Source: Helicobacter sp. MIT 99-5507 (lineage in GTDB: Bacteria > Campylobacterota > Campylobacteria > Campylobacterales > Helicobacteraceae). From it: a DNA stretch of 64,000 nucleotides. The DNA lies in contig NZ_NXLO01000003.1 of the NCBI RefSeq assembly GCF_003364295.1, positions 186,001-250,000 on the forward strand. Direction: 5' to 3'. The number at the start of each line of letters is the position of its first letter. Positions within the stretch are counted from its first letter, which is position 1. The notes beneath the pieces are model-generated. The model did no database searches. It had not been told where the DNA came from and saw nothing but the letters and a program-made list of their open reading frames with translations. A program made the translations under genes and the position numbers. Shown piece after piece: positions 1 to 64,000 of this stretch.

Positions 1-1949
1 AAGATCGTGTATATGGCTATGAAGAAATATTTAAAGAAGCAAAAAAATATACTCCTGAAGTAGTAGCAGATATTACAGGGATTCCAAGTGAGACAATTAT
101 TAGAATTGCAAAAGAAATGGCTAAAGCAAAACCAGCAAGCTTAGTGTGGAATCAAGGTCTAACACAACATACAGTTGGCACAAACAATACAAGAGTTATG
201 CCTATTTTACAAATGATATTAGGAAACATAGGTAAAAAAGGTGGTGGTGTAAATATCTTAAGAGGACATGATAATGTTCAAGGTGCTAGCGATATGAACA
301 ACCTTGCAGATTCACTTCCTGGATATTATGGACTTGGCGAAGGTCCTTGGAGACATTTTTGCAAACATTGGTATGTAGATTATGAATGGATGAAAAGTCG
401 CTTCAAAAGTAAAGAGATGATGGAGAAAACCGGCTATGCACTATCTACTTGGCGATTTGGTGTGCTTGATGAGGAAAATTATGCAAACAATGCAGATACA
501 CAAATCAAAGCACTTATTGTTATTGGTAATGGAATCTCAACTACAACCTTACTCGATAAAACAAAAGAAGCACTTGATAAACTAGAATTATTAGTATTTA
601 TCGATCCTTATGTAAATGATGTAGCTGTAGTAACTGATAGAAAAGATAATCTTTTCTTATTACCTGCTGCTTCACAAATGGAAACAAGTGGTTGTGTCGC
701 TGCTACAAATCGTGGATATCAATGGAGATATCAAGTAATCAAACCTATGTTTGAATGCAGAGAAGACCATGAGATTCTATTTGATTTAGCAGAGAGACTT
801 GGATTTAAAGAACAATATCAAAGAGCTCTATATGAAAATGCTAAAAAAGATGGTAGAAGCGAATTTATTTGGCCTGATGATGCAACAACAGAAATGGCAC
901 AAAGCATTAGAAGCATAGGATTGCAAGGACTTAGTGCAAAAAGATTAAAAGAGCATTGTGATAATTGGCATATGTTTGATAGCGTAACATTAGAAGGAAA
1001 AGGACCTATGAAAGGACAATATTACGCACTACCTTGGCCTTGCTGGAGTGAAAAACACCCAGGAACTCCAATAATGTATGCTGATGATTTACCTGTTATG
1101 AAAGGTGGTATGGGCTTTAGGGTAAATTGGGGCATAACTGCACCTGATGGAACAAATATGATGAGCTTAAGAGGCTTACCAGATTCCAAAATTAAAGGAC
1201 ATCCTGCTATCACTGCGGATAATATAGAAAGTGTCCTTGGTATAAAACTTACAAAAGAAGAGAAAGAAAAAGTAAAAGGCACTACATTTGCAACTGATAA
1301 TTCAAACATATTAGTTGAAAAAGCACTAGAAGCAGGAGTTTGTCCATATGGAAATGGAAAAGCTAGGATGGTTGTTTGGAATTGGTATGATAAGATTCCA
1401 CTACATAGAGAGCCTTTGCATAGCTTTAGGAATGATTTAATAAAACAATATCCAACATTCCCAGATAAAAAAGATTTATTTAGAGCAAATATAAAATATA
1501 TCTCAAGACAAACACAAAAAGATTGGAAGAGTGAATATCCGCTAAATATGCTAACAGGAAGATTAGTCGCGCATATGGGAACTGGAACTGAAACTAGAAG
1601 TGCAAAATATCTAGCTGAAATCCAACATGAAATGTTTGTAGAAATTCACCCAGATACAGCACTAAATCTAGGTGTTAGAGATGGTGATATGGTATGGGTA
1701 CATGGTACTTCTGGAACAAAGATTCTAGTAAAAGCTAGACATTCATATAGAGTTGATGAAAGTAGCGTTTTCTTGCCACAAAATTTCTCTGGTGTATATT
1801 CAGGTAAAAGCCTACTTGATAAATATCCACAAGGGACAGAACCTTATGCTATAGGTGAAGCTGTAAGCCTTATAACTAGCTATGGATTTGATTATAATAC
1901 TGCATGTCCTGAAACAAAATGTGGATTATGTAGAATTGAGAAAGCATAA
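1..1949 (+). CDS. fdhA: Formate dehydrogenase catalytic (molybdopterin) subunit, 5' end outside the window
   Basis: This is the C-terminal part (about 648 residues) of the large subunit that oxidises formate to CO2 at a bis-MGD molybdenum or tungsten centre. The frame is open from base 3, so the ATG at 117 is internal and the gene starts upstream of the window. Molybdopterin-oxidoreductase features are seen: the GGGVNILRGHDNVQG segment, the late LTGRL..HMGTGTETR block, and a molydopterin-dinucleotide-binding domain over the last 130 residues. The N-terminal 4Fe-4S site and the Cys or Sec active residue are not in view. Subunits B, C and the maturation factor follow at once, which fixes the identity as a respiratory, probably periplasmic, formate dehydrogenase. 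Confidence in function is high; the substrate is inferred from the operon. Confidence 0.93.
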   Translation, partial: DRVYGYEEIFKEAKKYTPEVVADITGIPSETIIRIAKEMAKAKPASLVWNQGLTQHTVGTNNTRVMPILQMILGNIGKKGGGVNILRGHDNVQGASDMNNLADSLPGYYGLGEGPWRHFCKHWYVDYEWMKSRFKSKEMMEKTGYALSTWRFGVLDEENYANNADTQIKALIVIGNGISTTTLLDKTKEALDKLELLVFIDPYVNDVAVVTDRKDNLFLLPAASQMETSGCVAATNRGYQWRYQVIKPMFECREDHEILFDLAERLGFKEQYQRALYENAKKDGRSEFIWPDDATTEMAQSIRSIGLQGLSAKRLKEHCDNWHMFDSVTLEGKGPMKGQYYALPWPCWSEKHPGTPIMYADDLPVMKGGMGFRVNWGITAPDGTNMMSLRGLPDSKIKGHPAITADNIESVLGIKLTKEEKEKVKGTTFATDNSNILVEKALEAGVCPYGNGKARMVVWNWYDKIPLHREPLHSFRNDLIKQYPTFPDKKDLFRANIKYISRQTQKDWKSEYPLNMLTGRLVAHMGTGTETRSAKYLAEIQHEMFVEIHPDTALNLGVRDGDMVWVHGTSGTKILVKARHSYRVDESSVFLPQNFSGVYSGKSLLDKYPQGTEPYAIGEAVSLITSYGFDYNTACPETKCGLCRIEKA

Positions 1950-1961
1950 GGGAGGTAATAA

Positions 1962-2594
1962 ATGAGTGAATTAACTAGCGGTGGATTTAATGCTACAAAT
2001 CATGCAAGAATAAAATTTTATTGTGATGAATTACGATGTATTGACTGCCATGGTTGTGATGTAGCCTGCAAAGAAGCTCATCACTTACCTGTTGGTGTAA
2101 ATAGAAGACGTGTAATATCAATAAATGACGGAATCGTTGGCAAAGAAAAATCAATCTCTATTGCTTGTATGCATTGCTCTGATGCACCATGCGCACAAGT
2201 TTGTCCTGTAGATTGCTTTTATATTAGAGCAGATGGAATCGTATTGCATGATAAAAAAACTTGTATAGGCTGTGGATATTGCTTATATGCTTGTCCTTTT
2301 GGGGCACCTCAATTCCCAAAATCAGATGTATTTGGTAGCAGAGGAACGATGGATAAATGTACATTTTGTGCTGGTGGTCCAGAAGAGACATTTAGCCAAG
2401 AAGAATATAAATTATATGGACAAAATAGAATCGCAGAAGGAAAAGTGCCAATGTGTGCTTCAATGTGTTCAACAAAAGCGTTACTTGCTGGAAATAGTGA
2501 TGAAGTAAATCATATCATTAGAACAAGAGTTACTAAAAAAGGTCAAAATTCACATACATCATCATATATGTGGAGTGCACCTTATAAAGAATAA
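1962..2594 (+). CDS. fdhB: Formate dehydrogenase iron-sulfur (electron transfer) subunit
   Basis: A 210-residue ferredoxin-like subunit passes electrons from the catalytic subunit to the membrane cytochrome b. Four cysteine clusters suited to 4Fe-4S centres are visible: C-x2-C-x2-C-x3-C near residue 25 (CIDCHGCDVAC), CMHCSDAPCAQVC near 65, CIGCGYCLYAC near 100, and the split CTFC/CASMC pair near 130-170. Length matches the family. It starts 12 bases after fdhA behind a clear GGGAGG Shine-Dalgarno, so the two are translated together. No transmembrane anchor is seen, as expected when a separate FdhC is present. Confidence 0.95.
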   Translation: MSELTSGGFNATNHARIKFYCDELRCIDCHGCDVACKEAHHLPVGVNRRRVISINDGIVGKEKSISIACMHCSDAPCAQVCPVDCFYIRADGIVLHDKKTCIGCGYCLYACPFGAPQFPKSDVFGSRGTMDKCTFCAGGPEETFSQEEYKLYGQNRIAEGKVPMCASMCSTKALLAGNSDEVNHIIRTRVTKKGQNSHTSSYMWSAPYKE

Positions 2595-2603
2595 GGGATA
2601 AAA

Positions 2604-3611
2604 ATGAGATTAGTGAAATTATTATTATTGTGTATTATTATGACTATCTCACAAGCCGCTGAAGAGGGATTTAAAGGTGCAATAGATTTAGAATACAACA
2701 AACATATTTATGGCAAAAATCAATTAGAAGCTATAAAAAACTGGGGGCTTGATACATCTAGTGCAGGTGTATCACTAGGTAATACCCTTGATTTTGTAGG
2801 TGGCAGTATAGATCCATTTACAAGTGGAGAAAAAATAGGTGGAATTAGAGGAATAAGCGGACTTGGTGAATTATTTACAATACTACAAAACAAGTATTTT
2901 AAGATAATATTTTTTGCCATTATTATATTAACTCCGCTAGCATTTTTTGGACATTTTATGATAGTTGGACAAAGAAAGTTTAATCATCATCAAAAATTAC
3001 AAGTATTCTCAAAATTTAATATTATTGTCCATTGGGGTGCTGCTGTGCCATTTGTGCTAATATGCATTACAGGTTTGATTATGGTATTTGGAGCAAATCT
3101 TGGCGGTGGAGCATTTGTTAGATTTGCAAGAGATGTGCATGGTATTGCTACACCAATATTTGCTGTCTTTGGAATCATGATGTTTTCTATGTGGTTTAAA
3201 GAATGTCTATTTAAAAAATATGATATTGATTGGTTTAAGATTATGGGTGGATATCTAAGTCAAGAAAATAAGCCTATTCCTGCTGGAAAATTTAATGCTG
3301 GACAAAAAATGTGGTTTTGGATAGCCACAATTGGCGGGGGTATTATGGTGCTAAGTGGTGGAATTATGTATTTTCAATACACAGATATCAATACTCTAAG
3401 ATTAGTAGCTATCATCCATAATGTAGTTGGTTTTTTAGTCATAGCAATGTTAATAACTCATATTTACATGAGCTTATTTGCGATAGAAGGCGCGATTGAA
3501 TCAATTATCAATGGGAAAATGGGTGAAGAAGAACTATCAATTCTACACAGCATTTATTATAAAGAATTGGTAGATTCTAATAGATTGAATTCAATGAGAG
3601 TTGCACATTGA
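2604..3611 (+). CDS. fdhC: Formate dehydrogenase cytochrome b556 (gamma) subunit
   Basis: A 335-residue membrane subunit takes electrons from FdhB and reduces the quinone pool. It has a signal peptide (about residues 1-18, ending near SQAAEE), a soluble stretch of roughly 80 residues, then four to five hydrophobic helices from about residue 98. Histidines for b haems lie in or next to helices (GHFMIVG, IVHWGAA, DVHGIA, IIHNVVG, ITHIYM). The long exported N-terminal region is longer than in the E. coli FdnI type and looks like the campylobacterial form. It lies 9 bases after fdhB and ends just before fdhD. Confidence 0.9.
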   Translation: MRLVKLLLLCIIMTISQAAEEGFKGAIDLEYNKHIYGKNQLEAIKNWGLDTSSAGVSLGNTLDFVGGSIDPFTSGEKIGGIRGISGLGELFTILQNKYFKIIFFAIIILTPLAFFGHFMIVGQRKFNHHQKLQVFSKFNIIVHWGAAVPFVLICITGLIMVFGANLGGGAFVRFARDVHGIATPIFAVFGIMMFSMWFKECLFKKYDIDWFKIMGGYLSQENKPIPAGKFNAGQKMWFWIATIGGGIMVLSGGIMYFQYTDINTLRLVAIIHNVVGFLVIAMLITHIYMSLFAIEGAIESIINGKMGEEELSILHSIYYKELVDSNRLNSMRVAH

Positions 3612-3612
3612 A

Positions 3613-4416
3613 ATGACTGCTGTGCAAAAACACACAATTTGCGTGCCAATTATCAAAATCGATGATAATGGCATAGCAAATACAAATGATACAATAATAA
3701 AAGAAGACCGCGTAAATCTATACCTCAATGGTTCAAAAATAATCTCTACAATGTGTATCTTAAAAGATCAAGATTACCATGCTGTTGGATTTTTGATGAG
3801 TGAAGGTGTGATTGAAAATATAGATGATATAAAAGACATACAAGTATCTAAAGATGGATTAAATGTATATATCAATGCAAAAATTAATGATGATAATATA
3901 TCTAATCTATTTCATGAAAAGACACTTACTTCTGGTTGCTGTGTAGGAGTGAGTGCAAATTTTGAAGGTAAAATTATAGAAAAATTTTTATCTCAAAAAG
4001 CAGAATTTAGCCTAGAACAAATAAGATTATATTTAAGTGAGTTTCAAAATAATACAGATTTATTTTCTAAAACTGGTTGCACTCATAAAGCTATGTTATT
4101 TTATGATAACAAAAAGCTTAGCAGCGAAGATATAGGTAGGCATAATGCAATTGATAAAGTATTAGGAAAAGCAAGAATGCTAAAAGCCAATATAAGCGAA
4201 TCTATCCTTATTGTTAGTGGAAGATTATCTATGGAAATGGTGATAAAATGTGCTATGCATAATGTGCCAATAGTGATATCAAATGCAGCCACAACAGCAC
4301 TTGGAATCAAATCTGCACAGAATCTAGGCATCACACTAATTGGATTTGCAAGAAATAATAATATGAATATCTACACTCATAGTAATAGAATCATATTGCC
4401 TAAAAAATTAGGCTAG
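3613..4416 (+). CDS. fdhD: Formate dehydrogenase accessory sulfurtransferase FdhD
   Basis: FdhD moves sulfur from a cysteine desulfurase to the molybdenum cofactor of formate dehydrogenase and is needed for its activity. Family blocks are clear: TSGCCVGVS with two adjacent cysteines (109-110) in the catalytic loop, TGCTHKAM, EDIGRHNAIDKVLG, SGRLSMEMV and NAATTALG. I place the start at the ATG at 3613, two bases after the fdhC stop; a TTG at 3601 in the same frame would overlap fdhC and has no better ribosome site. Its place as last gene of fdhABCD supports coupled expression. A GCCTAA-AAAA-TTAGGC hairpin lies within the last codons (4398-4413). Confidence 0.93.
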   Translation: MTAVQKHTICVPIIKIDDNGIANTNDTIIKEDRVNLYLNGSKIISTMCILKDQDYHAVGFLMSEGVIENIDDIKDIQVSKDGLNVYINAKINDDNISNLFHEKTLTSGCCVGVSANFEGKIIEKFLSQKAEFSLEQIRLYLSEFQNNTDLFSKTGCTHKAMLFYDNKKLSSEDIGRHNAIDKVLGKARMLKANISESILIVSGRLSMEMVIKCAMHNVPIVISNAATTALGIKSAQNLGITLIGFARNNNMNIYTHSNRIILPKKLG

Positions 4417-4423
4417 ATTCTGG

Positions 4424-5008
4424 TTATACTTTTTTTGTAATTTTATTTGCAAGTATAAAAAATAAAACAATAATTATAATTCCAACAATTGGAAAAATAT
4501 AAGGGTTTGAATATTTATCATATAGATTTCTAATAATATCACCCATTGCATAGCTAAATCCACCAATAAGAATACCCCATACAAATGAAGCAAAAAAGTT
4601 ATATATCAAAAATTTCTTACTATCAAATTTACTAAATCCAATCACAAGAGGAATGATAGTCTTAATACCATATAAATATTTATGAATAAAAATAATCAAA
4701 TAGCTATATTTTTTTATCCAAATATGGCTTAAAGCAATTTTTCTTCTATGAGCAGAAAAATACTTCATCACTTCTTTTTTTTGATACCTAGCCATATAAA
4801 ACAACAAGCTAGAACCAATAAAATTAGCAATAGAGGCGATGAATATGCAAACATAAATATTTAGAGAATTTATAGATTCTATTACTCCGCTTGATAAGAT
4901 AGAAGCAGCAATAAGAGCTACAAGCCCACCACCAAATGAATAAAAAAATAACACTGCATAGCCCCATATTCCTATTGATTGACTTAATGTTTCTAAAATA
5001 GATTCCAA
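4424..5008 (-). CDS. DedA-family (SNARE-associated) inner membrane protein
   Basis: The 194-residue protein is mostly hydrophobic, with about five membrane segments, and carries the DedA signature region: a glycine-rich re-entrant stretch near residue 24 (YSFGGGLVALIAAS), a basic turn RYQKKEVMKYF, then KYLYGIKTIIPLVIGFSKF and FVWGILIGGFSYAMG. DedA proteins are linked to lipid carrier or phospholipid scrambling and envelope homeostasis; the substrate here is unknown. The start is a TTG at 5008 preceded by AGGA at a suitable distance, with no nearby ATG. It is convergent with fdhD, whose stop is only 7 bases away. Confidence 0.85.
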   Translation of the reverse strand: MESILETLSQSIGIWGYAVLFFYSFGGGLVALIAASILSSGVIESINSLNIYVCIFIASIANFIGSSLLFYMARYQKKEVMKYFSAHRRKIALSHIWIKKYSYLIIFIHKYLYGIKTIIPLVIGFSKFDSKKFLIYNFFASFVWGILIGGFSYAMGDIIRNLYDKYSNPYIFPIVGIIIIVLFFILANKITKKV

Positions 5009-5117
5009 GTTTTTAATCCTAAATAAAAATAAAATAGATTCTATCTAACATTTAGAGGCTGAAAGAAATATGTTTATTTAAATATCAAAATATTAATAAA
5101 ATATTTCATATAGATTA

Positions 5118-5136
5118 TTTGGAATGTAATTTGCTT
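5118..5136 (+). promoter_or_regulatory. Sigma-54 (RpoN) promoter of flgG2-flgG
   Basis: The sequence TTTGGAATGTAATTTGCTT has GG at 5121-5122 and GC at 5133-5134 with exactly 10 bases between, the -24/-12 arrangement required by sigma-54. Transcription would start near 5146, 20 bases before the flgG2 ATG at 5167. An upstream in-frame TTG at 5119 lies inside this promoter and is therefore not the start codon. Middle flagellar genes of this phylum are known to depend on RpoN and FlgRS. Confidence 0.85.
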
Positions 5137-5166
5137 TATAGTGCTTATATCACTTTAAGGATTGTT

Positions 5167-6003
5167 ATGCAAAATGGATTTTACAATGCCACAGGCGGTA
5201 TGGTTACACAATTTAACAGGCTTGATGTTATTTCAAATAATCTAGCTAATGCAAATACAAATGCATTTAAAAGAGATGATGTAGTTATTGGTGATTTTAT
5301 GAGATTGTATGAAGAAGCAAAACACGAGCTTCCACTAGAAAACCACACAAGAGAATCTTCAAAGTTTTTAAATCGCACTTTAAATAGAGTTCCTATTGTA
5401 GTTATGGAATATAACGATATGAGTATAGGCAGTTTTAATAGGACTGAGAATCCACTTGATTTAGCACTTAGTAATCAAAATGCATTCTTTGCCATCCAAA
5501 CACCAAATGGCGTGCGTTACACTAGAGATGGGTCTTTTAGCCTAAATGATAATGGAATCTTAGTAACAAAGCAAGGATATCCGGTATTATCAAATGCTGG
5601 AATTAATGAAGGTGGCACAATAAATATCAATCTATCAAGCAATAATATAGAAATTAGTAAAGATGGAAGTATATATGTAAGAGAACTAAATAGAGCTGAT
5701 ATAGGTGAAGCAGAGCCTATTGGTGAAATAGCAATTGTAAATTTTACTAATCCAAAATATCTAAAAAAAGTAGGCAATAATCTATATGAATTGCCAGCTG
5801 AGAGACTAAATGAAAGACAAAGTATAAATAATAACAATGTAGTTTTGAGTGGGTTTATTGAAAAAAGCAATATCAATCCCGTAGAAGAGATGACTGCATT
5901 AATTAGCACAAATAGATTGGTAGATATGTATTCCAAAGTAATGAAAACATATCAAGATGACCTTAACACTGAAGCAATAACAAAACTAGCACAAAAAGGA
6001 TAA
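5167..6003 (+). CDS. flgG2: Flagellar distal-rod-type protein FlgG2 (FlgF/FlgG family)
   Basis: A 278-residue rod protein of the FlgG/FlgF family. The N-terminal flagellar rod motif is clear (FDVISNNLANANTNAFKRDD-like, reading LDVISNNLANANTNAFK near residue 25), as are the central YTRDGSF block and the C-terminal ALISTNRLVDMYSKVMKTYQ helix. It sits directly in front of flgG with a 3-base gap, the same pairing as flgG2-flgG of Campylobacter jejuni. The start ATG at 5167 is chosen because the sigma-54 promoter occupies 5118-5136. FlgF is the alternative name for this family position. Confidence 0.88.
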   Translation: MQNGFYNATGGMVTQFNRLDVISNNLANANTNAFKRDDVVIGDFMRLYEEAKHELPLENHTRESSKFLNRTLNRVPIVVMEYNDMSIGSFNRTENPLDLALSNQNAFFAIQTPNGVRYTRDGSFSLNDNGILVTKQGYPVLSNAGINEGGTININLSSNNIEISKDGSIYVRELNRADIGEAEPIGEIAIVNFTNPKYLKKVGNNLYELPAERLNERQSINNNNVVLSGFIEKSNINPVEEMTALISTNRLVDMYSKVMKTYQDDLNTEAITKLAQKG

Positions 6004-6006
6004 AAG

Positions 6007-6798
6007 ATGATTAGAGCATTACACACAGCCGCAACTGGAATGATAGGCATGCAAACACAAGTTGATACAACATCAAATAATATAGCAAATGTTAATACTA
6101 TAGGATATAAAAAACAAAGGGCTGAATTTGCTGATTTATTTTATCAAACTATGCAATATGCCGGAACTTCAACTTCACAAACCACTATAGCACCAACAGG
6201 AATTGAAATCGGGCTTGGAGTAAGACCGCTAGCTATTGCTAAACATTTTTCACAAGGCAATCCAAAAGAAACAGAAAACAATCTAGATTTAGCCATAATG
6301 GGGAGAGGTTTTTTTCAAATTGAAATGCCAGATGGAACAACAGCTTATACAAGAAGTGGAAGTTTTAAGCTTGATAATGAAGGTAATATAGTAACAAGCG
6401 AAGGCTATATGCTAATACCAAATATCACAATACCAGAAGATGCAACACAAATAAACATCGGCACAGATGGAACAATAAGTGTTTTGCAAGCTAACTCAAC
6501 AGAATTAAATACGATTGGACAAATAGAAACAACAATCTTTATAAATCCTGCAGGGCTTCACTCGCTAGGTGATAATCTATATATCAATACAAATGCTTCT
6601 GGTGAGCCAATAAATGGGATTCCAGGAAATGAAGGATTTGGTATGTTAAGGCAAGGATTTATTGAGATGAGTAATGTAAAATTAGTAGAAGAAATGACAG
6701 ATTTAATTACTGGACAAAGAGCTTATGAGGCAAATTCAAAAACTATACAAACAGCAGATTCTATGTTGCAAACTATAAATGGGCTAAAGCGAGCATAA
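6007..6798 (+). CDS. flgG: Flagellar distal rod protein FlgG
   Basis: The 263-residue protein has the full FlgG pattern: start MIRALHTAATGMIGMQTQVD, the rod motif TTSNNIANVNTIGYKK near residue 22, ARSG-like YTRSGSFKLD around 115, and the C-terminal LVEEMTDLITGQRAYEANSK helix. It forms the distal rod that links the basal body to the hook; export is through the flagellar type III apparatus, so no signal peptide is expected. It is cotranscribed with flgG2 from the sigma-54 promoter at 5118-5136. Length equals that of typical FlgG (about 262). Confidence 0.95.
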   Translation: MIRALHTAATGMIGMQTQVDTTSNNIANVNTIGYKKQRAEFADLFYQTMQYAGTSTSQTTIAPTGIEIGLGVRPLAIAKHFSQGNPKETENNLDLAIMGRGFFQIEMPDGTTAYTRSGSFKLDNEGNIVTSEGYMLIPNITIPEDATQINIGTDGTISVLQANSTELNTIGQIETTIFINPAGLHSLGDNLYINTNASGEPINGIPGNEGFGMLRQGFIEMSNVKLVEEMTDLITGQRAYEANSKTIQTADSMLQTINGLKRA

Positions 6799-6805
6799 GA
6801 TATAG

Positions 6806-7102
6806 TTAATTGCTCACATTATTAGCACAGCTTCTCTTGCAAGATTCGCTACTTGTAGTATTTTTTCCATATGTTGTATTGCAATTTTGCATGCAACCTT
6901 TCATTTTTACAGCTCTACACATTCCCCTGCTTTTATCACAATTTCCCAAACACTCTACTCTAGTTTTACCACTTTGCAGGCATTTATTTAGACAATTATT
7001 ATAAACTTCATTGCAGTTACTAGATGTAAAACCAAACTGCTCTCTATTATCACAACCAGCTATTAACAAAGCAATAGTAATAATAAAAACAATTTTTTTC
7101 AT
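6806..7102 (-). CDS. Small cysteine-rich lipoprotein, unknown function
   Basis: The 98-residue protein has a lipoprotein signal peptide with lipobox LIAG-C (acylated Cys17). The mature part holds ten further cysteines in about 80 residues, in a regular layout: C-x6-C-x3-C, then nine residues, C-x3-C-x6-C, then two more C-x3-C pairs (CMQNC and CKRSC). Such spacing suggests paired helices held by disulfide bonds. I do not recognise a family. An extended -10 (TGTTATAAT, hexamer at 7130-7135 on this strand) lies upstream, so it probably has its own promoter. It is convergent with flgG, whose stop is 7 bases away. Confidence 0.75.
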   Translation of the reverse strand: MKKIVFIITIALLIAGCDNREQFGFTSSNCNEVYNNCLNKCLQSGKTRVECLGNCDKSRGMCRAVKMKGCMQNCNTTYGKNTTSSESCKRSCANNVSN

Positions 7103-7129
7103 AAAAATCCAATCAATAAAAGTATTAAT

Positions 7130-7135
7130 GATTAT
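7130..7135 (-). promoter_or_regulatory. Likely -10 box for the cysteine-rich lipoprotein gene
   Basis: On the minus strand the hexamer is TATAAT preceded by TGT, an extended -10 of the housekeeping type used in this phylum. It lies about 28 bases before the ATG at 7102 and after the end of the tRNA cluster. Confidence 0.5.
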
Positions 7136-7162
7136 AACACAAATAAGAAAGAAATAAAGAAG

Positions 7163-7238
7163 TGGCGACCCCTAGAAGATTTGAACTTCTGTCTCTACTG
7201 TGAAAGAGTAGTATCCTTGACCGCTAGATGAAGGGGTC
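7163..7238 (-). tRNA. tRNA-Glu (anticodon TTC), copy 1
   Basis: The minus strand folds as a 76-base cloverleaf with encoded CCA. The acceptor stem pairs GACCCCT with AGGGGTC, the anticodon loop is CTTTCAC between CTACT and AGTAG, and the T loop is TTCAAAT. It is the last gene of the five-tRNA cluster. The body differs from the other tRNA-Glu at 7404-7478. Confidence 0.96.
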
Positions 7239-7246
7239 AATGATAA

Positions 7247-7323
7247 TGGCGGAACGGACGAGGCTCGAACTCGCGACCCCCTGCGTGACAGGCAGGTATT
7301 CTAACCAGCTGAACTACCGCTCC
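7247..7323 (-). tRNA. tRNA-Asp (anticodon GTC)
   Basis: A 77-base cloverleaf with encoded CCA. The acceptor stem starts GGAGCGG, the anticodon loop is CTGTCAC between CCTGC and GCAGG, and the T arm contains GTTCGAG. It lies 8 bases before tRNA-Glu copy 1. Confidence 0.96.
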
Positions 7324-7324
7324 A

Positions 7325-7400
7325 TGGTGGTCGCTACAAGACTCGAACTTGTGACATCTACCTTGTAAGGGTAGCGCTCTACCAACTGAGCTAAGCGACC
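7325..7400 (-). tRNA. tRNA-Val (anticodon TAC)
   Basis: A 76-base cloverleaf with encoded CCA. The acceptor stem pairs GGTCGCT with AGCGACC, and the anticodon loop CTTACAA sits between CTACC and GGTAG. Only one base separates it from tRNA-Asp, so they are processed from one transcript. Confidence 0.96.
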
Positions 7401-7403
7401 AAA

Positions 7404-7478
7404 TGGTGACCTCTAGGGGATTTGAACCCCTGTAACCACCGTGAAAGGGTGGTATCCTAACCGCTAGATGAAGAGGCC
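7404..7478 (-). tRNA. tRNA-Glu (anticodon TTC), copy 2
   Basis: A 75-base cloverleaf with encoded CCA. The acceptor pairs GGCCTCT with AGAGGTC, with a G-U pair at the second position. The anticodon loop is CTTTCAC, as in copy 1, but the acceptor, anticodon and T stems differ in sequence from that copy. Confidence 0.95.
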
Positions 7479-7491
7479 TAAAAATGATTAA

Positions 7492-7567
7492 TGGTGACCC
7501 GTGTTGGATTCGAACCAACGGCCCATTCCTTAAAAGGGAATTGCTCTACCTGCTGAGCTAACGGGTC
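7492..7567 (-). tRNA. tRNA-Lys (anticodon TTT)
   Basis: A 76-base cloverleaf with encoded CCA. The acceptor pairs GACCCGT with ACGGGTC, and the anticodon loop CTTTTAA sits between TTCC and GGAA. It is the first gene of the cluster in transcription order (Lys-Glu-Val-Asp-Glu). Confidence 0.96.
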
Positions 7568-7612
7568 ATTTAAAGATTTGTATCTTATTAGGGTTTGATT
7601 TTAAAAGTAGTA

Positions 7613-7618
7613 ATTATA
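7613..7618 (-). promoter_or_regulatory. Possible -10 box of the tRNA operon
   Basis: A TATAAT hexamer on the minus strand lies 45 bases before tRNA-Lys, in the 57-base gap after the cinA-like gene. It is the best match to a housekeeping -10 in that gap. No -35 is expected to be conserved in this phylum. Confidence 0.45.
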
Positions 7619-7624
7619 ATGGCT

Positions 7625-8107
7625 TTAATACTTTTTGTCAATATTGTTATATAATAATTCAATTGCTACATTTGAAGCACTTAATTGGACTTCTTCCCTG
7701 CTGCCTTTAAATTCCTTTTTTATAATAATAGAATCTTTGTTTCTCTCTTTAAATCCAATAAATACATCTCCCACTTTAATATCTCTAAAATTACTACCAC
7801 TTGCAAGACCACTTGTAGCAAGCCCAAAAGTAGAATCTGTAAGATTCATAATGCCTTGCAACATTGCTTCTATAACCTCATTGCTATATGGTGAATATAA
7901 ATCCAAAAGTTCTTTTTTTACACCTAGAATCTTCATTTTTGCTAGATTTTGATAGCTTACAACACTTCCTACAAATACATTTGAAGCACCGCTTATTTTT
8001 GTAAATTGATAGCTAAGCAGACCACCTGTGCAAGATTCTGCAATCGATAAAGTTTGATTACTTTTTTTAAAAATTTCTATTACAATTTTGGATAAATCTT
8101 CTCTCAT
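7625..8107 (-). CDS. pncC: CinA C-terminal-domain nicotinamide-nucleotide amidase
   Basis: The 160-residue protein is the stand-alone CinA C-terminal domain, which deamidates nicotinamide mononucleotide to recycle NAD. The signature SIAESCTGG is at residues 22-30, followed by GSVVSYQN and GLATSGLASGS. The catalytic Ser and Thr/Lys region is therefore intact. The N-terminal MoCF-like domain of full CinA is absent, the usual state for the PncC type. It is divergent from the ppk2 gene and lies upstream of the tRNA cluster on the same strand. Confidence 0.88.
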   Translation of the reverse strand: MREDLSKIVIEIFKKSNQTLSIAESCTGGLLSYQFTKISGASNVFVGSVVSYQNLAKMKILGVKKELLDLYSPYSNEVIEAMLQGIMNLTDSTFGLATSGLASGSNFRDIKVGDVFIGFKERNKDSIIIKKEFKGSREEVQLSASNVAIELLYNNIDKKY

Positions 8108-8135
8108 AATACACTTTTATCTGGCAGTTTAGTAT

Positions 8136-8141
8136 TATAAT
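8136..8141 (+). promoter_or_regulatory. Likely -10 box for ppk2
   Basis: TATAAT lies 27 bases before the ppk2 start at 8169, in the 61-base divergent gap with the cinA-like gene. Confidence 0.45.
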
Positions 8142-8168
8142 TATACAAAAATATTTATGGAGGGCTAC

Positions 8169-9041
8169 ATGAAAAAACAAATAACAATGCGACCAGAGGA
8201 TAATAAAGAAAATGTATATAAAGATCGTAATCATAAAATGGTTTTTAAAAGAAAATTTTATGAGCAAGAATTATACAAACTCGAAATTGAACTTTTAAAA
8301 TTGCAAAAATGGGTGATAACAAATAATAAAAGAATTCTAATAATAATGGAAGGTAGAGATGGTGCAGGAAAAGGTGGAACTATAAAAGCGCTTACAGAGA
8401 AATTAAACCCTAGAGGATTTAGAATTGTTGCATTACAAAAGCCAACAGATTCTGAAAAAAAAGATTGGTATTTTAAAAGATATATTTCAGAGCTTCCAAA
8501 GCCCGGAGAAATCGTGTTATTTGATAGAAGTTGGTATAATCGTGCTGGGGTGGAGAGAGTGATGGGATTTTGCACGCAAGAAGAATATAAAGAATTTATA
8601 TATCAAGTATTAAATCTTGAGCAAATGCTAATTACAAGTGGATTGCATATATTTAAATATTTTTTAAATGTATCGCGAAATGAGCAAAAAAGAAGGATTG
8701 AAAGACGAAAAACAGACCCACTTAGAATGTGGAAGCTAAGCTCTATTGATAACAAATCATTAAATCTATGGGATGAATATACAGATGCTTTTCAAAAAAT
8801 GTTTTCACGTACACACAATGCAGAATCCCCATGGATTATGGTAGATTCTACAGATAAAAAAAGAGCAAGAATAAATATCGCTAGAGATTTATTATCAAAA
8901 ATAGATTATGATGGCAAAGACCAAAGCAAAGTATGCCTTCTTGCAGACCCAAACATAGTAAGCCAATATTCTCAAGCAAATTTTATAAAAAATAATGATA
9001 AGAAAAAACAGGATTTAAAAAATAAAACTCAAAATAAATAA
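8169..9041 (+). CDS. ppk2: Polyphosphate kinase 2 (PPK2 class I type)
   Basis: The 290-residue enzyme transfers phosphate between polyphosphate and nucleoside phosphates. Walker A GRDGAGKG is at about residues 62-69, the lid/Walker B region VLFDRSWYNRAGVE at about 118-131, and the conserved NVSRNEQKRRIERR and KTDPLRMWKLS blocks follow. The start at 8169 is set by an excellent Shine-Dalgarno GGAGGG at 8159-8164; the in-frame ATG at 8157 overlaps that site and would be four codons longer. A single PPK2 domain is present. Whether it makes GTP or ATP cannot be told from sequence. The lysine-rich C-terminal tail is unremarkable low complexity. Confidence 0.92.
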   Translation: MKKQITMRPEDNKENVYKDRNHKMVFKRKFYEQELYKLEIELLKLQKWVITNNKRILIIMEGRDGAGKGGTIKALTEKLNPRGFRIVALQKPTDSEKKDWYFKRYISELPKPGEIVLFDRSWYNRAGVERVMGFCTQEEYKEFIYQVLNLEQMLITSGLHIFKYFLNVSRNEQKRRIERRKTDPLRMWKLSSIDNKSLNLWDEYTDAFQKMFSRTHNAESPWIMVDSTDKKRARINIARDLLSKIDYDGKDQSKVCLLADPNIVSQYSQANFIKNNDKKKQDLKNKTQNK

Positions 9042-9071
9042 AAAAGTAAGATTTATAGATTCTAATAATTT

Positions 9072-9086
9072 TTGCATATTATGCAA
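9072..9086. terminator. Weak hairpin between convergent ppk2 and recR
   Basis: TTGCAT-ATT-ATGCAA can form a 6-pair stem with a 3-base loop in the 70-base gap between convergent genes. There is a T-run on the 5' side, which would serve the recR transcript poorly, so this is only a possible terminator. Confidence 0.3.
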
Positions 9087-9111
9087 GATTCTTTAGAAAA
9101 AATAATAAAAT

Positions 9112-9681
9112 CTATATTTTAGTCCTAGATTCTAGTGCTCGAGATAAAGAGAGTTTATCGATATTATCCAAACCAACACCTGTTGGCACACCTTGTGCAA
9201 TTTTAGAAAATTTAAGATTCTCACCTTTTAAATACTCTTCTATATATAAAATCATAGCATCACTAGCAAGAGATGGACTAAAAGCAAATATAATCTCTTT
9301 GACATCATAAGACTTTATATTTGCAATAATATTTTTAAAATCTATGCTATCTAGTTCCTCTATGACTAGATAGAATCCATCAAATACATTTGCCTCTTCA
9401 ATTACTAATATATCTTTTGGATTTCCAACTATACACAATATCCCACGATAAAGACGACTTTCATCACTACAAATATGACAAAGACTGCTTTGACTGATGC
9501 CACCACAAATATCACATCTTTGGATATTATTCACAGCATCTTCTAAACAATGTGCTAGATTTAGTGCAAGAACTTTATTTTCTATTGCAAGCGTGTATGC
9601 AATCTTTAGAGCAGATTTTCTACCAATACTTGGGATCTGCTCTAATTGCTCTATTAATAATTCAAATTTATCTTTTTTCAT
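9112..9681 (-). CDS. recR: Recombination mediator RecR
   Basis: RecR helps load RecA at gaps, with RecO and sometimes RecF. The 189-residue protein shows the helix-hairpin-helix region (IPSIGRKSALKIAY, residues 16-29), a four-cysteine zinc finger (CDICGG...CHIC, about 56-71), and a Toprim domain (ILCIVGNPKDILVIEEANVFDG onwards). The Walker-like end VPTGVGLDNIDKLSLSRAL is also typical. It follows pflA by 25 bases on the same strand and may be read from the pfl transcript. Length is close to other campylobacterial RecR proteins. Confidence 0.95.
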   Translation of the reverse strand: MKKDKFELLIEQLEQIPSIGRKSALKIAYTLAIENKVLALNLAHCLEDAVNNIQRCDICGGISQSSLCHICSDESRLYRGILCIVGNPKDILVIEEANVFDGFYLVIEELDSIDFKNIIANIKSYDVKEIIFAFSPSLASDAMILYIEEYLKGENLKFSKIAQGVPTGVGLDNIDKLSLSRALESRTKI

Positions 9682-9706
9682 TGATAAATTGTAGCATAAA
9701 TAAAAA

Positions 9707-10468
9707 TTACAATGGAATATTGTATTGTCTTAATATATTTTGTGCCTCAATCATTTCATCATTTGTCGGCACTCTTGTATTTTCTAATTTATATTGAATC
9801 TGCAATTCTTTATATTTATAACTGCCTAATTGGTGAAATGGTATTAACTGAACTTTTTGAATACAAGAATATTTATTTAATAATTCCCCTAATTTATGTA
9901 TCTTATCTATGCTTAAAGTATATCCAGGAACACAAACATACCTTATCCATACACATTTATTGATGCTTTGTGCATATTCTAATGTCTTTAGTGTATTTTG
10001 ATTGCTATGCTCGGTTAAAACAATGCAGTCATTTTCATCAACTTCTTTTATATCAAGAAGCAACATATTTGCTTTATCTATGCACTTTTTTGAATACTTT
10101 AAATCAATAAAACCATTTGTATCAATAGCAGTGTGAAATCCTAGAATCTCAAGTGCTTCAAGCAATGAATATAAAAATTCATGTTGAAACAAAGGCTCTC
10201 CACCTGATATGGTTACACCACCATTTTTGTAGAATTTCTTGTAGGCAAGTATATTTTTTAATATATTTTTTGCACTTATTTCTGTGCCACCTTGTGGATT
10301 CCAAGAATCTGGATTATGGCAATAAAGACATCTTAAATAACAACCTTGTAAAAATAATACAAATCTTATCCCAGGTCCATCAACTGCACCAAAAGTCTCA
10401 ATTGAATGAACCCTGCCTTTTATTTTTTTATAATTATTTAGTATCTCTTCTTTATTTATTTTTGACAT
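9707..10468 (-). CDS. pflA: Pyruvate formate-lyase activating enzyme (radical SAM)
   Basis: PflA uses S-adenosylmethionine and a 4Fe-4S cluster to install the glycyl radical on PflB. The 253-residue protein has the activase motif C-x3-C-x2-C in GCYLRCLYCHNPDSW (about residues 42-56), preceded by GPGIRFVLFLQG, and the SAM-binding GGVTISGGEPLFQ block. It lies 13 bases after pflB on the same strand and closes the pair. Length fits E. coli PflA (246). The adjacent substrate gene makes the assignment firm. Confidence 0.95.
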   Translation of the reverse strand: MSKINKEEILNNYKKIKGRVHSIETFGAVDGPGIRFVLFLQGCYLRCLYCHNPDSWNPQGGTEISAKNILKNILAYKKFYKNGGVTISGGEPLFQHEFLYSLLEALEILGFHTAIDTNGFIDLKYSKKCIDKANMLLLDIKEVDENDCIVLTEHSNQNTLKTLEYAQSINKCVWIRYVCVPGYTLSIDKIHKLGELLNKYSCIQKVQLIPFHQLGSYKYKELQIQYKLENTRVPTNDEMIEAQNILRQYNIPL

Positions 10469-10481
10469 TTAAACCTAAATT

Positions 10482-12719
10482 CTACATTCTTTGATGAAAC
10501 GTTCGAGATATAACATCTTCTTGCTGCTCTCTTGTTAATTTAATAAAATTAACAGCATACCCACTTACACGAATAGTAAGCTGTGGATATTTTTCTGGAT
10601 AAATCATCGCATCTTTTAATACATCTTTTTGCAATACATTTACATTTAGATGATATCCACCATCACTAAAATATCCATCCATTAGCTGGACTAGATTCTG
10701 CCTTTGAGATTTATCATCACTGCCTATTGCACTTGGGATAATAGAAAATGTATTTGAGATTCCATCTTGAGAATATTTAAATGGTATCTTTGCAACAGAG
10801 CAAAAACTAGCTACACAACCACTGCTATCTCTTCCATGCATAGGATTAGCCCCCGGAGCAAATGGCTCTCCAGCTTTTCTACCATCAGGTGTAGTTCCTG
10901 TTTTCTTTCCATATACAACATTTGAAGTGATAGTTAAGACACTCATTGTAGAAATAGAATCTCTATATGTATCGTGCAATGCTAATCTTTGAGAAAAGAT
11001 CTTTACTATATCAACTGCAATTTCATCAACTCTATCATCATTATTTCCATATTTTGGATAATCACCTTCAATATCAAAATCAACAATCAATCCATCTTTA
11101 TTTCTAATTGGTTTTACTTTTGCATATTTGATGGCTGATAGAGAATCTGCTATTACAGATAAACCTGCTATACCGCCTGCCATAGTTCGAGTTATATTTT
11201 CATCATGCAATGCCATTTGTATTCTCTCATAGCAATATTTATCATGCATATAGTGAATTACATTTAGAGTATTTATATACAATCTTGCAAGCCAATCAAA
11301 AATAATATCAAGTTTTGATCTTACTTCATCATAATCTAGATATTCACCTTGTGTAGGTGCGATATTTGGTCCAACTTGAAGCCCTAATTTTTCATCTTTA
11401 CCTTCATTTATTGCATATAATAATGCTTTTGCTAGATTACATCTAGCACCAAAAAACTGCATTTGTTTGCCAAGTCTCATTGGAGATACACAACATGCTA
11501 TACCATAATCATCTCCAAATTCCTCAAGCATAATTTCATCACTTTCATATTGTATTGATGATGTTTGTATGCTAATTTCTGCACAAAATTCTTTAAAGTT
11601 ATTAGGCAAGCGGTGATTCCAAAGTATTGTCATATTTGGCTCTGGAGCTGGTCCTAGATTTCTTAAAGTATGTAAAAATCTAAATGACATTTTTGTAACT
11701 AAATGCCTACCATCTAAGCACATACCACCGATACATTCAGTCACCCATGTAGGATCACCAGAGAAAAGCTCGTCATATTCTGGAGTTCTAAGGAATCTAA
11801 TCATTCTAAGTTTCATTACAAAATGATCAACCATTTCTTGAATCTCTTCCTCACTATATTTTCCACTCTCTAAATCTCTTTGAGCATAAATATCTAAAAA
11901 TGTAGAGATTCTACCAATACTCATTGCCGCACCATTTTGCTCTTTTGTAGCAGCAAGATAAGCAAAATAAAGCCATTGTATCGCTTCTTTTACATCAGTC
12001 GCAGGCTGTGATATATCAAATCCATAAGATTTAGCCATCACTTTCAATTCATTTAAAGATCGAATTTGCTCTGATATTTCTTCTCTTGCTCTAATGGTAT
12101 CAGAATCCATTACATCTGGAACCATTTTCTTCTTTGCCTTGATTTTTTCCTCTATTAGTTTATCGACACCATATAAAGGAACGCGTCTATAATCTCCTAT
12201 GATTCTACCTCTTCCATAGGCATCTGGAAGTCCTGTAATAATTGCTGCTTTTCTTGCTAAAAGCATTTCATCAGTGTAGGCATCAAAAACACCATCATTA
12301 TGGGTTTTGCGATATTTAAATACATTTGCTACATTTGGGTCTTCTTTTTTGCCATAAGCATCTAGTGAGCTTAATACCATTCTATATCCACCAAATGGCA
12401 TTATTGAACGTTTTAGTGGTTCATCTGTTTGAACACCAACTATAGATTCTAAATCTTTATCTATATATCCTGGTTTATGTGATGTGATAGTAGAAATAAT
12501 ATCTGTGCTTACATCATATACACCGCCTCTTTGACGCTCTATTTTCATCAAATCACAGACTTTTTCCCATAGTTTAATAGTTTTTTTAGTAGGAGATACT
12601 AAAAAACTACTATCGCCATCATAAGGAGTGTAATTTTTTACAATAAAGTCTCTTACATTTATTTCGTCTTCCCATAAGCCACTTTCAAAATAGCTATAAA
12701 ATTTACCTGCATTACTCAT
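10482..12719 (-). CDS. pflB: Pyruvate formate-lyase (formate C-acetyltransferase)
   Basis: PflB cleaves pyruvate with coenzyme A to acetyl-CoA and formate under low oxygen. The 745-residue protein keeps both active-site features: the adjacent cysteine pair in [18 protein letters not shown], and the glycyl-radical loop RVSGYAVNF with Gly720 near the C-terminus. The overall length and order agree with E. coli PflB (760), so this is the true pyruvate enzyme rather than a glycerol or choline lyase. It leads the pflB-pflA pair. Upstream is a perfect FNR-type box at class II distance from a -10, which predicts anaerobic control. Pyruvate formate-lyase is not a core enzyme of Helicobacter, so gene gain is possible. 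Confidence 0.95.
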
Positions 12720-12771
12720 CGTAAAATCCTTATAATATGTAATAGCAAAGTTATTAAAAACTTACGTTTTC

Positions 12772-12777
12772 ATTGTA
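12772..12777 (-). promoter_or_regulatory. -10 box of the pflB promoter
   Basis: TACAAT on the minus strand lies 22 bases downstream of the FNR-type box at 12800-12813. This places the box centre 32 bases from the hexamer centre, as in class II FNR promoters (box at -41.5). Transcription would start near 12765. A CTTAC/GTAAG inverted repeat (12761-12765 with 12775-12779) overlaps it. Confidence 0.6.
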
Positions 12778-12799
12778 AGGAAACTATGTATATATAGGT

Positions 12800-12813
12800 T
12801 TGATAAAAATCAA
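12800..12813. promoter_or_regulatory. Perfect FNR/CRP-family operator upstream of pflB
   Basis: The sequence TTGAT-AAAA-ATCAA matches the FNR consensus TTGAT-N4-ATCAA at every defined base. It is intergenic, between the pflB start and the end of the glutathionylspermidine-synthase-like gene, and is 81 bases before the pflB ATG. A regulator of the Crp/Fnr family elsewhere in the genome is predicted; none is in this window. Confidence 0.65.
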
Positions 12814-12828
12814 AATTTATTAAATAAA

Positions 12829-13995
12829 TTATTTAATCATATGTGATACAAATTTTGCATAATTATCCATTATATCACCACCTTTGCGAAATCCTAATCC
12901 GCAACTTTCATATGCAAAAAATACATTTGGTTGATAATATATGCCATTATGTGAATTTAATTCATAAAATTCTTGATATACGCTTTTATAGTTGCCATAT
13001 TCACCGCCTCTTTGCTCCAAGATTCTATTAGAATCTAAAATATCAATATTTGCACCTTCTCTACCAAATGAAACTTTTTTAACTTGCTTTTTATTTAGTG
13101 GTTCAAACGAACTCTCAAGCAATAATGGATGATTTGGAAATAAATCCCATAGAATCTTTAACATTCTTTTACTTTGAAATAAAAGAGTATAAGCTGGATT
13201 TAAAAATATAGTATTTTTATTTTTTATCATATTATTGATGATTAATGCCAATTCTGGCTCATCTATACTAATAATCTCCCAAGGCAATAATTTAAATAAA
13301 AATTCATATTTAGCACCATCAAATGAAACACCATCTAGCTCATTAAAATTCACTTCATCAATATAGCAAAACTCACTTACAAAACCTGCTTCTCTTGCAC
13401 ACTGCATCAAGAATCTTGTAGTTCTTTCTTCCTCAATATTTCCTCTAATACTAGAAAATAAAACTCCCCAATCCTCATATAATTCATCAAATCTACTTAC
13501 ATCATCCCCAAGAGTAATCATTCGCTTAAAATTATCTCTAATTGCATCAAATATATTATTAAATTGTTTTTCTTCATTTAATCCATTGTGTTTTAATAAT
13601 GCCCATTGAATAAGTGCGCTCTCATATAGCAATGTAGGCGTATCGGCATTAAATTCTAATAATTTTATTTGCTTTCCATCAAGTCCGCCTGCAAAATCAA
13701 ATCTACCATAAATATGCCAATGCACTTCATTTTCCCAGCTTTGTTTTATAGTATCAATCAAGGTTGTAGGAATATCTAATTCAAAAAATAAATTATTTTT
13801 TATCACATATTCACCAGCTTCAATAAACATATCATAAAGCTCATTTCCAGCATCATAAAATGCTTCTGCTTCATCTTGTGTGATTTCTATCACTTCATTT
13901 GATATATAATTAGTTTTATCTAAATCTGTATGCCAATCTAGCCCAATTTCTTCTAGAATCTCATTTGTTAGAGGTTTTACTTCTATAATATCCAT
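12829..13995 (-). CDS. Glutathionylspermidine-synthase-family ATP-grasp enzyme
   Basis: The 388-residue protein belongs to the family with the glutathionylspermidine synthase pre-ATP-grasp and ATP-grasp domains (YgiC/YjfC-like). Seen in the sequence are GRFDFAGG followed by LLEFNADTPTLLYE (about residues 104-125), the typical family core, and the C-terminal REGANI and FFAYESCGLGFRKGG blocks. These enzymes form amide bonds with an acid substrate; the true substrate of the stand-alone bacterial type is not known, and the amidase half of E. coli GspA is absent here. It abuts kdsB (its ATG directly follows the kdsB stop), so the two are probably cotranscribed. Confidence 0.8.
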   Translation of the reverse strand: MDIIEVKPLTNEILEEIGLDWHTDLDKTNYISNEVIEITQDEAEAFYDAGNELYDMFIEAGEYVIKNNLFFELDIPTTLIDTIKQSWENEVHWHIYGRFDFAGGLDGKQIKLLEFNADTPTLLYESALIQWALLKHNGLNEEKQFNNIFDAIRDNFKRMITLGDDVSRFDELYEDWGVLFSSIRGNIEEERTTRFLMQCAREAGFVSEFCYIDEVNFNELDGVSFDGAKYEFLFKLLPWEIISIDEPELALIINNMIKNKNTIFLNPAYTLLFQSKRMLKILWDLFPNHPLLLESSFEPLNKKQVKKVSFGREGANIDILDSNRILEQRGGEYGNYKSVYQEFYELNSHNGIYYQPNVFFAYESCGLGFRKGGDIMDNYAKFVSHMIK

Positions 13996-14718
13996 TTATT
14001 TATCTCCTATCAATTTTAATGCATTTTCATAATCACTTTTTGTATCAATTCCTATAGAATTTGTCTCAACCTTTATCATTAATATTTTTTTACTATACCA
14101 AAGCGCCCTAAGCTGTTCTAATTTTTCTATATCTTCTATCTGCGATTTAGAAAAATTACAAAATTCAATCAGACTTTTAGCGCTAAATGCGTAGATTCCA
14201 ATGTGTCCAAAATATGTAGATTCTACATTGTCTCTATTGTATGGGATCTTGCTTCTTGAAAAATACAATGCAAAGCTATTGCTATCAAGGACGACTTTAA
14301 CAATATTTGGATCATCTGCACTAGCAGAATCTATTTGTTTATAACAACTCGCCATGAAAGCAAATTTATTACTTATTGCATTTTTCATTGATTGTTTTAG
14401 ATTTTCTATAATATTAGATTCTATAAATGGCTCATCACCTTGCAAATTAATCACTACTTCATCATCATCTAATTTCATTTTTTTTGCGACTTCAGCACAT
14501 CTATCTGTCCCGCTTGTATGCTCTTTTGATGTCAAAATGCAATCTATATTATATTTTTTACAAACATCTAATATCTCTTCACTATCACAAGCTACAATAG
14601 TAGAATCTATTTCTTTTGCAATATTTGCAGTGCGAACGATGATAGGGATTCCACCAAGTGGTAATAAAAGTTTATTTGGCAATCTTGTTGAATGAAGCCT
14701 TGCAGGAATGATTATCAT
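13996..14718 (-). CDS. kdsB: 3-deoxy-manno-octulosonate cytidylyltransferase
   Basis: KdsB activates KDO as CMP-KDO for lipopolysaccharide inner core synthesis in the cytoplasm. The 240-residue protein has the cytidylyltransferase N-terminus IIPARLHSTRLPNKLLLPLGG, the HTSGTDRCAEV block near residue 72, VINLQGDEPFI near 94, and the late EQLRALW motif. Length matches E. coli KdsB (248). It overlaps nothing but is directly followed by the ATP-grasp gene and preceded by the MsrQ-like gene 12 bases upstream, so the three form one transcription unit. Confidence 0.95.
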   Translation of the reverse strand: MIIIPARLHSTRLPNKLLLPLGGIPIIVRTANIAKEIDSTIVACDSEEILDVCKKYNIDCILTSKEHTSGTDRCAEVAKKMKLDDDEVVINLQGDEPFIESNIIENLKQSMKNAISNKFAFMASCYKQIDSASADDPNIVKVVLDSNSFALYFSRSKIPYNRDNVESTYFGHIGIYAFSAKSLIEFCNFSKSQIEDIEKLEQLRALWYSKKILMIKVETNSIGIDTKSDYENALKLIGDK

Positions 14719-14729
14719 TTATATTTCCT

Positions 14730-15266
14730 TTAAGCATTTTTGTAGATTTTCATACACAATAAAATAAATAAAATACCAAATACAATAAGTGCATAAAGAG
14801 ATACTATTTTTGTTGAAAATAAATAATGAATAGCCCCAAGCAAACTAAATGGAAGAATTAAAGGTGAAATCTTAAAAAATATTTTTTTATAAAAAAAACT
14901 ACTAATAAACATAAAAAACATTAATGCAAATAATAAAAATCCAAGCAAAATATAACGTCTTTGAAGTATTTCATAAACAAGATTATTAGTGCTAAAGGCA
15001 TATAAAAGGATATGTAATAATGCAAACAAAAATGAGCTAATACCTATTTCTTTTTTATATTTACTAATGATAGATAATAATGGAATCTTGATAAAATATT
15101 TGGATAAGAGCATCAATACTAATAGCCAAATAGATATTCTCCCAAAAATATGTAGCACTTCTGTGCTAAATTCAACTCCAAAATAACCGATAAATACGCC
15201 AATTATTACAAGAACTAATGGAGATACAAAAAAAATAATATATGGAAACACTTTTTTATTAAACAT
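14730..15266 (-). CDS. Ferric-reductase-like haem membrane protein (MsrQ/YedZ-like)
   Basis: The 178-residue protein has about six hydrophobic helices and matches the MsrQ pattern: helices with HIFGRISIW, then YKKEIGISSFLFALLHILLYAF and RRYILLGFLLFAL, then SLLGAIHYL. The histidines are candidates for haem b ligands. MsrQ passes electrons to the periplasmic methionine sulfoxide reductase MsrP, but no msrP is next to it. I place the start at the ATG at 15266 because the longer TTG start at 15287 has no ribosome site. Function as MsrQ is inferred; a general ferric-reductase-like protein remains possible. Confidence 0.7.
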   Translation of the reverse strand: MFNKKVFPYIIFFVSPLVLVIIGVFIGYFGVEFSTEVLHIFGRISIWLLVLMLLSKYFIKIPLLSIISKYKKEIGISSFLFALLHILLYAFSTNNLVYEILQRRYILLGFLLFALMFFMFISSFFYKKIFFKISPLILPFSLLGAIHYLFSTKIVSLYALIVFGILFILLCMKIYKNA

Positions 15267-15356
15267 GACAAATATTAACCTAGACAAATATCAAATAATA
15301 TTATAATAAATATTTATATCATTAAAGCATAATATTAAATTTTATTTTAGCTAAGA

Positions 15357-15362
15357 TATAAT
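15357..15362 (+). promoter_or_regulatory. Likely -10 box of the CorC-type gene
   Basis: TATAAT after GCTAAGA lies 55 bases before the TTG start at 15418, in the divergent gap with the MsrQ-like gene. Confidence 0.5.
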
Positions 15363-15417
15363 GTCTATTTTATCAAATTTCATAAATGCTATTTTATAGC
15401 GCAAAGGATTTTTCACT

Positions 15418-16767
15418 TTGGATAGTTCGAGTTCGATTAGTCAGTTATTTATGGTTATCTCAGCAATAATCCTTGTTGGATTAAATGGATTTTTCGTATT
15501 ATCAGAATTCGCAATAGTAAAAGTAAGACGCTCAAAGTTAGAAGAGCTAGTAAAAAAAAATAAAACCAATGCAAAACTCGCATTAAAAATAACAAAAAAC
15601 CTTGATACATATTTAAGTGCTACACAACTTGGTATAACACTCTCATCACTAGCTTTAGGTTGGATTGGAGAGCCAGCTATTGCTAGACTCTTAGAAAGGC
15701 TGTTTGCTTCATTTTTTGTAAATAATCAAATATTGCTTCATTCTATTAGTTTTATCATTGCTTTTACAATTATTACATTGCTTCATGTAGTGTGTGGAGA
15801 ATTAATACCAAAATCAATAGCTATAGCAAAAGCAGAACAAGCTACACTATTTGTAGCAAGACCTTTATATATGTTTAGAATCTTATTTTTTCCATTAATT
15901 ACAATATTTGATTCATTAGCAGGTTTTTCTCTAAGGAGAATAGGAATTGAGCCGACAAAAGATAGCGAGCACGCACATTCTGATGAAGAGATAAAAATCA
16001 TTATTGGTGAGAGCCTAAAAGGTGGGTATTTGGATTCTATTGAAAGTGAGATTCTAAAAAATGCTGTTGATTTTAGCGATACAACCGCAAAAGAGATAAT
16101 GACTCCAAGAAAAGATATAGTATGTTTATTTGAAGATAATACATATGAAGAAAATATAGAAATAATAAAACAAACAAATCATACACGATATCCATACTGC
16201 AAAGAAGGAAAAGATAATATAATAGGTATGATACACATTCGTGATTTATTGCAAAATACACTGCAACAAACAGCACCAAAAGAAAACCTCTCAAGCATAG
16301 TAAGAGAGCTTATTATTGTCCCTGAAAATGCATCCATATCAAATATACTAACAAAAATGAATAAAAAGCAAATTCATACAGCATTGGTAGTTGATGAATA
16401 TGGTGGCACTGCAGGACTTCTTACTATGGAAGATATTATAGAAGAAATAATGGGTGATATAAGAGATGAACATGACAAAGAGATTGAAGGTATAGAAAAA
16501 ATTGATGAGAATAATTACACAATTGATGGAATGCTTGATATCGATAGCGTAGCTGAAAAATTAAATATACCAGAAGATGTAGAACAAGTAACAATTGGCG
16601 GATATGTATTTAACCTACTAGGAAAAGAACCTGTTGTAGGCGATAGCGTAGTAGATGAAAATTTTATCTTTGAAGTTTTAGAAGTTGATGGAATGAGGAT
16701 TAAAACGATAAAGGCAACTAAACTACAAGATAATAATAATAATACAGAAGATGAGGATAGCCAATAA
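15418..16767 (+). CDS. CNNM/CorC-family transporter (HlyC-type, DUF21-CBS-CorC_HlyC)
   Basis: The 449-residue protein has an N-terminal CNNM (DUF21) membrane domain with three or four helices (about residues 10-165), a CBS pair (about 210-345, with ARYPYCKEG-like TRYPYCKEGKDNIIGMIHIRD and LVVDEYGGTAGLLTMEDIIEEIMG), and a C-terminal CorC_HlyC transporter-associated domain. The family exports or controls Mg2+/Co2+; older annotations call it a hemolysin. The start is TTG at 15418, preceded by AAGGA at 15404-15408. It is monocistronic and convergent with rplS. Confidence 0.88.
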   Translation: MDSSSSISQLFMVISAIILVGLNGFFVLSEFAIVKVRRSKLEELVKKNKTNAKLALKITKNLDTYLSATQLGITLSSLALGWIGEPAIARLLERLFASFFVNNQILLHSISFIIAFTIITLLHVVCGELIPKSIAIAKAEQATLFVARPLYMFRILFFPLITIFDSLAGFSLRRIGIEPTKDSEHAHSDEEIKIIIGESLKGGYLDSIESEILKNAVDFSDTTAKEIMTPRKDIVCLFEDNTYEENIEIIKQTNHTRYPYCKEGKDNIIGMIHIRDLLQNTLQQTAPKENLSSIVRELIIVPENASISNILTKMNKKQIHTALVVDEYGGTAGLLTMEDIIEEIMGDIRDEHDKEIEGIEKIDENNYTIDGMLDIDSVAEKLNIPEDVEQVTIGGYVFNLLGKEPVVGDSVVDENFIFEVLEVDGMRIKTIKATKLQDNNNNTEDEDSQ

Positions 16768-16867
16768 ATCTAAAATAATATTAAAGATTCTAATAATTCA
16801 ATTATGGCAAGTTAGAAAAAAGTTTAAAATTCCCATCTTTAAGCATATTTAATATAGATAAAACAAA

Positions 16868-16914
16868 TAGCTACACTTAAAAAGGAAAAATTAAAAGAGG
16901 GTAGCTCCACTTAA
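16868..16914. repeat. Imperfect direct repeat TAGCTNCACTTAA, two copies
   Basis: Copies at 16868-16880 (TAGCTACACTTAA) and 16902-16914 (TAGCTCCACTTAA) are 34 bases apart, and GGAAA follows each after zero to three bases. The stretch 16768-17094 has no gene; besides this repeat and the hairpins nothing else was recognised. Confidence 0.55.
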
Positions 16915-16927
16915 GGAAACCTCTTTT
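16893..16927. terminator. Hairpin terminator candidate between corC-type gene and rplS
   Basis: AAAAGAGG (16893-16900) pairs with CCTCTTTT (16920-16927); a small inner TCC/GGA stem is possible in the 19-base loop. The A-rich 5' arm and T-rich 3' arm would let it work for both convergent transcripts. It contains one copy of a direct repeat, TAGCTNCACTTAA, seen also at 16868-16880. Confidence 0.5.
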
Positions 16928-17050
16928 CTCCTTATAGATTCTTTGTAATATTTAGGCTTATAATTATTGCCTTTGTGATATACAAACAAAAGATTAATAA
17001 TATTTTTTCTTATTTTCTAAAGTTATTAGATTATTATTTATTAGCAGGAT

Positions 17051-17081
17051 GGCAATCCATCGCATTAAAGCAAGAATTGCC
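17051..17081. other. Second inverted repeat downstream of rplS
   Basis: GGCAAT (17051-17056) and ATTGCC (17076-17081) can pair around a 19-base loop; an overlapping GATGG/CCATC stem is an alternative fold. It lies 14 bases after the rplS stop in the direction of rplS transcription. It lacks a clear T-run, so a terminator or a small RNA element are both possible. Confidence 0.3.
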
Positions 17082-17094
17082 TAAATTTGATAAA

Positions 17095-17466
17095 CTATTT
17101 CTTTATATCTTGTTTTCTTAATTCTTTAATTCTTGCAGATTTACCTTTTTTGTCTCTTAGATAATATAATTTTGCTCTTCTTACTCTACCAATTCTAACA
17201 ACTTCTATGCTAGCTAGACTTTCGCTATAAATTGGAAAAATCTTTTCAACACCGACATTGTTTGCACCAATTTTTCGTATCGTAAAGCTTCTATTTAGCC
17301 CATGTCCTCTAATTGATATACAAATACCTTCAAAATATTGGATTCTTATTTTATCACCTTCTTTGATTGTAATCCCTATTTTTATAGTATCTCCAGCTTT
17401 AAATTGCGGAATCTGCTTGTCTTTTATTTGAGATTGCTCAAACATGTCTATATATCTATTTTGCAT
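17095..17466 (-). CDS. rplS: 50S ribosomal protein L19
   Basis: The 123-residue protein lies at the 30S-50S interface. The family pattern is clear: [62 protein letters not shown] and [20 protein letters not shown]. The start at 17466 follows a GAGGAAA ribosome site; a longer reading frame into trmD would add 25 residues absent from the family. It ends the ffh-rpsP-khpA-rimM-trmD-rplS operon, the classic order. Confidence 0.97.
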
Positions 17467-17482
17467 TGTTTCCTCTTTTGGA

Positions 17483-18172
17483 TTAATATCCCTGATAAAT
17501 ATCAGGACGAAAATATTTAGTCTTACATAAAGACAATTCATATTTCAAAACTTTGATTTTATTATGATTTCCCTTTGAATACTCTGAAGGCAATTTTAAA
17601 TTTGATATTTTTTTTGTTTCATTTATCTGTTTTGTAAAAATTGGAGGCTCTAAGATTCCACCTTCAAAACTCTCCCCACATAAAGACTCTGCATTGCCTA
17701 ATACAAAATTAATATTCCTAGCGATAGAATCACACAAACACAAAGCTGGAATCTCTCCACCAGTCAAAATAAAATCACCAATGCAAAACACTTCATCTAC
17801 AAATTCTTCAATAATGCGTTCATCAATACCCTCATACCTACCACAAATAAAAATAATATGTAAATACGACAAAGCTAATCGTTTTGCATCATTTTGAATA
17901 AAATGCTTTGCAACAGGTGTAAGGTATATTACATGAGAATCCTTGGTAATAACAGATTCTAATGCACGTGATAAAACATCTGCACACAAAACCAAACCCG
18001 CACCACCACCAACTTGAAAATCATCGACTTTTTTGTATTTATTTAAACTAAAATCTCTAACATTTATAATCTCGATTTCAATGATTTTATTTGATATAGC
18101 ACGTTTTAATATAGAATCTTCAAAATATCCAGAAATAAGATTTGGGAAAAGAGTAAGAAATGTAAATTTCAT
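17483..18172 (-). CDS. trmD: tRNA (guanine37-N1)-methyltransferase
   Basis: TrmD makes m1G37 in tRNAs with G at 36, which prevents +1 frameshifting. The 229-residue protein has the SPOUT trefoil-knot motifs: [17 protein letters not shown] at the N-terminus, [13 protein letters not shown] (about residues 50-62), [16 protein letters not shown] (about 108-123) and [12 protein letters not shown]. It lies 2 bases after rimM and 16 before rplS. Length is typical for the family. Confidence 0.97.
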
Positions 18173-18174
18173 TT

Positions 18175-18693
18175 CTACGATGTCTCTAAAATCAAAATAG
18201 CATCTCTAGTATATATAATCTTTTTATCTAAATCCACATTGATTATATATCTATCAATATATGGAATCATAAAGCTATGTGGCTTACTAAACTTATCCAT
18301 ATTTGTTTTAATGATTAGATAGTCCATATTTCCTACACGCTCTATATTTTCAACAATACCAAGCAATATACCATTATCAATAATATTTAATCCTACAATA
18401 TCAAACCAAAAAAATTCATCACTATCTAATTTACATATTTTTAATGTTGTATCTTTAGTAGTGTATAATTCATAAGAAGTAAGAGCTTTAGCCTCATCTA
18501 TTGTGTTAATCTCTAAAAATTTTATACTATTTTGGTGAGGATTAAAATGCTCTATTGTAAGAAATGTATTTTTGCACAAAAAAATATTATTTGGCTTAAA
18601 TATATCAATAAAATCAGTATAAATAATAAGCTTTAAATGACCTTTCAATCCTATGCTTTTGCCACATTTAGCCACAAGAATATCAAAATCCAT
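18175..18693 (-). CDS. rimM: Ribosome maturation factor RimM
   Basis: RimM assists assembly of the 30S head and binds S19. The 172-residue protein has the N-terminal RimM beta barrel (VAKCGKSIGLKGHLKLIIYTD) and a C-terminal PRC-barrel region with FFWFDIVGLNIIDN and MIPYIDRYIINVD. Sequence is more divergent than its neighbours, as usual for RimM. The ATG overlaps the khpA stop by one base (TAATG), so translation is coupled. Confidence 0.93.
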   Translation of the reverse strand: MDFDILVAKCGKSIGLKGHLKLIIYTDFIDIFKPNNIFLCKNTFLTIEHFNPHQNSIKFLEINTIDEAKALTSYELYTTKDTTLKICKLDSDEFFWFDIVGLNIIDNGILLGIVENIERVGNMDYLIIKTNMDKFSKPHSFMIPYIDRYIINVDLDKKIIYTRDAILILETS

Positions 18694-18944
18694 TATATAG
18701 ATTCTACTACTATTTTATAGCTTATCCCATCTTTTGCTTTGCAACCAGATATAAGTGTCTTGATGGAGCTAATCATTTTTCCATTTCTACCAACAATTCT
18801 ACCAATATCATTGCTATTTGCATAAATTACTATATCACAACTACTATCTTGGCTATTAATGCTCTTTGTAACACTAATGTGTTCAGCATGTGATGCTATT
18901 TTCTTTACATATGATTTAATAAAATCATCTACCATAGGAATCAA
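18693..18944 (-). CDS. khpA: KH-domain RNA-binding protein KhpA
   Basis: The 83-residue protein is one KH domain with the GxxG loop in IVGRNGKMISSIKTL (GRNG at about residues 53-56). KhpA proteins bind RNA, often with KhpB, and are always found between rpsP and rimM in this operon. The hydrophobic N-terminal half (MVDDFIKSYVKKIASHAEHI) is typical. It starts one base after the rpsP stop. Confidence 0.92.
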   Translation of the reverse strand: MIPMVDDFIKSYVKKIASHAEHISVTKSINSQDSSCDIVIYANSNDIGRIVGRNGKMISSIKTLISGCKAKDGISYKIVVESI

Positions 18945-18945
18945 A

Positions 18946-19170
18946 CTATTTTGTAATTTCTTTTACTCTATCACTCATTTTTGCACCAACACCAATCCAA
19001 TAATCCAATCTTTCTTTATTAATATTTTTAAAATCAGGATTTAAAGGATTGTAATAGCCAATAGATTCTATCCAACCACCATCTCTTCTTTTTCTACTAT
19101 CAGTTACTACGATTCTATAAAATGGTTTTTTCTTTCTTCCAACTCTAGTAAGTCTTATAACTGTTGCCAT
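18946..19170 (-). CDS. rpsP: 30S ribosomal protein S16
   Basis: The 74-residue protein has the invariant start [26 protein letters not shown] in part ([17 protein letters not shown]), then GYYNPL and the [16 protein letters not shown] helix. It is needed for 30S assembly. It follows ffh by 38 bases in the operon and has an AGGAGC ribosome site. Confidence 0.97.
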
Positions 19171-19208
19171 AATGCTCCTTTTGTATTAAATTTGAAATGT
19201 TATCTTAA

Positions 19209-20540
19209 TTATTGCATTTTGTTAAGATTTGCACTTTTAATCATATTCATTATATTTTTTACACCATTTGGCGATGACATTTGCTTTGCCATTTTTGCTG
19301 CTGTCTCGAATTGTTTTAGAGATCTATTAATATCGCTTACATCAAGACCGCAACCCTTTGCTATACGTTTTTTTCTACTACCATTTAAAATAGAAGGATT
19401 ATCTCTTTCTTTTTGTGTCATAGATGAAACCATGGCTTTAATATTTTTAATCTCAACAGAATTATCAATATCTACATTTTTTAATGCATCACCCATGGCA
19501 CCAAGTCCTGGCATCATTGAGATCAATGATTTCATAGAACCCATTTTCTTGATACTTTCTAATTGTGATAAAAAATCACTAAAAGTAAATTCACCTTTTC
19601 TTATTTTTTTTGTTAATCTTTTTGCTTCTTTTTCATCTACAACTGCTGTAGTTTTTTCTATAAATCCAGCTACATCTCCAGCTCCCATTAACCTACTAAC
19701 AATTCTATCTGGTATAAAAATATCCAAATCGGCAGTTTTTTCACCACTACCAATAAATCTAATAGGAATCCCAATCTGTTTTGTTACAGATAGTGCTATA
19801 CCACCTTTTGCATCACTATCAAATTTGCTAAGGATAATACCACTAAGACCAATTTCTTTATTAAAATTATCAGCACTTCTTATAGCATCTTGACCGCTTA
19901 AGCTATCTAATACATAAAATACTTCATCTACTTTAATGCTATTTTTAATATCTTTGAGCTCATTCATAAGCTCTTCATTGATAGATAATCTCCCTGCTGT
20001 ATCAATGATGACGACATCATATGTAGAATCTTTAGCATATTTAATAGAATCTTTTGCAACAAGCGTAGGGTTACTATTTTCTTGTGTAAAAATATCAACC
20101 TCAATTTCATCTGCAAGCTGTTTTAATTGCTCTATTGCAGCTAGTCTTTGTAAATCACAAGCAACAAGTAAAACTTTTTTTCCTCTTAATTTTAAATAAT
20201 TTGCTAGCTTTGCACTGCTTGTAGTTTTTCCACTACCTTGCAAACCAACCATAAGCACAATAGTTGGAGGTTTTTGTGCATATGAGAATCCATAATTACC
20301 ACTAAATACACTATCTAAAGAAGTAGCAAGAGCTTTTGAAAAAGAATCTTTTCCTATTCCATTTTTTTTGCACTCACTCTCTACTTGAGAGACTATTTCT
20401 TTTGTGACTTTATGATATACATCATTTTTCAATAATGTTTTTTTTAATTCATCTAAACTACGAGTAAGGGCTTTTTCATCATCTAAGAATCTAATCTTAT
20501 TCACAATGCCTTTAAAAGAATTAGTCAATGTATCAAACAA
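19209..20540 (-). CDS. ffh: Signal recognition particle GTPase Ffh
   Basis: Ffh binds 4.5S RNA and the signal sequence of nascent membrane proteins and delivers ribosomes to FtsY. The 443-residue protein has an N domain (1-95), a G domain with GLQGSGKTTSSAKLA (about residues 107-121), DTAGRLSINEELM, and the methionine-rich M domain at the end (MGSMKSLISMMPGLGAMG and later). The start is a TTG at 20540 with a GGAG site at the right distance. It leads the ribosomal-protein operon. It is divergent from the PerR-like gene. Confidence 0.96.
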   Translation of the reverse strand: MFDTLTNSFKGIVNKIRFLDDEKALTRSLDELKKTLLKNDVYHKVTKEIVSQVESECKKNGIGKDSFSKALATSLDSVFSGNYGFSYAQKPPTIVLMVGLQGSGKTTSSAKLANYLKLRGKKVLLVACDLQRLAAIEQLKQLADEIEVDIFTQENSNPTLVAKDSIKYAKDSTYDVVIIDTAGRLSINEELMNELKDIKNSIKVDEVFYVLDSLSGQDAIRSADNFNKEIGLSGIILSKFDSDAKGGIALSVTKQIGIPIRFIGSGEKTADLDIFIPDRIVSRLMGAGDVAGFIEKTTAVVDEKEAKRLTKKIRKGEFTFSDFLSQLESIKKMGSMKSLISMMPGLGAMGDALKNVDIDNSVEIKNIKAMVSSMTQKERDNPSILNGSRKKRIAKGCGLDVSDINRSLKQFETAAKMAKQMSSPNGVKNIMNMIKSANLNKMQ

Positions 20541-20650
20541 AATACTACTCCAAAAATACAGTAAAGCAAAAATTATAGTAAAGTTTGTATTTTACAATTA
20601 TTTTCTAAAATAAACAACATTTAAAAATACAAATTAAGTTTATTATTATG

Positions 20651-20665
20651 TAATAAAAATTATTA
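20651..20665. promoter_or_regulatory. Fur/PerR-type box between ffh and the PerR-like gene
   Basis: TAATAAAAATTATTA differs in one base from the 7-1-7 Fur box TAATAAT-N-ATTATTA as I know it for Helicobacter Fur. It lies 53 bases before the GTG of the Fur-family gene, which suggests autoregulation or control by Fur. The local AT content is high, so chance similarity must be kept in mind. Confidence 0.5.
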
Positions 20666-20717
20666 TTATTGCGTAGTAAAATTTTATATTTATTAAATTA
20701 TTATTAGGAGATGGGTA

Positions 20718-21131
20718 GTGAGTAAAGCTGTTTTCACGGAAATACTAAAAGAAAAAAAATTAAAAATAACTCCACAAAGAATAGCTATTCTAGAAGAGTT
20801 GGAGAAAAATGGACACTCAAGTGTTGATGATATTTTTAATAGGATTAAACCTAAAGTGCCATCTGTTTCACTTGCTACAGTGTATAAAAATATTTTAACT
20901 CTACAGAGTGTGAATATACTAAAGAGTGTTAAAACACCAACACATAAACAAAAATATGAAATCAATATAAAACCTCATGTGCATTTATTTTGTAAAATAT
21001 GCGAGAATCTGGAAGATTTTGCAATAGATACGAAAGAGTTTCAAGAATATTGTAGAAAACAGAGTAGTTATCATTGCATAGAAGAAGTATCAGTGCTATT
21101 AACAGGAATATGCAAAAAATGTGCAAAATGA
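20718..21131 (+). CDS. perR: Fur-family metal-dependent repressor, PerR-like
   Basis: The 137-residue protein has a winged-helix DNA-binding half (LKITPQRIAILEEL, then SVSLATVYKNILTL) and a metal-binding dimerisation half with HVHLFCKICEN (CxxC) and a C-terminal CKKC pair, giving a structural zinc site of two CxxC motifs. This layout fits PerR of Campylobacter, which senses peroxide through an iron site, but Fur itself is similar. The start is GTG at 20718, behind AGGAG at 20706-20710; an ATG at 20711 runs into a stop. A Fur-like box lies upstream. Confidence 0.8.
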   Translation: MSKAVFTEILKEKKLKITPQRIAILEELEKNGHSSVDDIFNRIKPKVPSVSLATVYKNILTLQSVNILKSVKTPTHKQKYEINIKPHVHLFCKICENLEDFAIDTKEFQEYCRKQSSYHCIEEVSVLLTGICKKCAK

Positions 21132-21234
21132 TTTAAGCAGAAAAACATTGTAGAAATTTTTACAATAAAAAATTCTTTATTATTATAGACTTTGTTACTC
21201 TTTAAAAACTTAGCTTAGAATCTTATGATAAATA

Positions 21235-21264
21235 TTTATTATTAGCATTCCTGCTAATAATAAA
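21235..21264. terminator. Bidirectional terminator between perR-like gene and the pilus operon
   Basis: A perfect 12-pair stem, TTTATTATTAGC with GCTAATAATAAA, encloses the loop ATTCCT. It starts 2 bases after the platform-protein stop codon and separates two convergent units. A- and T-rich flanks suit both directions. Confidence 0.75.
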
Positions 21265-21265
21265 A

Positions 21266-22495
21266 TTAAGCACCACCTTTTGCAGCAGCTCCTAATCCCC
21301 ACATAGGCAAGAAGATCCCAAGTGCAAGCAATAATACCAAACATGCAATAAAGAAAGTCATAATAGGCTCTATATATGCAGATAAGTTATCAATAATATA
21401 ATCATATTTGATTTTATAATATTCAGCCACAGAAGCAAGCATCTTATCCAATTCACCAGATTGCTCACCTGTATTTACCATCTGCAAAGTCATAGGCTCA
21501 AAATATCCAGTCTCAATAAAAGCTTCTGTAAGTGTTATACCGCGTTTAATACTTGAATCAACGACTATAAACTTATTTTTCATATAATCATTATCAAGCA
21601 ACGATGCAGAAGATTCTAATCCTTCTTCTAATGATATACCAGCTTTTAAAAGAAGTGATAATGTTGTTACATATTGGTTCATATTAGCCAAAAATATAAT
21701 ATTACCTATCAATTTTACTTTTAATATATATTGGTCAAATTTCAGCTTAAATGATGCGCTATTTCTATATCGATTTTTTATTACCATAATTGCTACAAAT
21801 ATACCTATACCAACTAATAAGCCATAATTAGTCATTACCTCTTCTATTCCTATTAGTATCCTTGTTGGTAATGGTAAATTTGCACCAAGTTCGGCAAATA
21901 TGCTTTTAAATTGTGGAATAACAAGCAAAATAAGTGCAACAAATGCTATGGCCATAGCAGATATTACTATAATTGGATAACGCATAGCTTTTTTAAACTT
22001 TGCTCTATTATCTCTTAATTCTTCTAAGCTTTTAACAAGCATTGCTAAAGATTCTGCTAAGTTACCTGTTTTTTCACCCAAAGAAATCATAGAAATTGTA
22101 AGTCCGCCAACTACTTTTTTATGATCCATAAAGGATTCTGTAAGTGTCCTACCACTATTTACACCATTTAACACAGTATCAAAAACAATCACAAGTCTTT
22201 CATTTGATGTATATTTTACTAGATCTTCTAATGTAGTGTGAATTGATATACCTGAATTTAACATAAAAGACATTTGCTTAAATGCAGCGATCAAATCATC
22301 ATATTTAATCTTTTTATCTTTTGTTAAATCATTATATAATTTTAAATAAAATGGTGGTTCAGCTTCTACCGCTGATACCGGTTTAATTTTATATTTTGTT
22401 CTAGCAACATCAAAAGCCATCTCTGGAGTTGTTGCCCTAACAACAATATCAACTTTTCTACCATTTTTCCGTGAGGATACTTTATAAAACTTCAT
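21266..22495 (-). CDS. Type II secretion/type IV pilus platform protein (MshG/CtsF/PilC-like)
   Basis: The 409-residue inner-membrane platform protein has two GspF domains of about 120 residues (near 65-190 and 270-395) and three long hydrophobic helices (about 168-190, 218-236, 372-395). Typical blocks include FKQMSFMLNSGISIHTTLEDL, MISLGEKTGNLAESLAML and MVNTGEQSGELDKML. It would turn with the ATPase to move subunits into or out of the membrane. It overlaps the ATPase gene by 4 bases and ends the operon; a strong hairpin follows. In Campylobacter the equivalent ctsF is needed for natural transformation. Confidence 0.9.
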   Translation of the reverse strand: MKFYKVSSRKNGRKVDIVVRATTPEMAFDVARTKYKIKPVSAVEAEPPFYLKLYNDLTKDKKIKYDDLIAAFKQMSFMLNSGISIHTTLEDLVKYTSNERLVIVFDTVLNGVNSGRTLTESFMDHKKVVGGLTISMISLGEKTGNLAESLAMLVKSLEELRDNRAKFKKAMRYPIIVISAMAIAFVALILLVIPQFKSIFAELGANLPLPTRILIGIEEVMTNYGLLVGIGIFVAIMVIKNRYRNSASFKLKFDQYILKVKLIGNIIFLANMNQYVTTLSLLLKAGISLEEGLESSASLLDNDYMKNKFIVVDSSIKRGITLTEAFIETGYFEPMTLQMVNTGEQSGELDKMLASVAEYYKIKYDYIIDNLSAYIEPIMTFFIACLVLLLALGIFLPMWGLGAAAKGGA

Positions 22496-24255
22496 AATTT
22501 TGCCACCCTATAAACTTCATCTAAACTTGTTCTACCTTCCAATGCTTTTAATAATGCGTCTTCAAACATAGTAACAAACCCATCTTTTCTTGCTTCTGCT
22601 AATAATTCATCTTTTGTAGCATTTGCAGAAATCAACCTCCTCATACCTTCTGTCCCAAGTATAACTTCAGATATGACCTCACGACCTATATAACCTTGCA
22701 TGCCACAATTAACACAACCATGAGATTTATAAAAGTGATAATCTTCTGGTATTAGATTTCTAATCTGTGCTAACATCTTTTCTGGTGGTTCTACTTCATA
22801 CATACAATTAGGACAAAGTTTTCTTACCAACCTTTGAGCTTGGAATCCACAAATAGTAGAACCAATAAAGAAACTCTCAACACCCATATCAAGAAGTCTT
22901 GCAACACCACTAATAGCATCATTGGTGTGAAGTGTGGCAAGCACAAGATGTCCTGTAAGAGCTGCTTGAAGAGCAATTTGTAATGTCTCTTTATCACGAA
23001 TCTCACCTATCATTATGATATCTGGATCCTGTCTAAGTATAGATCTAAGACCAGCTGCAAATGTCATACCTGCACGTTCATTAACCATAACTTGTTGTAT
23101 AAGATCCATTTGATATTCTACAGGATCTTCAACAGTAATAATTTTATGAGTAACATTTTTTATAGCATTTAATGCTGCATAAAGAGTTGTAGTTTTACCA
23201 CTACCTGTTGGTCCAGTAACCAAGACAATACCATTTGGCTGTTTAATAGCTTCATTAAATCTACTATAATTTAGCTCTGATATACCTAAATCTTCTAGCT
23301 TGACGAGGACTTTGCTTTTATCTAGAATCCTTATAACTATACTCTCACCAGTAATAATAGGAAGTGTAGAAATACGAAAATCATATGGCTTACCAATAAT
23401 AATATCACTATACCTACCATCTTGTGGTTTTCTACGCTCTGCAATATCTAAATTGGCCATCAATTTCATTCTTGAGCTAAGAGGTGCGAATATATCTTTA
23501 TCAAACTTAAATGCCTCTCTTAGCACGCCATCTACACGATTTCTAACAAGAGTAGATATCTCTGTAGCCTCTATATGAATATCACTTGCTTTCTGTTTTA
23601 CCGCAGTTTCAAAAATAACATTGATAAGTTTTGTAATAGCAGATTGATTAGCACCGCTATCATCTGCCATAATGATACCTGTGCTACCACTCATCTCCTC
23701 TCTAATATTTTGCACAATTAATTTAATGCTATCATTTAGAGACAATCTAATAACAATTGCTACTATTTGTTCTTTTTTAGCTATACAAAAAGCAATTTTT
23801 TTTCCACGAATAGATCTACTTAATGCCTCTTTTGCCTGAATATCAAATGGATCTGCTAATACAACCTTGATAGTATCGCCTTCTTGAGCAAAAGGAAAAG
23901 ATGTGTATCTCTCAATAATTGAAAATGGAACATTATCAGCGATAGTTGGATTAAATTCATATGTATCTAAATCAACATATTCCATATTTATCATTTTAGA
24001 TAAAAGCATAAGAATATTTTCTTCACTATTTGGAAAATCTTCTAAAATTGATAATAGATTTAATTCTCCTCTTTTGCATAATTCAACAAAAAAACCTAAT
24101 AATTTAGATTCTTCCAAATAACCCAAATCAACAAGAATGCGCACTATCTTCTTGCGTCTTACCTGTTTTCTTTGTTCTTCAAGAGCCTTTTCTAGCTGAG
24201 CATTAGTAATTAAACCAGCAGAAATAAGCCTATCACCTATTCTAACTTTAGCCAC
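22492..24255 (-). CDS. Type II secretion/type IV pilus assembly ATPase (MshE/CtsE/PilB-like)
   Basis: The 587-residue hexameric ATPase drives assembly. It has an MshEN-like N-terminal domain (RIGDRLISAGLITNAQLEKAL), a second N2 region, then the catalytic core: Walker A GPTGSGKT near residue 348, the Asp box DPVEYQMDLIQQV, Walker B IMIGEIRDKETLQIALQAALTGHLVL, and the His box ATLHTND. Two CxxC pairs (CPNC and CVNC, about 505-540) form a zinc site as in PilB/GspE, which separates it from retraction ATPases. It overlaps its two neighbours (4 bases with the platform gene and 1 base with the TPR gene). Confidence 0.93.
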   Translation of the reverse strand: MAKVRIGDRLISAGLITNAQLEKALEEQRKQVRRKKIVRILVDLGYLEESKLLGFFVELCKRGELNLLSILEDFPNSEENILMLLSKMINMEYVDLDTYEFNPTIADNVPFSIIERYTSFPFAQEGDTIKVVLADPFDIQAKEALSRSIRGKKIAFCIAKKEQIVAIVIRLSLNDSIKLIVQNIREEMSGSTGIIMADDSGANQSAITKLINVIFETAVKQKASDIHIEATEISTLVRNRVDGVLREAFKFDKDIFAPLSSRMKLMANLDIAERRKPQDGRYSDIIIGKPYDFRISTLPIITGESIVIRILDKSKVLVKLEDLGISELNYSRFNEAIKQPNGIVLVTGPTGSGKTTTLYAALNAIKNVTHKIITVEDPVEYQMDLIQQVMVNERAGMTFAAGLRSILRQDPDIIMIGEIRDKETLQIALQAALTGHLVLATLHTNDAISGVARLLDMGVESFFIGSTICGFQAQRLVRKLCPNCMYEVEPPEKMLAQIRNLIPEDYHFYKSHGCVNCGMQGYIGREVISEVILGTEGMRRLISANATKDELLAEARKDGFVTMFEDALLKALEGRTSLDEVYRVAKL

Positions 24256-25286
24256 TAAATAGTACCTTGCCTTATATGTTCTAATGCCTCGATGGCATCT
24301 CTTGAGTTTGTTTTTGCGATATATCTATTTAATACTTCAATAGCTTCTTCTGTTTTGCCTATTGCATATAATGATTTAGCATATATAATAAAGCTCTGAG
24401 ATTTAGCTTTACCATTAGAATCTGCTTCTGAAGCATTTAACGCCCATTTAAGAGAACTTGAATAATTCTTAATATCAAAATAATACTCCGCAATTGCAAT
24501 TGCTGTAGCATAATTATTATTATTTTTGAAATCAGCAATTTTTAATTGAATTTCTCTTTCTTTTGTAATTTTTTCTGAACTTATATTAATAAGTGGTTTT
24601 GCATTAGTTGGTTGAATAGCCGTATTATTCTGAGCGTTAGAAACTGCTGTATTATTTGAAGATGAATATCGTGTTGGTTGTGTCTGAGTCGATTTATCAT
24701 TTAATACATTTATCTCTTCTATAGGAGCTTGAGAATTTTGTGCTAATACTCTTGAACTATCTTGATATTCATTAAAACCAGAATCAACAAACATATTCAC
24801 TTCTATAACTTCACTATAATTATCATTAGAGCTAATCCAGCCATTATTGGTTTGCAATAACCCATTTACTGCTCTACTATCTGCACAAAATATACCATTT
24901 TTAGAATAATATCCAACAGCTTGTGATTTAAAACTTGGCTGTTTTCTAACCATTAATTTATCTGCTATAACCTTTCTACAAACAAAGTTAATACTTGGGT
25001 AATTATTCATACTTTGATTATTATTAATAGCTGTAGATGTATTTGTTTTATCATTATTTACACTATTATCTACATTATTTTCGTTTATAGCAGTATTGCC
25101 TTTAGATGCTAAATTGTTACTAGCAATCTGTTTATTATCAATATTAGAATACTTGCTATATTGATTTTTTACAAAAAGAGCAACAAGTGCAATAAATACT
25201 ATAAAAACAAATATAAATATATAAAAGACAAAAGACCTATATTTATAGGACTTCCATCTTTCTTCTAATTCAATGATTTTCTTCAT
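24255..25286 (-). CDS. Membrane-anchored SH3-like and TPR protein of the pilus locus (MshN-position)
   Basis: The 343-residue protein has one N-terminal membrane helix (about 19-40), a long Asn/Ser/Thr-rich linker, an SH3b-like segment (KLMVRKQPS...NNGWIS, about 110-155), a second polar linker, and a C-terminal helical repeat region of TPR type (about 250-343, ATAIAIAEYYFDIKNYSSSLKWAL). Position between secretin and ATPase matches mshN of the Vibrio MSHA operon, and I infer a role as inner-membrane scaffold towards the periplasm. The name is positional only; similarity to MshN was not tested. Confidence 0.7.
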   Translation of the reverse strand: MKKIIELEERWKSYKYRSFVFYIFIFVFIVFIALVALFVKNQYSKYSNIDNKQIASNNLASKGNTAINENNVDNSVNNDKTNTSTAINNNQSMNNYPSINFVCRKVIADKLMVRKQPSFKSQAVGYYSKNGIFCADSRAVNGLLQTNNGWISSNDNYSEVIEVNMFVDSGFNEYQDSSRVLAQNSQAPIEEINVLNDKSTQTQPTRYSSSNNTAVSNAQNNTAIQPTNAKPLINISSEKITKEREIQLKIADFKNNNNYATAIAIAEYYFDIKNYSSSLKWALNASEADSNGKAKSQSFIIYAKSLYAIGKTEEAIEVLNRYIAKTNSRDAIEALEHIRQGTI

Positions 25287-25316
25287 AATATATAGTTTTC
25301 AATTGTATAGAAAGAA

Positions 25317-27035
25317 TTAAAAATCTTTCTTTCTATCTAATTCCTTTGATTCCTCTAATCCAGCCGTAGCATCGTTAGTTTCTACTATACGATTTACTAC
25401 TTCAGAATATCCTAAATCTTGCAGACTTGGATTATCATCAGATCTTTTAATAATATGTGGTGTGATGATAATAATCATTTCAGTTGTTTGCTCTGATGTG
25501 CCATCATATGAGAATAAATATTTTAATAATGGAATATAACCAAGTATTGGAACTCTATTTGTGTTATTTGAAACACTTTTGCTTATTAATCCACCTAATA
25601 CAACTCTATCGCCATCTTTTGCTCTTACTAAAGAAGAAAGCTGATTTGATGATAGGTTTGGTGGCTCAGATAATGCTGTAGCTGCGTTTTCTGTATTTCT
25701 ATCCTTTGTTTGTGTAATAGAAGGATTAATCTTTAGCATAATATATTCACCTTGCACAGATGGAGTAACATCTAATAATACACCAGAGAATACTGATGGG
25801 AAGCTAGTAGATGTATTTTGAGTTGTTCCACCAGAAGATGAATTTTGAAATACTGAACTTTGTGCATATCTTAAAATACTACCAACGCTTATTAAAGCAG
25901 GTTGATTGCTAAGGGTTAATACTTTTGGATTTGATACAGATCTTACTTTTCCATATGCATTTAAAAATTCAACTATTCTAGTCATTTGAACACCAGATGA
26001 AAAAATATTGATACTAGTGCCACCACCGCCAATATCAATTCTAGTATTATCTTCATTTCCAGAAGCATAAGCAGGAACTAAAAGATTACCAAAATTCCAA
26101 AATTGATTCCAATCAACACCAACAGTATTTGAATTTGTATGAGTTACTGTCAAAATATTTACATCTATCATAACTTGATTTTGAATTTGGTCTTCAAGAT
26201 TTTTGATGTATTTTCTTACTCTATCAAGCTGTTTTACTGTTCCTGTTACAGTTACCAATCCTGCAATTTTATTTACAACAACACTCTGTCCATCACCAAT
26301 GTCATAACCCTGTGCTTGATTAGAATCTTGAGCATCTTGCTGGTCTTGAGAGTTAGAAAAGATTCTTTTTGGTTGATGTGCATCACCTGGTCTAAAGGCA
26401 ATTTCAAAAATTTCTTTTTCTAATCTACCCCAAAAATCAAATTGATCCATAGATAGTATTTTTGTTCCAGATATACTATCTACTTTTCCGCTTTGTAATC
26501 CATTTGAAGTAAGAGAAGAATGGACGCTATTTTGAATATCTGTTGTTGTAGATGCAGAGTTTAAACCACCACCTGTAGTGCCTGTGCCACCTGTATTGCT
26601 TGTTGTAGAACTATCAGAAGTCATAGCATTTTGAGATAATACTATATCTGTATTACTTGCGCCGATTCTAGAAGTACCAATATAATTGATTTGGAATGTT
26701 TCAGTAATCAAAAAAGATACTTTTAATAAATTACCATTAAATTCATAATTTAATTCATTCTCAGTAAGTATCAAATCAAATATTTTTTCTATTGGCAATT
26801 GTCTAACATTTACTGAAGCAATACTTTTTGATAGCTTATCTTTAGCAGCTCTATCTTGAACAAGCATGCTATAACCACATTCTGCAGCCAATTGACTAAG
26901 TAAATCGCCAACTGCTACACCATCTTGACTTGAAGTAGAAATAGTGAATAATCTATCTCCACATAATTCGTTTGCATGCAAAAAATGTGCACTCACTAAT
27001 AAACCAAATACTAAAGTAAAAATATTCTTTCTCAT
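25317..27035 (-). CDS. Outer-membrane secretin (MshL/CtsD/PilQ-like)
   Basis: The 572-residue protein has a signal peptide (cleavage after about residue 22, near HANEL), a secretin/TonB short N-terminal (STN) domain (about 45-115), a Ser/Thr/Gly-rich linker (about 130-180), an N1-like domain (near 250-290, NKIAGLVTVTGTVKQLDRVRKYI), and a C-terminal secretin beta-barrel region with VVLGGLISKSV and RVPILGYIPLLKYLF. This is the multimeric gate for a pilus or DNA-uptake pseudopilus. Length and STN domain match MshL. It is the fourth gene of the operon. Confidence 0.92.
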   Translation of the reverse strand: MRKNIFTLVFGLLVSAHFLHANELCGDRLFTISTSSQDGVAVGDLLSQLAAECGYSMLVQDRAAKDKLSKSIASVNVRQLPIEKIFDLILTENELNYEFNGNLLKVSFLITETFQINYIGTSRIGASNTDIVLSQNAMTSDSSTTSNTGGTGTTGGGLNSASTTTDIQNSVHSSLTSNGLQSGKVDSISGTKILSMDQFDFWGRLEKEIFEIAFRPGDAHQPKRIFSNSQDQQDAQDSNQAQGYDIGDGQSVVVNKIAGLVTVTGTVKQLDRVRKYIKNLEDQIQNQVMIDVNILTVTHTNSNTVGVDWNQFWNFGNLLVPAYASGNEDNTRIDIGGGGTSINIFSSGVQMTRIVEFLNAYGKVRSVSNPKVLTLSNQPALISVGSILRYAQSSVFQNSSSGGTTQNTSTSFPSVFSGVLLDVTPSVQGEYIMLKINPSITQTKDRNTENAATALSEPPNLSSNQLSSLVRAKDGDRVVLGGLISKSVSNNTNRVPILGYIPLLKYLFSYDGTSEQTTEMIIIITPHIIKRSDDNPSLQDLGYSEVVNRIVETNDATAGLEESKELDRKKDF

Positions 27036-27052
27036 TCTAATTACACCTGTTA

Positions 27053-27574
27053 TTATTTAATTTCAATATTATTATGATTTGCATATACATATAAAACTCT
27101 TGTTTGAGTTCTAAATTTTAACTCTACTCTATCCTGTTGTATATTTGACACAGTCCAGCCCTCAATAATATCATCTTCTCCAACCCAAGTATTATTTATA
27201 CTAGCCTTATTTTCAAAAATACCATTCAAAACAAGAATAGCTTGTTCTGCTTTTAGTATGCTTTCTAAATCATCTTTTGATTGCGGATATACATATATAA
27301 ATGGATCATCAATTCTTGAGCCTTCTTTTATATAATCAATTCTATCAAATGTAATAATATCATTTTTTAATTTTTCATCAGCACTTATTGCAACATCATC
27401 TTGAATCTCTGTCTTATCAGATGAAGTTTGATTGTTTAATGATGCACTATTATTAACTGGTGCAGTTGCATTATTATCAACAATATTATTTGCTGATGTA
27501 TTCAGCTCTATCGTTACATTATCATTTGCAAAAGAAATATTTATAATCAATAAAGATAAAAGCAGAATCCTCAT
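27053..27574 (-). CDS. Exported PilP/MshK-position protein of the pilus locus
   Basis: The 173-residue protein has a signal peptide (about 1-16), a low-complexity region rich in Asn, Ser and Thr to about residue 60, and a folded C-terminal half with DYIKEGSRIDDPFIY, ILVLNGIFENKASINNTWV and VELKFRTQTRVLYVY. The last part resembles the homology-region fold of PilP/GspC/MshK proteins, which bridge secretin and inner membrane, but this rests on position and general pattern. It lies between the PilO-like gene (1-base contact) and the secretin gene. Confidence 0.65.
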   Translation of the reverse strand: MRILLLSLLIINISFANDNVTIELNTSANNIVDNNATAPVNNSASLNNQTSSDKTEIQDDVAISADEKLKNDIITFDRIDYIKEGSRIDDPFIYVYPQSKDDLESILKAEQAILVLNGIFENKASINNTWVGEDDIIEGWTVSNIQQDRVELKFRTQTRVLYVYANHNNIEIK

Positions 27575-28215
27575 TAAGCCCCTCCTCTAAAATTTCTTAT
27601 AGCTATACTAAAGTTTAATCTATTATCTTTGCTTTCTATAATAACACTATCAATAGATATAAATTTACCATAAGTTTCTAGCCAATCCATATATTTTAAT
27701 ATAGAAGAAAATCTACCATGTCCAAATAGATTAAATGATGAATATCGCATACCACCAAGTGTTTCATTTTCACCACTCATAGCAATATCTGTGCCATTAA
27801 CAATTAATCCCATAGCAGTAGCAGCCTTTGATGCATCATCAAATGTCAAAAACCAATCTTTACTATATACAAAAATCTCTTCTCTTAATTTTTTTAATAA
27901 CTCTAATTCACTATTTGCTTGAGCAATTTCTTCTTGAGAGGTTCTTATCCTTTGCTCCAATGCATAAAAACCACCATTTTCCATACTATCAATATAACCT
28001 TGTTCTTCTGTTACTTTAGTAAGTATTTCATTATATATATCATTTTTATTTAACTTAATATTTGTGCTCAAATCAAATAAAATAAAATAAACAATACCTG
28101 CTAATGCAATACCTACAAGAGTTCCAAGCAATAATCTTTCTGACTGATTCTTGCTTGATAAATACTCATCTAACTTATCTAATTGTTCATAAACTTGCAC
28201 TTGAAATTGATTCAT
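27574..28215 (-). CDS. PilO/MshJ-like alignment protein
   Basis: The 213-residue bitopic protein has one membrane helix (about 29-46, TLVGIALAGIVYFILF), a coiled-coil (about 65-105, with EQRIRTSQEEIAQANSELELLKKLREE), and a small C-terminal ferredoxin-like domain (SSILKYMDWLETYGKFISIDSVIIES, then FSIAIRNF). This is the layout of PilO, GspM and MshJ. It overlaps the upstream PilM/N-like gene by 4 bases and touches the next gene. Confidence 0.78.
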   Translation of the reverse strand: MNQFQVQVYEQLDKLDEYLSSKNQSERLLLGTLVGIALAGIVYFILFDLSTNIKLNKNDIYNEILTKVTEEQGYIDSMENGGFYALEQRIRTSQEEIAQANSELELLKKLREEIFVYSKDWFLTFDDASKAATAMGLIVNGTDIAMSGENETLGGMRYSSFNLFGHGRFSSILKYMDWLETYGKFISIDSVIIESKDNRLNFSIAIRNFRGGA

Positions 28216-29948
28216 CTAACAACCACCCTAACAATAGAATTTAAATATCCTTTTACAAAACTATCTAGCTCTTCATTTCCACTTAGATCAATATTTGCTG
28301 GTATTGGTTCTACTTCGTGTGGTATAGTAGAGTTATTATCTTGTGTTGTAATCGCATCACTTACTGCTTGTCCAATATTTGCAGCTGCATTTGCGATAGT
28401 TCTTGCAACACCTGCTGCATTACTATTAGAATTTGTTTCCTCCTCAAGCCCTATTTTGATAACTCTATCTGTAATGACATTTTTATATACACCTTTATCA
28501 TTTAATGCTTTTATGAAATCAGATATATCTTGTTGTGTTTTTGAAAATAGATTTAGTTCTACTACCAAACTTCTATTATCACCAGATGAATTAGCTGTGG
28601 CTTTAATCACCCTTACATTGCTATTTTCTGCAACTTGTAAAATGTCATTTAAGACCTTAGATTTTTGGATATATTCAACTTGCCAAGATCTTATTGTCCC
28701 CATATCATTTCGCATATTGCTAATTTCCATGCCAACTTCATCTTTTTGCTTTTTCAAATCTTCAATTTGAGCATTCAATCTATTTTCATCTTCTCTATAT
28801 TGCTCTGCTTTAGGCAATATTTCACTATCATATGATGATTGCAGTATATCACTTCTGATAGAATAAAAATTCATCATTACAAAATTATATATAGGATAAA
28901 TTAGCGATAAAACAAATAAGCCGGCTGCAATTGCAACAAATTGAGAAGAATCTCTTTGGCTAAGTGGTTTTGGTCGTTTTGCATGTGAGAAGTTTGGAAT
29001 ATCGTTATTTACATTCGATATTAAATAGCTAGCATAAGTCATTGATATATCAGCTATAGCTAACAATCCTTTATTAACAGGTATTGATGAAAGAGAATTA
29101 TATGGCTTGGTTTCAATTAAAAAAGTATCTCTAAAGAATGATAAAAATTCCTCATTATACTCTATACTCATACCATAATATATAGCTGTTGGGTCTAAAT
29201 CTTGGTAAACCCGCTTTACATACATGATATTTTCTTCAATATCCCTACTAATCTTATTTAGCATAGAATCTAAATATGATTTATAATCAGCTACATGAGG
29301 TGATTTGCCAGCTACAAGATTTTCAAACTCTATACTATTTAATTCTAATGAAGATTCTTGGTTGAATTCAACTCTTAATTTATGTATATTAGAACTTAGT
29401 ATCTTTGTATATACCAATTCTCCTTTGCTATAGAAAGTAAATGTCCCGCTACTATCACCAATAAAAATAAAGATATGATTTGATATGGTATCTAATCTAT
29501 TAGTTCTATATAAAACTAACGGCAAGAATGGAATAGATGTAACAATATCTATAAATTGAGTTTTTTCTTTTAAATCACTATATGCGTTTTCTAAGTAGTT
29601 ATCATCGACTAAATAAACATCATAGCTCCAATTATCAGCATCAAACCCAGAATCTACTTTGCAATAATACATCTCAAAATTAGAATCTGTCGGCATATTG
29701 AGCTGTTTATATATACTTTCTGTTAGAAATGTATCAACATCACCCTCATCGATAGTCTTAGGAACTTCGATTATAGTTTTCATCAAAGCATCAAATGAAA
29801 ATGTGCTAACAATCCTTGATTTATTGCTAAACTTTTTTACATAAGGTGTAATACTATTACCACTACTTACATATGCAAGTCTAGTATTAGAGTCATAGTA
29901 GATCATATCATTCAATCTTTTGCTTTTCTTTTTTACATTAAGCTTCAT
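28212..29948 (-). CDS. PilM/PilN-like inner-membrane protein (MshI-type fusion)
   Basis: The 578-residue protein starts with about 330 soluble residues in an actin-like (PilM/MshI) arrangement, e.g. FIFIGDSSGTFTFYSKGELVY near 175 and a second Gly/Ser-rich loop later. One membrane helix follows (about 337-357, FVAIAAGLFVLSLIYPIYNF), then a coiled coil (about 375-415) and a PilN-like domain (about 440-500, VLNDILQVAENSNVRVIKAT, TQQDISDFIKALND). An Ala/Asn-rich tail follows. It opens the seven-gene operon. The actin-like assignment is weak; the PilN half is firmer. A 16-base palindrome sits upstream at 30035-30050. Confidence 0.7.
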   Translation of the reverse strand: MKLNVKKKSKRLNDMIYYDSNTRLAYVSSGNSITPYVKKFSNKSRIVSTFSFDALMKTIIEVPKTIDEGDVDTFLTESIYKQLNMPTDSNFEMYYCKVDSGFDADNWSYDVYLVDDNYLENAYSDLKEKTQFIDIVTSIPFLPLVLYRTNRLDTISNHIFIFIGDSSGTFTFYSKGELVYTKILSSNIHKLRVEFNQESSLELNSIEFENLVAGKSPHVADYKSYLDSMLNKISRDIEENIMYVKRVYQDLDPTAIYYGMSIEYNEEFLSFFRDTFLIETKPYNSLSSIPVNKGLLAIADISMTYASYLISNVNNDIPNFSHAKRPKPLSQRDSSQFVAIAAGLFVLSLIYPIYNFVMMNFYSIRSDILQSSYDSEILPKAEQYREDENRLNAQIEDLKKQKDEVGMEISNMRNDMGTIRSWQVEYIQKSKVLNDILQVAENSNVRVIKATANSSGDNRSLVVELNLFSKTQQDISDFIKALNDKGVYKNVITDRVIKIGLEEETNSNSNAAGVARTIANAAANIGQAVSDAITTQDNNSTIPHEVEPIPANIDLSGNEELDSFVKGYLNSIVRVVVR

Positions 29949-30034
29949 ATTATAACATCCCTAAAAATTATAAATTTTAACAACTAAAAATAGTAAATTG
30001 CTACAAACAATAACTCAAACATTTAAACCAATAA

Positions 30035-30050
30035 TTTGAATATATTCAAA
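30035..30050. promoter_or_regulatory. Perfect 16-base palindrome upstream of the pilus operon
   Basis: TTTGAATATATTCAAA is its own reverse complement. It lies 87 bases before the first gene of the pilus operon and after the mutS2 stop, in a 202-base AT-rich gap (29949-30150) that must contain the operon promoter. It may be an operator. Confidence 0.4.
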
Positions 30051-30150
30051 AAATATTAATATTAATTTAAGACTATAATTATAATTAAAATTATAATATA
30101 AAACAACACTTAATAAACTAAAAAGTGTAAATATAACATATATTTTATAC

Positions 30151-32370
30151 TTAAAATCTTACAAGTTTTGCCCCAAAACCACCATTTTTAAATGGGGCAT
30201 CACTAAAACTTTTTACTTTTTTGTGATTTTCTAAAAATTCTTTTACAACTTTTGATAGCACGCCACTACCTATGCCATGTTTGATTATTACTTCATCATA
30301 TCCAGCCATGAGACATTTAGAAATATAATCATCTAGCAATATAAGAGCCTCATCTACCCTTTTACCATGCAAATCAAGGGATGGCAAACAATGTAGAGCA
30401 TCCAAGTTAAAGCTAATATTTTGCTTTTTTCTATCTTTTATTACTGCGCCAAGCCTTAGCTTTGAGATATGAATCTTCATTTTTCTACCATTATCCAAAT
30501 CAACCAAAGCCATATCATTACTAATATTTGCAATAACTCCACTACTTTTTCCACTCTGCACTCTATTTCCAACTTCAAATTTGATATTTTTATTGATTTC
30601 TGGTTTTGGTAGTGATTTTAATAATTCATTTTGCCTGTTTAGTGTTTGCTGCATTGTTTTTGTATTATTTGTCTTAATTGCTGTTTTTAAGTCTTTTAAT
30701 GCAATATTATAAATATTTTCTAGTTCTATTTTTTTATTATTTAATTCTAGATTCTGCTTTGAGATAAGTTCATTTAATTCATTATTTTTATTTTCATTTG
30801 ATTTTATTAATTTATCTAATCTATCTTCTTTTTGCCTTAGTTTTGCTTGTAAAAGCGAGGTTTGTTCTATTAGCTCATTTAGATTCTCCAAATTATCACC
30901 ATATAATGCTTTTGCATCATTTATTATATTTATTGGAATCCCATATCGCATAGCACTCTCAAATGCATAAGATTTACCAATACAACCTTGCAAAAATTTA
31001 TATGTTGGGATTCTGGCATTCTCATCATACAAAGCCGATATAAGTTCGACATTTGGATTTTTAGCCATCATTGAGGCAAGTTGTTTGTGATGTGTTGTGA
31101 TGACTACTTTTGCACCTTTATTTTGTAAATATTTTAGTATAGAAAAATACAGCGCACTTGCTTCATTTGCATCAGTTCCTAGCTCTATTTCATCAATACC
31201 AAGCAATAATCGTTCTTGTGATAAAATATTTTTAAATTCTATCATTCTACCTGCAAATGTTGATATATCATTTTTAGAATTTTGTGGATCATTTATAACT
31301 GCATATATATTTTTAAAATTTGCAATTTTTGACTTGAGCGCATTTATTTTAAATGGAATGAGATATTTTGCAAGCAATACAGCACTAAGTATAGATTTTA
31401 GTAGCATTGTTTTACCACCTGCATTTACACCTGTGATAATCAATATTTGCTTTGAAAAATCAATATTGCTAAATATTGGATTTGTTAGTGCAGGATGTGC
31501 AAAATCACACAATACAATATCACCTTTATTGTTTGGCAATATAAAACTATAATCAAATGCTTTTGCAAACATAACCCTGGCTTGAATACTATCAAACTTA
31601 TCAAACTCTCCATTTATGTATTTTAAAAATGCATGGTTTTTTAAAAATACTTTAGAAATATTAGTTTCAATTTCATAAATTAGAATCTCAATTTCTACAT
31701 AAAGCTTATCGAGCCTATCATATAGACTTTGAAGCGTAGCAGGAAATACATAAAAATACCCAGCATTTGAACGTTCTAAGATTCTGCCATCTAAATATTT
31801 ATTAAATCCAGCTTTAAGCAAAAGACATTCTTTAGAATCTATCAAATGAGTCTGTTTATCGACTAAATATGGCAAGATTCTATCTTTTTGCAATATTTTA
31901 TTGATAGATTTTTTTATCTCGGCTTTTAGTGAAGTGATATTTGAATTTAGAGAATCTAGCTTGGGATATATGCCATTATTTATTTTTCCATCATCATCAA
32001 AACTCTTTGTGATATTTATAATATCATTTGGAATATTGATATTTGATAACCAGCTTGATATATGCTTTGAGTGAGAAAAATTTATTCTTTTTAAATACAA
32101 AAAATATTTGATAATTTTAATAAATTCAAATATAGAATCCAGTTTTAAGATTCCAAGTTTTTTTATATGAACCAATGCAGAATCTAGATTTGATACTTGC
32201 TTTGGGGGTATAAATTGCACTACTTCAAGCTCATCGATAAATTGCTTTAAAATAGTAATATCACCTGCAATATAAAATGGAGTAATACGAGCAAAAAAAT
32301 CACTAAATTTATTAACAAACTCGGCTAAATCAAGTTTATTGCATAGCCCTTCTATATCTTTTTGTAACAT
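30151..32370 (-). CDS. mutS2: MutS2 endonuclease/ATPase with Smr domain
   Basis: MutS2 limits homologous recombination in H. pylori and does not act in mismatch repair; newer work in other bacteria ties the family to collided ribosomes. The 739-residue protein has a coiled-coil N-terminal region, Walker A GVNAGGKT (about 312-319), Walker B GIDEIELGTDANE, the HHK dimer-switch region (TTHHKQL), a KOW-like stretch (FEVGNRVQSGKSSGVIANI), and a C-terminal Smr nuclease domain with LDLHGKRVDEA and HGIGSG. The mismatch-recognition domain I of MutS is absent, as expected. It is the last gene in the block matching H. pylori HP0621-HP0624. Confidence 0.95.
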   Translation of the reverse strand: MLQKDIEGLCNKLDLAEFVNKFSDFFARITPFYIAGDITILKQFIDELEVVQFIPPKQVSNLDSALVHIKKLGILKLDSIFEFIKIIKYFLYLKRINFSHSKHISSWLSNINIPNDIINITKSFDDDGKINNGIYPKLDSLNSNITSLKAEIKKSINKILQKDRILPYLVDKQTHLIDSKECLLLKAGFNKYLDGRILERSNAGYFYVFPATLQSLYDRLDKLYVEIEILIYEIETNISKVFLKNHAFLKYINGEFDKFDSIQARVMFAKAFDYSFILPNNKGDIVLCDFAHPALTNPIFSNIDFSKQILIITGVNAGGKTMLLKSILSAVLLAKYLIPFKINALKSKIANFKNIYAVINDPQNSKNDISTFAGRMIEFKNILSQERLLLGIDEIELGTDANEASALYFSILKYLQNKGAKVVITTHHKQLASMMAKNPNVELISALYDENARIPTYKFLQGCIGKSYAFESAMRYGIPINIINDAKALYGDNLENLNELIEQTSLLQAKLRQKEDRLDKLIKSNENKNNELNELISKQNLELNNKKIELENIYNIALKDLKTAIKTNNTKTMQQTLNRQNELLKSLPKPEINKNIKFEVGNRVQSGKSSGVIANISNDMALVDLDNGRKMKIHISKLRLGAVIKDRKKQNISFNLDALHCLPSLDLHGKRVDEALILLDDYISKCLMAGYDEVIIKHGIGSGVLSKVVKEFLENHKKVKSFSDAPFKNGGFGAKLVRF

Positions 32371-32377
32371 TGATTTT

Positions 32378-32713
32378 TTAATAACATTGTTTTATAAAGA
32401 TAATTTTTCCATAAAACTCAGTATCTTTTTTGCCAATAAAACTTAAAGTAGGATTAGTGAAATTGAATTTATCACTATTTATATCAATATCACCACATTT
32501 TATTGTCTCACCACGCATAAATGCACTAATTAGCTCAATATCTTTTTTATTATTATTATCTTGGATAGTGGTGTATATGCCTATTGTAATTAGCAAAATT
32601 ACTATCAAAATGCTAACAATAACTTTATTTCGTTTTGTAAAATTATCTTTTATAATAAAATACAATGCCACACCAATGATAATTGCAACTAAAAAATATA
32701 TAAAGATTTTCAT
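32378..32713 (-). CDS. Small conserved membrane protein between murC and mutS2
   Basis: The 111-residue protein has two hydrophobic helices (about 3-20 and 30-48) and a polar C-terminal part with two cysteines (IKCGDIDI and FIKQCY) that could form a disulfide on the outside. It occupies the same place as the hypothetical HP0622 of H. pylori. No function is known to me. It is 7 bases from both neighbours' ends, consistent with a tight operon. Confidence 0.75.
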   Translation of the reverse strand: MKIFIYFLVAIIIGVALYFIIKDNFTKRNKVIVSILIVILLITIGIYTTIQDNNNKKDIELISAFMRGETIKCGDIDINSDKFNFTNPTLSFIGKKDTEFYGKIIFIKQCY

Positions 32714-32720
32714 TTTATAC

Positions 32721-34046
32721 CTATATACTTCCTCTTATTTGATATGTAATATCGCCTGCACCAAATCCTACAATAATCCCAGAATCTAGCACTTCTAAGA
32801 TTCTATTATCCTTTATTAGCTCGATACTTGAGCCATTTCTTTTTATTTCATCGGCAAAAATTGGATTATACCTAGCAAAATAATCTCTAAAATTAATATC
32901 AACTGGCTCTTCATATGCACGCCAAACAGGCAAAATCACAAGCTTGTCTATATTTTCAAAGCAGTTTATAAATCCATCAATATTATGAATAGTCCTAGAA
33001 TATTTATGTGGTTGCCAAATCGCAGTAATAGTATCGATATTTTTTAGCTTTGCATATTGTTTTATAGAATCTAGAGTGCTTTTTATCTCTGTTGGGTGAT
33101 GTCCATAATCATCTATAATCACACAATTATCATTGCATAAAATATCAAATCTTTTTTTAATACCTATATAATTTTTGAGATTTTCTTTTATTAAATCTAT
33201 GCTAAGCTCATTTAAAGATGCAAGAATTGCAAGAGAAGCATTCAATGCTGTATGCTCTCCAAATCCCCAAACCTCAAAATCTCCAATAAATTTATTATCA
33301 TTAAACAAACTAAAAGAACTATATGGCTCATCATCTTTTAAAAAGAATCTAAGATTTCTAATATCTTTGCTTGGATAAAGCCTAATTGCATCAATATTTA
33401 GAGTAGATAAAAATTTATCCTCCGCATTAATCACACGAATTTTTGCTAAATCTAAAAAATCACTATAAGCTTTATAAAAACGATTTAAATCATAATCATA
33501 ATATTCCATATGTTCAGGCTCTGCATTTGTTACGATGGCACAATATGGATTAGAATTTAAAAAACTGCCATCGCTTTCATCAGCTTCAAATACAACACTA
33601 TCACTTTTTGCAGCACGGACATTTGAATCATATTCTTTTGATTGCGCCCCAATAATTGCTCCATATTTATTCAAAATAGCACTAAGCATAGCGGTTGTAG
33701 TGCTTTTGCCATGTGCGCCACATACAGAAAATACCCTCTTTTTAGATAATATAATCTTAAGTGCCTCTGCGCGTGAAAGCACACTTATACCTTTACTTCT
33801 TGCATATTCTAATTCTTCATTATCTTTTTTAATAATTGCAGAGTGTATAACCAAAGAAGGATTTGTTATAAAAGCCTTATTATGCGGAATGTTTATATTT
33901 ACTCCAAGAGATTGTAAATATTTTGTAGAACAACTACAAGCAACATCAGAGCCACTTATTTTCACACCTTGTGCTTGTATATATCGTGCTAAACCCGAAA
34001 TCCCAATACCACCAATGCCAACAAAATGTATATATTTTATATCCAC
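32721..34046 (-). CDS. murC: UDP-N-acetylmuramate-L-alanine ligase
   Basis: MurC adds the first amino acid of the peptidoglycan stem peptide. The 441-residue protein has the N-terminal Rossmann motif HFVGIGGIGISGLA, the P-loop CGAHGKSTTTAML (about 112-124), the EADESDGSF block, and the C-terminal DDYGHHPTEIKSTL and WQPHKYSRT motifs. Length is typical. Its ATG overlaps the aminotransferase gene by 10 bases, so the genes are expressed together. Confidence 0.96.
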   Translation of the reverse strand: MDIKYIHFVGIGGIGISGLARYIQAQGVKISGSDVACSCSTKYLQSLGVNINIPHNKAFITNPSLVIHSAIIKKDNEELEYARSKGISVLSRAEALKIILSKKRVFSVCGAHGKSTTTAMLSAILNKYGAIIGAQSKEYDSNVRAAKSDSVVFEADESDGSFLNSNPYCAIVTNAEPEHMEYYDYDLNRFYKAYSDFLDLAKIRVINAEDKFLSTLNIDAIRLYPSKDIRNLRFFLKDDEPYSSFSLFNDNKFIGDFEVWGFGEHTALNASLAILASLNELSIDLIKENLKNYIGIKKRFDILCNDNCVIIDDYGHHPTEIKSTLDSIKQYAKLKNIDTITAIWQPHKYSRTIHNIDGFINCFENIDKLVILPVWRAYEEPVDINFRDYFARYNPIFADEIKRNGSSIELIKDNRILEVLDSGIIVGFGAGDITYQIRGSI

Positions 34047-35155
34047 TTTTTAAGCCTTTTTAATGCATCAATAATGATATTTTCTTCATATACAAGAGCA
34101 AGTCTTACATAACCACTTCCTACACCATTTCTACCTAGAAATCTACCTGGAAGCACTAAGATTCCCTCATTTTCATATAATTTTTTAGTAAATTCTAAAT
34201 CATCATCTACTTTTAACCATACATAAAATGTATATGGACTTACATCAACTCCTAGAATCTCCCTTGCATGAGCTAGATTCTTAGCATATTTTTTTCTAAA
34301 AATTTCAGGACTTTCATCATCAATCCAAGCAATAGCTGCAGCCTTTTGCAATGGAATAGGACAAGCAGCCCCAATATAAGTGCGATACAACCTATATGGA
34401 CGCAATATCTCTAAATCTCCTGCAATAAAACCACTTCGCAATCCAGGGGCACTAGAACGTTTGGATATGGAATTTACACACAAAACATTTTTAAAAGCAA
34501 TATTATCCACACTAATGCAAGCCTCTAGTATTGAATGTGGCTTAGAATCTTCATAAACTTCGCTATAACATTCATCATTTAATAAAATAAAATCATATTG
34601 CAATGCAAGTTTTACCCAAGATTCTAAATCACTTTTACCCAATGTTTTACCTGTTGGGTTATTTGGTGAATTCAAAATAACTAAATCAACTTTTTTTAAA
34701 TCTTTTTCATCTAAATATGGTTTATAAGCAGAATCTATATTCATATAAATGATATTTGCACCGCTTGCAATAGCACTTCCCTCATATATTTGATAAAATG
34801 GATTTGGAAAAGCCATGGTTTTATTTTCTTTGTCTTTTAAAGTCCCAAAAACAAAAGAAGGAAAATTAAACAAACACTCTCTAGTGCCAAATGTAGGAAT
34901 AATTTGTTCTTTTGTTAGACTAACATTAAATCGCCTTTTCATAAAACCAATCTGTGAATCTATAAGATAAGATTCTCCGCTACTAGATGGATATTTATTT
35001 AATAAATTTACATTATTTACTAATTCATCTTGAATATTTTTTGGTGTATCAAATTGTGGTTCGCCTATTGTTAGCTTTATTGTATCTTTTTTAGGTTTTA
35101 TATCTTTTATTAGTTCATTTAGTCGCGTAAAAGGATATGGTGCAAAATCTATCAT
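34037..35155 (-). CDS. Class I/II PLP aminotransferase, DapC-type (HP0624-like)
   Basis: The 372-residue enzyme has the class I fold-type pattern: NSPNNPTG near 157, the NDECYSEVYE aspartate/tyrosine block, and the Schiff-base lysine in SISKRSSAPGLRSGFIAGD. The arginine-rich RSGFIAGD that binds the substrate carboxylate is present. The PNPFYQIYEG segment and overall length match N-succinyldiaminopimelate aminotransferases (DapC) of the phylum; HP0624 occupies the same locus next to murC. The substrate is inferred, and another amino acid aminotransferase is possible. Confidence 0.82.
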   Translation of the reverse strand: MIDFAPYPFTRLNELIKDIKPKKDTIKLTIGEPQFDTPKNIQDELVNNVNLLNKYPSSSGESYLIDSQIGFMKRRFNVSLTKEQIIPTFGTRECLFNFPSFVFGTLKDKENKTMAFPNPFYQIYEGSAIASGANIIYMNIDSAYKPYLDEKDLKKVDLVILNSPNNPTGKTLGKSDLESWVKLALQYDFILLNDECYSEVYEDSKPHSILEACISVDNIAFKNVLCVNSISKRSSAPGLRSGFIAGDLEILRPYRLYRTYIGAACPIPLQKAAAIAWIDDESPEIFRKKYAKNLAHAREILGVDVSPYTFYVWLKVDDDLEFTKKLYENEGILVLPGRFLGRNGVGSGYVRLALVYEENIIIDALKRLKKWI

Positions 35156-35157
35156 AA

Positions 35158-36522
35158 CTATTTTCTTCTTGCCCTTCTAGTTCTTGTTTTTTGCTTTACT
35201 TGTGGTGCTTCATCTAGGCTATCTTGTAATTCTTTTATTTTATTTTTTGAGATTCCACTTAGACTATCACACAAATATGATAAAAGCTTACAAACAAGTT
35301 GTGCATTATCTATTTTAGAGCTTAAAACTGGATACAAATCAAGAGAATCTGATGATATTTTGTAATCTAGAATCTTTGATATAAAATCATCTGTATTATA
35401 ATTATTTGGCAATTCAAATAATTCTAATGTCGTATTTATCCGCTCTTTTATCCTTTTTAAATCTCTAAATTCAAGCGGAGTTACAAGTGTAATTGCCATG
35501 CCTTTTTTTCCTGCTCTACCTGTCCTGCCGATTCTATGGACATAACTTTCTGGATTTAATGGCATATGATAATTAAATACATGACTAACATTGCTTATAT
35601 CTAGCCCTCTACTTGCTACATCAGTGGCTACTAATATATTTGCTTTATTTTCCCTAAAAGATTTTATTGCAACTTGTCTTTCTCTTTGTTCCATATCTCC
35701 ATGCAAACAAACAGACTTATAGCCTTTGCTTATAAGAAAGCTTGATAATTTATCAGCTTCTTTTTTCATTCTTGTAAAAATGATACTTTTTTGCGGTGCT
35801 ATCACATCTATCAAACGAGTAATGGCACTATCTCTTTCACTTTCATTAATGATATAGTATTTTTGTTCTATATCTGCGTTTGCAACACTTGTAGCTGCAA
35901 TCTTTACACTTTTTGGATTATTTAGAATCTTATTTGCAAGATTCTTGATTGGAGAAGGCATCGTAGCTGAAAATAACAAGGTCTGCCTATCGCGTGGAAT
36001 AAATCTAAAAATCTCTTCAATGCTATCTAAAAATCCCATATCAAGCATTTCATCGCTTTCATCTAAAACTACGATTTTTGGATTAAATCTTTTTATCCTA
36101 TTATTTTTTAAGTGATCTAGCAATCTGCCTGGTGTTGCAACCATAACTTGAGGTTTTTTATTCAATAACTCAATTTGTCTTTTTATTGATTGACCACCAT
36201 AAACACATATAGTTTTTGTGTGCAAAAATTTACCAAGTTTAAAAATCTCATCACTAATTTGAATTGCAAGTTCTCTTGTCGGTGTAATGATTAATGCCTC
36301 AATTTCACTATTATTTTTTAACATATTCAAAATCGGAATTGAAAATGCAGCAGTTTTTCCTGTCCCAGTTTGAGCTTGTGCTATCAAATCATGTCCATTT
36401 AAAATAAGTGGAATAGAATCCTTTTGCACGGGGCTTGGATTATTAAATCCTAGTTCAACGATACCTTTTAAAATCTTGTCTTTTAATTCAAATTCTAAAA
36501 AGCCATTACGATTATGTTTCAT
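35158..36522 (-). CDS. rhpA: DEAD-box RNA helicase (RhpA-like)
   Basis: The 454-residue helicase has all motifs: the Q-motif region NNPSPVQKDSIPL, motif I AQTGTGKT (about 50-57), motif Ia PTRELAI, TPGR, motif II as DESD instead of DEAD (VVLDESDEMLDMGF), SAT, and motifs V-VI VATDVASRGLDI and HRIGRTGR. The DESD form is what I recall for H. pylori RhpA, which works in mRNA decay with RNase J. A basic C-terminal tail (KQKTRTRRARRK) suits RNA binding. It is upstream of the aminotransferase by 2 bases. Confidence 0.9.
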   Translation of the reverse strand: MKHNRNGFLEFELKDKILKGIVELGFNNPSPVQKDSIPLILNGHDLIAQAQTGTGKTAAFSIPILNMLKNNSEIEALIITPTRELAIQISDEIFKLGKFLHTKTICVYGGQSIKRQIELLNKKPQVMVATPGRLLDHLKNNRIKRFNPKIVVLDESDEMLDMGFLDSIEEIFRFIPRDRQTLLFSATMPSPIKNLANKILNNPKSVKIAATSVANADIEQKYYIINESERDSAITRLIDVIAPQKSIIFTRMKKEADKLSSFLISKGYKSVCLHGDMEQRERQVAIKSFRENKANILVATDVASRGLDISNVSHVFNYHMPLNPESYVHRIGRTGRAGKKGMAITLVTPLEFRDLKRIKERINTTLELFELPNNYNTDDFISKILDYKISSDSLDLYPVLSSKIDNAQLVCKLLSYLCDSLSGISKNKIKELQDSLDEAPQVKQKTRTRRARRK

Positions 36523-36622
36523 AAATTATTTACCTTAAAGTTTAAAATGATTATGCTTATAAATCCTATTTGATAGTAATATTTAAGTCTGTGGATTATA
36601 ACCAAATGTTAATTAGTTTAGC

Positions 36623-36628
36623 TATAAT
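36623..36628 (+). promoter_or_regulatory. Likely -10 box of the ccdA operon
   Basis: TATAAT preceded by TTTAGC lies 47 bases before the TTG start of ccdA, in the divergent gap with the helicase gene. Confidence 0.5.
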
Positions 36629-36675
36629 TTATATTTCTTAAATTTACACTTCTTGGAATTATTTAAGGAATATTT

Positions 36676-37401
36676 TTGGAATTATTATTATTTAACCTTT
36701 TTGAAAAACTACCATATTCTATTTCATTTCTAGCTGGAATCTTGACTTTTTTAAGTCCATGTGTGCTACCGCTTATACCGCCATATATGTCATATATAAG
36801 TGGAATCTCAATCCAAGAATTGCAAAATAAATCATTAAAAAATAAGATTGTGATATTTCAAAAAGCATTATTATTTGTTTTTGGATTCTCTATTATTTTT
36901 ATTCTAATTGGAATGTCATTTAATACATTGCTTGGCAGAATCTTAGGAAACAATATAATAAATTATATTGCTGGCGGGATTATTGTATTATTTGGAATCC
37001 ATTTTCTTGGGATTATAAAATTTGGTTTTTTATACAAAACCAAAAAGCTAGATTCTAGCAAACTAGAAAATATTAGATTCCTAAAATATATTTCACCATT
37101 TATACTTGGTGTTGTATTTGCACTAGGCTGGAGTCCTTGTGTTGGACCGATATTAAGTAGCATTATGGTATTAAGTAGCACAAATAAAGCTGGGGGATTA
37201 AGCTTTATGATAGTTTATGCAAGTGGGCTTGCTGTGCCATTTTTATTAACAGCACTTGCAATAGAAAAATTTTTTAGGCTATTTAATAAAATCAAAAAAT
37301 ACTCAAGGATGATAGAAATACTTAGCGGGATTTTACTAATTGCAATAGGTATTATAATAGCATTTGGCGGATTAGATAGGCTAAATGAATTAATAAGCTA
37401 G
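36676..37401 (+). CDS. ccdA: CcdA/DsbD-type thiol-disulfide membrane electron carrier
   Basis: CcdA moves reducing power from cytoplasmic thioredoxin to the periplasm, mainly for cytochrome c assembly. The 241-residue protein has six predicted membrane helices and the two redox cysteine motifs of the family: LSPCVLPLIPPYMSYISG (Cys near 28) and GWSPCVGPILSS (near 155). No DsbD periplasmic domains are present. The start is a TTG at 36676 with AAGGAA at the right distance. The genes ccdA, pyrC-like and amidohydrolase follow HP0265-HP0267 order, with mscS inserted. Confidence 0.92.
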   Translation: MELLLFNLFEKLPYSISFLAGILTFLSPCVLPLIPPYMSYISGISIQELQNKSLKNKIVIFQKALLFVFGFSIIFILIGMSFNTLLGRILGNNIINYIAGGIIVLFGIHFLGIIKFGFLYKTKKLDSSKLENIRFLKYISPFILGVVFALGWSPCVGPILSSIMVLSSTNKAGGLSFMIVYASGLAVPFLLTALAIEKFFRLFNKIKKYSRMIEILSGILLIAIGIIIAFGGLDRLNELIS

Positions 37402-37411
37402 AGGTGAATAA

Positions 37412-38587
37412 ATGATTTTTAAAAATGCAATGATATGCGATGAAAGCAAATTACAAACAACTGATATACAAATTAAAGACAATATAATAGTAAAAATAGA
37501 TTCTAATATTAATGATAATGATGAAATAATTGATTGTAAAGATAAAATCATCATGCCTCAATTTATTGATTTAAATGTTTTTCCAAAAAATAAATCTCTC
37601 TCAAGAAAAAATCTAGAATCTCTAGCAAAAAAAGCAAAAGCTGGTGGAGTTGGGATACTTACCCTAAATAGCAATACAAACCCAAAAATAGATAATGAAA
37701 TGATTTTAGAATTTATAAAAAGTATAAATAAAGAGCTAGAAGTAGTTATCCATCCGCTAATATCATCAATAAATAATGAAAATAAACTTGTAGATATATC
37801 TATACTTCATTCGATGTGTGGCATTGGAGTAAATTTGCAAAGTAATTTATCTCCAAACATAATAGATAAAATCGCAAAATATGCAAAAATGCTTGATATT
37901 CCTGTGTTTGTAAATGCTGATGATAATTTAGGCGGAGTTATAAACTATGGAGAAATGAGTGCAAAGCTTGGGCTTCCTGCAAGGAATCCACTAAGCGAAA
38001 TAAAAGAAGTTGCAAAGATTCTAGAAGTCGCTATCTTTTATAATATAAAAGTAGTTTTTCAAGCAATCACAGAAATAAGAAGTATTGATTTAATAAATCA
38101 AGCAAAAAAAATAAATCCAAATATCTTTTGTGAGGTTTCAATCCATCATTTATTATTAAATGATACAGCTTGTGATAATTACAATACTCTAGCCAAAATC
38201 AATCCTCCGCTAAAAGATAAAACAACACAGGACAATCTAATAGAATTTTTTAAAAATAATAAAATTGATTTACTTACTTCAATGCAATGTGCTTGTTACA
38301 AATCGCTAAAAGAGCAGGTATTTGAACAAGCAGAATATGGGATTGATGCGATTAATGGCTATTTTTCACTTATTTATTCATATCTAATAAAAACCAATAT
38401 CACAGATTTACAAAATATATCTAGAATCTGTTCTAAAAACCCAGCTAAAGTATTAAATCTTGATTATGGCGAGATAAAAGTAGGCAAAGAAGCTAAGCTA
38501 ATGGTTGTAGATATAAATTCAAATAATACAATAGAGGATACTCCATATAATAAGAATTTATTTGGTAGAGTTTTACAATTTATTTAA
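37412..38587 (+). CDS. Dihydroorotase-like protein lacking the metal-binding motif
   Basis: The 391-residue protein has the amidohydrolase frame of PyrC (N-terminal composite domain, barrel, and C-terminal GEIKVGKEAKLMVVD ending). The usual D-x-H-x-H-x-R after MPQFIDL is replaced by DLNVFPKN, the carboxylated-lysine/histidine positions read FVNADDN, and the later aspartate region reads TSMQCACY. Only the HH in SIHHLLL is kept. It is therefore very probably inactive, like the pseudo-dihydroorotases that support aspartate transcarbamoylase assembly in other bacteria. It corresponds by position to HP0266. The function is inferred. Confidence 0.8.
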   Translation: MIFKNAMICDESKLQTTDIQIKDNIIVKIDSNINDNDEIIDCKDKIIMPQFIDLNVFPKNKSLSRKNLESLAKKAKAGGVGILTLNSNTNPKIDNEMILEFIKSINKELEVVIHPLISSINNENKLVDISILHSMCGIGVNLQSNLSPNIIDKIAKYAKMLDIPVFVNADDNLGGVINYGEMSAKLGLPARNPLSEIKEVAKILEVAIFYNIKVVFQAITEIRSIDLINQAKKINPNIFCEVSIHHLLLNDTACDNYNTLAKINPPLKDKTTQDNLIEFFKNNKIDLLTSMQCACYKSLKEQVFEQAEYGIDAINGYFSLIYSYLIKTNITDLQNISRICSKNPAKVLNLDYGEIKVGKEAKLMVVDINSNNTIEDTPYNKNLFGRVLQFI

Positions 38588-38596
38588 AGGAATTAA

Positions 38597-39475
38597 ATGG
38601 AAGAAAAAATATCAACAATATTAGATTTACTATGGCATGATATAATAAATGCAACAATCATTGGCTCAAAAGCATTGCTTATCCTAGTCATTGGGATATG
38701 GTTTGCATATTTTGTAAGTAAAAAAGCAAGAAAGATTCTACAAAAAGCATTGAAAGATGAAATGCTATCTGGCTTTTTATCAAAAGTCATTTTTGTTGCA
38801 GTAGTTATACTTGTCGTTGTCGCAGTGCTCGGCACAATGGGCGTGCAAACTACTTCAATCATCGCTGCACTTGGTGCTGCTGGACTTGCTATCGCACTTG
38901 CACTTAAAGATTCTCTATCAAACCTTGCAAGCGGCATTATGCTTGTTGTATTTAGACCATTTACAAAAAATGATACGATAGAGGTAGAAAATAGCGTTGG
39001 AATTGTAGAAGATATTTCTTTGTTTCATACATATATGAAAACACCTGATGGAAAACTTGTAGTTATACCAAATACAAATATCGCAAATAGTCAGGTTATA
39101 AACTACACTGCAAAAAAAGCTGGTTCAAAAAAAATGCAAGATATATTAGATTCAGCAGAAGTAGTTAGAAGGATTGATTGGCTAATTGGTGTTAGCTATG
39201 ATAGTGATATTGACAAAACAAAAGAGATTATTAGAAATGCTGTTTTATCGACACAAAATATAAATGATGGTAAAAATGACCCACAAAAAGCTGCATTTGT
39301 TGGTTTAAATGAATTACAAGCAAGCGCAATAGAGTTTGCAGTAAGGGCTTGGGTGATTAATAATGATGAATTTTTTAAAACTAAATGCGATATGATAGAA
39401 AATGTGAAAAAAGCACTAGATGCGGCAAATATTGAGATTCCATATAATAAACTAGATGTAAAGATATTAAAGTGA
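38597..39475 (+). CDS. Small-conductance mechanosensitive channel (MscS family)
   Basis: The 292-residue protein has three membrane helices, with the pore helix GALGAAGLAIALALKDSLSNLASGIML (shown in part as AALGAAGLAIALALKD), and the beta domain FRPFTKNDTIEVENSVGIVEDI and PNTNIANSQVINYT. This is the standard MscS core. It releases solutes after hypo-osmotic shock. It lies between the dihydroorotase-like gene (9-base gap) and the deaminase gene (GTGA overlap), so it is in the operon, although it is not in this place in H. pylori as I recall it. Confidence 0.9.
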   Translation: MEEKISTILDLLWHDIINATIIGSKALLILVIGIWFAYFVSKKARKILQKALKDEMLSGFLSKVIFVAVVILVVVAVLGTMGVQTTSIIAALGAAGLAIALALKDSLSNLASGIMLVVFRPFTKNDTIEVENSVGIVEDISLFHTYMKTPDGKLVVIPNTNIANSQVINYTAKKAGSKKMQDILDSAEVVRRIDWLIGVSYDSDIDKTKEIIRNAVLSTQNINDGKNDPQKAAFVGLNELQASAIEFAVRAWVINNDEFFKTKCDMIENVKKALDAANIEIPYNKLDVKILK

Positions 39476-40710
39476 AATTAATTGGTGCTAGCATCATAAT
39501 CACCTGTGATGAAAACTTTAAAATCATCAAAGATGGTGGTGTTTTATTTTGTGATAAAAATATCATAAAGGTTGGAAAATTTGATGAATTAAAACAAGAT
39601 GATTTGCAAGAAGTTAGATTCTACCAATCTTGCGTTATCATGCCTGCTTTGATCAACTCTCATATTCATTTTGAATTTAGCAAAAATTATTCAACACTAC
39701 ATTATGGAAACTTTGGCAAATGGCTAGATTCTATTATGCAAAATAGAGATATGCTCATGCAAGATGCCGAAATTTATATTAAAACTGCAATAAAAGAGAC
39801 TTTAAAATCTGGCGTAGGATGTGTTGGTGCGATAAGTAGCAATGGATTAGATATAGATTTTTTAAGCAAGTCTACATTAAAAGTGGTGTTGTTTAATGAG
39901 ATTATGGGGACAAATAAAGATTTTTTCAATATAGTAAAAGATAATTTTAAAGCAAGATTGGAAAAATCAAAACTCTTAGAAGATTCTAGATTTAGAGCTG
40001 CAATTGCGCTTCATTCGCCATATTCTCTTGATATAGAACTTGCAAAATATGCAATAGATTTGGCAAAAGATTATAAAATGTTGGTTTCTACCCATTTTCT
40101 AGAATCTAAAGAAGAATTAACTTGGTTAGAAAATAACAATGGCTATTTTAGGGATTTTTTCAAATATTTCTTCAAAAACCAAAATGCAAAGCCCTGCTAT
40201 TCAAAAGAGAGTTTTTTAGAATTATTTAAAGAATGCCAATCTCTATTTGTTCATTGTCTGCATCTGGATAATAATACTTGGGATAAAATATCCAAACTAA
40301 ATGCTAGCATCGTGAGTGCTCCGCGTTCGAATAGATTGCTAAATAATAAATATTTCGATTTAACAAAAGCAAATGAATATAATTTTCCTTTTATCATTGC
40401 AACAGATGGAAGAAGCTCAAATAATTCATTAAATATGCTAGATGAAGCAAGATGTGCGTTATTTGCATATAAAGACTATGAAATAAATAATCTTGCAAAA
40501 GAAATCATACTTGCGATGACAAAAAATCCTGCAAAAGTATTAGGATTTAATAATGGAATCTTAGAATCTAACAAAGCTAGCGATTTTGCAGTTTTTTATA
40601 TAAAAGATATTGAGATGACAACACAAATTGAATTAAATGTTATTTTGCACGCAAATGAAGTGCAGGATTTATATATAAATGGAAAAAGGATAGATATTGA
40701 AAACAATTAA
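39472..40710 (+). CDS. mqnF: Amidohydrolase, probable aminofutalosine deaminase
   Basis: The 412-residue metal-dependent hydrolase keeps the active-site ligands: NSHIHFEFS, STHFLESKEEL, and ATDGRSSNNSLNMLDEAR with the catalytic Asp. Homologues at HP0267 in H. pylori act as 6-amino-6-deoxyfutalosine deaminase in the futalosine route to menaquinone, which is the likely job here; a general ATZ/TRZ-type hydrolase is the fallback. The start is GTG at 39472, overlapping the mscS stop (GTGA). The last codons overlap sppA by 14 bases. Confidence 0.8.
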   Translation: MKLIGASIIITCDENFKIIKDGGVLFCDKNIIKVGKFDELKQDDLQEVRFYQSCVIMPALINSHIHFEFSKNYSTLHYGNFGKWLDSIMQNRDMLMQDAEIYIKTAIKETLKSGVGCVGAISSNGLDIDFLSKSTLKVVLFNEIMGTNKDFFNIVKDNFKARLEKSKLLEDSRFRAAIALHSPYSLDIELAKYAIDLAKDYKMLVSTHFLESKEELTWLENNNGYFRDFFKYFFKNQNAKPCYSKESFLELFKECQSLFVHCLHLDNNTWDKISKLNASIVSAPRSNRLLNNKYFDLTKANEYNFPFIIATDGRSSNNSLNMLDEARCALFAYKDYEINNLAKEIILAMTKNPAKVLGFNNGILESNKASDFAVFYIKDIEMTTQIELNVILHANEVQDLYINGKRIDIENN

Positions 40711-41563
40711 AAAAATTTTTAACATTTTTATAATCAAACCATTTGATTTTATACAAAAATATTTTAAAACATTTATATTTTTACTAATAGTTATCGTTAT
40801 TTTTAGCTCAAGCACATCGACTAAAGATATGAATGCAAATCTTGCAAAGATATACCTAAAAGGACCAATATTTGAGAGTGAGACATTTTTATCACAAATT
40901 GAGAATCTAAAAAACTATCCAAATCTAAAAGGAATATTGCTTATTATAGATTCTCCAGGTGGCACGCTATCAGCTTCAGTTGAAATAGCAGATATTATAA
41001 AAGAATTAAATGAAAGCATGCCAGTGATTGCATATGTGCAAGGGAGCATGGCAAGTGGAAGCTATTATGCAGGAATGTATGCAAATACGATAGTAGCAAA
41101 TAGAGGATCTATGATTGGCTCTATTGGAGTGATTTTTAATGGATACAATATAAAAGATTTACTAAATAAAATTGGGGTGCAATCACAAAGCTTAGCAGCA
41201 GGTGAATTTAAAGAAGCAGGGACATTTACAAGAGAATGGAGTAAAAAAGAAAAAGAATATTTAGAACAGCTTTTAAAAGAACAATATAGAATGTTTATAA
41301 TGGATGTAGCAAAAGCAAGGAATCTAAATCCAAATAATTATAAAGATTTTGCAGAGGGAAAAATATTTAGTGCAAATAATGCTCTAAATCTTGGCTTGAT
41401 TGATATTGTAGGCTCGCAAGTAAATGCAATAAATATATTAAAAGAGCTAAGTGGTGTAAATGAAATAGTATGGGTAAAAAATGGATTATTAGAATCTTAT
41501 TTAGAAAAACTTACATCAAAAGCAATAAATCAAGTATTTTTAAATTTAAGCAGAATCCAATGA
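40697..41563 (+). CDS. sppA: Signal peptide peptidase SppA (36-kDa type)
   Basis: SppA degrades cleaved signal peptides in the membrane. The 288-residue protein has one N-terminal membrane helix (about 20-36), then the Clp-like fold with IIDSPGGTLSAS, the catalytic serine in MASGSYYAGM (Ser about 117), and the general-base lysine in LAAGEFKEAGTFTREWS (Lys about 169). The short length shows the single-domain form. The start is TTG at 40697 with AAGGA upstream. The next gene, purU, overlaps by ATGA, as in HP1435-HP1434. Confidence 0.93.
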   Translation: MKTIKKIFNIFIIKPFDFIQKYFKTFIFLLIVIVIFSSSTSTKDMNANLAKIYLKGPIFESETFLSQIENLKNYPNLKGILLIIDSPGGTLSASVEIADIIKELNESMPVIAYVQGSMASGSYYAGMYANTIVANRGSMIGSIGVIFNGYNIKDLLNKIGVQSQSLAAGEFKEAGTFTREWSKKEKEYLEQLLKEQYRMFIMDVAKARNLNPNNYKDFAEGKIFSANNALNLGLIDIVGSQVNAINILKELSGVNEIVWVKNGLLESYLEKLTSKAINQVFLNLSRIQ

Positions 41564-42381
41564 CTATACTAATTGATACACATGATAAAGAAGGTTTGAT
41601 TTATCAAATCTCTTCAGTGATATTAAAAATGGATTGTAATATAGAAAAAAATGATGAATTTGTAGATAGAGAAAATAATCATTTTTTTATGCGAACACAA
41701 ATAGAAGCAAATAAAAATATATCAAAAGATGAAATATATACAAATCTAAAAGGAATATTGCCAGAAAATAGCAATATCAGAATCTTTGATAATCATAAAA
41801 AATCAATCGTGATATTATGCAGCAAAGAGGCTCATTGTCTTGGTGATATTTTGATGAAATATGATACAAAAGAAATTGATGTAGAGATAAAAGGAATCAT
41901 CTCAAATCATACAAATTTAGAATACCTAGCGCAAAAATTTAATATTCCGTATTTTTATATTTCGCATACAGAATCTAACTGGAGAGAATTAACATTAAAG
42001 CAATGCAAGATTCTAAATCCATCATTTATCATTCTTGCAAAATATATGCAGATTCTGCCAAATGAATTTGTGATGGAATTTGAAAATCAAATCATAAATA
42101 TTCATCATTCATTTTTACCAGCATTTATTGGTGCAAATCCATACAAACAAGCATTTGATAGAGGTGTAAAGATGATTGGTGCAACCGCACATTTTGTAAA
42201 TAATGAGCTTGATTGTGGTCCTATTATATGTCAAGACATAATACAAGTAAATCACACATACACTTGGAAAGATATGAAAAAAGTAGGAAAAACTATAGAG
42301 AGAGTTGTTCTTTCAAAAGCTATGGAATTGGCATTTGAAAATAGAATCTTTATTCACCAAAATAAAACAATTATTTTTTAA
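41560..42381 (+). CDS. purU: Formyltetrahydrofolate deformylase
   Basis: PurU releases formate from 10-formyl-tetrahydrofolate to balance one-carbon pools. The 273-residue protein begins with an ACT regulatory domain (TILIDTHDKEGLIYQISSVI) and ends with a formyltransferase-like catalytic domain containing NIHHSFLPAF, the GATAHFV segment and DCGPIICQD (catalytic Asp). The ATG at 41560 overlaps the sppA stop (ATGA); a longer open frame back to 41470 is within sppA and has no family similarity. It closes the ccdA-purU operon. Confidence 0.93.
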   Translation: MTILIDTHDKEGLIYQISSVILKMDCNIEKNDEFVDRENNHFFMRTQIEANKNISKDEIYTNLKGILPENSNIRIFDNHKKSIVILCSKEAHCLGDILMKYDTKEIDVEIKGIISNHTNLEYLAQKFNIPYFYISHTESNWRELTLKQCKILNPSFIILAKYMQILPNEFVMEFENQIINIHHSFLPAFIGANPYKQAFDRGVKMIGATAHFVNNELDCGPIICQDIIQVNHTYTWKDMKKVGKTIERVVLSKAMELAFENRIFIHQNKTIIF

Positions 42382-42430
42382 AAGACTTAAAATCAAATTT
42401 AAAAATACTTAAAGTAATATAAATTTATGC

Positions 42431-42436
42431 TATAAT
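42431..42436 (+). promoter_or_regulatory. Extended -10 box of hsrA
   Basis: TGC-TATAAT lies 49 bases before the hsrA ATG. TGN before TATAAT marks a strong extended -10. Upstream are two ACTTAAA copies 22 bases apart (42385-42391 and 42407-42413). Confidence 0.65.
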
Positions 42437-42450
42437 CTACATAAACTTAT

Positions 42451-42466
42451 TTAAGGTAAAGTTAAG
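42451..42466 (+). promoter_or_regulatory. Direct repeat TTAAG-N6-TTAAG in the hsrA leader, possible autoregulatory site
   Basis: TTAAG occurs at 42451-42455 and 42462-42466, an 11-base period that fits a head-to-tail OmpR/PhoB-type dimer. It resembles the TTTAAG repeats I recall as the HP1043/HsrA target, and here it lies just downstream of the -10. Both points suggest control by the gene's own product, which is inference. Confidence 0.4.
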
Positions 42467-42485
42467 TTACTAAAAGGACAATTTA

Positions 42486-43163
42486 ATGCGTGTTTTAATT
42501 ATAGAAAATAATGAAGTTTTAAATAAAAAGCTAAGTGATGCGTTGAATGTAAAAAAATATCAAACTGATATAGCAGAGAATCTAAAAGATGGAAAATATT
42601 TTGTAAGCATTAGAAATTATGATTTGGTAGTTGCAAATTGGGAGCTAAATGATACAACTGGTGCTGACATTATCAATGTAATAAAAGAAAAATCTCCAAA
42701 AGTTCCAATTATTATTATTTCATCACAAGATTCTACTGATATAGAAGTAAAAGCTCTAAATAGTGGGGCTGATGATTTTATAAAACAACCTTGCAAAAAT
42801 GAAGTATTTATAGCAAGAATCGAAGCAAGGCTTAGATCTTGGGGCTCAAATCTAATAGAAATAGGAGATTTAGCAATCAGTCCTGATGAAGAAAAAATCA
42901 TCTACAAAGGACAAGAAATAGAAGTAAAAGGGAAACCTTTTGAAGTCCTAACACATTTAGCAAAATATAGAGATCAAATAGTTTCAAAAGAACAACTTTT
43001 AGATGCGATATGGGAAGAACCAGAGCTTGTAACACCAAATGTAATAGAAGTAGCAATCAATCAAATTCGACAAAAGATGGATAAACCTCTTGGCATATCT
43101 ACAATTGAAACCGTAAGAAGACGAGGATATAGATTTTGCTATCCAAAAGAAAATAATCAATAA
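42486..43163 (+). CDS. hsrA: Orphan OmpR-type response regulator HsrA (HP1043/CosR-like)
   Basis: The 225-residue protein has a receiver-like domain (1-115) and a winged-helix DNA-binding domain whose C-terminal half is almost identical to H. pylori HP1043 as I remember it (IEIGDLAISPDEEKIIYKG, EVKGKPFEVLTHLAK, NVIEVAINQIRQKMDKPLG). The phosphoacceptor position holds Asn51 (VVANWEL) and the acidic pair is E7-N8, so it cannot be phosphorylated in the normal way. In H. pylori and Campylobacter this orphan is essential and controls redox and energy genes. No kinase gene is adjacent. Confidence 0.95.
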   Translation: MRVLIIENNEVLNKKLSDALNVKKYQTDIAENLKDGKYFVSIRNYDLVVANWELNDTTGADIINVIKEKSPKVPIIIISSQDSTDIEVKALNSGADDFIKQPCKNEVFIARIEARLRSWGSNLIEIGDLAISPDEEKIIYKGQEIEVKGKPFEVLTHLAKYRDQIVSKEQLLDAIWEEPELVTPNVIEVAINQIRQKMDKPLGISTIETVRRRGYRFCYPKENNQ

Positions 43164-43172
43164 ATAAATTTT

Positions 43173-43194
43173 TATAGTGCAATATCGCGCTATA
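43173..43194. terminator. Hairpin between convergent hsrA and Maf-type gene
   Basis: TATAGTGC and GCGCTATA pair (8 pairs including one G-U) around AATATC in the 67-base gap. No clear T-run follows in either direction, so it is a moderate candidate terminator. Confidence 0.4.
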
Positions 43195-43230
43195 AAGAAG
43201 CTTCAAAATAACTTCTAATAAATACAATTT

Positions 43231-45132
43231 TTAGATAAATAAAGACTTAGATTCTATTAAAAAAGATTCTAGACATTCTGCTATGATATTTGATAAATCT
43301 TTATACGAACTTGATATATCGTTTGTTTTTTCATAAAGCAAACAAAGTAAAAGATTCTGCAATAAATGCAGCATAGAGCCTTCAAATAAGATTCCAATCT
43401 CCCCATTTTTACTACTTTCTTGAAATAAAAATTTAGAAATATCATCAATAAAACAGAATAATTCTTGCTTGGTAGTCACCTTTGAATCTAAAATTTTGCT
43501 TTTTAAATTATTTATATAATCCTTAATATCACCTCTTAAATTATCCTTTATTTCTGCATTATGCGTAAAACTATCTTTTATAGATTCTATTGCAATATTT
43601 TTATTGCTTATATTTTTTAGCTCTATATTCTTTATTGGACATGCACCGCTAATATATGCACCATTATTGATATTATAAACCTTATGTGGTTTATAATATG
43701 TAATAGCAAGCTCTAAAATCTCCTTGCTCAAAGAAAATATAGAATTGCTATATACTTCATCATCAAAATTTCCCCTTACTTTAAATGTATCACTTGGCAA
43801 AGTAGAAGATTCAGCACCATAAAATGAACCACTAGAATGCTTACTCTTACCTTTTATAAATCCACAATCAATACCACAAAGAATAATCTCATCACTAAAT
43901 TTACAAGCTAAAACAAAACCCGCATTACCCACAAATGGCGAACAAAATTCAAGTGCCTTTAAATCTTTTATCATATATGAGCTAGCACTTCCACCACGAT
44001 TAAAAATATAGCTCTCTTTTGCAAGATTTATGACTTTATTATCCACCACACTAGCACAAATAAGTGGCGTATCACCAAGTGGTGCATCATAAAGCACATC
44101 TGCTAAATAATCTATTCTTTCAATTTCTATTTGAAAATCGACTTTAATATTATGTGCTCTTAAGACTTTAAGTGCCGTGCCACAGCTAAAAATTATCATA
44201 TTATTACAATTAGTGCGTAAAAATGAAATATTAGATTCTAGGCTTGGACCACTACCAACAACACAAATTGGGATATTTAGCTTTTTTGGAGAATCTAGCA
44301 TTTTACTTTGCTTGATATTTTTTATTGTATTTTTTACACCAATCATTTCATCTTCAAAACTACCCCAACCTCTAGCATTTGCCTTGTAAGATTCAAGCAC
44401 CATTTCTTTTATTTTGGTAATTTTTGGAGAGATAAAAGCACTTAATTCCAAACGAAGTAAATTATTTGTGACTCTTTTATTGTAAAAATAATGGCTAAGA
44501 AATGATTTTGTCTTGATATTTTCAATAAAAATATAGCAAGATTTATCATTTACTAAATCAAATAACGCCCTAAAATCGACAAAATAACAAGCAATACTAA
44601 ATAATTCTATATCTTCCTCAAAAATAAGCAATGAATGAAACCTATATCCACTCTCTAAGAGAATCTGCAAAAAGATTCCGCCCATAAGCCCAAAAATATT
44701 AGTTTGTGGTAAAAATAAAGATGGCAAATGAAAAGAAGTATTAGAATCTATAATATTTAAATATGTAAAATCAACCATTTTATTGATAGATTCTGCTGTA
44801 ATTTCTAGATTTTTTATCTCAATTTTTGCTAGTTTAATATCATTTGAATACACTCTCCACTGGCTATTATTTAGCGGATTTAAAGCAAGATTTGACGAAA
44901 TATCAAGGATGGAATCTTTTGGATAAAGAAAAATTTTATTTTGTAAATCAATTATATTTATGTCATCTTTGCTAAAAAGAAGTTTATATTTTTTATTTTT
45001 ACCTTCTATCATATTAGCAATAGAATCTGCAATTTTTTTATTATGAACTCTAAAGAATGCTAGATTATCCAACATTCTTTCAAGTATGAAATGTTCATCT
45101 CTATTTTTTAGAGATTCTAAAATATTTTGCAA
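43231..45132 (-). CDS. Motility accessory factor (Maf/DUF115) type glycosyltransferase
   Basis: The 633-residue protein belongs to the Maf family, which adds pseudaminic or legionaminic acid to flagellins. The central DUF115 domain is clear: VVGSGPSLESNISFLR near 290, FSCGTALKVLRAHNIKVDFQIEIER and IILCGIDCGFI...SGSFYGAE. N- and C-terminal parts are more variable and helical, as in the family. It follows flgE by one base on the same strand, so it is under the hook sigma-54 promoter. Whether its target is flagellin is inferred from family and context. Confidence 0.88.
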   Translation of the reverse strand: MQNILESLKNRDEHFILERMLDNLAFFRVHNKKIADSIANMIEGKNKKYKLLFSKDDINIIDLQNKIFLYPKDSILDISSNLALNPLNNSQWRVYSNDIKLAKIEIKNLEITAESINKMVDFTYLNIIDSNTSFHLPSLFLPQTNIFGLMGGIFLQILLESGYRFHSLLIFEEDIELFSIACYFVDFRALFDLVNDKSCYIFIENIKTKSFLSHYFYNKRVTNNLLRLELSAFISPKITKIKEMVLESYKANARGWGSFEDEMIGVKNTIKNIKQSKMLDSPKKLNIPICVVGSGPSLESNISFLRTNCNNMIIFSCGTALKVLRAHNIKVDFQIEIERIDYLADVLYDAPLGDTPLICASVVDNKVINLAKESYIFNRGGSASSYMIKDLKALEFCSPFVGNAGFVLACKFSDEIILCGIDCGFIKGKSKHSSGSFYGAESSTLPSDTFKVRGNFDDEVYSNSIFSLSKEILELAITYYKPHKVYNINNGAYISGACPIKNIELKNISNKNIAIESIKDSFTHNAEIKDNLRGDIKDYINNLKSKILDSKVTTKQELFCFIDDISKFLFQESSKNGEIGILFEGSMLHLLQNLLLCLLYEKTNDISSSYKDLSNIIAECLESFLIESKSLFI

Positions 45133-45133
45133 A

Positions 45134-47284
45134 TTATTGCTTCAATCCAAGTAAAGTATTTAGTATTTGATCTGATGTGGTTACAGCTTTTGAATTGGCT
45201 TGAAACCCTCTTTGCACTACTATTAATTGTGTCAATGCTCTACTTAAATCAACATTACTCATTTCTAGTTTTGAGCCGCTTATTCCGCCTCTTCTACCTG
45301 TATTTGGCGCACCAATAATTGGACCTCCAGAGTTTCCAGATTGGCTATAAATATTTCCACCTTCAGCTTGCAAACCTGCATTGTTTGCAAAATTTGCTAA
45401 TGCAACTTGTGCAAGAGCAAGCGCCTTACCATTGCTAAATGCACCAAGAAGTGTTCCATTTGAATCAAATCTAATATCTTCTAAATCGCCTGCTTGATAA
45501 CCATTTCCAGCTATATTATAAGTTTCTGAAACCCTATCAACACTTGTCAAACCACCAAATGTGCCATTATCTCCAAAAGCTAATTCTATCCTTTGTGGTG
45601 CAGTAGAACCATTTTTAGGATCAAATTGTAAAACTGGCGGATTCATACCAGCAAGACTACCATCAGAATTAAATGTAGCCCTACCACCTTCAAATATATT
45701 TGGTCTAATAGCCGAACCACCTAAAAATTGTGCTGGCTCTGGAAGTATAGCCCTAAAACTCCATTCACTATCGCCAACTTTAAAAAATTCAAATCTAATT
45801 GTATGTTTAGATCCAAGACTATCAACTACATCTACACTTGTAGCATGAGTGGCTACACCAAATACGCCTGTGCTTGTCGCATTTCCACCCTCAACAAGAG
45901 AAGTCGTAGCTAATCCTGCCATAGATTCTTTAAATAGCACATTGTCAGTAACATTGCTTGAATAAAAACTGCTAATATTGATATTTAAATTATTTTGCAA
46001 ATCATCACCATCATCCAAATTTTGCATCTCAAACATACCATGGCTATTTACACTAACTTTTACGCTAGCTGTGCTATCTGCATATTGGACTTGTGGATTT
46101 TTTATCACATTTGCATCTTGCTGTATTAATGCCCTTAAATCTTCTGTTGTTCTAAATTGTCCTATTGTAGAATCTGCATCTTCTGATTTTGTATAATTAT
46201 ATGCAAATGCAGTAATAACGCTATCACCTTGTGCAAAATTCGCCAATGCTCCTGTTCCACCTGATGTAATCAAAATATTTTTATTACTTCTATCGCCATT
46301 TTTATCATTTTGATTTTCAAGTCTAAGCAATCCATTATCAACATATGCTTGCACGCCTGTTTTATCACTTACTGCATTAATAGCATTTTGTGCAGCTACA
46401 ATAGAGCTAATGCCTGTTGCAGCAGAATCATTTATAAATGAAATCTCCTCTCCATTAATACCAATTGTGCTAGATTCTGCAGTTGGAACAACTGCCTGTC
46501 TCATTTGAGCTACTTGGTAGCTAATCCAAATACCTTGATTTTCTTTTAGTGCTAAAGCATCGCCATCAACATTAAATAACACACCAAAATCATATGCTTC
46601 TTGTTGGATTTTATTTGCAGAATCATATAATCTAATTTGCGGATTTACCTCGCTCTTTATGCTAGAATCTAAGGATGATAGAGATATCATTTGGTCTGCT
46701 TTTTTCCCTGCATTTAAATTTGCTCTTAGTGTTATAGAAGTCGTAGATTTAGCTGGCATAACCATAGCTGGATCGATTCTTATATTTTGTATAGGACCAG
46801 TGCTATCAACTTTGAAAAAATCATCTTCTGACATATATTCAACATCTGCCAACTCTCCTCTAGCCCAACCTTGAACTATATATCCACCGGCATTTACTAG
46901 ATTACCATTAGCATCAAATAAAAACTCTCCATTTCTTGTATAATTGCGAGTAATACCTCTATCTGGGCTAACTATAAAAAATCCATCGCCCTCGATTGCT
47001 AAATCTGTTTTAATATCTGTATTTTGTGTATTACCTTGAGAAAAAACTTTAGTAGTTGCTTCTACGCCAACACCTAGCCCTACTGAATAATCATTTTGAC
47101 CACCAAGTCCATTTTTATATGGTGAAGTTGCTATATGCTTTATTTGAGATAGCATATCAACAAATGAAGCTCTTGAATATTTAAAGCCAACCGTATTAAC
47201 ATTTGAAATATTATTACTTTCAACATCTAGAGCGATTTGATGTGCCTGCATTCCACTTACGCCTGACCATAAAGACTTTAACAT
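45134..47284 (-). CDS. flgE: Flagellar hook protein FlgE
   Basis: The 716-residue hook protein has the rod/hook N-terminal motif (WSGVSGMQAHQIALDVESNNISNVNTVGFKYSR in part: SGVSGMQAHQIALD and NNISNVNTVGFK) and the C-terminal SNVDLSRALTQLIVVQRGFQANSK helix. The length equals that of H. pylori FlgE (718), with long surface domains inserted in the middle; these vary between species. It is transcribed from a perfect sigma-54 promoter at 47324-47342 and leads the hook/Maf operon. Confidence 0.96.
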   Translation of the reverse strand: MLKSLWSGVSGMQAHQIALDVESNNISNVNTVGFKYSRASFVDMLSQIKHIATSPYKNGLGGQNDYSVGLGVGVEATTKVFSQGNTQNTDIKTDLAIEGDGFFIVSPDRGITRNYTRNGEFLFDANGNLVNAGGYIVQGWARGELADVEYMSEDDFFKVDSTGPIQNIRIDPAMVMPAKSTTSITLRANLNAGKKADQMISLSSLDSSIKSEVNPQIRLYDSANKIQQEAYDFGVLFNVDGDALALKENQGIWISYQVAQMRQAVVPTAESSTIGINGEEISFINDSAATGISSIVAAQNAINAVSDKTGVQAYVDNGLLRLENQNDKNGDRSNKNILITSGGTGALANFAQGDSVITAFAYNYTKSEDADSTIGQFRTTEDLRALIQQDANVIKNPQVQYADSTASVKVSVNSHGMFEMQNLDDGDDLQNNLNINISSFYSSNVTDNVLFKESMAGLATTSLVEGGNATSTGVFGVATHATSVDVVDSLGSKHTIRFEFFKVGDSEWSFRAILPEPAQFLGGSAIRPNIFEGGRATFNSDGSLAGMNPPVLQFDPKNGSTAPQRIELAFGDNGTFGGLTSVDRVSETYNIAGNGYQAGDLEDIRFDSNGTLLGAFSNGKALALAQVALANFANNAGLQAEGGNIYSQSGNSGGPIIGAPNTGRRGGISGSKLEMSNVDLSRALTQLIVVQRGFQANSKAVTTSDQILNTLLGLKQ

Positions 47285-47323
47285 ATATTATCCTTGTGTG
47301 TAAAAAATTTATTACGAAGGATA

Positions 47324-47342
47324 AAGCAAAAAACATTCCAAA
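47324..47342 (-). promoter_or_regulatory. Sigma-54 (RpoN) promoter of flgE
   Basis: On the minus strand TTTGGAATGTTTTTTGCTT has GG and GC separated by exactly 10 bases. It shares TTTGGAATGT and TTTGCTT with the flgG2 promoter at 5118-5136. The start site would be near 47314, 30 bases before the ATG. Confidence 0.87.
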
Positions 47343-47358
47343 ATGCAAAAAAAAGAAG

Positions 47359-47390
47359 AAAAATATTTAGTCTTACAACTAAATATTTTT
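47359..47390 (-). terminator. Intrinsic terminator of the arsRS-hemB-aspB operon
   Basis: AAAAATATTTAGT and ACTAAATATTTTT form a perfect 13-pair stem around a 6-base loop, 9 bases past the aspB stop. On the minus strand it is followed by a T-rich run (TTCTTCTTTTTTTT). It separates aspB from the flgE promoter. Confidence 0.85.
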
Positions 47391-47398
47391 AAAAGAAT

Positions 47399-48571
47399 TT
47401 ATAAGTTTGCTATATATCTATCTATTCTTGTGATACCAGCTTTTATTTGCTCTTCACTGCAAGCAAATGAGAATCTTACATAACCATCCATTCCAAATGC
47501 CACACCAGGCACCAATGCCACACCTTCTTTTTCAAGCAAATCTTTACAAAAAGCCATAGAATCTGGATTTATTTTTTTAATATTTATAAATAAATAAAAT
47601 GCACCTTGAGGCAATCTAACATTTAGTAATTTTATATCATTTATTAATTTGTATGCCAAATCTCTTCTAATATTAAATGCTGATATAAAATTGTCAATAT
47701 CCATTTTTGCATCACCATTCAATCCAAAAATAGAAGCTTTTTGAGTAATAGAATTTATATTTGATGTGCTTTGACTTTGAAGATTATTTAACATTTTTAT
47801 CAATGTTTTATCTTTTGATGCAGCATAGCCCATTCTCCAGCCTGTCATTGCAACAGCTTTGCTAAGTCCATTTATAGTAATTGTCCTATTTAGCATATCA
47901 TTATTAATGCTACCAGTAGAAGTAAAGCTTATATTGTCATATACCAATCTTTCATATATTTCATCACTTACAACAATAATATCTGTATCTTTTAATACTT
48001 CATATAATGATAGTAACTCATCTTTTGAATATACCATCCCTGTTGGGTTTGATGGAGATGTCAAAACTAATATCTTTGTTTTAGGTGTGATTGCAGCTCT
48101 TAATTGACTTGCATTGATTTTAAAATCATTATCTTCATCAGTTTCAATAAAGATACTTTTCCCACCAAAATATCTAACAAGTTCTGGATAAGTAACCCAA
48201 TAAGGTGATGGTATGATGACTTCATCGCCAGAATCTACAAGTGCAGCAAAAACATTAAATAATGAATGTTTAGCTCCATTGCTTACTATTATTTCATTTG
48301 GTTCATAATCTAGATTGTTTTCACTTTTTAACTTATTGCTAATTGCAACTAGCAGTTCATTTATACCACTAACTTGAGTATATTTTGTAAAACCACTATT
48401 AATAGCCCTTATAGCTTCATCTTTTATTATTTTTGGAGTATCAAAATCTGGTTCGCCTGCAGAAAATGACAATACATCTTTGCCTTGTGCCTTCAAATCC
48501 CTAGCAAGCGAGCTAATGGCTATTGTTAAAGATTCTTCTAAAGTTGAAATTCGTTTTGAATATTTCATCAT
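47399..48571 (-). CDS. aspB: Aspartate aminotransferase (class I)
   Basis: The 390-residue PLP enzyme transaminates aspartate/2-oxoglutarate. It has FSAGEPDFDTP near 37, PSPYWVTYPELVRYFGG near 120, SPSNPTG near 168, the DEIYERLVY block, and the lysine in NGLSKAVAMTGWRMGY. These match the bacterial subgroup Ib aspartate aminotransferases (HP0672-like). A second ATG three bases in (48568) has better spacing to AAAGGT and may be the true start. It lies 11 bases after hemB and is followed by a strong terminator. Confidence 0.92.
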   Translation of the reverse strand: MMKYSKRISTLEESLTIAISSLARDLKAQGKDVLSFSAGEPDFDTPKIIKDEAIRAINSGFTKYTQVSGINELLVAISNKLKSENNLDYEPNEIIVSNGAKHSLFNVFAALVDSGDEVIIPSPYWVTYPELVRYFGGKSIFIETDEDNDFKINASQLRAAITPKTKILVLTSPSNPTGMVYSKDELLSLYEVLKDTDIIVVSDEIYERLVYDNISFTSTGSINNDMLNRTITINGLSKAVAMTGWRMGYAASKDKTLIKMLNNLQSQSTSNINSITQKASIFGLNGDAKMDIDNFISAFNIRRDLAYKLINDIKLLNVRLPQGAFYLFINIKKINPDSMAFCKDLLEKEGVALVPGVAFGMDGYVRFSFACSEEQIKAGITRIDRYIANL

Positions 48572-48582
48572 ATACCTTTATT

Positions 48583-49545
48583 TTAAATTAAGTTTGCAAT
48601 TTCCTTTGCATGATAGCTAATAATAATATTTGCTCCTGCCCTCTTAAAAGATATCATCATCTCAAGTAATGCCCTCTCATAATCAATCAATTTAGCCATT
48701 TTAGCGGCTTTTAGCATTGCATATTCTCCACTTACATTATAAACAGCTAGTGGAAGACGGCTATTTTCTCTAATATCTCTTACGATATCAAGATAACTAA
48801 GAGCTGGTTTTACCATCAATATATCAGCACCTTCACTCTCATCTAACAAAGATTCTCTTATCGCTTCACTTCTATTTGCTGGATTTTGCTGATATGTATT
48901 TCTACTGCCAAAACTAGGAGTAGAATCTGCGACATCTCTAAAAGGTCCATAAAATGCACTTGCAAATTTTGTAGAATAACTCATAATAAGGGTATTTGTA
49001 AGATTATTAGAATCAAGTGCATTTCTAATAGCTTTTATTTGTCCATCCATCATCGCACTTGGAGCAATAATATCTGCACCACTTGAAGCTAAAATCACTG
49101 CTTGTTTTGCTAATATTTCTAAAGTTTTATCATTATCTACATCATTATTAGAATCTAAGATTCCACAATGTCCGTGGTCTGTATATTCACAAAAACACAA
49201 ATCCACGCTAATTATCATATCGCTAAATCTCTCTTTTATAGCATGCACCGCTTTTGCTACTATAGAATCATGTGATAACGCGCTAGAGCCTATACTATCT
49301 TTAATATCTGGAATCCCAAATAAAATAATATGTGATATACCAAGATTTTGTAGATTGTCACATTCTTTTAAGATATTATCAATGCTCATTTGATAGACAT
49401 CTGGCATAGATTTGATTTGATTTTTTATATTGTTGCCTTCTACAACAAACAAAGGATACACAAAATTGCTAAGATGAATTCTGCTCTCATTTAGCATTTC
49501 TCTTATTTTTTCATTCTTTCTTAATCTTCTAAGCCGAATCATCAT
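48583..49545 (-). CDS. hemB: Delta-aminolevulinic acid dehydratase (porphobilinogen synthase)
   Basis: HemB joins two 5-aminolevulinate molecules in haem synthesis. The 320-residue protein has [10 protein letters not shown] near 29, the metal/cysteine region [16 protein letters not shown] near 115-130, [12 protein letters not shown], the Schiff-base lysine region [21 protein letters not shown], and the second lysine in DILMVKPAL. The cysteine-rich site suggests a zinc enzyme. The ATG at 49542 has better spacing from GAGGAA than 49545. It sits next to arsS, the H. pylori order HP0163-HP0165. Confidence 0.95.
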
Positions 49546-49551
49546 TCTTCC

Positions 49552-50808
49552 TCAAACTTCATTAGTATCATTTATTATACAATCCCTAATATAAAAATAA
49601 TGATTGTTATCTACATATTTATAATCAAGCACAAGATTCTGAGATTCTACCGTATTTTTTATGATATACATACCAAGTCCAAGCCCCTTTTGCTTATTAT
49701 CACTGCCATCACTATAAAATGGGGAAAAATACTTATGTAAGTCATCTTTGAAAGGTTTGCCTTGATTTTGTATTACAAGATCTTTGCCCTCTACAAAAAT
49801 CACTACACGATGATCATCTGAATACTTAAGAGCGTTATCTAATAAATTTTTCACACTAAGACTCATTAAATCAAAATCCGCAAACATCTGTGCTTCCCTG
49901 CTAATAAGGATCACATTTCTTGGTCTTTCTTCCTCAATAAGTAGCATTTTATTTATATTATCAATCAAATCAATAAGCCTAAATCTACTTTTAGAGATTT
50001 TATAATTATTTGTATTCATTTCTTCGATTTTTGCAAAGTTATCGATTATAACATTAAGTCTTGTAAAAGCAGAAATAAGCCTATTTTTTGCTTTTGTATC
50101 AGTTATCATTTCTGTAACTATTCTACCCTTTGCAATAGGAGTTTTTAATTCATGCATAATAGAGCGTAAAAATAAAACTCTAGCTTTATTCATTTCATTG
50201 ATAGTATTTGCAGCTTTTGCAAACTCCTTGCTTAATTCCCCTATTTCATCTTTATTATCGGATATGACTTTTATATCCATATTACCATTTGCAAATTTTT
50301 TAACTTCGCGTCTTAGCAATCTAAGCGGAAGAAGTGATTTTAAAACAAGTATATAAAAAAATACAAGAGTGATAAAAGATAAAAGTGCTATTACATAATA
50401 AGTCGTATAATCATCGTAGTTATAGTCTGTATAGATAAATTTATTGCCATTTTTTACATCTTCTATGATAATGTAATAATGCCCATTTATCTTTTTCATA
50501 TTAACAATGATTTGTTTTCTATCATTATAAATTACTAAATAGCGATTTGAAACTTTAGATAAAATACTAGAATCTTCAACTTGATAAAACCCAACATCAT
50601 AAAGATATGTTTGCAGATCTTCTATTTCATAACCAAACTTGAATAAATCACTGATATTATCAATAACACTATCATATCTTTGTTCAATGACTGCATTGTC
50701 CTTATTTGCTTTTGAGCCAATAAAATATAAAACAAAAAATATAAAACTTATTGAGCTAAAAATAAATAGTAATGTAATCTTTACAATCAAAGAATCTGAT
50801 TTTAGCAT
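49552..50808 (-). CDS. arsS: Sensor histidine kinase ArsS-like
   Basis: The 418-residue kinase has two membrane helices (about 10-30 and 135-160) around a periplasmic sensor of about 100 residues, a HAMP domain, the dimerisation/H-box FLRSIMHELKTPIAKGR (His about 218), an N-box NLLDNALKYSD, and G-box KGLGLGMYIIKN. In H. pylori the orthologue senses low pH with ArsR. The periplasmic domain holds two histidines or less, so whether pH is the signal here cannot be told. No poly-C or other homopolymer tract is seen near its 3' end. It follows arsR by 10 bases. Confidence 0.88.
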   Translation of the reverse strand: MLKSDSLIVKITLLFIFSSISFIFFVLYFIGSKANKDNAVIEQRYDSVIDNISDLFKFGYEIEDLQTYLYDVGFYQVEDSSILSKVSNRYLVIYNDRKQIIVNMKKINGHYYIIIEDVKNGNKFIYTDYNYDDYTTYYVIALLSFITLVFFYILVLKSLLPLRLLRREVKKFANGNMDIKVISDNKDEIGELSKEFAKAANTINEMNKARVLFLRSIMHELKTPIAKGRIVTEMITDTKAKNRLISAFTRLNVIIDNFAKIEEMNTNNYKISKSRFRLIDLIDNINKMLLIEEERPRNVILISREAQMFADFDLMSLSVKNLLDNALKYSDDHRVVIFVEGKDLVIQNQGKPFKDDLHKYFSPFYSDGSDNKQKGLGLGMYIIKNTVESQNLVLDYKYVDNNHYFYIRDCIINDTNEV

Positions 50809-50818
50809 TTAGTATGAC

Positions 50819-51502
50819 TTATATATTTAGTTTATAGCCAAGACCTCTTGCAGAGAGGATATATTTTGGATGTTTCACATCTTCACATATTTTACTGCGT
50901 AATCTACCTATAATCACATCTATACTTTTATAATCACCTTGTGATTTTATAGAATCACACTTTTCTGCGATAACTGATCTAGAAAATATATGATTTGGTT
51001 TAGACATAAAAAGGGTTAGTATTTCATATTCGGCTCTTGTTAAATCTATTTTTTTGCCTTTAAAAAATACATTCATACTATCTTTATCTACGACAAAATC
51101 TGTATTATATTGATTTCCTAAGATAGATTGAGTTGGGACTATGCTATATCTTCTAAGAACACTATTTATCCTTGCTAATAATTCTTTTGGATCATATGGT
51201 TTTGGTAAATAGTCATCTGCACCATATTCAAGTGCATCTATTTTATCTTGTGTATCACTTCTTGCTGAAGATATAATAATTGGAATATTTTTATGCTTTG
51301 TTATTTTTTTGCAGACATCTATACCATCAATATTTGGCAGAGTTAAATCAAGAAGTAATAAGTCATACTTTTGTTTTTCTATTGCTCGCATTCCTACTAT
51401 AGGGTCTGTATAGTTTGTAACATTTATATTATTTTCTTTTAAAAATTCAGATAAAATCTCTGCTAACTCTATATCATCTTCTATCATTATTATTTCTATC
51501 AT
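50819..51502 (-). CDS. arsR: OmpR-type response regulator ArsR-like
   Basis: The 227-residue regulator has an intact receiver: acidic pair in MIEDD, phosphoacceptor Asp52 in [13 protein letters not shown], and the lysine in [11 protein letters not shown], then a winged-helix domain ([49 protein letters not shown]). Length and Asp52 position agree with H. pylori ArsR (225). It regulates acid-response genes there. It is transcribed with two small genes upstream and arsS, hemB, aspB downstream. Confidence 0.9.
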
Positions 51503-51527
51503 TTTACTATTCCTTAATCTTTTTGCA

Positions 51528-51851
51528 TCAATCTTGTTTAGCCAAATCTTTAATCACTTTTAGTCTATCTTCAATAATATAAAGCTGATATTCAAGATAA
51601 CTAATAACCATTTCTAGTTTTATTTCCAATGTAGAATCTTTTGTATTTTTTAACCCTTCAAATAATACTAAAGACTTTTCTTTTAATCGAAGTAAAGTGA
51701 TAATTTCATCATCAAAATTATTTTTTATTTCTACTTCATCAATAGAGGCATATTGTTCTATTTCTTTTATATCACTTTGCATATGAGAATCATTCTTGGT
51801 TTGTGCCCCTAGCTCAGAGATAGTAGATAATATAGCTTCTTTAGTATCCAA
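51528..51851 (-). CDS. Small conserved protein upstream of arsR, CiaD-like
   Basis: The 107-residue acidic protein has no signal peptide or membrane helix. The C-terminal half is helical, with a [16 protein letters not shown] and [22 protein letters not shown] pattern that resembles the CiaD-like domain found in small campylobacterial proteins; I recall this from family pattern and it was not tested. It holds the place of HP0167 in H. pylori. It overlaps the preceding gene by 11 bases, so the two are coexpressed. Confidence 0.6.
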
Positions 51852-52083
51852 TCAGCCACCTCTCAAGTTCTATTAATTTTTCTTTAGAATCTGCATTTAT
51901 AAAAGTATCATACATATCCAAATTTAATCCACTAATATCAATATTTCTTGTAGCAAGTCGTCTTAAAGATTCTTCTGCCTCAACATCATCTGGATAAATA
52001 GATAAGATATTTCTACAAATTTTCACTACATTTTCCTTATTTCCTCTAATGTCATATATGCTTGCCAAAAGATGTTTGTCCAT
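51841..52083 (-). CDS. Small TPR-like protein opening the arsRS operon
   Basis: The 80-residue protein has one or two helical repeats of TPR type (LLASIYDIRGNKENVVKICRNILSIYPDDVEAEESLRRL), followed by a short acidic helix. No catalytic motif is visible. It corresponds in position to HP0168. A strong GGGGA ribosome site precedes the ATG. It probably acts in protein contacts, which is inference only. Confidence 0.65.
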   Translation of the reverse strand: MDKHLLASIYDIRGNKENVVKICRNILSIYPDDVEAEESLRRLATRNIDISGLNLDMYDTFINADSKEKLIELERWLIGY

Positions 52084-52148
52084 GAAAATCCCCGCTTATA
52101 TAGCTATATTTTTTAAAATATGTATTTTTACAAGGAAGCTTTTTAAGC

Positions 52149-52154
52149 TATAAT
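52149..52154 (+). promoter_or_regulatory. Likely -10 box for the coiled-coil membrane protein gene
   Basis: TATAAT after TTTTAAGC lies 80 bases before the ATG at 52234, in the 150-base divergent gap with the TPR-like gene. Confidence 0.45.
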
Positions 52155-52233
52155 TTTAACAAAAATGAATTAAATTACAAATAATCTTTAAGTTGATTGT
52201 AAGTAATTTTATAAAAAAGGTAAATGGCATAAT

Positions 52234-52800
52234 ATGGACAATATAAACAAAAAAGAAGAACTTGCAGAAATGCTTTTTAAGCTAATTGAAGATATAGGAC
52301 ATACTGAAGAATTAATAGAAGAAATAAAAGGAGAAACAAATTCTATAAAAGATAAAATCAAACAAGATATAGAGCTAATCCAAGAAAAACTAGAGCAACA
52401 ATCAAAAGCCATTACCAATAAAAATCTTGAAAACAAAGATGGAGATTCTAAGATTAAAGTAATAAATCAAAAAATAGACACACTAAACGATGAAATAAAA
52501 AACTTAAAAAAATTAAAAAATAATTTTATTGAGATAAATGAATTAGCAAACCTAGATTATTCAATAGCACAAAAAGTTATACTAAAAAAAGAAATAAAAA
52601 GATGGCAGGCTATGGTCATTGGAATCTTATCTGCATTTTCAATACTTAGCATTATATTTTTTATATTTATAGGAAATCTTTCAATGGAGAGTGCTGTAAC
52701 TTATATTGGATTTTCTATACCATTTTGTATAGCAATATATTCTATAAATAATAATCTAAAAAAACTAAATTCACAAAAAAATGGAATTAAAGAAAAATAA
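52234..52800 (+). CDS. Coiled-coil protein with C-terminal membrane hairpin, unknown
   Basis: The 188-residue protein has a long charged coiled-coil (about residues 1-105; heptad-like EELIEEIKGETNSIKDKI and INQKIDTLNDEIKNLKKL) and two membrane helices (about 127-147 and 153-170), ending in a lysine-rich tail. I do not recognise a family. The ribosome site is weak (AAAAAAGG, 14 bases upstream). It is followed by the Hcp-type gene after 48 bases on the same strand. Confidence 0.65.
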   Translation: MDNINKKEELAEMLFKLIEDIGHTEELIEEIKGETNSIKDKIKQDIELIQEKLEQQSKAITNKNLENKDGDSKIKVINQKIDTLNDEIKNLKKLKNNFIEINELANLDYSIAQKVILKKEIKRWQAMVIGILSAFSILSIIFFIFIGNLSMESAVTYIGFSIPFCIAIYSINNNLKKLNSQKNGIKEK

Positions 52801-52848
52801 AACAAAATTTGACGATTTTAAAATAAAAAAAAGGTTAATAATTTATTT

Positions 52849-53484
52849 ATGAAATATATAAAAATACTTATTCTGCTAATATCTTTTGAGTATATATTAT
52901 TTGCAGAGAATCTCATACCACCACCATATAACAAAGAGAATCCTGAAATAAATGCGTCATACTATAGAAATGAAGGATTTAGAGCAGCGAGCTTTGGCTC
53001 AAATATCATTGCTAGAGATTTATTCTACAAATCATGCGTATTAGGTGACCAACTTGGTTGCAACGCACTTAGTGAAATTGATGCAAGTCTTAGAATAGAT
53101 TCTGTAGTAACAAAAAAAGATGAATGTTATTTAGGCGATAAAGATGCATGTTTTAATATATATCAATATTATTCAAATGAAGGTATTTTAGATAGTTTTA
53201 AAGTTACTTGGTATCTATCAAAAGCATGTAGATTAGGACACAAAAAAGCTTGTAATATTAAAAGAGAACAAAACTATATATTTATAAAAAATGAAAGACA
53301 GGTTTTAAGCACACAATGCTTTAGAGATGATGTATTAGCCTGCTATAAACTAGCAAATATTTATTTATTTGGTGATGGTGTAAAAAGAAATATAAATCTT
53401 ACCATGAATTTGCTTGCAAAATCTTGTAATGGTGGTCTAAAAAAAGCTTGCATAAAATACAATCAAATCATTTCTCTAAAGTAA
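52849..53484 (+). CDS. Exported cysteine-rich Sel1-repeat protein (Hcp family)
   Basis: The 211-residue protein has a signal peptide (about 1-19, ending ILFAEN) and Sel1-like repeats in which cysteines are spaced C-x7-C: CVLGDQLGC, CYLGDKDAC, CRLGHKKAC, CFRDDVLAC and CNGGLKKAC. This disulfide-linked alpha-alpha repeat is the hallmark of Helicobacter cysteine-rich proteins, which are secreted and recognised by the host in H. pylori. The repeats here are irregular, and the last carries the usual YLFGDGVKRN loop. Precise partner is unknown. Confidence 0.88.
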   Translation: MKYIKILILLISFEYILFAENLIPPPYNKENPEINASYYRNEGFRAASFGSNIIARDLFYKSCVLGDQLGCNALSEIDASLRIDSVVTKKDECYLGDKDACFNIYQYYSNEGILDSFKVTWYLSKACRLGHKKACNIKREQNYIFIKNERQVLSTQCFRDDVLACYKLANIYLFGDGVKRNINLTMNLLAKSCNGGLKKACIKYNQIISLK

Positions 53485-53528
53485 TTTTTAGGTATTATTA
53501 GCTTTTTAGAAAAATTTAAGTGGTAAAA

Positions 53529-54617
53529 ATGGAATTTATTAATCTAAAAGCACAATATAATGAATATAAACTTGAAATCAATCAAAAAATAAATGAGATT
53601 TTAGAATCTTCAAAGTTTATAATGGGAGAGCATGTAAATAGCTTTGAAAAAAATATAGCTAATTATACTGGAAGCAAACATGCTATTGGTTGTAGCAGTG
53701 GAACAGATGCACTAATTTTGAGCTTAATGGCACTTGATATTAAACAAGGTGATGAGGTGATAACCTCGCCATTTAGTTTTATTGCAAGCATAGAGGCTAT
53801 ATTATTACTTGGGGCAAAACCTGTATTTGTTGATATAGATGAAAAAACATACAATATAGATGTATCACTGCTAAAAAATGCTATTACACCAAAGACAAAA
53901 GCCATCATTCCTGTATCTATATTTGGGCAAATGGCAAACTTAATAGAAATAAATAAAATTGCAGGTGAGATTCCCGTCATCGAAGATGCAGCACAAAGCT
54001 TTGGAGCAAGTCTTACTTATAACAATAAAAAATATAAATCTTGCAATGCAAGTTTTATAGCAACAACAAGCTTTTTTCCAAGCAAACCTCTTGGGTGCTA
54101 TGGTGATGGTGGGGCTATTTTTTGCAATGATGATAGATTAAATGACAAAATAAGATGTCTTTTAAATCATGGACAAACCAAAAGATACAAACATAGCTAT
54201 ATTGGATTAAATGCTAGGCTTGATGCACTGCAGGCTGGAATCTTAGATATCAAATTAAAATATTTAGATAATGAAATTTCTCTTAGAGGGCAAAAGGCAA
54301 AATATTATAATAAACATTTAAAAAATGTGATTACACCATTTGTAGAAAATGGATATGAAAGTGTATATGCCCAATATTCAATTAGATGTAAAGATAGAGA
54401 GAATCTAACAAACAAACTAAATAAACACAATATACCATATGCTATACACTACCCTATACCACTTCATCTACAAGAAATAGTATGCAATCTCGGTATATAC
54501 AAAAAAGGTGATTTTAAGGTTACTGAAATGGTATGTGATGAGATTCTCTCAATCCCTTTTAGTCCATTTATCACAAAAGAGGAACAAGACAAGATTATAG
54601 AGTGTATCAATGGATAA
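53529..54617 (+). CDS. Sugar-nucleotide aminotransferase (DegT/DnrJ/EryC1, WbpE-like)
   Basis: The 362-residue PLP enzyme has GCSSGTDALILSLMAL near 58, FVDIDEKTYNIDVS near 103, the IEDAAQSFGA block near 155, and the lysine in FFPSKPLGCYGDGGAI. It belongs to the aminotransferases that put an amine on 3-keto or 4-keto nucleotide sugars. With the next gene (WbpB-like oxidase), a UDP-GlcNAc3NA pathway step is likely, since WbpB and WbpE act in sequence. The start ATG at 53529 is preferred to a GTG at 53520. PseC or another DegT enzyme cannot be excluded. Confidence 0.8.
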   Translation: MEFINLKAQYNEYKLEINQKINEILESSKFIMGEHVNSFEKNIANYTGSKHAIGCSSGTDALILSLMALDIKQGDEVITSPFSFIASIEAILLLGAKPVFVDIDEKTYNIDVSLLKNAITPKTKAIIPVSIFGQMANLIEINKIAGEIPVIEDAAQSFGASLTYNNKKYKSCNASFIATTSFFPSKPLGCYGDGGAIFCNDDRLNDKIRCLLNHGQTKRYKHSYIGLNARLDALQAGILDIKLKYLDNEISLRGQKAKYYNKHLKNVITPFVENGYESVYAQYSIRCKDRENLTNKLNKHNIPYAIHYPIPLHLQEIVCNLGIYKKGDFKVTEMVCDEILSIPFSPFITKEEQDKIIECING

Positions 54618-55572
54618 AATAATAAAAATCGCATTACTTGGTATAGGCAAGATGGGGCAAAACCATCTTAGAATCCTAAGCATGCTAAAAGATGTAGAAA
54701 TTACTTTTATATATGATATAAATGAAGAAGCCTGCAAGGAAATAGCAAAAAAGTTTAATGTAAAAGTATCAAATGATTTAGATTCTCATTTAGTACAATG
54801 TGATGGGTGTATAATAGTAACTCCGACATTTACGCATTTTGATTATATAAATAAAGTAAGTGATTATGTAAAAAATATCTTTGTAGAAAAACCACTAACA
54901 AACACTCTAGAATCTTCTCAAATCATACTAGATTTAGCCAAACAAAAGGGTTTAAATATTCAAGTTGGCTTTATTGAGCGATACAATCCAGCAATAATAA
55001 CGCTAAAAAATATACTACAAAATACGCATAAAATAATCAATATTGATTTGGTTAGAACAAATAAAATGAGTAATAGAATAACGGATGTCGATGTAATAAT
55101 TGATTTAATGATACATGATATTGATTTAGCACTCAATCTAAATGGTGAAGTAGATGAAGTATATGCGCAAGGTGTGGTGATAAATGGAATGATTGAATAT
55201 GCAAGAGCAATTCTCACGCATAAAAATGGAATCTTTTCAAATATTGTTGCAAGCAGAATCACAGAAAAACGAATTAGACAAATAAGTATCACAACTGATA
55301 GTGAATATATTGATTGTAATTTGCTTAGCAAAGAAGTATTTGTAAATAAACAAAGTGTAGAACAAAGATTTGGTAATGTATCAATTAGCTCAAATACCGA
55401 AACAATAGAAGTGCGAGCCCAAGAATCTTTACTCCTAGAGTTGATAGATTTTATCAATTTATGTAAAGGAAATGTAGTAAAAAATAATATACCAAATCAA
55501 TATGATGGTATGATGGCGATGAAAATCGCATATAAGATTCAAGAACAAATACACAAAAAAGCAAATAAATAA
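54610..55572 (+). CDS. Gfo/Idh/MocA-family nucleotide-sugar dehydrogenase (WbpB-like)
   Basis: The 320-residue NAD-dependent oxidoreductase has a Rossmann start IALLGIGKMGQNHLRIL, the VEKPLT motif near 95 with its catalytic lysine, and the RITDVDVIIDLMIHDIDLAL segment with the active-site histidine. The family oxidises position 3 of UDP-N-acetyl-glucuronate in the WbpB-WbpE route, and pairing with the aminotransferase gene (8-base overlap) supports that. It is convergent with pssA, with a 10-base gap. Substrate is inferred. Confidence 0.8.
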   Translation: MDKIIKIALLGIGKMGQNHLRILSMLKDVEITFIYDINEEACKEIAKKFNVKVSNDLDSHLVQCDGCIIVTPTFTHFDYINKVSDYVKNIFVEKPLTNTLESSQIILDLAKQKGLNIQVGFIERYNPAIITLKNILQNTHKIINIDLVRTNKMSNRITDVDVIIDLMIHDIDLALNLNGEVDEVYAQGVVINGMIEYARAILTHKNGIFSNIVASRITEKRIRQISITTDSEYIDCNLLSKEVFVNKQSVEQRFGNVSISSNTETIEVRAQESLLLELIDFINLCKGNVVKNNIPNQYDGMMAMKIAYKIQEQIHKKANK

Positions 55573-55582
55573 TTATAAAAAA

Positions 55583-56317
55583 TTAATTACTCACTCTTTT
55601 AAATATTATCCTTGAGGCTACAAGATATATATATCTAATTAATCCAAATAAAATATATATGCTTATTAAGCTAAATATACTTTCTATTGGATGCACAAAT
55701 AATATAGCAAGTATAATTACAAGCAAAACAAAACTTGATAATTTCCATTTTACTTGCTTGAAATTAGGATAACGAACGTTGCTAACCATAAGGATTCCTA
55801 CCAAAAATGCTGCAATCAAAAGATAAGTAGAATATTCTTTAAATACATCATATCGAATCTTTAATACTATCATAGTAGCTACAAAAATAGCAGCTGATGG
55901 TATTGGAAGTCCTATAAAATACTTGCTTATATCATTATTATTTGTAGCGATATTAAATCTAGCAAGTCTAATAGCCCCAAAGACGACAAAAAGACAGCTA
56001 ACCATGGCACCAAATCTATCATAATATTGCCCGATTGAAAAATATAATAATATCGCAGGTGCGCAACCAAATGCAATTACATCACAAAGTGAATCAAATT
56101 CAACCCCAAATTTGCTTGATGTATTTGTTATTCTTGCAACTCTACCATCAAGTCCATCAAATATCATTGATACGATTACAAGCCAACAAGCAAACTCTAT
56201 CCTGCCTTTAGATGCATATATAATACTTAATACTCCCAAAAAAGCACTTGTAGCTGTAAATAAATTTGGAATGATAAATAATGGATTAATCTTCATAAGA
56301 GCCTTCTTTAAAGTCAA
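55583..56317 (-). CDS. pssA: CDP-diacylglycerol-serine O-phosphatidyltransferase
   Basis: PssA makes phosphatidylserine, the precursor of phosphatidylethanolamine. The 244-residue protein has about seven membrane helices and the CDP-alcohol phosphatidyltransferase motif in FDGLDGRVARITNTSSKFGVEFDSLCDVIAF (split: DGLDGRVAR and GVEFDSLCD). Its ATG overlaps the Psd-like gene by 4 bases, and the block cheY-prmA-ftsH-Psd-like-pssA matches HP1067-HP1071 of H. pylori. Confidence 0.95.
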   Translation of the reverse strand: MTLKKALMKINPLFIIPNLFTATSAFLGVLSIIYASKGRIEFACWLVIVSMIFDGLDGRVARITNTSSKFGVEFDSLCDVIAFGCAPAILLYFSIGQYYDRFGAMVSCLFVVFGAIRLARFNIATNNNDISKYFIGLPIPSAAIFVATMIVLKIRYDVFKEYSTYLLIAAFLVGILMVSNVRYPNFKQVKWKLSSFVLLVIILAILFVHPIESIFSLISIYILFGLIRYIYLVASRIIFKRVSN

Positions 56318-56949
56318 ATTTTTGCAAGCAAACTTTGCCCAGCAAAAACATTATCACCTCTTTGGATTTTAATATCACATGGAGAATATATACTTAATAC
56401 CAAATAGCCATATTTCATAAATCCTATTCTATCACCTGCAAAAGCTAGATTTACATCATATATGCTAACCTTATTCCAAATTTCAGGATATAGTTTTATA
56501 GAATAGATTGTATTATCATTTTGGATTCCATTGATGCAATGCTTTGTATTTAATACTTCTTTTAATGCTTCATCATCTTTTATAAATAAACCATATTTAT
56601 AAATAGTACCAATAGAATCTACAAACATAGGTGTCCTAAGTATCCCAACATCAAATAATCCAATCTCTATTTTTATCGTAACTTCATTATCATTTATAGA
56701 TATATCACGAATTATTCCATCACATGGTGCAAGAATCGCACCATCTTTACGATATTTTGATATTCTTTCTGGATTCCTAAAAAGCACGATAAAGAATAAA
56801 CAAATAATAAAAAATATTAATGCAAAAACTTGCAAATATATAAAAATACAAAAAAATACCAAAATACCACTAAATAATATAGGCTTTATGCCCTCTCTTG
56901 CAATAATTTGATTTGTAGTTTGTATTTTTTTTGCTTTATTCATTATCAA
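56314..56949 (-). CDS. Phosphatidylserine decarboxylase-like protein without the cleavage serine
   Basis: The 211-residue protein has two N-terminal membrane helices (about 24-58) and a PSD-like beta domain (APCDGIIRDI, IEIGLFDVGILRTPMFVDS). In true enzymes a GS motif near the end (G-S-R after IG..R-FG) is cleaved to form the pyruvoyl group; here the place reads GFMKYGYLVLSIYSP, with Tyr for Ser. It is therefore probably not an active decarboxylase. H. pylori HP1070 occupies the same slot. A true psd must be elsewhere. It overlaps both neighbours (4 bases each). Confidence 0.75.
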   Translation of the reverse strand: MIMNKAKKIQTTNQIIAREGIKPILFSGILVFFCIFIYLQVFALIFFIICLFFIVLFRNPERISKYRKDGAILAPCDGIIRDISINDNEVTIKIEIGLFDVGILRTPMFVDSIGTIYKYGLFIKDDEALKEVLNTKHCINGIQNDNTIYSIKLYPEIWNKVSIYDVNLAFAGDRIGFMKYGYLVLSIYSPCDIKIQRGDNVFAGQSLLAKI

Positions 56950-58835
56950 TCATCTAGCTGTTCGCGTGCTACAAGCCGTGTAGGTAGATTATTTTTTACC
57001 TCAAATTCAGATATAATATCTCTTACCCTACTACCATCTATAACTTCTTTTTCAAAAAGCTCACTTACCATCAATTCTATAGCTTCTTTATAGTCGGTTA
57101 GAGTTTGTTTTACGAAGTTATATCTATCATTTAGTGTTGATTTTATAAAATTATCCATATCTTCAGCAGTTTTTTCACTAAATTCTCTTTGATTTCCAAG
57201 TCCGCCACCTAAGAAACTATTGCGTGGTTTTTCTAACACCATTAATCCGCTAACATCTGTCATGCCATAATAGCTAATCATTGATTTTAAAATATCAGTG
57301 GCTCGTTCCAAATCATTGCTAGCACCTGTTGAAATCTCGCCTAAAAATACATCTTCTGCTGCCCTACCGCTTAATAAAACATCTACTTCTGCAATTAGCT
57401 CATGTTTTTGCATCAAATATCTATTTTCTTCTGGAGTATGCAATGTATATCCAAGAGCTGCCATTCCACGAGGTATAATAGATACTTTATTTACCTTACT
57501 TGCTCCCTCTGTCATCTCTGCAATCACAGCATGCCCACTTTCATGATAAGCTACAATTTTCTTTTCTTTTGGTGAGATTCTACGTGATTTTTTCTCTAAC
57601 CCTGCGATACTTCTTTCAACTGCTTCTCTAAAATCTTGCTGCGAAACTTCTTGTTTATTAGCTCTGCCTGCAAGTAATGCAGCTTCATTTATGATATTTG
57701 CCAAATCCGCACCTGCAAGTCCTGCAGTAAGTCTAGCTATCTCTTGTAAATCTACATCACGACTTAATTTAACAGATTTGATATGAACTTTTAGAATATC
57801 TACCCTTCCATTAAAATCTGGTTTATCAACTAAAACTTGTCTATCAAACCTTCCAGGTCTAAGAAGTGCCGGATCTAGTACTTCTGGTCTATTTGTAGCA
57901 GCCAAAACAATAACTGGTGAGCTATCAGAATTAAATCCATCCATCTCTGCTAAAAGCTGATTTAAAGTCTGTTCTCTTTCATCATTACCGCTTATCATAC
58001 CGCCTGCAGCCCTTGATTTACCTATTGCATCAATTTCATCAATAAATATAATACTTGGGGCTTCTTTTTTTGCCATATCAAACAAATCTCTTACACGACT
58101 TGCTCCAAGTCCTACAAACATTTCTATAAAACTACTTCCACTCATTGAAAAAAACGGTACATTTGCTTCACCTGCAACAGCTTTTGCAAGCAATGTTTTA
58201 CCTGTGCCAGGAGGTCCAACAAGCAATACTCCTTTTGGTATTTTTGCACCAATGCTTGCATATCTATCTGGATGTTTTAAAAAATCAACGATTTCTACAA
58301 CTTCCTCTTTTGCTTCTTTATTTCCTGCCATATCATCGAATCTTACTTTCGGTTTTTCAGCATTGACAAGTTTCTTTGCATTGCCCATACCAAAGATTCC
58401 ATTGCCCATACTTTTTTGCATTCTACTTGCCATAAACATCCATAAACCAAGTATGATAAATACAGGTATAAGCCAACCTAACATATCAGTAAACCAATTA
58501 GTCTCACTAAAACCACTATAAGGAATAGATTTTGAATCTAGCAATGGAACAAGAGAGCTATCATTTACCTTTTTTGCAGTATAAATAATATTTTGACCAT
58601 CTTTATCCCCTTGAGCCTTAATGATAGTCTGCCCAATGCTTACTTGTTCGACTTCTTTATTTTCTATCAATTGTTTTAATTCATAATAACTTATAGTTTG
58701 TGAAATACCACCACTCAAGACTGAACCACCTGGTGAAAAGACCTTAAATATCAAAATCACAACAATAGTAAAAATTGCAAAAATTAATATCGGATTCCCG
58801 CCTATTGGGCTGTTTGGTTTGTTATTTTGTCTCAT
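56946..58835 (-). CDS. ftsH: ATP-dependent zinc metalloprotease FtsH
   Basis: FtsH is the membrane AAA+ protease for unstable and misassembled membrane proteins. The 629-residue protein has two membrane helices (about 16-34 and 118-140), AAA Walker A GPPGTGKT (207-214), Walker [12 protein letters not shown], the SRH region [18 protein letters not shown], and the zinc site HESGH (about 425). The start ATG at 58835 follows AAGGAA; a TTG at 58850 lies in that ribosome site. The order with prmA and the Psd-like gene matches HP1068-HP1070. Confidence 0.97.
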
Positions 58836-58856
58836 TATATTCCTTTGCAATAGGTA

Positions 58857-59726
58857 TCATTTTGATAATATCAATGTAACCCATTCATCTTTTGTTTTTT
58901 CTTCTACTAAATGTAGGCATTTAAATTTATCTTTTATCAAACTTGCATATTTATCTAATATGCCAGATAATATTAAAAAAGCATTATCATTTAATGATGA
59001 TAAGAGACTATTGGCTTGCTCTATAATAACTAAAGCGATAATATTTGCAACTACAATATCATACTTTTTATTTATAGAATCATGCTTCTTATTGACAGAT
59101 TCTAAGGAGCCAAGCCATATATCTGTAATTGTAGCATTATTTGCTAAAAAATTTTTCTTACTCTCATTTATTGCTAAATCATCAATATCACACAAACTCA
59201 CATTTGCACCTAATTTATAAGCACAAAGTCCTAAGATTCCACTTCCACAGCCAACATCAAGCAATGTAGGATTCTTTTTTGATTTATTTATACAAGATAC
59301 AATTGCTTCTATACTCATAAATGTGCTTGCGTGATGTCCTGTGCCAAAGGCTAAAGATGGTTCTAAAGTGATATTTATCTTAGAATCTTTTGGTTTTATC
59401 CAGCTTGGATGTATATAAAAACAGCTACATTCTAAACCTGTGATGGATTTTTTGTAAGTCTCTATATAATCTTCAATTTTCTTTTTAGAAATACTGTATT
59501 TAAAATTAACACAAGTAGAATTTATTTGACTTAAGTTTTTACATAATTGATTTAAATAAGGTATGAGCTTAGATTCTATATTCTCATTTATACGAAGAAT
59601 AATACTTGATTCTCCATCTATAGTATTTTCTTCTAATGCTTGTGAAGTAAAATCAGCTATCTGGCTTACAAAAATATCAAAAAAAGCATTTGGAATAATG
59701 CATATTTCAAAATAAAATTTATCCAT
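58857..59726 (-). CDS. prmA: Ribosomal protein L11 methyltransferase
   Basis: PrmA trimethylates L11. The 289-residue protein has the class I methyltransferase motif LLDVGCGSGILGLCAYKLGA (about 158-177), the preceding EPSLAFGTGHHAST segment typical of PrmA, and post-I CDIDDLAINESKKN. The variable N-terminal substrate-recognition domain is shorter than in E. coli. It lies between cheY and ftsH as in H. pylori HP1068. Confidence 0.92.
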   Translation of the reverse strand: MDKFYFEICIIPNAFFDIFVSQIADFTSQALEENTIDGESSIILRINENIESKLIPYLNQLCKNLSQINSTCVNFKYSISKKKIEDYIETYKKSITGLECSCFYIHPSWIKPKDSKINITLEPSLAFGTGHHASTFMSIEAIVSCINKSKKNPTLLDVGCGSGILGLCAYKLGANVSLCDIDDLAINESKKNFLANNATITDIWLGSLESVNKKHDSINKKYDIVVANIIALVIIEQANSLLSSLNDNAFLILSGILDKYASLIKDKFKCLHLVEEKTKDEWVTLILSK

Positions 59727-59735
59727 AACACTATA

Positions 59736-60113
59736 CTAAAGTTCATTCACTCCTAGCACTGCTTCTAGTTTTTCTTTTAATACTTGTGGAGTAAATGGTT
59801 TTACAATATAGTTATTTACGCCAGCCTTTAATGCAGTAATAACTTCTGCTTTACCACCTTCAGTAGTGACCATAATAATTGGAATATTAGCAAATCTTTG
59901 ATCGCCTTTTACTTTTTTTACCAAATCAAGACCATTCATTTCAGGCATATTCCAATCTGTTATAAGAATATCTATACCATCTATAGTATCTAATAATTCC
60001 CATGCTTGTAGTCCATGTTCTGCTTCCAAAATATCTTCATATCCAAGTCTTTGAAGTGTATTTTTTATAATCCTTCTCATTGTAGAGCTATCATCAACAA
60101 CAAGCAACTTCAA
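59736..60113 (-). CDS. cheY: Chemotaxis response regulator CheY
   Basis: The 125-residue stand-alone receiver has the acidic pair DD (7-8), phosphoacceptor Asp53 in ILITDWNMPEMNGL, the Thr in MVTTEGGK, and Lys in NNYIVKPFTPQVL. The DWNMP sequence is typical for CheY that binds the flagellar switch. In H. pylori cheY1 (HP1067) is next to prmA as here. It is transcribed leftward with prmA and ftsH; the gap to hisA is 54 bases. Confidence 0.96.
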   Translation of the reverse strand: MKLLVVDDSSTMRRIIKNTLQRLGYEDILEAEHGLQAWELLDTIDGIDILITDWNMPEMNGLDLVKKVKGDQRFANIPIIMVTTEGGKAEVITALKAGVNNYIVKPFTPQVLKEKLEAVLGVNEL

Positions 60114-60167
60114 TGGTATCTCCTTTTATTAATAAGCAATTGAGTTGATATAATAACATATATAACT

Positions 60168-60878
60168 TTAAGCTTGATATTTTACAAAAATATCCCTTAA
60201 ATTTATCCAGCCCTCATAAAATGCCTTGCCAACAATCACACCGCTGATATATTTATCGCTTAGCATCATTTCTAATTCATCATCACTACGAAATCCACCA
60301 CTTGCAATCGTAGGAATCTCACTAGCTTGTGCAATTTGTTTTGTAAAATCAAGATTTATGCCATTTCCTGTGCCATCTTTATTGATATCTGTGCAAATTA
60401 TAGTCTCAATCTTGCTGCCTTTAAATTTACTTGCCAAAGAAATAGCACTTGTAGAATCTGTATTTGCCCAACCATCAATTGACACATTTCCATTTTTTGC
60501 ATCAATTCCAACTGCTATTGGATATTTTTTAGCCATTTCTATTACAAAAGTAGGATTTTTTAGAGCAATTGAGCCAAGAATCAATCTATCTATTCCTAAT
60601 GATAAATATTGCTTAATGGTATCTTCATCTCTAATACCACCGCCAAGCTCAATTTTTAGATTGCAAGATTCTCGAATCTTTTTTATTTGTTCTATATTTT
60701 TTGGGATTCCAGCAAATGCTCCATTTAAATCTACTATATGAATCCATTTTGCACCATAATTTTCAAATGCACGTGCAAATTCAAATGGCTCTCCATAGAC
60801 TTTTGCACTATTCATTTCACCTTTATAGAGCCTAACTACCATTCCATCTTTTAAATCAATGGCTGGAATTACTAACAT
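60168..60878 (-). CDS. hisA: Phosphoribosylformimino-5-aminoimidazole carboxamide ribotide isomerase
   Basis: HisA catalyses the fourth step of histidine synthesis. The 236-residue (beta/alpha)8 barrel has [20 protein letters not shown] at the start, [16 protein letters not shown] near 78, the catalytic DAKNG near 128 and [11 protein letters not shown] near 170, and ASGGFRS near 200. Both catalytic aspartates (start and D169-like) are kept. hisH lies 13 bases upstream, so this is a his pair. H. pylori lacks the pathway. Confidence 0.96.
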
Positions 60879-60891
60879 TTATAACCTACCT

Positions 60892-61503
60892 TTATAAATT
60901 TATAAAATTATTTAATATTTTTAATCCTGCATTTGAACTTTTTTCTGGGTGGAATTGTATGCCAAATATATTGTCTTTTTGGACAATGGCACTAAAATTT
61001 TTACCATAATTACACATAGCAAGAATATTTTCTTTATATTTTGCTTCTACATAATAGCTATGCACGAAATAAAAGTATTCATTATTTTTTATGCCTTTTA
61101 GCAATCCTCTATCTTGTTTTATATCAATCATATTCCAACCAATATGTGGAATCTTAAGAGTGGAATCTCTAAATTTTACTACCTCTCCACTAATTAATCC
61201 AAGCCCTAAATGCTCTCCAAATTCATAACTCTTATCAAATAAAAGTTGCATTCCAAGGCAGATTCCAAGAATATGTTTTCCACTTTTTATAAATGAATAA
61301 ATCGCTTCATCCATATTATTGTCCCTCAAATGCTTCATTGCATTTTCAAATGCACCAACGCCTGGCAAAATAACTTTATCATAACTAGCGATTAAATCCA
61401 CATCGCATACAATATCGACAAATACATTATCAAAAGTTTGTAAAGCATTTTTGACATTTGCAAGATTCCCAATATTATAATTTAAAATTGCAACCTTCAT
61501 CAT
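60892..61503 (-). CDS. hisH: Imidazole glycerol phosphate synthase subunit HisH (glutaminase)
   Basis: HisH releases ammonia from glutamine for HisF, which is not in view. The 203-residue class I glutamine amidotransferase has LPGVGAFENAMKHL (oxyanion strand), GICLGMQLLFDKS with the nucleophilic Cys (about 80), and the His/Glu of the triad in IFGIQFHPEKSS. The start is one of three in-frame codons (GTG-ATG-ATG at 61506, 61503, 61500); I chose 61503. It is paired with hisA. Confidence 0.94.
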   Translation of the reverse strand: MMKVAILNYNIGNLANVKNALQTFDNVFVDIVCDVDLIASYDKVILPGVGAFENAMKHLRDNNMDEAIYSFIKSGKHILGICLGMQLLFDKSYEFGEHLGLGLISGEVVKFRDSTLKIPHIGWNMIDIKQDRGLLKGIKNNEYFYFVHSYYVEAKYKENILAMCNYGKNFSAIVQKDNIFGIQFHPEKSSNAGLKILNNFINL

Positions 61504-61520
61504 CACACCAAGCCTAATAT

Positions 61521-62438
61521 TTATTTTTTACGCTTAAGGTTTTCACTTGCACCATAAGCAAATTTTACATAGATTGACAACCCAACAAGCAGCATTGTGA
61601 CACCACCTGTTAGATATACGGCATACAAAAGTTTATCTGGTTGTGTAATAGTAAATTTAAATACAAGCATCAATGCTTCAATTGCTATAGCAATGATAAT
61701 TGAACCTAAGAATCTAGTCATAGTTTTATGGACTGCTCTATAATTTTCATTTACACCTCTGCCTAATACTTCTTCTTCAAATATAGCTTTAACAAGGTCA
61801 AAAATTGCAAGCGAGAGAGTAAGTAAAATAGTAGATTCAAACACATCTTTAATATCAAGACTATTAAAATTATCTATTGCAACAATCAAACTCCAAACAC
61901 CTTTTGAAAGCAACAACAATGCAACAAGTGACAATAACGCAGATAAAATCGCATAAATAAACATACTAAATTTTGAAAAATAGCCATATAAAGTAGGGGA
62001 AAGCGAAAGAGACAAAGCATCTTCTAATAATATATCAATACAAGCTATACATATCAATTTATTTTTATTGTCATATACAGGATAAGACGCAGTTACTACG
62101 AGCTTTCCACCTATTTTTGAAGGATATGGATCTGTTATTACAATCCGTCTTTCTTTTATGCTTTCATAATAATATGATCTATTTGAAAAATCAGAATCTA
62201 TAAACTCATCTGCTTGTTTTCTATCAAAGATTCCATTTACTAAGATTCCATTTTCATCAAGTATATAAAATGTATTAAAAATTTTTATTTCATTATGAAT
62301 TCTAACCATTCTACTTTGGACTTGATTAATGCTTGTATTTGGCATATAGTTTTTTATATTTTGCTCAAAAATAAAACTCATATAAGCTCGTATTTCATAT
62401 CTTAGTTTTGAATACATAGCAATATCTCTTGAAAGCAA
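61521..62438 (-). CDS. PDC/Cache-sensor membrane protein
   Basis: The 305-residue protein has a PDC-like sensor region first (about 40-145, with FNTFYILDENGILVNGIFDRK and the ASYPVYD segment), then four membrane helices (about 158-180, 205-225, 243-262, 270-290) and a short basic tail. Unlike normal Cache receptors there is no membrane helix before the sensor, and there is no kinase, GGDEF or chemotaxis output domain. The start is TTG at 62438, fixed by a strong AGGAGGA at 62444-62450. What it senses is unknown. Confidence 0.75.
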   Translation of the reverse strand: MLSRDIAMYSKLRYEIRAYMSFIFEQNIKNYMPNTSINQVQSRMVRIHNEIKIFNTFYILDENGILVNGIFDRKQADEFIDSDFSNRSYYYESIKERRIVITDPYPSKIGGKLVVTASYPVYDNKNKLICIACIDILLEDALSLSLSPTLYGYFSKFSMFIYAILSALLSLVALLLLSKGVWSLIVAIDNFNSLDIKDVFESTILLTLSLAIFDLVKAIFEEEVLGRGVNENYRAVHKTMTRFLGSIIIAIAIEALMLVFKFTITQPDKLLYAVYLTGGVTMLLVGLSIYVKFAYGASENLKRKK

Positions 62439-62448
62439 AAAAATCCTC

Positions 62449-63240
62449 CTACAATCTATTTAATTCTTGTGTAATATAATCTTTAAATATATCTGTATAA
62501 TTTTTATTTTGTGGAATCTTATCAAAAAAAACATTTAATAAATTTGCATAATCTTCTATATTTATTTTATCTTGCAATAATAAATATTTTAAAAATAGCC
62601 AATAAGTATTCAATACATCACTTTGGCAATAATCATTTATTTGTTGAATCTTATTTTCATAATAAAGTCTAAATACATCATCACCGCTTGTATCAAATTT
62701 GCCTGGAATATTTGCCATTTTACAAACTATATCAAGACGCATAGCCCTTACTGCACCAAAAGAACCAAGACAATCAAGCAAATCTATATGAAAATTCTCA
62801 CTATAACGACTACGATAATTCTCCCATTTGCTTTTATTGTATTTTGGATTCTGGATTTCAAAATAAGCACTAGCATTAAGATTATATTTCATTGCTCTAA
62901 GCATAATAAGAGGAATATCAAAATTTCTACCATTAAAACTTACTAATTTTGGATTGTGCTTATTAAAATAATGCAAAAAATCGCTTATTATTTCTTGCTC
63001 GCTTAATCCTTCTTTGTAATTAACAACTTTTATAAAATTACAATTCTCATCGCAAATCACAGCAGATAAAGATATTATTTTATGAAATGGGAGTGGCAAA
63101 AATGAGCTTCCATTAATACTTTCTTGTGTTTTAAATGCAATTTCACATACATCTATATCACTACCTTTATAATCATAAACCTCTCTTAGAAGCTCCACAT
63201 CTGGGATACTTTCACAATCAAAAACACAAATCATAATCAC
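62449..63240 (-). CDS. 3'-5' exonuclease related to DNA polymerase B proofreading domain
   Basis: The 263-residue protein has the DEDD-family exonuclease motifs: Exo I FDCESIP (Asp-x-Glu near 7-9), Exo II VSFNGRNFDIPLI (Asp near 110), and Exo III YCQSDVLNTYWLF (Asp with Tyr, DEDDy). The length and order fit the predicted PolB-type 3'-5' exonucleases of bacteria. It begins the leftward unit with the PDC-sensor gene, and is divergent from the methyltransferase gene. Confidence 0.88.
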   Translation of the reverse strand: MIMICVFDCESIPDVELLREVYDYKGSDIDVCEIAFKTQESINGSSFLPLPFHKIISLSAVICDENCNFIKVVNYKEGLSEQEIISDFLHYFNKHNPKLVSFNGRNFDIPLIMLRAMKYNLNASAYFEIQNPKYNKSKWENYRSRYSENFHIDLLDCLGSFGAVRAMRLDIVCKMANIPGKFDTSGDDVFRLYYENKIQQINDYCQSDVLNTYWLFLKYLLLQDKINIEDYANLLNVFFDKIPQNKNYTDIFKDYITQELNRL

Positions 63241-63280
63241 TCTTTTGTATCTAAAATAATTTAAAGATTCTAATCTAAAA

Positions 63281-63286
63281 TATAAT
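63281..63286 (+). promoter_or_regulatory. Likely -10 box for the methyltransferase gene
   Basis: TATAAT lies 42 bases before the ATG at 63328, in the 87-base divergent gap with the exonuclease gene. Confidence 0.45.
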
Positions 63287-63327
63287 AGAATCCAACCTTA
63301 AATTTAAAATCGAAATTTAGGAGAAAT

Positions 63328-64000
63328 ATGAATTTTTTAAGAAAAATAAAACATATATTAATAAATATAAAAATTAATATATAGAAAAGTAAATCCGCCA
63401 CAATGGCATAATTTAAGACAGCTAGAGCCGGTTTCTAGAGTATTTGGATTTGATAGGGGAACTCCAATTGATAGAATCTATACAAATGATTTTTTGCAAA
63501 AAAATAAACATCACATCAAAGGCATTGTATGCGAAATAGCAGAATCTACATATACAAAACAATTTGGTAGCAATGTAGTAAAAAGTGAAATTTTGCATTA
63601 TACAAATGATAATCCAGCTGCGACAATCATTGGTGATTTGACAAAATACGAGAATCTTCCAAAAGATTATTTAGATTGTTTTATTTGCACTGTTACATTA
63701 AACTTCATACATGATTATAAAAAAGCAATACAAGGGATTCACTCCATGCTAAAACAAGGTGGAGTAGCTTTGGTAAGTGTTTGTGGTCTCATCCAGATAT
63801 CAAGATATAATTATGAGAGATGGGGAGATTATTATAGATTTAGTGATATGGGAATAAAAAAAGATTTTGAAGAAATATTTGGAGATGAAATAGAAGTTAG
63901 CACTTATGGCAATGTATTGGCTGCTGTAGCAGAATTGCATGGAATTGCAAGCGAAGAATTAAGCAAAGATGAAATTTTTTATAAAGACCCAGATTATCAA
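63328..64000 (+). pseudogene. SAM-dependent methyltransferase, 5' frameshift, 3' end outside the window
   Basis: An ATG at 63328 has a good ribosome site (AGGAGA) but its frame stops at 63382-63384 after 18 residues. A second frame, open from 63371 to the window end, encodes a class I methyltransferase of the cell-surface sugar type: PPQWHNLRQLEPVSRVFGFDRGTPIDR in part (RQLEPVSRVFGFDRG, TPIDRIYT), CEIAEST at the motif I position, and WGDYYRFSDMG. That frame has no start codon after its TAA at 63368-63370. Removing one A from the A5 tract at 63369-63373 joins the two frames. It may be a broken gene, a phase-variable gene or a sequencing error. Confidence 0.8.

Follow-up and report, generated by a model that had tools for sequence, protein, structure and literature searches.

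A predicted class II Crp/Fnr-type activator site upstream of pflB and a nap-linked NssA-like protein as its likely reader in Helicobacter sp. MIT 99-5507

Pyruvate formate-lyase (PFL) is an oxygen-sensitive enzyme, and pfl is a target of FNR in enteric bacteria. The 64,000-nucleotide stretch of DNA analyzed here (the window) carries a pflB gene with an FNR-like palindrome in its promoter, which raises the question of whether this palindrome is a functional activator site and, if so, which regulator reads it. The promoter and the operon are made up of the following features, the start being inferred from the -10 element with a 6-base discriminator and the ribosome-binding site from the sequence.

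12800..12813, minus strand: predicted class II activator box, TTGATAAAAATCAA, which reads TTGATTTTTATCAA on the pflB strand and has the form TTGA-N6-TCAA
12772..12777, minus strand: -10 element TACAAT, 22 bases 3' of the box
12765, minus strand: predicted transcription start
12727..12731, minus strand: likely ribosome-binding site AAGGA
10482..12719, minus strand: pflB, pyruvate formate-lyase (formate C-acetyltransferase), 745 aa (TIGR01255, 1186 bits, cut-off 994)
9707..10468, minus strand: pflA, PFL-activating radical SAM enzyme, 253 aa (TIGR02493, 277 bits, cut-off 232)

The ATG of pflB lies at position 12719, and a gap of 13 bases separates pflB from pflA, so that the two genes are probably cotranscribed. 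The original prediction of a box followed after exactly 22 bases by TACAAT was confirmed at 12800-12813 and 12777-12772, and with the start predicted at 12765, the box centre at 12806.5 falls at -41.5. This spacing fits a class II Crp/Fnr promoter and is kept in the orthologous promoters of G004 and G003, and no evident -35 element is present. Upstream of pflB, a stand-alone glutathionylspermidine-synthase-like ATP-grasp protein (PF03738) is encoded at 12829-13995, and the same neighbour is found in G002, G003, and G004 (G000 denotes the genome that contains the window).

A perfect box is by itself not beyond chance. The sequence TTGATN4ATCAA occurs 13 times genome-wide, and 12 of these copies lie within ORFs, including the window's other perfect box at 26103, which leaves the pflB copy as the sole intergenic one. 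In dinucleotide-shuffled intergenic DNA, the box alone had a mean count of 0.37 and appeared at least once in 33% of the shuffled sets. In contrast, the combination of the box, 22 bases, and TANAAT was found in only 1 of 200 such sets, so the box together with its spacing and -10 element is unusual. The chance level of the bare box, and its position 15 bases beyond the stop codon that closes the preceding same-strand gene, would suit a coincidental match, or else a weak terminator hairpin belonging to that gene, with no regulator involved. We consider this very improbable, because the predicted fold is weak (-3.3 kcal/mol, z -0.77), the layout recurs at nrf and nap, and the orthologous promoters changed in a manner that a hairpin does not explain. 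The pflB promoter of G004, another species of the genus, reads TTGATTTTTCTCAA, 22 bases, and TATAAT, and that of G003 reads TTGATTTTTCTCAA, 22 bases, and CATAAC. Both keep the half-sites TTGA and TCAA and the exact spacing of 22, while the spacer sequence has diverged and one inner palindromic base is altered, a pattern that fits a protein site and not a hairpin. The pflB palindrome thus looks like a genuine Crp/Fnr activator site of the predicted class II type.

Among the genomes compared, pflB was detected in all four other members of the genus and in 1 of 35 other genomes of the family and order. When the orthologous promoters were compared, the box was absent upstream of pflB in G001, G002, and G011. 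The box of G003 persists although its pflB is frameshifted; at this locus (L284, G003 contig 12, 95001-115000), pflB is split into several frames and the adjacent genes are intact.

To which other genes does the site belong? We compared 394 genes that have an intergenic upstream region and an orthologue in G004, a comparison that covers ~70% of G004. A perfect TTGA-N6-TCAA followed by 20-23 bases and TANNAT was present in both genomes at two genes only, pflB and nrfH, whereas each of 83 permuted control motifs (half-sites and spacers) yielded zero conserved genes in the same 394 regions. The NrfH gene and its adjoining nitrite reductase gene were identified, and a pattern search placed the class II layout ahead of nrfHA in all five genomes of the genus. 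The napA promoters of G000, G001, G002, and G004 carry TTGA-N7-CAA, which is one mismatch away from TTGA-N6-TCAA, followed by exactly 22 bases and TAAGAT or TACTAT. In eight further genera of Helicobacteraceae, a class II box at nrf was present in G005, G006, G010, and G013 and was not found in G007, G011, G012, or G014; in G010, the same site pattern precedes both nap and nrf. Taken together, the predicted regulon comprises nap, nrf, and pfl, that is, the path from nitrate through nitrite to ammonium plus the production of formate. With the nap-linked NssA-like protein described below as its likely reader, the pflB site is better called an Nss/Dnr-type box; TTGA-N6-TCAA is the published Nss consensus (PMC11539149). 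Of these genes, nrf is also a target of FNR in enteric bacteria (PMC12285233).

An extensive FNR regulon built on perfect sites was rejected, as intergenic TTGA-N6-TCAA shows no genome-wide enrichment. Weaker conserved sites (at most two mismatches, with TANNAT) numbered 21 against a control mean of 8.3 and exceeded all controls; the genes are mixed, and we make no claim for them. Conserved matches to TGAT-N3-ATCA were also discarded: out of four, three represent extended -10 elements (TGATACAAT), and a pair of these falls within one common divergent region. Separately, the cytochrome c peroxidase gene (ccp) of G004 has a one-mismatch box upstream, TTGCTATATATCAA, followed by 21 bases and TAGAAT; this box is not found in G000, where the orthologue lies at C3:179795-180817.

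A search of the genome for regulators, as proposed with the original prediction, returned two Crp/Fnr genes, encoding proteins A (204 aa) and B (236 aa). Both have an ExxSR recognition helix, and one of them, B, has N-terminal cysteines, as anticipated, but the FNR arrangement of these cysteines was not found. The gene for B lies outside the window, on the minus strand of G000 contig 1 at 186942-187649. Only gmd separates B from napA in G000, G001, G002, and G004, and the best B homologue in G010, a 2.1-Mb genome that we take to be Wolinella-like, also adjoins napA. Phylogenetically, B forms the sister lineage of a nap/PilJ-linked NssA-like clade (90/95), while A clusters with short globin-type regulators; the NssA-like lineage of B is drawn from gene position and from G010 rather than from comparison with a named NssA sequence. 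In Nitrosophilus labii, the nap-linked protein is likewise the NssA-like one (PMC11539149), and the Nss proteins of Wolinella activate nap and nrf (PMC12285233). Regulators of the B lineage occur in G005, G006, G010, and G013, the very genomes with an nrf box, whereas G007, G011, G012, and G014, which have no nrf box, contain no Crp/Fnr protein of the B lineage but none at all or one of a different type. From its place in the tree, its gene position, and this co-occurrence, B is the likely reader of the pflB box.

The recognition helices are compatible with this assignment. A and B both carry Glu at CRP position 181 (E181), and the helix reads QETLSR in B versus VETISR in FNR. NssR of Campylobacter jejuni has Q181 and binds TTAACN4GTTAA (PMC1274295); E181 in A and B, unlike Q181, is as expected for a TTGA-type site such as that of pflB. 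Protein A shares with NssR the Crp/Fnr family and a link to truncated globin: its gene is divergent from a truncated globin gene, which parallels the globins that NssR controls in C. jejuni. As A180/E181 and S184/R185 of A also suit TTGA-type sites, and A occurs in both complete genomes that have a pflB box, G000 and G004, this NssR-like protein might read the box instead and place pflB in a nitrosative-stress response. We regard this as unlikely. In G000, the region that separates A from the globin gene contains no clear box, and G001 has a conserved nrf box, yet B is its only Crp/Fnr gene. Moreover, the occurrence of nrf boxes does not follow that of the A-type clade: G014 contains a regulator of this type and is without the box.

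Besides the lack of genome-wide enrichment of the motif and the E181 of protein A, several findings within the genus count against B as the reader. In G001, B ends early, after the recognition helix, and in both G001 and G002, B is present, yet pflB has no box. No B was detected in the small G003 assembly, which is 56% complete, and G003 keeps both the nrf and the pfl boxes. Autoregulation of B was also considered and rejected, since its upstream region contains no box.

In this genus, and in no other, B appears to be without the nitrate-sensor-like partner that normally accompanies it and to have acquired conserved cysteines. A PilJ-domain membrane protein gene lies directly downstream of the regulator gene in 9 of 11 members of the sister clade of B, whereas no PilJ domain was found in the five genomes of the genus; adjacency to a PilJ gene is a criterion drawn here from the sister clade and not a published one. 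A PilJ-type fold is also used by nitrate sensors of the NarX/NarQ type. A gene order in which an NssA-like Crp/Fnr regulator precedes a PilJ-domain membrane protein is conserved across Campylobacterota (loci L030, L032, L033, L034, L035, L036, L043, L050, and L059), and our literature search found no paper describing it. B itself has cysteines at the N terminus (C7xxxC11), in a loop insertion (C90), and at C115xxxC119, which are invariant in the four genus orthologues. The relatives examined are without this five-cysteine set; the first cysteines are missing, and C115 and C119 are present in some of them. B also sits on a long stem branch in the tree. In the alignment to Escherichia coli FNR, B has Leu in the column of C122, and its N-terminal spacing differs, with only two N-terminal cysteines, so that the FNR ligand set C20/C23/C29/C122 is not matched and B is not an FNR orthologue; an equivalence of B C119 with FNR C122 was rejected by the same alignment. 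It is plausible, on the pattern of conserved residues, that B has evolved on its own into an Fe-S or redox sensor.

These features bear on a true oxygen-sensing switch of the FNR type, in which B would hold a [4Fe-4S] cluster, be active only without oxygen, and activate pfl, nrf, and nap. The type of site, its predicted class II position, and the ExxSR helix agree with such a switch, as do the five genus-specific cysteines, the lack of a PilJ domain in the genus, the oxygen sensitivity of PFL, and the standing of pfl and nrf as enteric FNR targets. Nevertheless, we hold it to be a doubtful minority reading. The Leu at the C122 column and the different N-terminal spacing speak against it, the content of the regulon suits a response to N-oxides equally well, and Campylobacterota encode no FNR orthologue according to a review (PMC6682613). 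Of the original reading as an FNR box, the class II Crp/Fnr-type site is supported, and its reader is better supported as the nap-linked NssA-like regulator; FNR itself is not borne out, given that C122 position and a predicted regulon otherwise devoted to nitrate and nitrite respiration. An oxygen signal for B is possible in view of the genus-specific cysteines and the loss of PilJ. By comparison, B resembles E. coli FNR in the ExxSR helix, the TTGATN4ATCAA-type site, the predicted class II position, the control of pfl and nrf predicted here, and the presence of N-terminal cysteines, and differs from it in cluster ligands, in not being orthologous, and in its small predicted regulon. Compared with NssA, NssB, and NssC of Wolinella succinogenes (Kern and Simon 2016, as cited in PMC11539149, PMC6682613, and PMC12285233), B is like them in its Crp/Fnr family, predicted TTGA-N6-TCAA sites and nap and nrf targets, nap-linked gene, and Dnr-like helix, and unlike them in having no adjacent PilJ-domain gene, in its C7xxxC11, C90, and C115xxxC119, and in pflBA as an added predicted target.

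We therefore favor, as the probable explanation from comparative sequence evidence, that B reads the pflB palindrome as a class II activator site and would coactivate nap, nrf, and pfl. A dimer of B would bind TTGA-N6-TCAA centred near -41.5 and aid RNA polymerase at a -10 element that lacks an evident -35. The sites with their conserved spacing, the position of B next to nap, and the joint occurrence of its lineage and nrf boxes are read from the sequences, whereas binding, activation, and B as the reader are predictions. In this manner, B would turn on napAGH, nrfHA, and pflBA together, whose products convert, respectively, nitrate to nitrite, nitrite to ammonium, and pyruvate to formate, and the formate made by PFL could serve, via formate dehydrogenase, as an electron donor to the nitrate-ammonium chain. 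A formate-dehydrogenase-like molybdoenzyme gene straddles the start of the window (1-1949; G000 C3:185157-187949), which makes formate plausible as a donor. A single TGA lies in frame at C3:185682, with a counterpart in the other genus genomes; it is presumably read as selenocysteine, which would make the product a selenoprotein. The signal to which B responds is the weakest link of the explanation. As B has no PilJ-domain partner and has five conserved cysteines, its input may be a redox, oxygen, or NO signal, perhaps borne by a metal or by the cysteines themselves. The Nss proteins of Wolinella answer to nitrate, NO, or N2O.

The operon itself is probably a horizontal acquisition. When genomes were scanned species-wide with pflB, its nearest homologues beyond the family came from Clostridia, with at most 77% identity; cyanobacteria and others were also matched, and no Campylobacterota were among the matches. 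As the nearest homologues are clostridial and most other Helicobacteraceae are without pflB, this distribution suggests that pflBA (9707-12719) was acquired horizontally. A tentative extension of these observations, which we put forward as a conjecture that may well be wrong, is a sensor swap: a nap-linked Nss regulator would have lost its PilJ membrane partner, evolved a cysteine-based, probably Fe-S, site, converged on an FNR-like oxygen or redox switch, and recruited the probably horizontally acquired pfl operon into a nitrate/nitrite regulon.

It is an open question (PMC6682613) by what means Campylobacterota, in the absence of FNR, ArcA, and NarP, detect oxygen and shift to an anaerobic metabolism. 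To this question, the locus contributes a concrete candidate regulator, three promoters predicted as its targets, each with a defined spacing, and a genus that is without the PilJ-domain partner but has new cysteines. It further suggests that a fermentation enzyme has been wired into a respiratory regulon, in which the formate produced by PFL would feed the nitrate-to-ammonium chain.
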